NCBI GenBank assembly: GCA_030616165.1
Contig: JAUWXV010000012.1
Coordinates: 1 to 31,553, forward strand
DNA from: a bacterium
Lineage (GTDB): Bacteria > SM23-31 > JAUVVT01
Reading direction: 5' to 3'
DNA: 31,553 nt
The notes beneath the pieces were generated by a model. That model made no database searches and had not been told where the DNA came from. It was given only the letters and a program-made list of their open reading frames with translations. The first letter of the stretch is position 1. Each line of letters opens with the position of its first letter. Shown here in pieces: positions 1 through 31,553 of this stretch. The position numbers and the translations under genes were made by a program.

Positions 1-89
1 TCTTTAGTCAAATATGAATTTGATAGCGGGGAATTCACAAGATCAATGAACTCATGTTTTAAGGTATTATTACAAAATCTACAGTTCAA
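1..89 (-). CDS. C-methyltransferase, N-terminal fragment (runs off window)
   Basis: Reading the minus strand from a TTG at 89, the frame stays open to the window edge and gives about 29 residues. They begin Asn-Cys-Arg-Phe-Cys and continue through F-I-D-L and S-P-L-S-N-S-Y-L. This is the characteristic start of SAM-dependent methyltransferases with an N-terminal zinc-binding region (CxxC, then a DLG-SPLAN-like motif), which often act on nucleotide-linked deoxysugars. An AAGGA sequence sits 8 nt before the TTG, and the TTG overlaps the TGA stop of the murF fragment (TTGA), so translational coupling is possible. The upstream in-frame stop leaves TTG as the natural start, unless the original ATG was lost at a junction. 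Substrate unknown. The identification rests on this short segment only. Confidence 0.55.
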
Positions 90-349
90 ACCAAAATTCC
101 TTCGAAATTTTCAGATAATTTCCCTGTATATTTTTTTTCAATAACAGCCCCACAGGCACCTTTATCAAAAACTTCTTTTAAAAAGTTATGTCCATCAAAT
201 CGTTCCCCTTTAATTGCAAAAAAAAGTCCATCTTTTTCAATTGTTCTTGAATCTATTGATATACCTTTAAACCTTTCGAGATTTTCGATATTTTCTAAAA
301 ATTCGATGTTTTTTATTTTTTTTAATTCATCAATTGTGATTTTTGACAT
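86..349 (-). pseudogene. murF: Truncated murF: N-terminal domain only
   Basis: MurF adds D-Ala-D-Ala to UDP-MurNAc-tripeptide in the cytoplasm. The 87-residue product from the ATG at 349 has the Mur-ligase N-terminal domain: S-I-D-S-R-T, then [15 protein letters not shown] and G-A-C-G-A-V-I-E-K. It stops (TGA, 86-88) where a full MurF of about 450 residues would enter its ATP-binding central domain. No P-loop or ligase C-terminal domain follows; the next bases encode a methyltransferase start instead. It lies downstream of murE as expected in a dcw operon, separated by about 207 bp of hairpin repeats. A further in-frame start at 412 would extend it into an intergenic inverted repeat, so I prefer the ATG at 349. 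A complete murF should exist elsewhere, or this is an assembly join. Confidence 0.7.
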
Positions 350-357
350 TTGGTTTT

Positions 358-420
358 CACCGGAGTGGACTCTCAGCACTCCCAATTTTAAATTTTTGAG
401 TCTGAGGTCCACATCCGGTG
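358..420. repeat. Imperfect inverted repeat upstream of murF fragment
   Basis: Arms at 358-376 and 402-420 are 19-nt imperfect complements (CACCGGAGTGGACTC versus CACCGGATGTGGACC in the same sense) around a 25-nt AT-rich loop. The GTGGAC core recurs in intergenic hairpins near 5608-5635 and 20120-20150. Confidence 0.65.
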
Positions 421-445
421 CAATAATTTTTTTTCATTAAATCTC

Positions 446-471
446 CTACTTTCTTTTGAAAAAGAAAGTAG
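446..471. repeat. CTACTTTCTTT hairpin
   Basis: A perfect 11-bp stem: CTACTTTCTTT (446-456), loop TGAA, then AAAGAAAGTAG (461-471). It sits between murE and the murF fragment. The following AAACTTAAAATTATTTCTA is repeated at about 5667 in the mraZ-rsmH gap, so the two sites share a larger element. Confidence 0.75.
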
Positions 472-556
472 CAAAGAAAACTTAAAATTATTTCTAATTT
501 AACGATGGAGAAAAATTTTTTTTAATATTTTTCATAAAAAAGTTACACAAAGACAC

Positions 557-2008
557 TCACATTTGTTTTAAAAAATCTAATGCAACTTCTTTGTCGTTAA
601 AATGTATTTTATCCTTTCCAATAATCTGATAGTTTTCGTGACCTTTGCCAAGTATTAAGACGGTATCATATTCTTCAGCGATTGATAATGCCTTAATGAT
701 TGCTTCTTTTCGGTCTGGCAGCAGGATTATACCTTCTTTTTTTTCAATTCCTTTAACAATGTCAACAATAATCTGTTGAGGATTCTCGGTTCTTGGATTG
801 TCAGATGTAATAATAACAATATCAGCATTATCAGATGCAATTCCACCCATTAGAGGTCTTTTCCCTTTATCCCTGTCTCCCCCACATCCAAATACTGCTA
901 TTACATCCCCTTTTGTTAACTTTTTAACTGTAGCAATAACATTTAAAAGTGAATCTGGAGTGTGAGAATAATCGATGATGACATCAAATTTTTGCCCAAT
1001 CTTTAGTTTTTCTATCCTTCCGGGTATTTGTTCTACATTTTCTATTCCCTCTTTTATAATATTTTTATCAATGTTCAGACCTATTCCCACTCCAACAGCA
1101 GCAAGAATGTTATAGATGTTAAAATATCCGATAAGTTTTGAATTTATTTTTATATCACCTTTTGGAGTATAGGCATTTATTAATATTCCATCAAAATTTA
1201 AATTATAGTAAATAGGATATATATCAGACTTTTTTGAAATTGAATATCCGAAATACTCAGCATTTATACCTTCGATTATCTTTCCAGAGATAGGGTCATC
1301 TATATTTATTACCGCAAAAGAATTTTTATCATCAAGTTGATTAAAAAGTTTCAATTTTGAATTAATGTAATCTTCCATATTTTGATGGTAATCAAGATGG
1401 TCTCTTGAAATATTGGTGAAGACTGCCGAAGTAAATTTTAATCCGTATATTCTGTTCTGTTTAAGTGCATGAGAGGAGACTTCAAGAACTGCATAGTTTG
1501 CTTTTTTCTTTTTTATTTTATCAAAAAAAGAGTGAATTTCAAGAGATTCGGGAGTAGTCAATGTTGCATCAATGCATTCATCTTCTATTCTGTATGAAAT
1601 AGTTCCGAGTAATCCTGTTTTTAATCCAGAGGCTTCTATAATATTTTTTACCAGATATGATACAGTAGTTTTACCATTTGTTCCAGTAATTCCTATTAAT
1701 TTTAGATTTTTGGAAGGGGAACCATAGAATTTATCAGAAATCAGAGCAAGGGCTTTTCTTGAGTCAGAAACGACAACATCAGTTATTTGCGGAAAAATTC
1801 TATTATTTTGATGAATTACCGCGGATGCCCCTCTTTCGATTGCGTCGTCTATAAAATTATGTCCATCCAAAGATTCTCCCTTTATTGCGGCAAAAATATC
1901 ACCCTTCTCAACATTTTTTGAGTTGTATTTTATATTTTTTATTTCTATATCTTCACTTCCACGGGTTTCTATAACATCTACGTTTTTCAAGATATCTTTT
2001 AATTTCAT
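557..2008 (-). CDS. murE: UDP-MurNAc-tripeptide synthetase (MurE)
   Basis: Adds the third stem-peptide residue to UDP-MurNAc-L-Ala-D-Glu using ATP in the cytoplasm. The 483 residues have the usual three Mur-ligase domains: N-terminal UDP-binding (1-100), central ATPase with P-loop G-I-T-G-T-N-G-K-T-T (106-115) and a candidate carbamylated Lys near 218, and a C-terminal domain. The motif D-N-P-R at 403-406 is the meso-diaminopimelate recognition signature, so the predicted amino acid added is meso-DAP rather than Lys. It starts 20 nt after the ftsI stop, in the same operon direction. The Shine-Dalgarno is weak (GTGGGTATAA about 10 nt upstream). Full length and intact, unlike the murF fragment that follows. 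Confidence 0.96.
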   Translation of the reverse strand: MKLKDILKNVDVIETRGSEDIEIKNIKYNSKNVEKGDIFAAIKGESLDGHNFIDDAIERGASAVIHQNNRIFPQITDVVVSDSRKALALISDKFYGSPSKNLKLIGITGTNGKTTVSYLVKNIIEASGLKTGLLGTISYRIEDECIDATLTTPESLEIHSFFDKIKKKKANYAVLEVSSHALKQNRIYGLKFTSAVFTNISRDHLDYHQNMEDYINSKLKLFNQLDDKNSFAVINIDDPISGKIIEGINAEYFGYSISKKSDIYPIYYNLNFDGILINAYTPKGDIKINSKLIGYFNIYNILAAVGVGIGLNIDKNIIKEGIENVEQIPGRIEKLKIGQKFDVIIDYSHTPDSLLNVIATVKKLTKGDVIAVFGCGGDRDKGKRPLMGGIASDNADIVIITSDNPRTENPQQIIVDIVKGIEKKEGIILLPDRKEAIIKALSIAEEYDTVLILGKGHENYQIIGKDKIHFNDKEVALDFLKQM

Positions 2009-2027
2009 TTAAAATTATACCCACAAG

Positions 2028-4157
2028 TTATTTATAAGCAATTGTTCTTGAAATATTTTTGTTGTCCGAACACCTGACATAACAGACAGTACCTATATTA
2101 ACTTTTTTCCCCGGAAGGGGACTTTGTTCGACAACAATCCCGTTTCCGTATGTAACTTTAAATTTAAGTTTATTTAATTGAATGTCATTTATTGCTTTTC
2201 TCAAACTAAGACCGATTAAATTTGGGGTTATTACTTTATTTTCAACTTTAATAGGCTTATCTTCGCATATTAATGTAATTTTTTCACCTTCTTTCAGATA
2301 CTTTCCGGGTGATGGTTCTTGACTGGATACTATTGAACCGTTTCCAGATATCTCAATAAAGTCTTTAAATATTTTTAATTTCTTTTTAGCCACATCTATC
2401 GTAAGGTTTCTAACATCGGGTAATCTGACGCTGTTAACAAGTTTTTTGTTATTTGTATATTTATTATTTTTCCATACAATTTTCGAATTTCTAGATGGTA
2501 TGTTTGAAATTCTTTGGACAATATTTCTGAAAGCAGGAGCAGTAGTAGTGCTGCTATAATGACCTTTTCTGGGAGTATCAATAACTATAAGACATACAAA
2601 TTCAGGTTCGTCCGCAGGCCAGAATCCAACAAATGACGAAATTACATCTGTTCTTGAGTATCCTGGTCTATCTGATAATGACTTTTGTGCGGTTCCGGTT
2701 TTTCCTGCAATCTTAATTCCATCCACTTTAGCATTTATCCCTGTTCCTTTTTCTACAACACCAATTAAAAACGATTTCAATGTATTTGCTGTTTCTTCAG
2801 AAATTATCCGTCTTATTTCTTCTGGATTTGTTTTTTCGATAATTTTACCTTTGTTGTCCACAATGGCTTTTATAATTCTTGGTTTCATGAGTATTCCGTT
2901 ATTTGCAATTGCAGCATAAGCATTAATGAGTTGAATTGCCGTTATTGCAACTTCCTGACCAATAGCAATTTCCGGGAGTGATAAATTAGACCATATAGCA
3001 GGTTTTCTTAATTTACCACTTGCTTCTCCGATTAATCCTAACCCCGACTCATTACCAAACCCGAAATCTCTTGCGTATGAATATAGTTTTCTTTTCCCAA
3101 GCAGCATAGCACATTTCAGGGTACCGATATTACTCGATTTTTCAATCACCTCCTGAAATGTCAAATTTCCATAAGATTTAACGTCTCTGATAGTATGGTT
3201 ATAGATTTTGATTTTGCCATTTTCGCAGAAGATTATGTCATTATACTTTTTAATGTTTTCCTCTAAGATAGCAGAGGCGGTTACAATTTTGAATGTTGAA
3301 CCAGGCTCAAAAGTATCTGCAATTACTCTGTTTCTATAATTATATGTATTAAATTTTAAAGGGCTATTAGGATTAAAGTCGGGAAATGATGCCATTGCCA
3401 GTATCTCCCCACCCTTGGGATACATAATGACAACCATCCCGCTTTTGGCTTCACTCTCATAAATAGCCCTTTTTAACTCTTCTTCTGCGATGGTTTGGCA
3501 GATGAGATCGAGGGTTAGGATTAAACTTGAACCGTTTTGAGGAGGCTTGTAAAGATATCCAGGGTCGGGGAATATTCTGCCCATTGCATCAACCTTAAGG
3601 ATAGATTTTCCATCTTTGCCTTGAAGATCATCATTATACTGATTTTCAATCCCGGTCAGCCCATTGTTATCAATATCTGTAAAACCTACCACCTGACAGG
3701 CAGTATTTGAGTAAGAATAAAATCTACTGTAATCGATAGTCTTTGTAACACCTTTCATATTATTTTCCCAGATTTTATCCCCAATCTTTTTTTCTACCTT
3801 TCTTTTAAGCCACACAAAATTCTTGTTTTCTCTAATTTTTCTTAAGTATGTATCTCTTTTCTCGCCGAGATGCTTAGCAAATATATTTGCTACTTTGACA
3901 GGATTTTCAACCTTATCCGGATAGCATCCGAATGAGTAATATTCAAGGTCCTGCGAAAGAATCCGCATCTCTCTGTCATATATGTTTCCTCTTTTTGCTG
4001 GAATATCAATTTCTTTTTGATGTTGGGAATCAGCAATTCTTTTGAATTCATTTCCTTTAATGACCTGAATATAGAATAACTTCCATATTATTATAACACT
4101 CAATAGGATTAATAAAAACTTTAGAATTTTCAATCGATATATTATTTTTCTACTCAT
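2028..4157 (-). CDS. ftsI: Class B penicillin-binding protein with two PASTA domains
   Basis: Septal peptidoglycan transpeptidase anchored in the inner membrane. Residues 10-31 form one membrane helix after a short basic cytoplasmic tail. The PBP dimerisation region follows, then the transpeptidase domain with S-T-F-K (catalytic Ser287), S-S-N (341-343) and K-T-G-T (486-489). Two C-terminal PASTA repeats are visible at roughly 578-632 and 643-697. The length of 709 residues is longer than E. coli FtsI and resembles Gram-positive PBP2X/SpoVD-type proteins, but such architectures also occur in other phyla. Its place between the ftsL-like gene (6 nt away) and murE is the canonical dcw position, supporting a division role. 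Confidence 0.93.
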   Translation of the reverse strand: MSRKIIYRLKILKFLLILLSVIIIWKLFYIQVIKGNEFKRIADSQHQKEIDIPAKRGNIYDREMRILSQDLEYYSFGCYPDKVENPVKVANIFAKHLGEKRDTYLRKIRENKNFVWLKRKVEKKIGDKIWENNMKGVTKTIDYSRFYSYSNTACQVVGFTDIDNNGLTGIENQYNDDLQGKDGKSILKVDAMGRIFPDPGYLYKPPQNGSSLILTLDLICQTIAEEELKRAIYESEAKSGMVVIMYPKGGEILAMASFPDFNPNSPLKFNTYNYRNRVIADTFEPGSTFKIVTASAILEENIKKYNDIIFCENGKIKIYNHTIRDVKSYGNLTFQEVIEKSSNIGTLKCAMLLGKRKLYSYARDFGFGNESGLGLIGEASGKLRKPAIWSNLSLPEIAIGQEVAITAIQLINAYAAIANNGILMKPRIIKAIVDNKGKIIEKTNPEEIRRIISEETANTLKSFLIGVVEKGTGINAKVDGIKIAGKTGTAQKSLSDRPGYSRTDVISSFVGFWPADEPEFVCLIVIDTPRKGHYSSTTTAPAFRNIVQRISNIPSRNSKIVWKNNKYTNNKKLVNSVRLPDVRNLTIDVAKKKLKIFKDFIEISGNGSIVSSQEPSPGKYLKEGEKITLICEDKPIKVENKVITPNLIGLSLRKAINDIQLNKLKFKVTYGNGIVVEQSPLPGKKVNIGTVCYVRCSDNKNISRTIAYK

Positions 4158-4163
4158 ATTTCA

Positions 4164-4568
4164 TTAAAATGTTTTTACTAATTTTTCGATTAGTTCTTTT
4201 GCCTTTTCAAATACTGATTTTTTATCAGTATTATCGATGACTAATGTCACAGAATTTTTTCCCGGGAAATCCATACCAAGTTTATTTTTTGCAATCTTTT
4301 CTATTGATTCGAATCTTGTTTTATTTCCGATTTCTGCCTTTAATATTTCATTAAATGAAATAAGGCTTGATTTCTCTTCTTTAAGTCTGGTTGTATTTAA
4401 TGAAACTGCATCTAATTCGACTCTTTCCCATACATAGATAATTGCCAATACAAAAAGTATAATTATATATAAAAATAATTTGTACTTTTTTGAATTTATT
4501 GTTACTTTTCTTATATAATTAACATCATTTAATTTTTCACTATTTTTTAACAATCTCTTTTTTCTCAT
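4164..4568 (-). CDS. ftsL: FtsL-like division protein
   Basis: A 134-residue bitopic membrane protein. A basic cytoplasmic N-terminus (about 1-29) is followed by one hydrophobic helix (about 30-47) and then a charged region (50-85) with heptad-like character that could form a coiled coil. This is the FtsL/DivIC layout: these proteins recruit and activate the FtsI/FtsW synthase as part of a heterotrimer. Sequence conservation in the family is very low, so the call rests on topology and on position between rsmH and ftsI, where ftsL normally sits. It starts 3 nt after the rsmH stop, indicating tight co-translation. Confidence 0.78.
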   Translation of the reverse strand: MRKKRLLKNSEKLNDVNYIRKVTINSKKYKLFLYIIILFVLAIIYVWERVELDAVSLNTTRLKEEKSSLISFNEILKAEIGNKTRFESIEKIAKNKLGMDFPGKNSVTLVIDNTDKKSVFEKAKELIEKLVKTF

Positions 4569-4571
4569 AGT

Positions 4572-5513
4572 TTAAATTTTCTCTGCTGCTCTCAGTTTAG
4601 CGCTTCTTGCTCTTGGATTTAACTTAATTTCATCTTTTGATGGTAGAATAGGTTTTTTACTTATTATTTTTAAAATTTCCCCTTTCCCACATACACAAAT
4701 AGGGATATCTGGCGGACAGATACAGCCCTTTTCAAATTGTCTGAAATATTTTTTTACCAGCCTATCTTCGAGGGAATGATACGAAATTATGATGATTCTG
4801 CCACCTGATTTTAAAGCCTCTACAAAGTTTTTCAAAAAATTTTCAAGATTTTCCAGTTCTTTGTTGACCTCGATTCTTAACGCCTGAAATATTCTTGAAA
4901 CTGACTTTATCTTATTTTTTCCCGGGATTATACTTTCTATCAAGTGCCTTAATTCAAATGAAGTTTTTATTACTTTTTTCTCTCTCTTTTTGACTATGTA
5001 ATCCGAGATAATTCTTGAATATCTTTCTTCACCGTATTTTTTAAATATTTTAATTAATTCAGTTTTTGAATAATTATTGATAATATCCGATGCATTTTTT
5101 CTCAAATCATTGTCCATTCTCATATCCAGAGGAGAGTCCACAAAATAACTGAATCCCCTTTCAGGATTGTCAATTTGATAGGATGAAATTCCGAGGTCAA
5201 GCAAAATTCCATCTATTTTTTTGATTTTTTCTTTTTTAAGAATTTCTAATATATTAGCGTAATTCCCCTTTTTAATAATTGTTTTGTTTTTAAATGATTT
5301 AAGATTATTTTTTGCAAAATTAACAGCCCCTGAATCTATATCGATTCCTATTAATTTGCCTTTATCTTTAAAATTTTTAAGAATTTCTTTTGAATGACCA
5401 CCCCCTCCAATTGTTCCATCAAAGTATATTCCAGATTTATTTGTTATTAAAAGTTCAATTACTTTATCTACCAATACTGGAGTATGAAAAAGATGATTTT
5501 TAAAATCACACAC
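4572..5513 (-). CDS. rsmH: 16S rRNA (cytosine(1402)-N(4))-methyltransferase
   Basis: RsmH (MraW) N4-methylates C1402 of 16S rRNA using SAM. The 313-residue protein shows the family start H-T-P-V-L, the SAM-binding D-G-T-I-G-G-G-G-H-S (about 33-42), G-I-L-L-D-L-G-I-S-S, and the C-terminal motifs S-Y-H-S-L-E-D-R and N-P-R-A-R-S-A-K-L-R. The start is a GTG at 5513; an ATG two bases upstream is out of frame. It follows mraZ in canonical order, but with an unusual 239-bp gap filled by an inverted-repeat element. The ftsL-like gene follows after 3 nt. Confidence 0.96.
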   Translation of the reverse strand: MCDFKNHLFHTPVLVDKVIELLITNKSGIYFDGTIGGGGHSKEILKNFKDKGKLIGIDIDSGAVNFAKNNLKSFKNKTIIKKGNYANILEILKKEKIKKIDGILLDLGISSYQIDNPERGFSYFVDSPLDMRMDNDLRKNASDIINNYSKTELIKIFKKYGEERYSRIISDYIVKKREKKVIKTSFELRHLIESIIPGKNKIKSVSRIFQALRIEVNKELENLENFLKNFVEALKSGGRIIIISYHSLEDRLVKKYFRQFEKGCICPPDIPICVCGKGEILKIISKKPILPSKDEIKLNPRARSAKLRAAEKI

Positions 5514-5536
5514 ATTTCCGTTTAAATTATTTTCTT

Positions 5537-5741
5537 AACTTTGGTAAACTTTTAATTTTTATTAGAGTTCTACCCTCTTTTAGAAAAGAGAATATTCTCC
5601 TCTACGGTCCACCGCAGCGGAGCTGCCTTGGTGGACAGGTTCGCCCAACGCGGGAAAAAAACTTAAAATTATTTCTATATATCAAGAAAAAAACGATTAT
5701 CTTTAACACTTACAGTAAATTATCCAAAACTTACCAGAGTT
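5537..5741. repeat. MITE-like element between mraZ and rsmH
   Basis: Terminal inverted repeats of about 16 nt, AACTTTGGTAAACTTTT at 5537-5553 and AAAACTTACCAGAGTT at 5726-5741, bracket 170 bp. Inside are a hairpin with arms TCCACC/GGTGGA (5608-5613, 5630-5635) and a nested CAGC/GCTG pair. A stretch AAACTTAAAATTATTTCT is also found between murE and murF. No ORF is seen. The element would lie in the mraZ transcript and could attenuate the rest of the operon; that is inference. Confidence 0.5.
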
Positions 5742-5752
5742 TTGTGAATAAA

Positions 5753-6193
5753 TTACAATTCAATTTTCTCAGCGAGATTTTCGTAAGATTGGTCATTACT
5801 TTTAAGATATTCCTCATATAATTCTGGATTCCATATCTCAAGTTTGTCCAGTGTTCCAATAATCATGATTTCCTTTTTAATTTTTACTAAATCAATAAGA
5901 TATTGAGGAATAGCAATACGCCCCTGTTTGTCAAACTGAGATTCTGATGCATAGGATGTTGTCATTCTAATAAAAAGCCTAATATCTTTTCGATTTGTAG
6001 AAAGCTGGCGCAATTTTTCTTCAGTTTTATTCCATTCATCAAGAGGGAAAGCATAAATGCAGTTCTCCATCCCCCTCGTTATAACAAACGTTTCATTAGC
6101 CTCAGGAGAGATAGCCTTTCTGAACTTAGCAGGGATATTTATCCTCCCCTTAGAATCGATAGTATACCTAAACTGTCCCTTGAAAGAAGACAT
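5753..6193 (-). CDS. mraZ: Transcriptional regulator MraZ
   Basis: MraZ is a ring-forming DNA-binding protein that regulates the dcw operon, including its own promoter. The product is 146 residues from the ATG at 6193; upstream in-frame codons lie in the leader and add MWVIY, so I reject them. Two SpoVT-AbrB half domains are visible, with D-S-K-G-R-I-N-I-P near 13-21 and D-K-Q-G-R-I-A-I-P near 88-96. This is the normal family length and first position of the dcw cluster. A consensus promoter and a series of TGGGT-like boxes lie directly upstream. Confidence 0.95.
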   Translation of the reverse strand: MSSFKGQFRYTIDSKGRINIPAKFRKAISPEANETFVITRGMENCIYAFPLDEWNKTEEKLRQLSTNRKDIRLFIRMTTSYASESQFDKQGRIAIPQYLIDLVKIKKEIMIIGTLDKLEIWNPELYEEYLKSNDQSYENLAEKIEL

Positions 6194-6200
6194 ATAAATT

Positions 6201-6225
6201 ACCCACAATTACCGACTTTTAACCA
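6201..6225 (-). promoter_or_regulatory. Candidate MraZ operator (10-bp-spaced boxes)
   Basis: On the minus strand, TGGTT (6225-6221), TCGGT (6215-6211) and TGGGT (6205-6201) recur with exactly 10-bp period just before the mraZ start. A fourth TGGGT (6246-6242) touches the -10 box. MraZ is known to bind direct repeats of TGGGN separated by 5 nt. The spacing matches; two boxes deviate from consensus. Confidence 0.6.
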
Positions 6226-6235
6226 TTTTTATATA

Positions 6236-6264
6236 ATTATAACCCATTTTAATGTAAATGTCAA
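6236..6264 (-). promoter_or_regulatory. Consensus sigma-70-type promoter of mraZ/dcw operon
   Basis: On the minus strand, TTGACA (6264-6259), a 17-bp spacer, and TATAAT (6241-6236): an exact consensus. The predicted transcription start is near 6229, so the leader carries the MraZ-like boxes. The rest of the 6265-6530 gap is AT-rich and I see no gene in it. Confidence 0.8.
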
Positions 6265-6452
6265 GAAAAAAATGTTTTATCTTAATTTTTTTATTCATTT
6301 ATGAAGAAAAAATTTATTTTTCCTTTATAATAAAAATAAAAAACAAGTTTATTTAATAAATTACTTTAAATGTTTCGGTCATTTTTTTGTATAAATTTTT
6401 TTATTGTATCAAAAAAAATATTGATTATATTAAATATAAAAGAGTTTTTTTT

Positions 6453-6480
6453 GTTATTTTCTTTTTCAGAAGAAAGTAAC
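6453..6480. repeat. Degenerate CTACTTTC-family hairpin before guaA
   Basis: GTTATTTTCTT (6453-6463) can pair with AAGAAAGTAAC (6470-6480) with one mismatch. It follows a run of eight T and resembles the hairpins at 446, 8071 and 15202. It may end leftover transcription ahead of guaA or be a decayed mobile hairpin. Confidence 0.5.
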
Positions 6481-6530
6481 ATTTTAATGAAAAATATATA
6501 CTTAACAAAGTTAGGTGAGTATCAAAAAAT

Positions 6531-8069
6531 ATGCATGAATTAATACTGATATTAGATTTTGGTTCTCAATTTACCCAGTTAATTGCAAGGCGTGTAAGAG
6601 AACATAATGTTTACAGTGAAATACATCCTTATAATCTTTCTCTTAAAGAGATAAAAAGTAGAAATCCAAAGGGCATAATTTTATCAGGTGGACCGAGAAG
6701 TGTTTATGAAGATGACGCTCCGACGATAAGGAAGGATATATTTGATTTTGGTATTCCTATATTGGGAATATGTTATGGGCAGCAGATTATTGCAAATCTT
6801 CTTGGGGGAAAAGTGGCAAAAGCAGAAAAAAGGGAATATGGAAAGGCTGTAATTTTTATTGATAAGAGAGAAGGCATATTCAAAGATGTCAGGGATTTAT
6901 CCACTGTTTGGATGAGTCATGGAGACCGATTAGATAGCATGCCAAATGGCTTTGAAGTTGCCGCTCATACCGATAACTCGCCATTTGCAGCAATAAGAGA
7001 TAAAAGAAGAAATATCTATGGGATTCAGTTTCATCCAGAAGTAGTTCATACTGAAGAAGGGAAGAAAATTTTAAAGAATTTTTTGTTTGATATAGCAAAA
7101 TGTAAGGGAGACTGGACTTCAGAATCTTTCGTGAGCGAAACTACAAAAAAAATCAGAGATAATGTTGAGGAAGGAAGGGTAATCTGTGCCTTAAGTGGGG
7201 GTGTTGATTCGTCTGTTACTGCACTTCTTCTTTTTAGGGCTATTGGTGGCGAGAATTTTACCTGTATATTTGTTGATAATGGTCTTCTTCGAAAAGGTGA
7301 AAAAGAGCAGGTTGTGGAAACTTTCGCTTCTAATTTTGAAATTGATTTGCGTGTTGTAGATGGTAAAAATAGATTCCTTGAAAGCCTGAAGGGAGTTACA
7401 GATCCAGAAGAGAAAAGGAAGAGAATAGGTAATACATTTATTGAGATATTTGAACAAGAGGCAAAAAAGTTGGGGAGGGTAGATTTTTTGGCTCAAGGGA
7501 CATTATATCCTGACCTTATAGAAAGTCAATCTTTTAAAGGTCCTTCTTTTACTATTAAGACTCACCATAATGTAGGTGGTCTTCCTGAAAAAATGAATTT
7601 AAAATTGATTGAACCATTAAAAGAACTTTTTAAAGATGAGGTAAGGAAAGTGGGGAAAGATCTTGGACTTCCCCAGGAGATATTAAGAAGGCATCCATTT
7701 CCGGGACCTGGTCTTGCGGTTCGAATTTTGGGAGAAGTAACTGAAGAGAAATTGAATATTTTAAGAGAGGCAGATAAGATATATATTGATGAGATAAAAA
7801 GAGCAGGTTTATATGATGAAATCTGGCAGGCATTTGCTGTTCTTTTACCTGTGAAGAGTGTTGGGGTTATGGGTGACAGCAGGACATATGAGAATGTTGC
7901 CGTATTGAGAGCGGTAACAAGTCTTGATGGAATGACTGCTGACTGGTATAGAATGCCCTCTGATTTGCTTCAGAGGATTTCTAACAGGATTATTAACGAG
8001 GTGAGGGGAATAAACAGAGTGGTTTATGACGTTAGTTCCAAACCACCAAGTACTATTGAATGGGAATAG
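6531..8069 (+). CDS. guaA: GMP synthase (glutamine-hydrolysing)
   Basis: Converts XMP to GMP with ATP and glutamine in the cytoplasm. The 512 residues have an N-terminal class I glutamine amidotransferase domain with nucleophile Cys81 (G-I-C-Y-G-Q-Q) and His168/Glu170 (Q-F-H-P-E). The ATP-pyrophosphatase domain has the PP-loop S-G-G-V-D-S-S (222-228), and a C-terminal dimerisation domain ends K-P-P-S-T-I-E-W-E as in the family. The start codon ATG at 6531 gives [10 protein letters not shown], the normal beginning. The upstream GGTGA lies about 14 nt away, so the ribosome-binding site is weak. It is transcribed divergently from mraZ and appears to be a single-gene unit. Confidence 0.97.
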
Positions 8070-8070
8070 C

Positions 8071-8093
8071 CTACTTTCTTTGAAAAGAAAGGT
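8071..8093. repeat. CTACTTTCTTT hairpin after guaA
   Basis: CTACTTTCTTT directly after the guaA stop pairs with AAAGAAAGGTGG with wobbles. It may act as the guaA terminator and is another copy of the family at 446 and 15202. Confidence 0.55.
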
Positions 8094-8127
8094 GGCATTG
8101 CCACATCAGCAAAGAAACTTTTTACCT

Positions 8128-8162
8128 ATCTCTCATTCTGTGCAAAGCACAGAATGAGAGAT
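8128..8162. repeat. Perfect 16-bp stem hairpin
   Basis: The left arm at 8128-8143 and right arm at 8147-8162 are perfect complements around an AAA loop (core ATTCTGTGC / GCACAGAAT). It has no GTAG foot and no T run, so it is not a standard terminator. It may be a repeat-derived hairpin; function unknown. Confidence 0.75.
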
Positions 8163-8235
8163 TTGAAAAATTTTAATTCTTTATGAAATAAGTGATTAAA
8201 ATAAGTTAAAGTTTTTTCTTGAAATTTAGAAAGAT

Positions 8236-9216
8236 ATGCCTAAAGGTAATACATTAGAGGTAATAGATTTAAAGAAATATTTTCCAATCAAAACGGGATT
8301 CTTTACGAAAGTTTTAGGATATTTAAAAGCGGTGGATGGTGTAAGTTTTTCGATTAAGTCGGGTGAAACATTGGGACTTGTTGGTGAATCTGGATGTGGT
8401 AAAACAACCACAGGAATGTTAATTTTAAGACTTATTGAGAAAACCGACGGCAAAGTTTTATATAATGGTGAGAATATATCTGATTTAAAGGATGATAAAG
8501 GTTTTAGAAAAATATTTCAGGTGATTTTCCAGAATCCATACAGTTCACTTAATCCACGCATTAAGATTGGTTCAATGCTTGCTGAGATTTTGAGATTTCA
8601 TAAAGTTACCTCAGGGAGAGAATTGAAAGAGAAAGTTAAGAAGATTTTATTGGACGTTGGTATATCTCCTTCCGATGCTGACAAGTATCCTTATGAGTTT
8701 TCCGGAGGGCAGCGTCAGAGGATAGTTATAGCGAGGGCTATTTCTTTAAATCCGGAGTTTATAGTCGCAGATGAGCCAGTTTCTGCTTTAGATGTATCTG
8801 TACAGGCTCAGATTATTAATCTACTCAAAGATTTGAAAGAATTGTTGAATTTAACATTCCTTTTTATCTCTCATAATTTGAGCGTAATAAGACAGGTGAG
8901 CGATAATGTTGCAGTGATGTACCTTGGGAAGATAGTTGAAATAGCAAGTTGTGATGAGTTGTTCAAACATCCAGCACATCCATATACTAAAGCCCTTTTG
9001 TCCGCTGTTCCAGTTCTGAACCCGGAGGAAAAAACAAGTAAAATAACTTTGAAAGGGGACATACCCAATCCAGCCAATACTCCATCTGGATGTTATTTTC
9101 ATCCAAGATGCGGATATGCTATGGAAAAATGTAAAGCAGATGTTCCTAACTTGAAGAAATTATCAGATAATCATAAGGTTAGCTGCCTTATGAACAGCGG
9201 ATATGGAATTAGTTAA
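8236..9216 (+). CDS. Oligopeptide/dipeptide ABC transporter ATPase (OppF/DppF type)
   Basis: Cytoplasmic ATPase that would energise a peptide importer. The 326 residues show Walker [10 protein letters not shown] (50-58), Q-loop near 99, signature F-S-G-G-Q-R-Q-R (155-162), Walker B E-F-I-V-A-D-E-P (174-181) and the H-loop (I-S-H-N). The C-terminal oligopeptide/dipeptide domain has H-P-Y-T-K-A-L-L and four Cys (286, 292, 299, 317), typical of OppD/OppF-like subunits. No permease, partner ATPase or binding protein lies nearby, so it must work with subunits encoded elsewhere. The ATG at 8236 has only a weak AAAG-type ribosome-binding site. Substrate not determinable here. Confidence 0.92.
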
Positions 9217-9226
9217 AATAGTTGAT

Positions 9227-9424
9227 TTAAAATTTAATTTATATTAAATTAATTTGTGATGGTGCGTCAGACATAGGTGTCTAATAATAACAATAGACAG
9301 ACAGGAATGTCTGTCGTACTTGGTTAAAATTTAATTTATGTTAAATTAATTTTGTGATGGTGCGTCAGACATAGGTGTCTAATAATAATAACAATAGACA
9401 GACAGGAATGTCTGTCCTACTTGC
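9227..9424. repeat. Tandem duplication (two ~100-bp units) with hairpins
   Basis: Copy 1 (9227-9323) and copy 2 (9324-9424) are nearly identical. They differ by point changes (ATATT/ATGTT) and an extra T and AAT. Each unit has an AT palindrome, GTGCGTCAGACA-TAGG-TGTCT, and a GACAGACA-GGAA-TGTCTGTC hairpin (9296-9315; 9397-9416) followed by GTAC or CTAC. The same GACAGACA hairpin occurs twice at 14997-15091. These units fill most of the 300-bp gap between the ATPase and the zinc-ribbon gene. Confidence 0.85.
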
Positions 9425-9516
9425 AAATTTTGAAAAAATATTGCATAAAAGACTTTATTATTTTAATAGAAGTAAAAATTATGATTATATATAAGAAGTG
9501 AGGTGGAGGTATTGCT

Positions 9517-9708
9517 ATGGAGAATATATATCCAGAATGCCAGAAGTGTGCAACCGGCGTATTAGTCCCTCTTTCAGATTATGGAAGGGATGGGGCAACT
9601 ATTCAATATAAAGCCTGGGTTTGCACTAATCCCAATTGCGGATTTAATATCAGAATTGATAATGGTGAACTCAGCATAGGAAGAAGTATAAGCCATTCAA
9701 AAAAGTAA
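9517..9708 (+). CDS. Small zinc-ribbon protein, function unknown
   Basis: A 63-residue protein with a strong ribosome-binding site (GAGGTGGAGGT ahead of ATG). It has CxxC at 8-11 and C-x4-C at 36-41, consistent with one zinc ribbon. Between them lies a Y-G-R-D-G segment, and a short basic tail ends S-H-S-K-K. I do not recognise a named family. It stands alone between a repeat-filled gap and the CdaR-like gene, in the same direction as both neighbours. The good Shine-Dalgarno sequence and paired cysteines argue that it is real. It could bind nucleic acid or a partner protein. Confidence 0.7.
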   Translation: MENIYPECQKCATGVLVPLSDYGRDGATIQYKAWVCTNPNCGFNIRIDNGELSIGRSISHSKK

Positions 9709-9827
9709 GACTTTGTTCTATATATTTTGTTTAATTTATTTGTTTATTATAAATAAGTTATAATAATAAAATAGTTTTATTAAAATTTAGAAATTTTGTA
9801 ATTATTTAAATAATAATAAATTATGAC

Positions 9828-10787
9828 ATGTATGATTTAATAAAGAAAGCAGGAAATATCAAATTCAAAACGATATTCATATCGTTAATAATTTCCTTTT
9901 TTTTGTGGCTGTATGTAAAACTTGGGGATACATATGTATATCAGATGGATATTCCTATAGTTCCCATTAATATACAAAGTGATAAAGTATTAAAAAATGA
10001 GATACCCCCATATGCTACTATAAGGTTAGAGGGGAAAGGCAGCAGTTTGATGGGACTCCTTCTACTATGGAGATCAAAAGTAGAATTTCATCTTGATCTC
10101 TCGACAATAAATTTTAGCTGGGAATGTAATTTAAATGAATATATAAAATGGGTGAAATTACCAGGAGGATATGAGAAAATCGTGGTGGATGAAATAATCA
10201 CTCCAGAGGTGGTATCAATTGAACTTGAAAATCTTGCAAAAAGAAAGGTGCGGATATCTTCGGAAAATATTAAGGTTCAGACTTTAGAACATTATGTTCA
10301 GGTGGGAGAAATCAAGTTTGAACCGGATTCGGTAGTCATCTTTGGACCAGAATCAAGAATAATTAAAATAGAAAGTATTGATACAGAGTTTAAAGAATAT
10401 AAAGATAAAAAGAGACCAATTAGAGGAGATTATGTTAATATAAAAAAAGTTTATGAAAGTATATTCAGTTATGATATTAATGGGACGAATGTTAATATTG
10501 ATATACAGGTTATTGGTGAGAGGACCCTTGAGGCTGTGGATGTTGAAGTAACCAATGTTCCAGCGGGTTACAGGGTAAGGGTGGAACCTGGAACGATAAA
10601 TTTGATAATTAGAGGGGGCAATAACTTTATATATGAGGTAAATAAGGAGGATATAAAAGCAGAGATTCCCTGGAAAAAGGAATGGAGGAGGTATCGTGAA
10701 TATAGGGAAAAATTGGTAGTTAGGCATCCTAAAGATATTATTTCATACGAGGAACTTCCCAAAGTTTTCACTGTTATAATTGGATAG
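9828..10787 (+). CDS. YbbR-domain membrane protein (CdaR-like)
   Basis: A 319-residue protein with one N-terminal membrane helix (about 13-31) and a long extracytoplasmic part. YbbR-like segments are visible near 60-75 (A-T-I-R-L-E-G-K-G) and 165-190 (V-V-I-F-G-P-E-S-R). In Firmicutes, YbbR proteins (CdaR) regulate the diadenylate cyclase CdaA; no cyclase gene is in this window, so that role is not established here. It lies 26 nt upstream of tsaD in the same direction and is likely co-transcribed with it. No clear Shine-Dalgarno precedes the ATG. Confidence 0.75.
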   Translation: MYDLIKKAGNIKFKTIFISLIISFFLWLYVKLGDTYVYQMDIPIVPINIQSDKVLKNEIPPYATIRLEGKGSSLMGLLLLWRSKVEFHLDLSTINFSWECNLNEYIKWVKLPGGYEKIVVDEIITPEVVSIELENLAKRKVRISSENIKVQTLEHYVQVGEIKFEPDSVVIFGPESRIIKIESIDTEFKEYKDKKRPIRGDYVNIKKVYESIFSYDINGTNVNIDIQVIGERTLEAVDVEVTNVPAGYRVRVEPGTINLIIRGGNNFIYEVNKEDIKAEIPWKKEWRRYREYREKLVVRHPKDIISYEELPKVFTVIIG

Positions 10788-10813
10788 CAGTTGATTTTAA
10801 AATAAAATTAATT

Positions 10814-11821
10814 ATGTGGAATTCATATAAAGTTCTCGGGATTGAGACATCATGTGATGAAACAGCGGCTGCTGTAATTAGTGATGATATCCTCCTTTCA
10901 AACATAATATTCAGTCAAACAATCCACAGTAAATATGGTGGAGTAGTGCCTGAACTGGCATCAAGGTCTCATCAGAAGAATATTATTTCTATAATAAGTA
11001 GAGCATTAAATGAGGCAGGTATAAATAAAAAAGAAATTGATGGTATAGCAGTTACCAGAGGTCCTGGTCTTATGGGTTCACTTCTTGTAGGATTGAGTTT
11101 TGCTCAAGCACTTTCCATCAGTTTTGGTATCCCCTGCATAGGTGTCAATCACCTTGAGGCGCATATATGGGCTGCTGCTGTTGAAGACAAGGGTATAAAG
11201 CCTCCATTTATATCTCTTCTCATTTCTGGTGGACATACACAGCTTATATATGTAAAAGAGTTCAGTGTTTATAAAACACTCGGCAGAACGAGAGATGATG
11301 CTTGTGGTGAGGCTTTTGATAAAGTTGCTAAATTGCTGGGTCTCGGTTATCCCGGTGGTCAGAAGATTGATAATCTCGCAAAAAAGGGTAATACAAATTA
11401 TCACAGATTCCCGAAACTTGGACCAAAGGGAAATAACTATGACTTTAGTTTCAGCGGAATTAAAACTGCCGTTCTTTATTATCTTGACAGTATACCAGAA
11501 GAGACAAAAATTGAGCATATTAATGATATTTGTGCGAGTTTTCAGATTAGTATAGTAGAGGTTCTTGTTGCTAAGACATTTAAAGCTTTGAAAGATACTG
11601 GATGCAGGAGGCTTGTGCTTGCTGGTGGGGTGGCAGCTAACAGTATGCTTATTGAAAAGATGAAAGAAAGAGCAAGTGAAGAGAAGATAAAACTTTTCTA
11701 TCCTTCTCCTATATTATGTACAGATAATGCAGGTATGGTTGCGTATGCTGGAATGAAATATTTGAAAAAAGGGGTATCTTCAGAGATGGGAATTAAACCT
11801 GAACCTATGCTCAATATTTAA
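10814..11821 (+). CDS. tsaD: tRNA N6-adenosine threonylcarbamoyltransferase (TsaD)
   Basis: Transfers the threonylcarbamoyl group to A37 of tRNAs that read ANN codons, as part of the TsaB/D/E complex in the cytoplasm. The 335 residues have the family opening G-I-E-T-S-C-D-E-T, the metal-binding H113-x3-H117 in N-H-L-E-A-H, S-G-G-H-T-Q-L, and the late motifs L-A-G-G-V-A-A-N-S and C-T-D-N-A-G-M-V-A-Y-A-G. Length is normal. The ATG at 10814 has no obvious Shine-Dalgarno, like the preceding CdaR-like gene. A MITE-like element begins 3 nt after the stop. Confidence 0.97.
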   Translation: MWNSYKVLGIETSCDETAAAVISDDILLSNIIFSQTIHSKYGGVVPELASRSHQKNIISIISRALNEAGINKKEIDGIAVTRGPGLMGSLLVGLSFAQALSISFGIPCIGVNHLEAHIWAAAVEDKGIKPPFISLLISGGHTQLIYVKEFSVYKTLGRTRDDACGEAFDKVAKLLGLGYPGGQKIDNLAKKGNTNYHRFPKLGPKGNNYDFSFSGIKTAVLYYLDSIPEETKIEHINDICASFQISIVEVLVAKTFKALKDTGCRRLVLAGGVAANSMLIEKMKERASEEKIKLFYPSPILCTDNAGMVAYAGMKYLKKGVSSEMGIKPEPMLNI

Positions 11822-11823
11822 AC

Positions 11824-12007
11824 CTGCTTTCTTTGAAAGATGAGTCGGCAAAAAACGAAAATTTAGCAAGGACAACCCGAGGGTTGTCCCTACATGGTTA
11901 TGAAAACTAAAGTAAATCAATATATTACAGTTGAACTTATTTTAGAAAAAAGATTTAAAAACATAACTTTTAGACTTTTTGCCGTTTTATCTTGAAAAAG
12001 AAGTAAG
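11824..12007. mobile_element. MITE-like element A carrying a GTAG-foot hairpin
   Basis: A 184-bp element. The left end (CTGCTTTCTTTGAAAGAT, then CGGCAAAAA) is an imperfect inverted repeat of the right end (TTTTTGCCG near 11978, then ATCTTGAAAAAGAAGTAAG). Inside is a perfect hairpin GGACAACCC-GA-GGGTTGTCC (11870-11889) followed by CTAC. An AT-rich stretch contains TTACAGTTGAA and AAAAGATTTAAAAA, which recur in element B at 20224. No coding capacity, so it would depend on a transposase elsewhere. Confidence 0.65.
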
Positions 12008-12037
12008 TGAAGGATTTTTATAAAACAAAGAGAACAG

Positions 12038-14221
12038 ATGTTTGGTTATATTGAAGCAAATTTAAAACTTATATACAATGTGTTATATCTTGTTTTATTA
12101 ATTATTGCATCAGTGGGTATATCATATTTTTTATACAGAAAGACAAATCCGCCAGTTTCTCCATTTTACAAATCCTTATTAATATTACTTCGCGGTATCG
12201 CTCTTTCACTCATTTTGCTTATATTCTTTGAACCGATTTTCAGCATTACAAAAATAATCCATAAAAAAGCTAATTATATAGTTTTGATTGATAATTCTTC
12301 AAGTGCTGGAATAAAGGATAATAAATATGATAGAAAATCTGTCATCAAAAATATACTCTCTGAGACGGATTTTGATGATTTAGCAAAAAAGTGTGATTTG
12401 AATTATTATCTTTTTTCAAATATAGTTAAAAAAATCTCAAAGGAGGATACTCTCGATTTTTTGGGTGAAGGGACAAATATTGGGAAAGCACTGAAAGAAG
12501 TTATGGAACAGAATAATGAAAATGAGCCTGCGGGAATAATTCTTATAACAGATGGGATATATAATTTAGGTGAAAATCCTGTAAATACTGCAAAGGGGCT
12601 GAGAGTTCCTGCATATACAGTTGGAGTCGGTGATTCCTCCGAACAGAAGGATATATTGATAAAAAATATAATATTCAATCGAATTACTTATATTAACAAT
12701 AAAGTCAGTGTTGATGTATTAATAAGAAATATTGGATTTCAGGGCGAAAAGAGTACAATCACTTTGTCAGATGGGTCGGAGGTTCTTGATACCAGAGTTG
12801 TTGAATTGCCTGAAAATATGCGAGAAAAAATAGTATCTCTTGAATTTATTGCAAATAGAGAAGGTTTGAATGAATATAAACTATCCCTGATGCCGGTTAG
12901 CGGTGAGTCAATCCTTGAAAATAATCAGAGGAGTTTTTTTATAAAAGCTTTGAAGAATAAAATAAGAATTCTTTTAATAGGTGGAAGACCCGATACTGAT
13001 TATGGATTTCTGGTTAGAGCACTTTCAAAGGATGAAAATATAGAATTGACAGCATTTGTAGAAAAAAGGGGGGGGAATCTGTTTAGTTATGATAATTCAA
13101 TTTTCCCTGAAAATTTAGATAGTTTTGATGTTGTTTTTTTTATTTTTTATCCAACCGACAATACTTCGATTAAACATTTTGAAATTTTGAGAGAGGAAAT
13201 AGAGAAAAGAAGGCTTCCGCTATTTGTTATGATTGGCAAAACCGGTCTGCAAAATGGGATTAATTTACTTCGGAATTTGATTCCTCTTGAATCCAGCATA
13301 GTAACAAATATTGAGTTTGAGGCTTATGTAAAATTGACAGAAGAAGGAAAGAATCATCCGGTAATGCGAATGATGGATATGAATATTGACAATTTAAATA
13401 TATGGAAAAATATGCCTCCGTTTTATTATTCGGGAAAAAATTTTGTGCCAAAAGAGGGGAATAAAGTCCTCGCGGTGATAGATAACGGGAGAACAAAAAT
13501 TGTAAAGAATCATCCAAATATACCTTTTATTTCATCTTCTATTATTGGTGAAAGGAAATATATTTTTACAAACGGATATGGATTGTGGAGATGGGATTTG
13601 CTTTTGAAGGATGATGATAAGTTTGCAGGTGTCTATGACAAATTTTTCGGTAACACTGTTAGATGGCTGGTTAACCGCGAAGAAGAAAAAAGGGTTAGAA
13701 TTTATACTGATAAAGAGGTTTATAACAGCGGTGAAGATGTTTTGATAAGTGCGCAAGTGTATGATGATAATTATTACCCGATTGGGAATGCGGAAGTAAA
13801 GGTATTAGTTAATAAAGATGATTTGATACTTGAAAGAATTTTGGATAACGTTGGGGGTGGTAATTATCAGGGGGAACTTGAAATAATTGAACCCGGAAAT
13901 TATAAATATAGTGGAGAAGCAAACTATTATGAGCGAAAAATCGGGGAAGACAGTGGAGAATTTTCTGTTGGAAAATTCAGCATAGAAATGCTAAATACAA
14001 GAATGAGAAGCGATATCCTGAAAAGTATTTCTCAAGTAAGTAATGGAAAATTTTATTCTCCAGAGAAAATTCAAAACCTTTTTAATGATTTATCTAATAA
14101 AAGAATAGAATTAACTGAAAATAATGAGATAGAAATCTATAATAAAGGAACTCTTATGATAATAATTGTCATTTTATTATCTTGCGAATGGTTTGTGAGA
14201 AAGAGGCTGGGGATGCTGTGA
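12038..14221 (+). CDS. Membrane VWA-domain protein, function unknown
   Basis: A 727-residue protein with two N-terminal membrane helices (about 11-32 and 45-66) and one near the C-terminus (about 705-720). A von Willebrand A domain begins near 80 with a full MIDAS: D85-x-S87-x-S89 in L-I-D-N-S-S-S-A, the Thr in G-T-N-I-G-K-A-L, and the Asp in I-T-D-G. A middle region (about 310-580; K-I-R-I-L-L-I-G-G-R-P-D) resembles the glutamine-amidotransferase-like fold seen in related proteins of Bacteroidetes-type bacteria. A beta-rich, CARDB/bacterial-Ig-like part follows (R-I-Y-T-D-K-E-V-Y-N-S-G-E-D). Role unknown; metal-dependent binding of an envelope partner is plausible. Confidence 0.8.
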   Translation: MFGYIEANLKLIYNVLYLVLLIIASVGISYFLYRKTNPPVSPFYKSLLILLRGIALSLILLIFFEPIFSITKIIHKKANYIVLIDNSSSAGIKDNKYDRKSVIKNILSETDFDDLAKKCDLNYYLFSNIVKKISKEDTLDFLGEGTNIGKALKEVMEQNNENEPAGIILITDGIYNLGENPVNTAKGLRVPAYTVGVGDSSEQKDILIKNIIFNRITYINNKVSVDVLIRNIGFQGEKSTITLSDGSEVLDTRVVELPENMREKIVSLEFIANREGLNEYKLSLMPVSGESILENNQRSFFIKALKNKIRILLIGGRPDTDYGFLVRALSKDENIELTAFVEKRGGNLFSYDNSIFPENLDSFDVVFFIFYPTDNTSIKHFEILREEIEKRRLPLFVMIGKTGLQNGINLLRNLIPLESSIVTNIEFEAYVKLTEEGKNHPVMRMMDMNIDNLNIWKNMPPFYYSGKNFVPKEGNKVLAVIDNGRTKIVKNHPNIPFISSSIIGERKYIFTNGYGLWRWDLLLKDDDKFAGVYDKFFGNTVRWLVNREEEKRVRIYTDKEVYNSGEDVLISAQVYDDNYYPIGNAEVKVLVNKDDLILERILDNVGGGNYQGELEIIEPGNYKYSGEANYYERKIGEDSGEFSVGKFSIEMLNTRMRSDILKSISQVSNGKFYSPEKIQNLFNDLSNKRIELTENNEIEIYNKGTLMIIIVILLSCEWFVRKRLGML

Positions 14222-14265
14222 TTGTTAATTAAGTGTAAAAATCCAACTTTTTTTATATTGACACT

Positions 14266-14288
14266 AAAAAGACAAAAATGTCTTTTTT
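14266..14288 (+). terminator. Likely intrinsic terminator after the VWA gene
   Basis: AAAAAGACA (14266-14274) pairs with TGTCTTTTT (14279-14287), with the T run continuing to 14288. The stem is AT-rich and so weak, but its position 45 nt past the stop is right. Confidence 0.5.
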
Positions 14289-14390
14289 ATCGAATGTAAA
14301 ATTATGTGAAAAAAAATCAGACGGTTTTTTTATATTATAAGCATTTTTAAAAAATTTTGCTCAATAACTCTAAATTACAGGAATTATATA

Positions 14391-14957
14391 ATGAAGAATT
14401 TTATTTTACTTTTGTTAGTTATTATGTTGTATATAAGTTGTGCAACAAGGGAACCAGTGAGAAAAGAAGATGAAAAAGAGAAAGATGAGACTGAAGATAT
14501 TGTGATATTATTTGAGCCATTATCAATATTAAAAGATGATGTGGTTATTCCTCCACCAAAGTGGGAAGTAGAAAAGATTGATTATGATGCTCTTCTGCCG
14601 CCAGAACTTAAAATGGTAGATACATCACATATATCACTTGATGAGATGGTTCAAGGATTTAGAGTGCAGATTGGATTTTTTAAGCTCGTGGACTATGCAA
14701 TCGAATTATCTGACAAAGCAAGCAGTTTATTTGAAGAGGATGTCTATTTAGATTTTGCTGCTCCATTCCACAAAGTAAGGGTAGGAGACTGCGCTTCAAG
14801 GAAGGATGCTAATGCGCTTTTAGAAGAGGCAATTAATCTCGGTTTTTCCGATGCTTTTATAAATCCTACTACGGTCTATAAATATCCAGAACTAAGAAGA
14901 CAAAGAGAAGAAGAACTAAGAAAAGTCGAACAAGATACACTAAATGTCGAACCATAA
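14391..14957 (+). CDS. Lipoprotein with SPOR-like domain
   Basis: A 188-residue protein with a lipoprotein signal: hydrophobic residues 4-15 and a lipobox ending at Cys17 (L-Y-I-S-C). A charged Glu/Lys-rich linker (20-40) follows, then a SPOR-like domain at about 88-163 with F-R-V-Q-I-G-F-F and K-V-R-V-G-D-C-A-S-R-K-D-A-N. SPOR domains bind denuded glycan strands at the septum, so an envelope or division role is likely. The C-terminal tail is charged and helical-looking. ATG at 14391 lies after a terminator-like hairpin, so it is probably its own unit. Tandem hairpin repeats follow its stop. Confidence 0.8.
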   Translation: MKNFILLLLVIMLYISCATREPVRKEDEKEKDETEDIVILFEPLSILKDDVVIPPPKWEVEKIDYDALLPPELKMVDTSHISLDEMVQGFRVQIGFFKLVDYAIELSDKASSLFEEDVYLDFAAPFHKVRVGDCASRKDANALLEEAINLGFSDAFINPTTVYKYPELRRQREEELRKVEQDTLNVEP

Positions 14958-15129
14958 ATATAAACAGATTTACAAAGATAATTTTAACGTTTAAATGGAC
15001 AGACAGGAATGTCTGTCCTACCAGTTACAAATAGAATTAGATTTATAAAGATGATTTTAACGCTTAAATGGACAGACAGGAATGTCTGTCCTACCTGCCA
15101 TAAATAGAATTAGATTTATAAAGATGATT
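14950..15129. repeat. 73-bp tandem repeat with GACAGACA hairpins
   Basis: About two and a half copies of a 73-bp unit. Each full copy has AAATAnAAnnAGATTTAnAAAGAT-type sequence and then a hairpin GGACAGACA-GGAA-TGTCTGTCC (14997-15018; 15070-15091) followed by TAC. The third copy stops before its hairpin (about 15101-15130). The stem and loop match those at 9296 and 9397, but the flanking sequence differs. Confidence 0.85.
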
Positions 15130-15201
15130 TTAGCCATCCAGAATATTCGGAATAAGTTTAAAGTTTCTTTTCCACCAGAGGCGGATCCACCTGGGCGGAG
15201 G

Positions 15202-15225
15202 CTACTTTCTTTTCAAAGAAAGTAG
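15202..15225. terminator. Hairpin between convergent genes
   Basis: CTACTTTCTTT (15202-15212), loop TC, AAAGAAAGTAG (15215-15225): a perfect 11-bp stem ending 1 nt from the argH stop. Between convergent transcription units it could terminate both strands; on the minus strand it lacks a long T run, so this is moderate. It is the same repeat family as 446-471. Confidence 0.5.
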
Positions 15226-15226
15226 G

Positions 15227-16606
15227 TTATATTTTTAATCTTCTTTTAGCGGATGCTATCTGTTTTTTTACGGATTTTGTTGATGTGCTGCCCGAAGTTT
15301 TTTTTGATTCCACACTTTTCTTTATATTAATAACCTCATATATATCTTTTTTAAACAGTTCTGAGAATTTTTTATATTTTTCGATTGAGATTTCTGATAG
15401 TGGTATATTTTTTTCATCTGCATATCTGATAAGTTTGGCTATAACTTCGTGACTTTTTCTAAATGGCATTCCCTTTTTTACGAGGTAGTCTGATAAATCG
15501 GATGCAATCATATATTCATTAAATCCACTTTCAATTCTGCTGTGATTGATTTTTAATGTATTCAGTACACCCGTGAAAATTTTGACGCAGATAGAAAGGG
15601 TGTCAACAGTATCAAAAAGAGGTTCTTTATCTTCTTGCAGGTCTTTACAGTAAGTAAGAGGAAGACCTTTCAAAAGAGTCATCACCGATAGTAAATTTCC
15701 GAGGACTCTTGCGGTTTTGCCCCTTATGAGTTCGAGTGAATCAGGGTTTTTTTTCTGTGGAAGCATACTCGAACCGGTTGCAAAGGCATCATCTATCTCG
15801 ATGTATCCAAATTCATCGGATGACCATATTATAAAATCTTCTGCGTATCGGCTGAGGTGAATCATAATAATCCCGCAGGCTGATATAAACTCTACTATAA
15901 AATCCCTGTCACTGACAGCATCAATACTATTTTCGGAAATTGCGTTAAAATCAAGTAGTTCTGATAGAAGTTTTCTGTCAATTTCAAATGATGTGCCTGA
16001 GAGCGCTCCTGAGCCAAGGGGAAGAACACCTGTTCTTTTTATACAGTTTTTCAGTCTTTCTTTATCCCTTTCTACTGCCCAGAATAAAGACATAAAATAG
16101 TGTGACAAAAGGACAGGCTGTGCCTGCTTTAAATGTGTGTATCCCGGAACGATTGTCTTGATTTCTATTTCTGAAATTTTTATGATAATTTCCTGAAGTT
16201 TTGCAAGGTCTGAGATAACATCCTGTCCAGCCTTTTTGATGAACAATCTTGTGTCTGTTGCGACCTGGTCGTTTCTGCTTCTTCCTGTATGGAGTTTTTT
16301 GCCTGATGAACCAATTTTTTCTATCAGTCTTCTTTCAACAGCCATATGTATATCTTCATCCGTGGTGGAAATGATAAATCTTCCTTTATCGAATTCTTCT
16401 TTTATTTCGTTTAATCCGTTAATTATAAGGTTTCTTTCTTTCTGGTTTATTACATTTGCTTTTTTCAGTGCTTCAGCGTATGCTATACTTCCCTCAATAT
16501 CTTCTCTATACAGTCTTTGGTCAAATTTTATCGAGGAATTAAATTTTTCCATTAATGGAGAAGTTTCTTTTTTGAATCTTCCCTTCCAGGCTTTGTGTTT
16601 TTTCAT
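15227..16606 (-). CDS. argH: Argininosuccinate lyase
   Basis: Last step of arginine synthesis: splits argininosuccinate into arginine and fumarate. The 459 residues belong to the fumarase/aspartase superfamily, with the signature G-S-S-M-L-P-Q-K-K-N-P-D near 280-291 (mobile loop with catalytic Ser). H-T-G-R-S-R-N-D-Q-V-A-T-D lies near 106-118 and the catalytic-His region G-Y-T-H-L-K-Q-A-Q-P near 156-165. It starts at 16606 without a clear Shine-Dalgarno and lies 277 bp downstream of argG. That gap holds a repeat, so the pair may share a transcript only weakly. The C-terminus is Lys/Ser-rich. Confidence 0.97.
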   Translation of the reverse strand: MKKHKAWKGRFKKETSPLMEKFNSSIKFDQRLYREDIEGSIAYAEALKKANVINQKERNLIINGLNEIKEEFDKGRFIISTTDEDIHMAVERRLIEKIGSSGKKLHTGRSRNDQVATDTRLFIKKAGQDVISDLAKLQEIIIKISEIEIKTIVPGYTHLKQAQPVLLSHYFMSLFWAVERDKERLKNCIKRTGVLPLGSGALSGTSFEIDRKLLSELLDFNAISENSIDAVSDRDFIVEFISACGIIMIHLSRYAEDFIIWSSDEFGYIEIDDAFATGSSMLPQKKNPDSLELIRGKTARVLGNLLSVMTLLKGLPLTYCKDLQEDKEPLFDTVDTLSICVKIFTGVLNTLKINHSRIESGFNEYMIASDLSDYLVKKGMPFRKSHEVIAKLIRYADEKNIPLSEISIEKYKKFSELFKKDIYEVINIKKSVESKKTSGSTSTKSVKKQIASAKRRLKI

Positions 16607-16746
16607 TTTGTTTATCGATTTTTAGTCTACATAATTCACTAAATTTATTATCTTATTAGACAATTTACTGATATTATTAAAAATACCACAGAATTATCTT
16701 TAAAAACAGGTTCTATCCTGAAACAATCTCCGGTTATATTGCAATT

Positions 16747-16833
16747 GTTATTCTGAATTTGTTTCGGAATCTTTACTAATTTCATAATAATGCTGAGACA
16801 AGTTCAGGATGAAATAAATTCAGAATGGTAAAA
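16747..16833. repeat. TTCTGAA..GTTTC inverted-repeat element
   Basis: TTATTCTGAATTTGTTTCGG (from 16748) is an imperfect reverse complement of CTGAGACAAGTTCAGGATGA (from 16793), and another TTCAGAATGG follows at 16819. This resembles a widespread noncoding family based on the words TTCTGAACTTGTTTCAG. No ORF; it fills most of the argG-argH gap. Confidence 0.6.
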
Positions 16834-16883
16834 ACAGGATTTGTTAATAAATCATGTCAAGAAAGTAGTGTAAAAGATTTTTT

Positions 16884-18152
16884 TCAATCTCTTTTAAATT
16901 TACTGTAATTAGGAGCTTTGTAATCGGTTTTTCTGAATCCTTCAATTTCGAGCATCGACCTTACCATCATTGGAAGCCCGAATAGGTTGATAAATCCTTC
17001 AGCATCCTTCTGGTCGTAGACATCTTCCTTGCCAAATGTTGCAAAGTCCTCCCGATATAAAGAGAAAGGAGATTTTCTTCCCATTACAATGCAGTTTCCT
17101 TTATAAAGTTTAAGTTTAACCTCACCTGTGACATTTTCTTGAGTTGAATTGACGAAAGAGTCGAGAGCTTCTCTAAGTGGAGTGAACCATTTTCCATAAT
17201 ATACTAACTCGGCATACTTTGGTGCCATCGAATCTTTGAAATGCATAGTGTCGGCATCAATAATAAGGCTTTCCAGTTCGCGATGAGCGGTGTATAAAAT
17301 TGTTCCTCCTGGTGTTTCATATACTCCTCTTGATTTCATCCCTACAAGTCGGTTTTCGACAGTGTCTACCCTTCCGACACCATTTTCACCTGCAATCCCA
17401 TTGAGTTTTTCGACAAGTTCAACAGACGAATATTTAACTCCGTCTATGGCAACGGGATACCCTTTTTCAAATCCTACTTCGATAATTGTTGGTTTGTCGG
17501 GAGCTTCTTCAGGTGATTTTGTTATTGCAAATATTTCATCATCAGGTGGATTCCATGGATTTTCAAGTTCCCCCCCTTCGTGACTCATATGCCAGATGTT
17601 TGTGTCGGTACTGTAAATTTTCTCAGATGTTGCAGAAACAGGAATATTACGTTTTCTAACATATTCGAGTGCATCTTCTCTTGACCTGATTTCCCATTCT
17701 CTCCATGGGGCAATAATTTTTAATTTTGGATTGAGCGCTTTATATGTTAGTTCAAAACGCACCTGATCGTTCCCTTTACCGGTACTTCCATGAGAAACTG
17801 CGTCTGCTCCTTCCATTTCGGCTATTTCAACCTGTCTTTTTGCCAGAATTGGTCTTGCAAATGAGGTACCAAGAAGATATTTTTGTTCATAAATAGCCCC
17901 CGCCCGCATCGTGGGGTAAATGTATTCTTCAATAAATTCTCTTCGGAGGTCTTCAATGATGACTTTCGAAGCTCCACTTTTTAATGCCTTTTCTTCAAGA
18001 CCTTCGAGTTCTTCATTTTGACCAATATCCCCGGTAAATGCTATCACTTCACAGCCATAATTTTCTATCAGCCAGGGGATTATCACTGATGTATCAAGAC
18101 CTCCAGAATATGCAAGTACTACTTTTTTTACTTCTCCTTTTTTGCCTTTCAT
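16884..18152 (-). CDS. argG: Argininosuccinate synthase
   Basis: Joins citrulline and aspartate with ATP to give argininosuccinate. The 422 residues start with the N-type ATP pyrophosphatase P-loop A-Y-S-G-G-L-D-T-S near 14-22. Further motifs are [21 protein letters not shown] and [15 protein letters not shown], all characteristic. The start at 18152 has a good AAGGAAG Shine-Dalgarno. It is upstream of argH in the same direction. The upstream 269 bp, shared with divergent ilvD, are extremely AT-rich. Confidence 0.97.
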
Positions 18153-18345
18153 TTTTGTTCTTCCTTTTCTGGTTAATTTTTATTATTTTTAATTATAAAA
18201 TGTGATTTATAAAAACATTTTTTCTTTTGAGAAATTATTACAAATAAGAAATTTAACAGGAATAATCAAATATTCTTGTTAAGCAAGATTACTTTTAGTT
18301 ATTAAATATAATTAATTTTAAATTTTAATTCAATAAAATAATATA

Positions 18346-18374
18346 TTGCAATTTATTATAAAAAATTGTAATTT
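18346..18374 (+). promoter_or_regulatory. Candidate ilvD promoter
   Basis: TTGCAA (18346-18351), a 17-bp spacer and TAATTT (18369-18374). The same architecture and much of the same sequence (TTGCA, ATAAAA, ATTGTAATTTT) recur upstream of tRNA-Asn at 31352. The AT-richness makes chance matches possible. Confidence 0.35.
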
Positions 18375-18421
18375 TTATTTTTAAATTTCATAAATTCACT
18401 TTAGAATAAATAAAGGGGAAA

Positions 18422-20080
18422 ATGAAGTCAGATACTATTAAAAAAGGAATAGAAAGAGCACCTCACAGGAGTCTTTTGAGGGCGATAGGTTTAAGGGAAG
18501 ATGATTTTCAGAAGCCTTTTATTGCGGTTGCTAATTCATACACTGACATAGTGCCGGGGCACGTTCATTTAAAAGAAATTTCAGAAGAGGTTAAAAGAGG
18601 TATAAGAGAAAGCGGAGGAATACCATTTGAGTTTAATACTATCGGAGTTGATGACGGAATAGTTATGGGTCATGACGGTATGAAATTCTCCCTTGCAAGC
18701 CGAGAACTTATTGCAGACTGTGTTGAGACCATGGTTGAAGCACATTGTTTTGATGCATTGGTGTGCATAACGAACTGTGATAAGATTGTTCCGGGAATGT
18801 TGATGGCAACATTAAGGATAGATATACCGACGATTTTTGTCAGTGGTGGACCAATGATGGCAGGAAAGTATGACGGGAAAAGAATTGACCTCAAGACTCT
18901 CTTTGAGGCTCTTGGTCAATACTCTGCCGGAAAAATTTCAGAAGAAGAACTATACAAAATAGAATGTGTAGCCTGTCCGGGAGCCGGCAGTTGTGCCGGG
19001 TTGTTTACCGCAAATTCTATGAACTGTATAATGGAAGCCTTGGGGATTGTGCTTCCGGGAAATGGAACAATTCCCGCGATTGACCCAGAAAGAAAGAAAT
19101 TTGCTTACCATTCGGGAAAGCAGATAATGGAGGTATTAAAATCAAATTTAAAAGCGAGGGAGATTATTACCAGAAAATCTATTGAAAATGCGTTTATTCT
19201 TGACCTGGCGATGGGGGGCTCAACGAATACAGTTCTGCATTTACTGGCTATTGCAAATGAGGCGGACATCAAGTTTGATTTAAAGGTCATAAACGAACTC
19301 TCGGAAAAAGTTCCCCATCTGATTCACCTAAGTCCGACTGGAAATTACTATATGGAAGACCTATATCGGGCAGGTGGGGTTAGTGCAATTTTAAACGAAA
19401 TAAAAAAATTAAATATTCTTAATGCTGATGAAAAGACAGTTTCATTAAATACACTCGGTGAAAGGATTATAGAAGGGGAGATAAAAGATAAAGATGTAAT
19501 CCGCCCAATAGAAAATGCTTACAGTAGAAAAGGAGGATTAAAGATACTTTTCGGAAATCTTGCGCCAGAAGGTGCTGTGGTAAAATCTGGTGCAGTTACA
19601 GAGGAGATGATGGTTCATAAAGGGCCTGCAAGAGTTTTTGATTCTGAGGATGAGGCGATCGAAGCTATTAAATCTCTCAAAATTAAAAAGGGAGATATTG
19701 TTGTAATTCGTTATGAGGGACCAAAGGGTGGTCCAGGTATGAGGGAGATGCTTATGCCGACATCCAGTATTGCAGGAATTGGACTTGATAAAGATGTTGC
19801 ACTTATAACAGATGGAAGGTTTTCCGGTGCTACAAGAGGAGCTTCTATCGGGCATATCTCTCCGGAAGCCGCTGATGGTGGTCCTATCGCACTGGTTGAA
19901 GAGGGTGATTTGATAAATATTGATATTCCCAATGCAAAACTTGAACTTCTCGTTTCAGACGAAGAATTGAATGAAAGAAGAAATAGGTGGAGGCCAAAGT
20001 TAACAGAAGTAAAAAGTAAATGGCTGAAAAGATATAGAAAACTTGTGTCTTCTGCAAGTGAAGGTGCGGTTTTGAAATAA
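18422..20080 (+). CDS. ilvD: Dihydroxy-acid dehydratase
   Basis: Dehydrates 2,3-dihydroxy-isovalerate and 2,3-dihydroxy-3-methylvalerate, the third common step to Val, Leu and Ile. The 552 residues have E-R-A-P-H-R-S-L-L, the Fe-S ligand regions T-N-C-D-K-I-V-P-G-M and C-P-G-A-G-S-C-A-G-L-F-T-A-N-S-M, and the active-site D-G-R-F-S-G-A-T-R-G near the C-terminus. Start ATG 18422 follows AGGGG. It opens the amino-acid island but is separated from pheA by 322 bp containing a MITE-like element. A full-length, ordinary member of the IlvD/Edd family. Confidence 0.97.
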   Translation: MKSDTIKKGIERAPHRSLLRAIGLREDDFQKPFIAVANSYTDIVPGHVHLKEISEEVKRGIRESGGIPFEFNTIGVDDGIVMGHDGMKFSLASRELIADCVETMVEAHCFDALVCITNCDKIVPGMLMATLRIDIPTIFVSGGPMMAGKYDGKRIDLKTLFEALGQYSAGKISEEELYKIECVACPGAGSCAGLFTANSMNCIMEALGIVLPGNGTIPAIDPERKKFAYHSGKQIMEVLKSNLKAREIITRKSIENAFILDLAMGGSTNTVLHLLAIANEADIKFDLKVINELSEKVPHLIHLSPTGNYYMEDLYRAGGVSAILNEIKKLNILNADEKTVSLNTLGERIIEGEIKDKDVIRPIENAYSRKGGLKILFGNLAPEGAVVKSGAVTEEMMVHKGPARVFDSEDEAIEAIKSLKIKKGDIVVIRYEGPKGGPGMREMLMPTSSIAGIGLDKDVALITDGRFSGATRGASIGHISPEAADGGPIALVEEGDLINIDIPNAKLELLVSDEELNERRNRWRPKLTEVKSKWLKRYRKLVSSASEGAVLK

Positions 20081-20116
20081 ATTGCATTATTTTGTAAAAA
20101 AAGTAAGATCTACTGC

Positions 20117-20151
20117 ATCGGATCCACCTTTGTGGACAGGTCCACTTAAGG
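20117..20151. repeat. GTGGAC-type short hairpin after ilvD
   Basis: GGATCCACC, TGTGGACAGGTCCACTT and related words form short nested inverted repeats (GTGGAC/GTCCAC, 20132-20146). Similar GTGGA hairpins occur at 358-420, 5608-5635 and 15170-15198. The reading frame across this stretch (20082-20291) is not a gene. Confidence 0.5.
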
Positions 20152-20223
20152 TGAAAAAGAAATTTTTTTCACACAAATCATTCCATGCGCAGCAAGGAAT
20201 AAGGTATATTAGTGAGTTTTCTT

Positions 20224-20385
20224 GCTACTTCTTTTTCAAGATGGCACGGCAAAAAGTGGAGACATGCCATGGCATGTCTCTACAATATTAACCTAAATCC
20301 ATATTTTACAATTGAATATTTTTGTAAAAAGATTTAAAAATAAATTATTTTGACTTTTTGCCTAATCATTTTTCAAAAGAAGTAG
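20224..20385. mobile_element. MITE-like element B carrying a GTAG-foot hairpin
   Basis: A 162-bp element. The left end (CTACTTCTTTTTCAAGATGG, then ACGGCAAAAAG) and right end (CTTTTTGCC near 20354, then TTTTTCAAAAGAAGTAG) are inverted repeats of about 32 nt with mismatches. The internal palindrome GAGACATGCC-AT-GGCATGTCTC (20259-20280) is followed by TAC. TTACAATTGAA and AAAAGATTTAAAAA match element A at 11824. It ends 17 nt before the pheA start. Confidence 0.65.
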
Positions 20386-20402
20386 AAAAAAAGGAGAGTT
20401 TT

Positions 20403-21218
20403 ATGTTAAAAATTGCATTTCAGGGAGTGCGAGGGGCATACAGTGAGGAGGCTGTGGAGAAACTGTTTAATGAGGATGTGGAATTTGTCCCCTTACATTC
20501 GTTCGATAATGTATTTGATGCTGTTGCAGAAGGAAGAGCCGATAGAGGTGTTATTCCGATAGAGAACTCCCTTACAGGTTCAATTCACAGAAATTACGAT
20601 TTACTTTTAAAACACAATCTGTGGATAATGGGTGAGACAAAGGTAAGGATAATTCACAACCTTATCGTGAATAAAGGAGTTAGATTTGAAGATATAAGAA
20701 GAATATATTCACATCCGCAGGGTTTATCACAATGCGAAAAATTTTTGAGCAAATTTCCCGAGATTGAAAATATACCTGCCTATGATACTGCCGGCAGTGT
20801 AAAGATGATAAAGGGGGAAAATATGCTGGATGCCGCTGCTATAGCAAGCAAACAGTCCGCATTTTACTATGATATGATTATACTTGAAGAAGGGATAGAA
20901 GATATTGACGAAAACTATACGAGGTTTCTTATGCTTTCTAAGTCGAAAGAGATAAGTAAAAATGCAAATAAAACGTCAATGGTTTTTTCAACAGAAAATG
21001 TGCCGGGGATACTTTTTAAGAGTTTGAGCGTATTTGCGTTAAGGGAGATTAATCTTCTGAAAATAGAATCGAGACCAGTTCATGGAAAACCGTGGGAATA
21101 TTTCTTTTATTTAGATATAGAGGAGAATCCGAACAATGAAAGGGGGATTAATGCAATAAACCACTTGAAAGAAATTGCAACCTATTTAAAGATATTGGGC
21201 TGTTATCCGAAAGGGTAA
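20403..21218 (+). CDS. pheA: Prephenate dehydratase
   Basis: Converts prephenate to phenylpyruvate in Phe synthesis. The 271 residues start M-L-K-I-A-F-Q-G-V-R-G-A-Y-S-E, with I-P-I-E-N-S-L-T-G-S-I and the catalytic T-R-F near 176-178. The C-terminal ACT domain has the Phe-binding E-S-R-P motif near 227-230. No chorismate mutase domain is present, so it is the monofunctional, Phe-inhibited type. I choose ATG 20403, preceded by AAGGAG; an in-frame ATG at 20358 lies inside the right end of MITE-like element B. It sits between ilvD and ilvB. Confidence 0.96.
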   Translation: MLKIAFQGVRGAYSEEAVEKLFNEDVEFVPLHSFDNVFDAVAEGRADRGVIPIENSLTGSIHRNYDLLLKHNLWIMGETKVRIIHNLIVNKGVRFEDIRRIYSHPQGLSQCEKFLSKFPEIENIPAYDTAGSVKMIKGENMLDAAAIASKQSAFYYDMIILEEGIEDIDENYTRFLMLSKSKEISKNANKTSMVFSTENVPGILFKSLSVFALREINLLKIESRPVHGKPWEYFFYLDIEENPNNERGINAINHLKEIATYLKILGCYPKG

Positions 21219-21245
21219 ATTTTTTATAATTCTTTAATTTTTTAT

Positions 21246-21274
21246 TTGACATAAAATTAATTTTTTATTATATT
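21246..21274 (+). promoter_or_regulatory. Candidate promoter of ilvBN leader transcript
   Basis: TTGACA (21246-21251), a 17-bp spacer and TATATT (21269-21274). A TATAAT also occurs at 21276 but at poor spacing. Transcription from here would start near 21283 and give a leader of about 330 nt before ilvB. Confidence 0.55.
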
Positions 21275-21311
21275 GTATAATTAAAATTTTAATTAATATT
21301 TGAACATTTCA

Positions 21312-21494
21312 ATGGAAACCATTTCAGAGAAAATAAAAAGAGGTTTAGGTGTAAGATTGGGTTATCAATATTCCGGGGATGTCATATCTCTGGAAAGTAA
21401 TAATTTTCAAATCTTTATATCAAATTTCTTTTTGTTACTTTCTCTTTTATTTATCCTCTTTTTGGGGAATTTATCTGTAGTAGTATTAAATTAA
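21312..21494 (+). CDS. Leu/Val-rich short ORF in the ilvB leader
   Basis: From ATG 21312 (or TTG 21300) a short ORF of 60 (64) residues ends 6 nt before a large stem-loop. Its last 23 residues contain nine Leu, three Val and one Ile, closing with codons GTA GTA GTA TTA AAT TAA. That composition, just upstream of an acetolactate synthase gene, matches leader peptides of branched-chain attenuators. It could also be a small single-helix membrane protein, since residues 39-60 are hydrophobic. No good Shine-Dalgarno is visible. Confidence 0.45.
   Translation: METISEKIKRGLGVRLGYQYSGDVISLESNNFQIFISNFFLLLSLLFILFLGNLSVVVLN
21373..21393 (+). promoter_or_regulatory. Small hairpin in ilvB leader
   Basis: CCGGGGAT (21373-21380) pairs with ATCTCTGG (21386-21393) through an 8-bp stem with two G-U pairs and a 5-nt loop. 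It is part of the structured leader. Confidence 0.4.
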
Positions 21495-21570
21495 CTGCTA
21501 GAGGTTATTCTCCAATCATTCCTTTTAAGAAATAAAAAAAATAGCATTCAAGGAATTGGGGGGTAACCTC
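21478..21570 (+). promoter_or_regulatory. Candidate branched-chain attenuator: Val-codon hairpin plus 21-bp stem
   Basis: TAGTAGT (21478-21484), containing the three Val codons of the short ORF, pairs with ACTGCTA (21494-21500). Directly adjacent, 21501-21524 (starting GAGGTTATTCTCCAAT) pairs with 21550-21570 (ending GGGGGGTAACCTC). This gives 21 base pairs with three G-U pairs and one 3-nt bulge, closing a 25-nt A-rich loop. The ribosome-binding site of ilvB (GAGAGGT, 21596-21602) lies 25 nt downstream. No T run abuts the stem, so it is not a textbook terminator. There is no T-box sequence. Confidence 0.5.
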
Positions 21571-21610
21571 AAGAAGGAAAGTATTTTTTATTATAAGAGA
21601 GGTAATTTTT

Positions 21611-23287
21611 ATGTCGAAAATAATTGGAGCACAGGCAATAATTAACTCATTGATTAATGAGGGAGTGGATGTAATATTTGGGATACCGGGCGGCACAGTA
21701 ATACCCCTTTTTGATGTGATCTATGATACACCGGAGATAAAGTTTATATTATGCCGACATGAACAAGGTGCGGTTCATATGGCTGATGGTTATGCTCGCA
21801 CAACCGGAAAGGCAGGGGTTGTTATTGTAACATCGGGACCAGGGGCTACAAATACTGTAACCGGAATACTTAACGCATATATGGATTCAATACCTATGGT
21901 AATATTTACCGGCCAGGTGGCACTTCCACAGATAGGTAACGATTCTTTTCAGGAAGCAGATACTGTGGGAATTACAAGACCAATTACTAAACATAATTAT
22001 CTTGTTACCGATGCGAATGACCTTCCAAGAATCGTTAAAGAGGCATTTCATATAACCAGCACAGGAAGACCGGGTCCGGTTTTGATTGATATTCCTTTTG
22101 ACATACAGAGATTGGAGATTGATTATGAATGCCCGAAAAATATTTCTATAAGGGGATATAATCCAAAATATGAGGGACATCCCCAGCAGATTGAAAGGGT
22201 GGCAAATGTTATAACGAAATCAAAAAGACCTGTTATTTATAGTGGAGGTGGGGTTATTTTATCAAATGCTTCGGAAGAACTCAGAGAACTTGTACGGAAG
22301 AGTCAAATTCCTGTTACAAGTACGCTTTTGGGATTAGGGGCATTTCCAGAAACCGATACCCTTTCTCTTGGAATGCTCGGAATGCATGGAACCTGGTATT
22401 CAAATAAGGCTGTGCAGGAGTGTGACCTGTTGATATGTATTGGGGCGAGGTTCGACAACAGAATTACTGGAAATGTTCAGAAATTTTCGCCTAATTCAAT
22501 TAAAATACATATAGATATAGACCCTACAAATATTGGGAAGGTTGTCGAAACAAAGTATCCGATTGTTGGTGATATAAAGAGAGTTTTGAAAAAACTTATT
22601 CCTAAGGTTTCTAAACTTGATACTAAAAGTTGGTTAAAGACAATATATGGATGGAAAATGGAGCACCCACTTAAATATGAGCATAACGATGTTATAAAGC
22701 CTCAATATGTTATAGAAAAGATTTATGAATTTACTAAAGGTGATGCAATAATTTCCACAAGTGTTGGTCAGCATCAGATGTGGGTTGCTCAATATTATAA
22801 ATTTACAAAGCCCAGAACACTGCTTTCTTCTGGTGGTTTGGGAACTATGGGTTATGGTTTTCCTGCTGCAATTGGTGCGGCTGTTGGTAATCCTGATAAG
22901 GTTGTTTTTAGTATATCCGGGGATGGAAGTTTTCAGATGAATCTTCAGGAACTTGCTACTGCGGTAAGATCAGGACTTAATGTTAAGGTTTGCATTATGA
23001 ACAATGGATATTTAGGTATGGTAAGGCAGTGGCAGGACCTCTTTTATAATAAAAGATATTCAGGCGTTGAATTAAAAGACTGCAATCCTGATTTTGTTAA
23101 ACTTGCTGAAAGTTATGGAGCAGTGGGATTGCGCGCGGAAAATACATCTGATGTTGATGAAGTTTTAAAGAAAGCCATGGAAATTAATAATATACCAGTA
23201 TTGATTGATTTTAAAATAGAAGAGGAGGAAAATGTCTATCCAATGATTCCCGCTGGTAGGTCAATGGATGAAATAATGGATAGGTAA
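21611..23287 (+). CDS. ilvB: Acetolactate synthase, large (catalytic) subunit
   Basis: ThDP enzyme that condenses two pyruvates, or pyruvate and 2-oxobutanoate, in the first common branched-chain step. The 558 residues show the catalytic Glu51 in R-H-E-Q-G-A, Q-E-A-D-T-V-G-I-T-R-P-I-T-K-H (anabolic AHAS rather than catabolic ALS), and the ThDP/Mg motif G-D-G-S-F-Q-M-N with N-N-G-Y-L-G-M-V-R-Q-W-Q. The FAD-binding middle domain is present. ATG 21611 follows GAGAGGT. It is followed after 6 nt by the regulatory subunit gene. A structured leader with a Leu/Val-rich ORF lies upstream. Confidence 0.97.
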   Translation: MSKIIGAQAIINSLINEGVDVIFGIPGGTVIPLFDVIYDTPEIKFILCRHEQGAVHMADGYARTTGKAGVVIVTSGPGATNTVTGILNAYMDSIPMVIFTGQVALPQIGNDSFQEADTVGITRPITKHNYLVTDANDLPRIVKEAFHITSTGRPGPVLIDIPFDIQRLEIDYECPKNISIRGYNPKYEGHPQQIERVANVITKSKRPVIYSGGGVILSNASEELRELVRKSQIPVTSTLLGLGAFPETDTLSLGMLGMHGTWYSNKAVQECDLLICIGARFDNRITGNVQKFSPNSIKIHIDIDPTNIGKVVETKYPIVGDIKRVLKKLIPKVSKLDTKSWLKTIYGWKMEHPLKYEHNDVIKPQYVIEKIYEFTKGDAIISTSVGQHQMWVAQYYKFTKPRTLLSSGGLGTMGYGFPAAIGAAVGNPDKVVFSISGDGSFQMNLQELATAVRSGLNVKVCIMNNGYLGMVRQWQDLFYNKRYSGVELKDCNPDFVKLAESYGAVGLRAENTSDVDEVLKKAMEINNIPVLIDFKIEEEENVYPMIPAGRSMDEIMDR

Positions 23288-23293
23288 AAAATT

Positions 23294-23779
23294 ATGAGAC
23301 ACACAATATCAATATTAGTTGAAAATAAGTCAGGAGTATTTACCCGAATTGGGGGACTTTTTAGTGCAAGGGGTTTTAATCTTGATGGAATAAGTGTTGG
23401 ACCAACTGAGGACAACTCTGTTTCAAGACTTACAATTGTTACTCACGGGAATGATAAGATTATTGAACAGGTTAATAAACAACTGAATAAACTTATTGAA
23501 GTGATAAAAGTAATTGATCTAACCCTTGAAGACCATGTAGAGAGAGAACTTGCATTGATAAAGGTTAGCTGCAATTCAGAAACGCGGAGTGAGATTATGC
23601 AGATTGTTAATATTTTCAGAGCAAATATTGTTGATATAAGTGCCAGGACACTCACTATCGAGGTAACTGGAATTGTAGATAAGGTTCAGGCTCTGATAAA
23701 TTTGCTGAGACACTTTGGCATCCGAGAAGTGGCAAGAACAGGTGCGATTGCACTAAAAAGGGAATATGAAAGAACATAA
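23294..23779 (+). CDS. ilvN: Acetolactate synthase, small (regulatory) subunit
   Basis: Regulatory partner of IlvB that activates it and confers valine feedback. The 161 residues hold an N-terminal ACT domain (H-T-I-S-I-L-V-E-N-K-S-G-V-F-T-R-I-G-G-L) and the ALS_ss_C region with R-E-L-A-L-I-K-V near 84-91. This is the standard length of IlvH/IlvN-type subunits. It starts 6 nt after ilvB, as a tightly coupled pair. A 360-bp repeat-filled gap separates it from ilvC. Confidence 0.96.
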   Translation: MRHTISILVENKSGVFTRIGGLFSARGFNLDGISVGPTEDNSVSRLTIVTHGNDKIIEQVNKQLNKLIEVIKVIDLTLEDHVERELALIKVSCNSETRSEIMQIVNIFRANIVDISARTLTIEVTGIVDKVQALINLLRHFGIREVARTGAIALKREYERT

Positions 23780-23820
23780 ATAATCGTTTTTTTCTTACTG
23801 GTAGAAAAGAGATATAAACA

Positions 23821-23836
23821 TCCTGAATATTCGGGA
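23821..23836. repeat. TCCTGAATATTCGGGA palindrome
   Basis: A 16-nt palindrome with one G-T pair. A sister sequence TCCAGAATATTCGGAA occurs at 15137-15152. Both precede TTTCTTTT-rich intergenic repeats. Confidence 0.5.
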
Positions 23837-23975
23837 CAATTTTTTGTTTTCTTTTCCCATATTTTCTTTTCCAAAAGAAACATTCATGCTACTTTGGAGC
23901 GCCACGAAATATGAAAATATATTCTATTTTCTGGATTAATTATGCAAGTGCAAATTTAACAAAAATTAATATAAA

Positions 23976-24042
23976 GGGCTTGATAAATCAAGCCCCTACA
24001 ATTATAATGATAACATTTGTAGGGGTTCGATTTATCGAACCC
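23976..24042. repeat. Head-to-head pair of GTAG-foot REP-like hairpins
   Basis: Hairpin 1: GGGCTTGAT-AA-ATCAAGCCC (23976-23995) followed by CTAC (23996-23999). Hairpin 2: GTAG (24019-24022) followed by GGGTTCGAT-TT-ATCGAACCC (24023-24042). They point towards each other with a 19-nt spacer, a BIME-like layout. Both stems are perfect 9 bp. They lie in the 360-bp gap between ilvN and ilvC, which otherwise holds T-rich CTTTTC words and no gene. Confidence 0.8.
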
Positions 24043-24139
24043 AATAATTAAAATATTCATATTCATTTAATTTAAAAATATCTTCTATTTTCGGAAGAAA
24101 GTAGGACTGAAGAAATTTTATAAAATTTGGAGGAAAAAA

Positions 24140-25129
24140 ATGAAATTGTATTATGACAGCGACGCAGATTTGAATCTTTTGAAAGATAAGAAGATAGCCA
24201 TAATAGGATTTGGGAGTCAAGGGCATGCTCATGCTTTGAATCATAGGGAGAGTGGGTTGGATGCTGTAGTGGCAGAACTGCCCGGCAGTACTGCTTGGAA
24301 AATGGCGGAAGAGAACGGTTTTGAGGTTAAAACCGCAGAAAAAGCTGCTAAAGAGGGAGATATAGTTATGATTCTTCTGCCAGATGAGTATCAGCCCGAA
24401 ATTTATTATCGAGATATTGCAGAAAATCTAAAAGATGGAAATACCCTTATGTTTGCTCATGGTTTTAATATCCACTATGGTCAGATTGTTCCACCCCCTA
24501 AAGTTGATGTAGTAATGATTGCCCCAAAAGGTCCTGGACATCTGGTAAGAAGATTATATACAGAGAATAGTGGAGTTCCGTGTTTGTTGGCAGTTTATCA
24601 AAATCCATCAGGAAAAGCAAAAGAGCTTGGACTTGCTTATGCAAAAAGTATTGGGGGGACAAGAGCAGGTGTTATTGAAACATCTTTCAGAGAAGAAACT
24701 GAAACTGACCTTTTCGGTGAACAGGCTGTACTTTGTGGTGGAGTTGTTGAATTAATGCGCGCCGGTTTTGAAACTCTTGTGGAGGCAGGATATCAGCCAG
24801 AAATGGCATACTTTGAGTGTCTTCACGAAATGAAGTTAATAGTTGATTTAATATATGAGGGCGGTATTTCGAAAATGAATGATTCCATTAGCAATACTGC
24901 CGAATACGGGGAATATACAAGGGGTCCGAGAATCATTAACGCTAAAACAAGGGAAGAGATGAAAAGGATGCTGAAAGAAATTCAGGGTGGTGAATTTGCT
25001 AAAGAGTGGGTGCTCGAAAATAGAGCAAATCGACCAGTTTTTAATGCATCAAGGAATAACTCAAGAAACCATCCAATAGAGAAAGTGGGTATAAACTTAA
25101 GGGAAATGATGTCCTGGTTGAAAAAATAG
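24140..25129 (+). CDS. ilvC: Ketol-acid reductoisomerase (class I)
   Basis: Isomerises and reduces acetolactate, the second common branched-chain step. The 329 residues are class I length, with the Rossmann motif G-F-G-S-Q-G-H-A (23-30) and the knotted all-helical C-terminal domain bearing Mg-binding acids ([14 protein letters not shown]). The cofactor loop reads [10 protein letters not shown] (44-53). The usual family pattern has G-L-R/Y then G-S-x-S-W, so the phosphate-contacting Arg and last Ser appear replaced by Leu and Ala, and a Glu is present. That could favour NADH. A good GGAGG precedes the ATG. Confidence 0.97.
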
Positions 25130-25154
25130 ACACCTTTTTTGAAAAAAGTATATG

Positions 25155-25345
25155 GTTTAAATTCTAAATTCTAAATACCAAATTCTAAACAAATTCCTGT
25201 CTGCCGACAGGCAGGCAAATGAAAGAAATTCAAAATGATATAAATTTAAATTCCTAATAGAAAAGTCAAAATATATTTATAACATTTGAAATTTGAATTT
25301 TGGAATTACTCAGATATTAGTGTTCAGGATTTAGGATTTATTATT
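25155..25345. repeat. AAATTCTAAA-type noncoding repeat element
   Basis: The left part has direct words TAAATTC/CAAATTC repeated every 7-17 nt (25158-25196). The right part (25282-25340) has the complementary GAATTT, GGAATT and GGATTTAGGATTT words. The whole is an imperfect long inverted repeat around 25196-25215, where CCTGT-CTGCC-GACA-GGCAGG forms nested palindromes. No ORF; it fills the ilvC to DAHP synthase gap. Confidence 0.55.
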
Positions 25346-25412
25346 GCGTGTAAATTTTTCTTTTTTTTGTGGTAAAATTTAACAGAACAGATGTGTTAGA
25401 AAGGGTAATAAA

Positions 25413-26429
25413 ATGATAATAGTAATGAAGAAGGGGGCATCGAGGGAAGCAATAGAGCGTGTATTTGATAGGATAAAGGAATTCGGCTACGACGTTCATC
25501 CGATTTATGGCAAGGAGAGAGTTGTGATTGGGGCAATAGGCGATGAGCGAGAAAAGATGAGGCTTCAGGTAATTGAATCGATGCCTGAGGTGGAGAAGGT
25601 AGTTCCGATTCTACAGCCATTTAAACTTGTTGGACGTGAATTGAAGAAAGAAAAGACAACAATAAAGGTTGGAGATGTTTCAATAGGAGACAGTCAGTTC
25701 GTAGTAATTGCTGGTCCCTGTTCAGTTGAAAGCAGGGAACAAATAATTGAGATTGCAATGGTGGTTAAAAAGGCAGGTGCCAAAGTCCTTCGAGGGGGTG
25801 CGTTTAAACCAAGAACATCACCTTACAGTTTTCAGGGGCTTCAAGAAGAAGGATTGAAGTTATTGAAAGAAGCAAGGGAAAAAACCGGATTATACATAAT
25901 AACTGAAGTTATAACACCGGAAGATATTGGTCTTGTTGCAGAATATGCTGATATTCTTCAGATAGGTGCAAGAAATATGCAAAATTTTGCTCTGCTGAAA
26001 GGGTTAGGAAAGCTGAAAAAAGCGGTAATGTTAAAGAGAGGGATGATGTCAACTGTAAAAGAACTCTTGATGTCCGCTGAATACATAATTTCTCAGGGTA
26101 ATGAGAATGTAATTTTATGTGAGAGAGGTATTCGCACTTTTGAGGAATATACAAGAAATACACTTGATCTTTCGAGTATTCCGATATTGAATCAACTTTC
26201 GCATCTTCCTGTAATAGTTGACCCATCCCATGCAACAGGAACAAGGAGTCTTATAATCCCGATGTCAAAAGCGGCTTTGGCTGCAGGAGCGGATGGAATT
26301 ATGGTAGAGGTTCATCCAAATCCCGAAGAAGCTTTTTCGGATGGTCCTCAATCTCTTCTCCCTTCAGACTTTGAATTGTTAATGAAAGAAATTAAAAAGT
26401 ATCTTCTACTTGAGAATAAGCATTTATGA
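25413..26429 (+). CDS. aroF: 3-deoxy-7-phosphoheptulonate (DAHP) synthase
   Basis: Condenses PEP and erythrose-4-phosphate, the first step of the shikimate pathway. The 338 residues carry an N-terminal ferredoxin-like regulatory domain (1-70, beginning M-I-I-V-M-K) like Thermotoga-type type Iβ enzymes, where it mediates Tyr/Phe inhibition. The barrel follows with [31 protein letters not shown] and D-P-S-H-A-T-G. The start ATG 25413 follows AAGGG. Placed between ilvC and leuA, away from other shikimate genes except pheA. Confidence 0.95.
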
Positions 26430-26493
26430 AGAATTTATTTATAAATTGTTAAGTGTTTGAATTTTTATAAAAGAATCACAAGGGGGTTTTTTT

Positions 26494-28047
26494 ATGCAGA
26501 AGAAAAAGATTACAATATTTGATACGACACTTCGTGATGGTGAACAGTCTCCGGGATTCAGTATGAACCATGAAGAAAAGATAAAAATGGCAAAACAACT
26601 TGAAGCTTTGGGTGTGGATATAATTGAGGCTGGATTCCCGATTTCTTCCGAGGGAGACTATCTCGCAGCTAAAGAAATATCAAGGATTATCAAAAAATGT
26701 GCGGTTGCTGCTTTAGCGAGGTCAAAAAAAGAGGACATTGACCGTGCATGGGAAGCTGTTAAGGATGCAAAATCTCCTATAATTCACACCTTTATTGCTA
26801 CTTCTGATGTTCATATGAAATATAAATTGAGAAAAACCAGAACTCAGGTTCTAAATGATACAATAACAGCAGTTAAGTATGCAAAAATGCTGACAGATAA
26901 CGTTGAATTTTCCGCAGAAGATGCTACAAGAAGTGACATTAACTTTGTTTGCGAGGTTTTTGAAGCAGCTATTGAAGCCGGGGCTAAGACTGTTAATTTT
27001 CCTGATACTGTCGGTTATGCAATGCCTTATGAGTTCGGAGAAATGATTAAGACTATAATGGAAAAAGTTAAGAATATAGATAATGCTGTGTTAAGCGTTC
27101 ATTGTCACGATGATCTTGGTCTTGCAGTTGCTAATTCAATAGTTGCAATTTTAAACGGAGCAGGGCAGATTGAATGCACAATAAACGGTATTGGGGAAAG
27201 GGCTGGTAATGCTTCTCTGGAGGAGATTGTTATGGGGATAAGGACAAGAAAAGATATTTTTAAGGATTTTTATACAAGTGTAGTAACTGAGCAGATTTAT
27301 AAAACGAGCAGACTCCTGAGCAATGTTACTGGTATGCATATTCAGAGGAATAAGGCTATAGTGGGGGAGAATGCATTTGCGCATGAAGCGGGGATACATC
27401 AGGATGGGGTACTGAAAGAATCACTTACCTACGAGATAATGACACCCCAATCGGTAGGTATAAAACACAGCACGTTAGTTCTCGGAAAGCATTCTGGAAG
27501 GCATGCTCTGAGCAATCGCTATAAGGAACTTGGATACGAACTTTCAGATAAAGAATTAGATAAGGTTTATAAATTGTTTACACAACTTGCGGATGTTAAA
27601 AAGGAAATATTTGATGATGACCTCATTGCAATCGTGAATGATGAACTCTCTGATATTCCAAAGAAATATGAATTTAAAAGACTTCAGATAACAAGTGGAA
27701 CAAAGATTATCCCGATGGCAACGGTTGAACTGGCGATTGGTGAGGAGAGGCTGAGAGATTCTGGGACGGGGGACGGTCCCGTTGATGCCGTATATCAGGT
27801 TATAGAAAAGATTACAAAAATGGAGGGGGAACTGGTAGATTATTCTATTAAATCTGTTACTACCGGGAAAGATGCTGTAGGTGAAGTTGTTTTGAGAGTT
27901 ATATTTGAAGGGAGACAATTTGTTGGTAGGGGTGCAAGTACCGATGTAATTATCGCAAGTGCAAAAGCGTATCTTGATGCTGTCAACAGGGCTATATACA
28001 GCAAAACAAAGGTCCAGGAGTTGAAAAGTAGTAAGAATGAAGAATAA
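26494..28047 (+). CDS. leuA: 2-isopropylmalate synthase
   Basis: Condenses 2-oxoisovalerate and acetyl-CoA, committing flux to leucine. The 517 residues have D-T-T-L-R-D-G-E-Q-S-P-G (10-21), the metal-binding H-C-H-D-D-L-G-L-A (about 203-211), N-G-I-G-E-R-A-G-N, and the C-terminal LeuA allosteric dimer domain (about 385-505), normally the Leu-feedback site. ATG 26494 follows AAGGGGG. Length and the regulatory domain favour IPMS over homocitrate or citramalate synthase, though the latter cannot be fully excluded by eye. Confidence 0.93.
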   Translation: MQKKKITIFDTTLRDGEQSPGFSMNHEEKIKMAKQLEALGVDIIEAGFPISSEGDYLAAKEISRIIKKCAVAALARSKKEDIDRAWEAVKDAKSPIIHTFIATSDVHMKYKLRKTRTQVLNDTITAVKYAKMLTDNVEFSAEDATRSDINFVCEVFEAAIEAGAKTVNFPDTVGYAMPYEFGEMIKTIMEKVKNIDNAVLSVHCHDDLGLAVANSIVAILNGAGQIECTINGIGERAGNASLEEIVMGIRTRKDIFKDFYTSVVTEQIYKTSRLLSNVTGMHIQRNKAIVGENAFAHEAGIHQDGVLKESLTYEIMTPQSVGIKHSTLVLGKHSGRHALSNRYKELGYELSDKELDKVYKLFTQLADVKKEIFDDDLIAIVNDELSDIPKKYEFKRLQITSGTKIIPMATVELAIGEERLRDSGTGDGPVDAVYQVIEKITKMEGELVDYSIKSVTTGKDAVGEVVLRVIFEGRQFVGRGASTDVIIASAKAYLDAVNRAIYSKTKVQELKSSKNEE

Positions 28048-28139
28048 TAATTTTTTATTTGAATTTGGATTTTGTTCAATAACTTTTATTTTAACATCTT
28101 TAAATGAGATGGTTTGGATTAAGATAAGGGGAAGTTTTT

Positions 28140-29402
28140 ATGGGAATGACAATCACAGAAAAGATACTTGCAAAACATTCAAGCAAGAGTCTTGTTGAAC
28201 CAGGTCAAATTATTGAGTGTGAGGTTGGTATTGTTTTAGGGAATGATATTACTGCACCAATCGCTATAAACGAATTTGAAAAATTGGATGTAAAAGATGT
28301 TTTTGATAGAGATAAAATTGTATTAGTACCAGACCATTTTACTCCTAATAAGGATATAAAATCTGCCCAGCAGGTACGCCAGATACGAGAGTTTGCCCGG
28401 AAATATAATATAAAGCATTTTTATGAGACCGGAAGAGCAGGGATAGAACATGCATTTTTGCCGGAACAGGGTATTGTTACCGCTGGGGATTGTGTTGTTG
28501 GTGCGGATTCGCATACCTGTGCGTATGGGGCGCTTGGGGCATTTTCCACTGGTGTCGGAAGCACAGATATGGCAGGCACTATGATTACAGGAAAGACCTG
28601 GTTTAAAGTGCCGCACTCTATGAAATTTATCTATTATGGGAAGTTGAATAAATGGGTTTATGGAAAGGATTTGATTTTATATACCATCGGAAAGATAGGA
28701 GTGGAGGGCGCAAGATATAGGGCAATGGAATTTACTGGAGAAGTAATATCTTCTTTGCCGATGGAACAGAGATTAACTATGTGCAATATGGCGATAGAGG
28801 CAGGTGCAAAATCCGGGATAATTGAGCCAGATAAAATCACAGAAGAATATCTGAAAAATAGAAGTAAAAGAAAACCTATATTTTATTTTAGTGATAAAGA
28901 TTCGAAGTATGTTGAACAAGTAGAAATAGACACAAGTAAAATAGAACCGCAGGTATCTTTTCCACATCTTCCAGAAAATGCAAAGAAAGTTTCTGAAGCA
29001 TCGGGAATTGAAATTGACCAAGTATTTATAGGCTCATGTACAAATGGATGGCTGAGTGATCTTAGAATTGCCGCAGAAATACTTAAAGGGCGTAAGATTT
29101 CACCGAACGTACGATGTATTGTTATTCCGTCAACTCCAGAGATTTATAAACAAGCGTTGAAGGAGGGATTAATAGAAATATTTATTAATGCTGATGCAGT
29201 TTTTTCAACGCCCACCTGCGGACCGTGTCTTGGTGGACATATGGGAATCCTGGCAGAGGGTGAAAGGGCAGTTTCAACATCGAACAGAAACTTTGTAGGA
29301 AGAATGGGGCATCCAGAATCTGAAGTTTATCTTGCCAGTCCAGCAGTGGCAGCAGCATCAGCAATAACAGGACGAATTACATCCCCGGAAGAAGTATTAT
29401 AA
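28140..29402 (+). CDS. leuC: 3-isopropylmalate dehydratase, large subunit
   Basis: With LeuD it isomerises 2- to 3-isopropylmalate using a 4Fe-4S cluster. The 420 residues are of the shorter HacA/archaeal-LeuC type, with G-A-D-S-H-T-C (first cluster Cys), G-S-C-T-N-G and T-P-T-C-G-P-C-L-G-G-H carrying cluster ligands. R-M-G-H-P-E-S-E-V-Y-L-A-S-P is near the C-terminus. Start ATG follows AAGGGGAAG. The stop codon abuts the left inverted repeat of a GxxExxY cassette that separates it from leuD; the C-terminus looks complete. Confidence 0.95.
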   Translation: MGMTITEKILAKHSSKSLVEPGQIIECEVGIVLGNDITAPIAINEFEKLDVKDVFDRDKIVLVPDHFTPNKDIKSAQQVRQIREFARKYNIKHFYETGRAGIEHAFLPEQGIVTAGDCVVGADSHTCAYGALGAFSTGVGSTDMAGTMITGKTWFKVPHSMKFIYYGKLNKWVYGKDLILYTIGKIGVEGARYRAMEFTGEVISSLPMEQRLTMCNMAIEAGAKSGIIEPDKITEEYLKNRSKRKPIFYFSDKDSKYVEQVEIDTSKIEPQVSFPHLPENAKKVSEASGIEIDQVFIGSCTNGWLSDLRIAAEILKGRKISPNVRCIVIPSTPEIYKQALKEGLIEIFINADAVFSTPTCGPCLGGHMGILAEGERAVSTSNRNFVGRMGHPESEVYLASPAVAAASAITGRITSPEEVL

Positions 29403-29846
29403 ATCCACAGATTGCACAGATTTATTTTAATGGATAAAGAAAAATTTTTATATAAAGAGTTAACATATAAAATAATTGGTGCTGCAATGGAAGTTCATAG
29501 TATTTTGGGGTGTGGATTCTTGGAGGATGTTTACGAAGAAGCATTTTGCTATGAATTAAAATTAAGAAGAATAAATTATGTGAGGCATAAAGAAATTGGA
29601 ATATATTATAAAGATTATTTAATACCCAAAAAATACAAATTTGATTTAATTATTGAAAATAAGATATTAGTAGAATTAAAAGCCAAAAAATGTTTAGATG
29701 GAGTTGACGAAGCACAATTGATGAATTATCTGAAGGCAACAAAAATTAAAATAGGTTTATTGTTTAATTTTGGTGCAGAAAGTTTAGAATATAAAAGAAA
29801 AATATTATAAATTTTTTAATCCGTGAAATCTGTGCAATCTGTGGAT
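29403..29846. mobile_element. GxxExxY cassette bounded by perfect 21-bp inverted repeats
   Basis: The 21 bases at 29403-29423 are the exact reverse complement of those at 29826-29846. Each arm contains two copies of the word CACAGATT/AATCTGTG, and the right side has a third, degenerate copy (AATCCGTG at 29818-29825). The 444-bp unit holds a single gene and sits precisely between the leuC stop and the leuD Shine-Dalgarno. I see no convincing target-site duplication beyond short A/T runs. Confidence 0.7.
29430..29810 (+). CDS. GxxExxY protein (PD-(D/E)XK-like fold)
   Basis: A 126-residue protein of the GxxExxY family. The name motif is G29-F-L-E32-D-V-Y35. A nuclease-like core follows: K-F-D72-L-I, then V-E82-L-K84-A, then Q96-L-M-N-Y100, matching PD-(D/E)XK order. 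The end G-L-L-F-N-F-G-A-E-S-L-E-Y-K-R is typical. The biochemical role of the family is not established; the fold suggests a nuclease or a derivative of one. I use ATG 29430 because the in-frame TTG at 29412 lies inside the left inverted repeat. It is very A-rich (many AAA, AAT, TTA codons) even against its neighbours. It interrupts the normal leuC-leuD pair. Confidence 0.85.
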   Translation: MDKEKFLYKELTYKIIGAAMEVHSILGCGFLEDVYEEAFCYELKLRRINYVRHKEIGIYYKDYLIPKKYKFDLIIENKILVELKAKKCLDGVDEAQLMNYLKATKIKIGLLFNFGAESLEYKRKIL

Positions 29847-29863
29847 AAAAAAGGAGTTTTTAT

Positions 29864-30355
29864 ATGGTATTAAGAGGGAAATGCTGGAAGTTTGGAGATA
29901 ATATCGATACAGATGTTATAATACCAGCGAGGTATTTAAACACTACAAATCCGAATGAACTTGCCCTTCACGTTATGGAGGATGCAGACAAAGAGTTTGT
30001 AAAAAAGGCGTCGAAAGGGGATATCATAATTGGAGGAAACAATTTTGGATGCGGTTCTTCTCGTGAACATGCACCGATAGCAATTAAAGGATTTGGGATA
30101 GCCTGCGTTATTGCTAAATCTTTTGCAAGAATCTTTTTCAGAAATGCTATCAATATCGGATTACCTATAATTGAGTCTTCCGAATTTGTGGATGAGTCTG
30201 ATGAAGGTGATGAAATGGAAATTATCACCGATGAGGGAATAATAAAAAATATTTCAAAACAAAAAGAATATAAAGTTAGAGAATTTCCACAATTCTTGCA
30301 GGAGATTATTGATAATGGTGGATTGATGAATTGGATTAGAAAGGTTAAATTATAA
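29864..30355 (+). CDS. leuD: 3-isopropylmalate dehydratase, small subunit
   Basis: Small swivelling subunit that completes the LeuCD isomerase. The 163 residues start with [13 protein letters not shown] and include [15 protein letters not shown] and [14 protein letters not shown], all typical of the short LeuD/HacB type that pairs with a 420-residue LeuC. ATG 29864 follows AAGGAG that begins just past the right inverted repeat of the cassette, so the insertion leaves its translation signal intact. Confidence 0.96.
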
Positions 30356-30417
30356 ATGACCTTGATTGTTAGAATTTTATATAGTAAATTTTTATCTTTA
30401 AATTTGAGAGGTAGATT

Positions 30418-31341
30418 ATGGGTTTAAAAGATGTAAAAAAGATCTGGATGAATGGAAAGATAATCGATATGGAAGATGCTAAGATTCATGTTTTATCACA
30501 CTGTATTCATTATGGAACAGGAATTTTTGAGGGGATGAGATGTTATGATACCGAACGGGGCTCAGCGGTTTTCAGGTTAGATGCTCATTTAAGGAGGTTT
30601 TATGATTCCGCAAATACTTATATGATTGAGATTCCTTATTCGAGAGAAGAAGTAAATCAGGCAATATTTGATATTATTAAGGCAAACAATTTAAAGAGTT
30701 GTTATATAAGACCTATTGTGTATCATGGATTTGATAGTCTGGGTGTTCATCCGAACAATTGTCCGATAGAGATGGTAATTGCTGTTTGGCCCTGGGGAAG
30801 TTATCTCGGCGAAAAAGGTTTGGAGGAGGGTATTAAAGTGATGATATCACCATGGAGAAAGTATCATTCTTCTATGTTTCCAACAATTGCAAAGGCTTGC
30901 GGGCAATATCTCAATTCTTATCTGTCAGTATTGGAGGCTCGCGAAAAAGGATATGAGGAAGCAATACTCCTCGATGCTGATGGGGATATTTCCGAAGGGT
31001 CAGGAGAGAATATTTTTATTATCAGAGGAGACACTATTTATACGAATGATCCTTCATCATCTATACTTCTTGGAGTAACCAGAGGGGCGGTTATTAAAAT
31101 TGCCGAAGACCTCGGATACAAGGTTTTCATCAGAAAGATGTCCAGAGGAGAACTTTTTATTTCCGATGAGATATTTTTCACAGGAACAGCAGCAGAGGTT
31201 ACACCGGTTGTGGAAATTGACAAAAGAAAAGTTGGCAATGGGAAAAAAGGTCTAATCACAGATGCTATCCAGAAAAGGTTTTTCGAGATAGTGAAAGGGA
31301 AACTGCCAGAATATGACAAGTGGCTTTCATTTGTTGAATAA
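30418..31341 (+). CDS. ilvE: Branched-chain amino acid aminotransferase
   Basis: PLP enzyme (fold type IV) that makes Val, Leu and Ile from their 2-oxo acids with glutamate. The 307 residues have H-Y-G-T-G-I-F-E-G-M-R near 31-41, the Y-I-R-P-I-V region, the K in I-A-K-A-C-G-Q-Y that anchors PLP, and D-I-S-E-G-S-G-E-N-I-F and F-T-G-T-A-A-E-V-T-P downstream. Start ATG follows GAGAGGT. It closes the island, and may also transaminate phenylpyruvate made through PheA; that is inference. Confidence 0.95.
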   Translation: MGLKDVKKIWMNGKIIDMEDAKIHVLSHCIHYGTGIFEGMRCYDTERGSAVFRLDAHLRRFYDSANTYMIEIPYSREEVNQAIFDIIKANNLKSCYIRPIVYHGFDSLGVHPNNCPIEMVIAVWPWGSYLGEKGLEEGIKVMISPWRKYHSSMFPTIAKACGQYLNSYLSVLEAREKGYEEAILLDADGDISEGSGENIFIIRGDTIYTNDPSSSILLGVTRGAVIKIAEDLGYKVFIRKMSRGELFISDEIFFTGTAAEVTPVVEIDKRKVGNGKKGLITDAIQKRFFEIVKGKLPEYDKWLSFVE

Positions 31342-31351
31342 AAATTAAATA

Positions 31352-31380
31352 TTGCATTTTTATAAAATTTATTGTAATTT
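31352..31380 (+). promoter_or_regulatory. Candidate tRNA-Asn promoter
   Basis: TTGCAT (31352-31357), a 17-bp spacer and TAATTT (31375-31380), 21 nt before the tRNA. It shares words with the candidate ilvD promoter at 18346. Confidence 0.35.
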
Positions 31381-31401
31381 TGGAATAATTTTTGAGTTTA
31401 T

Positions 31402-31477
31402 TCCTCGGTGGCTCAATTGGCAGAGCGGGTGGCTGTTAACCACTAGGTTGTAGGTTCGAGTCCTACCCGAGGAGCCA
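31402..31477 (+). tRNA. tRNA-Asn (anticodon GTT)
   Basis: A full cloverleaf: acceptor TCCTCGG/CCGAGGA, D-stem GCTC/GAGC, anticodon stem GGTGG/CCACT (one G-U) with loop CTGTTAA, T-stem GTAGG/CCTAC with loop TTCGAGT, discriminator G and an encoded CCA. Anticodon GTT is at 31435-31437. The last 76 bases of the window show no gene I can support. Confidence 0.97.
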
Positions 31478-31553
31478 TTTTTTTAGGGGTAAAACTTAAA
31501 TTTCCCTTAGGCAAATATTCCTTGCTTCTTGCTGAATCTGTTCTGGTTACTCT

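Follow-up and report, generated by a model that had tools for sequence, protein, structure and literature searches.

Most GxxExxY genes lie between inverted arrays of short DNA words, an arrangement that resembles REP/RAYT units

Two described systems come closest to the element analyzed here. In RAYT/REP units (also REPIN; TnpA-REP) the nuclease gene always lies between two inverted REPs, and the type of repeat goes with the type of protein (PMC2817692). The Coxiella 23S intervening sequence has 28-bp ends, heptamers and an S23p open reading frame, and its excision by RNase III is known (PMC4990558). For GxxExxY proteins the library entries TIGR04256 and PF13366 assign no function.

The window (the whole stretch of bacterial DNA analyzed, 31,553 nucleotides) contains a GxxExxY gene placed between leuC and leuD (Table 1). 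As in RAYT/REP, the GxxExxY unit is a single nuclease open reading frame between two inverted repeats. However, RAYT is a Y1 HUH nuclease whereas GxxExxY is of the PD-(D/E)XK type, RAYT repeats are palindromes headed by GT(A/G)G whereas those of GxxExxY are arrays of short words, and, set against RAYT/REP, GxxExxY units occur in many phyla, archaea included. Identity with RAYT was rejected, as there was no HUH Y1 transposase and the sole match was to PDDEXK_3/TIGR04256; the likeness is one of working only. The 23S intervening sequence (S23p, the TIGR02436 four-helix bundle) also has a small open reading frame, of about the same length, enclosed by inverted ends in which short words recur, but its protein is unrelated to GxxExxY, its words are others and the published case lies in rRNA. 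This identity was likewise rejected, the window protein being TIGR04256 rather than TIGR02436 and the site being leuC-leuD rather than a 23S rRNA gene. An Rfam search of the window cassette gave no match.

Table 1 Features of the cassette and its neighbours (window positions)
Feature	Position	Strand	Remarks
leuC, 3-isopropylmalate dehydratase large subunit	28140..29402	+	left neighbour, intact
left terminal arm	29403..29423		two CACAGAT words, 9-nt pitch (+ strand, 29406-29412 and 29415-29421); 100% complementary to 29826-29846
GxxExxY gene	29430..29810	+	126 aa; ATG at 29430, stop ends at 29810; Cas4/RecB-type PD-(D/E)XK fold (predicted); E (GxxExxY), D, ELK, QxxxY all present
third, degenerate word ATCCGTG (complement of CACGGAT)	29819..29825		inner side of right arm
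right terminal arm	29826..29846		two words, orientation opposite to left arm; ATCTGTG (complement of CACAGAT) on + strand, 29828-29834 and 29837-29843
leuD, 3-isopropylmalate dehydratase small subunit	29864..30355	+	right neighbour, intact; AAGGAG immediately 5' of the start

The two arms are complementary at 21 of 21 positions and stand 402 nt apart. In 500 shuffles of the region at constant composition, with the arms separated by 250 nt or more, the perfect inverted repeat averaged 5.7 bp and the longest reached 14 bp. An earlier reading made from the sequence only had described an exact 21-bp inverted repeat bounding one 126-residue gene, and this description holds against the shuffle maximum. 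It had also correctly placed the cassette after the leuC stop codon and ahead of the leuD ribosome-binding site, with both leu genes intact. The leuC TAA occupies 29400-29402, and thus the left arm begins directly after it. The sequence-only reading had further taken the repeat to consist of AATCTGTG words. Such words are present in the arms, but AATCTGTG is one spelling only of a wider word, CRCNRAK, and the degenerate third word beside the right arm had not been counted.

The window protein matched both TIGR04256 (140.5 bits, cut-off 35, E 2.9e-41) and PDDEXK_3 (PF13366; 132.3 bits, cut-off 22, E 1.4e-38) over its full length. It has all of the invariant alignment columns, namely the E and Y of GxxExxY, the D, the ExK and the Q. 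A search by sequence for a solved relative gave a best E value of only 0.85. With the predicted structure (pLDDT 94.4) the top solved-structure match was SSO0001 (4ic1; Foldseek E 2.5e-4, Z 9.8), which we take to be a Cas4, and further nucleases, among them AddAB, BamHI, Hjc and lambda exonuclease, ranked lower. As modeled, the window protein is a PD-(D/E)XK nuclease fold of the Cas4/RecB type, and because of this fold we infer that GxxExxY proteins would cleave DNA. Cas4, AddB and lambda exonuclease have in common with it a PD-(D/E)XK core with a QxxxY-type motif, whereas the GxxExxY protein is smaller and single-domain; unlike Cas4, the window copy adjoins no cas genes, its neighbours being leuC and leuD. 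The suggestion that the unit is addiction-like found no support: a partner gene is absent, and the best match of the window protein to PADLOC defence profiles was partial and unconvincing (E 0.01). A toxin-antitoxin or anti-phage system was therefore rejected, this being a single gene without a partner or a known defence profile. A PHROG search with the window protein gave no match. Phage carriage of GxxExxY was rejected (0 of 50,697 phage records, with 3 loci in viral contigs by the pattern used), as was plasmid carriage (8 records out of 72,556 for plasmids, each of a non-mobilizable one).

The general word of the family is CRCNRAK, which occurs in 2-4 inward-pointing copies per end at a pitch of about 9 nt. 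An exact AATCTGTG repeat throughout the family was rejected, since other copies in the window genome (G000) are spelled otherwise: the words flanking L004 are of the CGCGAAT type and those flanking L001, L002 and the broken L005 are of the CACAGAG type. Across the 60 genomes sampled, almost every full-length copy had arms that followed the grammar 5'-(A)ACCRCNRAK-NN-CRCNRAK..., pointing inward. Upstream arms contained 304 inward words vs 34 outward words; the count per arm was usually 3 and the spacing 8-10, with a mode of 9. Among 77 loci, nearly all of them named records from many phyla plus archaea, the best inverted match between the flanks scored at least 26 in 86% and at least 30 in 77%. 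The corresponding control values were 6% and 1.4% for offset windows in the same loci, 22% and 11% for mispaired flanks of those loci, and 6% and 1.4% for neighbouring genes. The 80 named collection loci come from one sub-clade, a bias that is offset by the whole-genome sample. With that sample added, which brought the set to 177 GxxExxY genes of many phyla and of archaea, the proportions were 76% at 26 or more and 68% at 30 or more, and about a quarter of the family members were without clear repeats.

The sequence-only reading had proposed to collect GxxExxY genes with 150 bp on each side, and had held that its idea would fail if most of them lacked the repeats. With flanks limited in this way 68% of the genes still had inverted repeats at 26 or more, and the 76% of 177 genes given above puts the genes without repeats in the minority. 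Gene and repeats are co-inherited across phyla, in agreement with the reading's view of them as one unit. These data also bear on one alternative, an ordinary resident gene that happens to stand within a chance or terminator-like inverted repeat. A related genome, G001, has the gene at the same place, which fits long vertical inheritance of such a gene, but the repeat is far longer than in shuffles and the same architecture is found in most family members of other phyla, and we consider this explanation extremely improbable. Our literature search found no description of a GxxExxY-repeat association and no match to six literal repeat strings, within a coverage that left out most subscription papers, so that an earlier account could exist; in the openly readable literature none of the papers naming the GxxExxY family dealt with repeats. 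Hence the association looks to be undescribed, in bacteria and archaea.

The spelling of the words tracks the clade of the protein. The majority word was common to both arms in 67 of 80 elements with 12 expected, a figure somewhat inflated because the arms were picked by complementarity. On the protein tree the last base of the word changed 6 times, compared with a mean of 21.6 and a minimum of 19 for shuffled labels; it was G in 88 of the 90 elements of one clade and T in 18 of 22 in the clade of the window protein. Among the G-word elements base 5 required 13 changes vs 27.0 when shuffled, base 4 tracked more weakly (15 vs 21.9) and base 2 gave no clear tracking (19 vs 22.7). Six genomes contain both protein clades, and in these the word matched the protein clade in 18 of 18 elements; spelling is therefore not a host property. 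The association persisted in the whole-genome sample alone, with the collection loci left out. As it is mostly one deep split, long co-inheritance is proven more strongly than repeated co-adaptation. A match of repeat type to protein type is thus found in GxxExxY as in RAYT, and is what would be expected if the protein may act on its own repeats, as had been suggested.

The same data argue against an element that works at the RNA level, as the 23S rRNA intervening sequences do, in which the stem formed by the arms in a leuC-leuD transcript would be excised by RNase III and the protein would be incidental. In the predicted transcript fold the 21-bp arms are indeed paired, and the Coxiella intervening sequence has the same layout of 28-bp terminal repeats, one small open reading frame and heptamers (PMC4990558). 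However, such an element would not need words that follow the protein clade, and the protein is under purifying selection (dN/dS 0.05-0.34 for close pairs of GxxExxY genes). Mismatches between the arms favour G-U compatible changes only marginally (293 vs 247, p 0.053), and therefore give no clear sign of RNA-level selection. We regard an RNA-level element as very unlikely.

Word arrays also occur away from the gene. With an array defined as three words at 9-nt pitch, 45 gene-positive genomes contained 719 (mean 16, where the gene itself numbered one to eleven per genome), and 168 gene-negative genomes contained 107 (mean 0.6). At least five arrays were present in 23 of the 45 gene-positive vs 4 of the 168 gene-negative genomes (p 1e-14), and the reversed control pattern gave 27 arrays in gene-positive vs 15 in gene-negative genomes. 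In genomes rich in G+C some of the matches may represent coding sequence. Facing pairs of arrays about 65 to 140 bp apart, which leaves no room for the gene, were found in G039, G175 and the window genome (G000:C225). In this dispersal of related gene-free repeats in gene-bearing genomes GxxExxY again resembles RAYT/REP. Two genomes, G013 and G198, had many CRCNRAK arrays and no GxxExxY gene at the threshold used; G013 also had 19 weak TIGR02436-like matches, many of them as back-to-back pairs.

The window copy itself is old. In G001, which belongs to the same family and has a leuC 83% identical to that of the window, the same leuC-leuD site contains a C-terminal remnant (FGAESLEYKRK) and decayed arms, and thus the window insertion is old and vertically inherited; it was made before the split of its genome from G001 and has been passed on vertically since. 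The comparison of leuC-leuD junctions that had been proposed gave this broken remnant, and in several more distant relatives leuC and leuD are nearly adjacent. A relative with decayed repeats at this spot was the outcome that the sequence-only reading had set against its mobile cassette, and it does count against recent mobility of the window copy, but not against mobility of the family. Other copies in the window genome are dispersed and show target duplications.

These dispersed copies are CACAGAG cassettes 93-96% identical to one another. Their outer end, GGTNNTGTCAAAA, occurs at 14 places in the window genome (L286-L298), and the GGTNNTGTCAAAA family consists mostly of derivatives without the gene, about 100-180 bp long, which lie a short way ahead of the start codons of other genes. 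In 10 of 10 measurable copies the 8-bp target duplications agreed at 7 or all 8 positions, compared with 23% for mispaired flanks. Target-site duplications were not in excess directly beyond the word arms in a set of 100 elements, and hence the cassette by itself lacks a classical cut-and-paste signature. A classical insertion sequence was accordingly rejected, as the 8-bp duplications are found only in the sub-family with extra outer ends.

Because the transposed family of the window genome carries those extra outer ends, its mover may be another transposase. The cassette could then be a passenger that owes its movement to an unrelated transposase or to recombination, with a nuclease that serves repair or defence and arms that are only ends or regulatory hairpins. 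The 10 of 10 duplications at the outer inverted ends, gene-free derivatives included, and the lack of general duplication at the word arms both fit such a passenger. A passenger does not explain why the spelling goes with the protein, even at individual base positions and inside one genome, or why word arrays depend on the presence of the gene, and the window copy is without GGTNNTGTCAAAA-like outer ends. On balance we think a passenger unlikely. A weak match to an element end (L299, G000:C302) lies beside an open reading frame that reads like a putative Y1 (REP-associated) transposase.

Our preferred reading is that the window cassette is an old member of a very common class of units that are probably RAYT/REP-like, in which a nuclease would act on its own words. 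The GxxExxY nuclease would bind the word array at each end, and the repetition of the words at a nearly constant pitch points to several subunits or to tandem sites. It would then cut or process DNA at the arrays, by which the gene with its two arrays, or in trans a pair of arrays that lacks the gene, would be copied to new intergenic sites; nuclease action would also keep the arms alike. The working would be that of REP/RAYT with a Cas4/RecB-type nuclease replacing the HUH transposase. Recognition of the words by the protein is the best supported of these putative steps, and active dissemination by the protein is the least certain. A broader proposal, which we put at an even chance, is that GxxExxY proteins are the enzymes of a bacterial and archaeal repeat-propagation system independent of and parallel to REP/RAYT, in which the Cas4-like nuclease reads the words, bases 4, 5 and 7 form a protein-DNA specificity code, and which has given rise to the CACAGAG/CACGAAG/CGCAGAT-type repeats between the genes of environmental genomes. 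A large family whose annotation has so far been without function would thereby gain a testable job, one class of the intergenic repeats that environmental genomes contain would be accounted for, and natural pairs of nuclease and DNA word would be supplied for reading a recognition code.

The layout of one gene between inverted words is shared by two or more proteins that are unrelated to each other, GxxExxY and the TIGR02436 four-helix bundles among them. Genes of TIGR02436 also had word-built inverted repeats, 55% of them at 30 or more vs 1.7% of control windows. The TIGR02436 loci of the window genome (L087, L088, L089, L091) and their relatives (L092-L120) use another, roughly heptameric vocabulary (GCTATTAGC, CGTAAAT, GGTTAGC, GTAGGT and others). 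The cassette of G065 sits between a gene and moxR, and its congener G228 has no cassette there; upstream of moxR G228 has heptamer repeats (L301; GATAACC / GGCTATC) where G065 has the GxxExxY cassette. It is as if GxxExxY and heptamer cassettes use the same intergenic sites. In Lacimicrobium (L173, 2460-2915) a GxxExxY cassette lies between putative relA and mazG genes, as judged from protein sequences, and starts a few bases past the upstream stop codon, resembling the leuC-leuD case.
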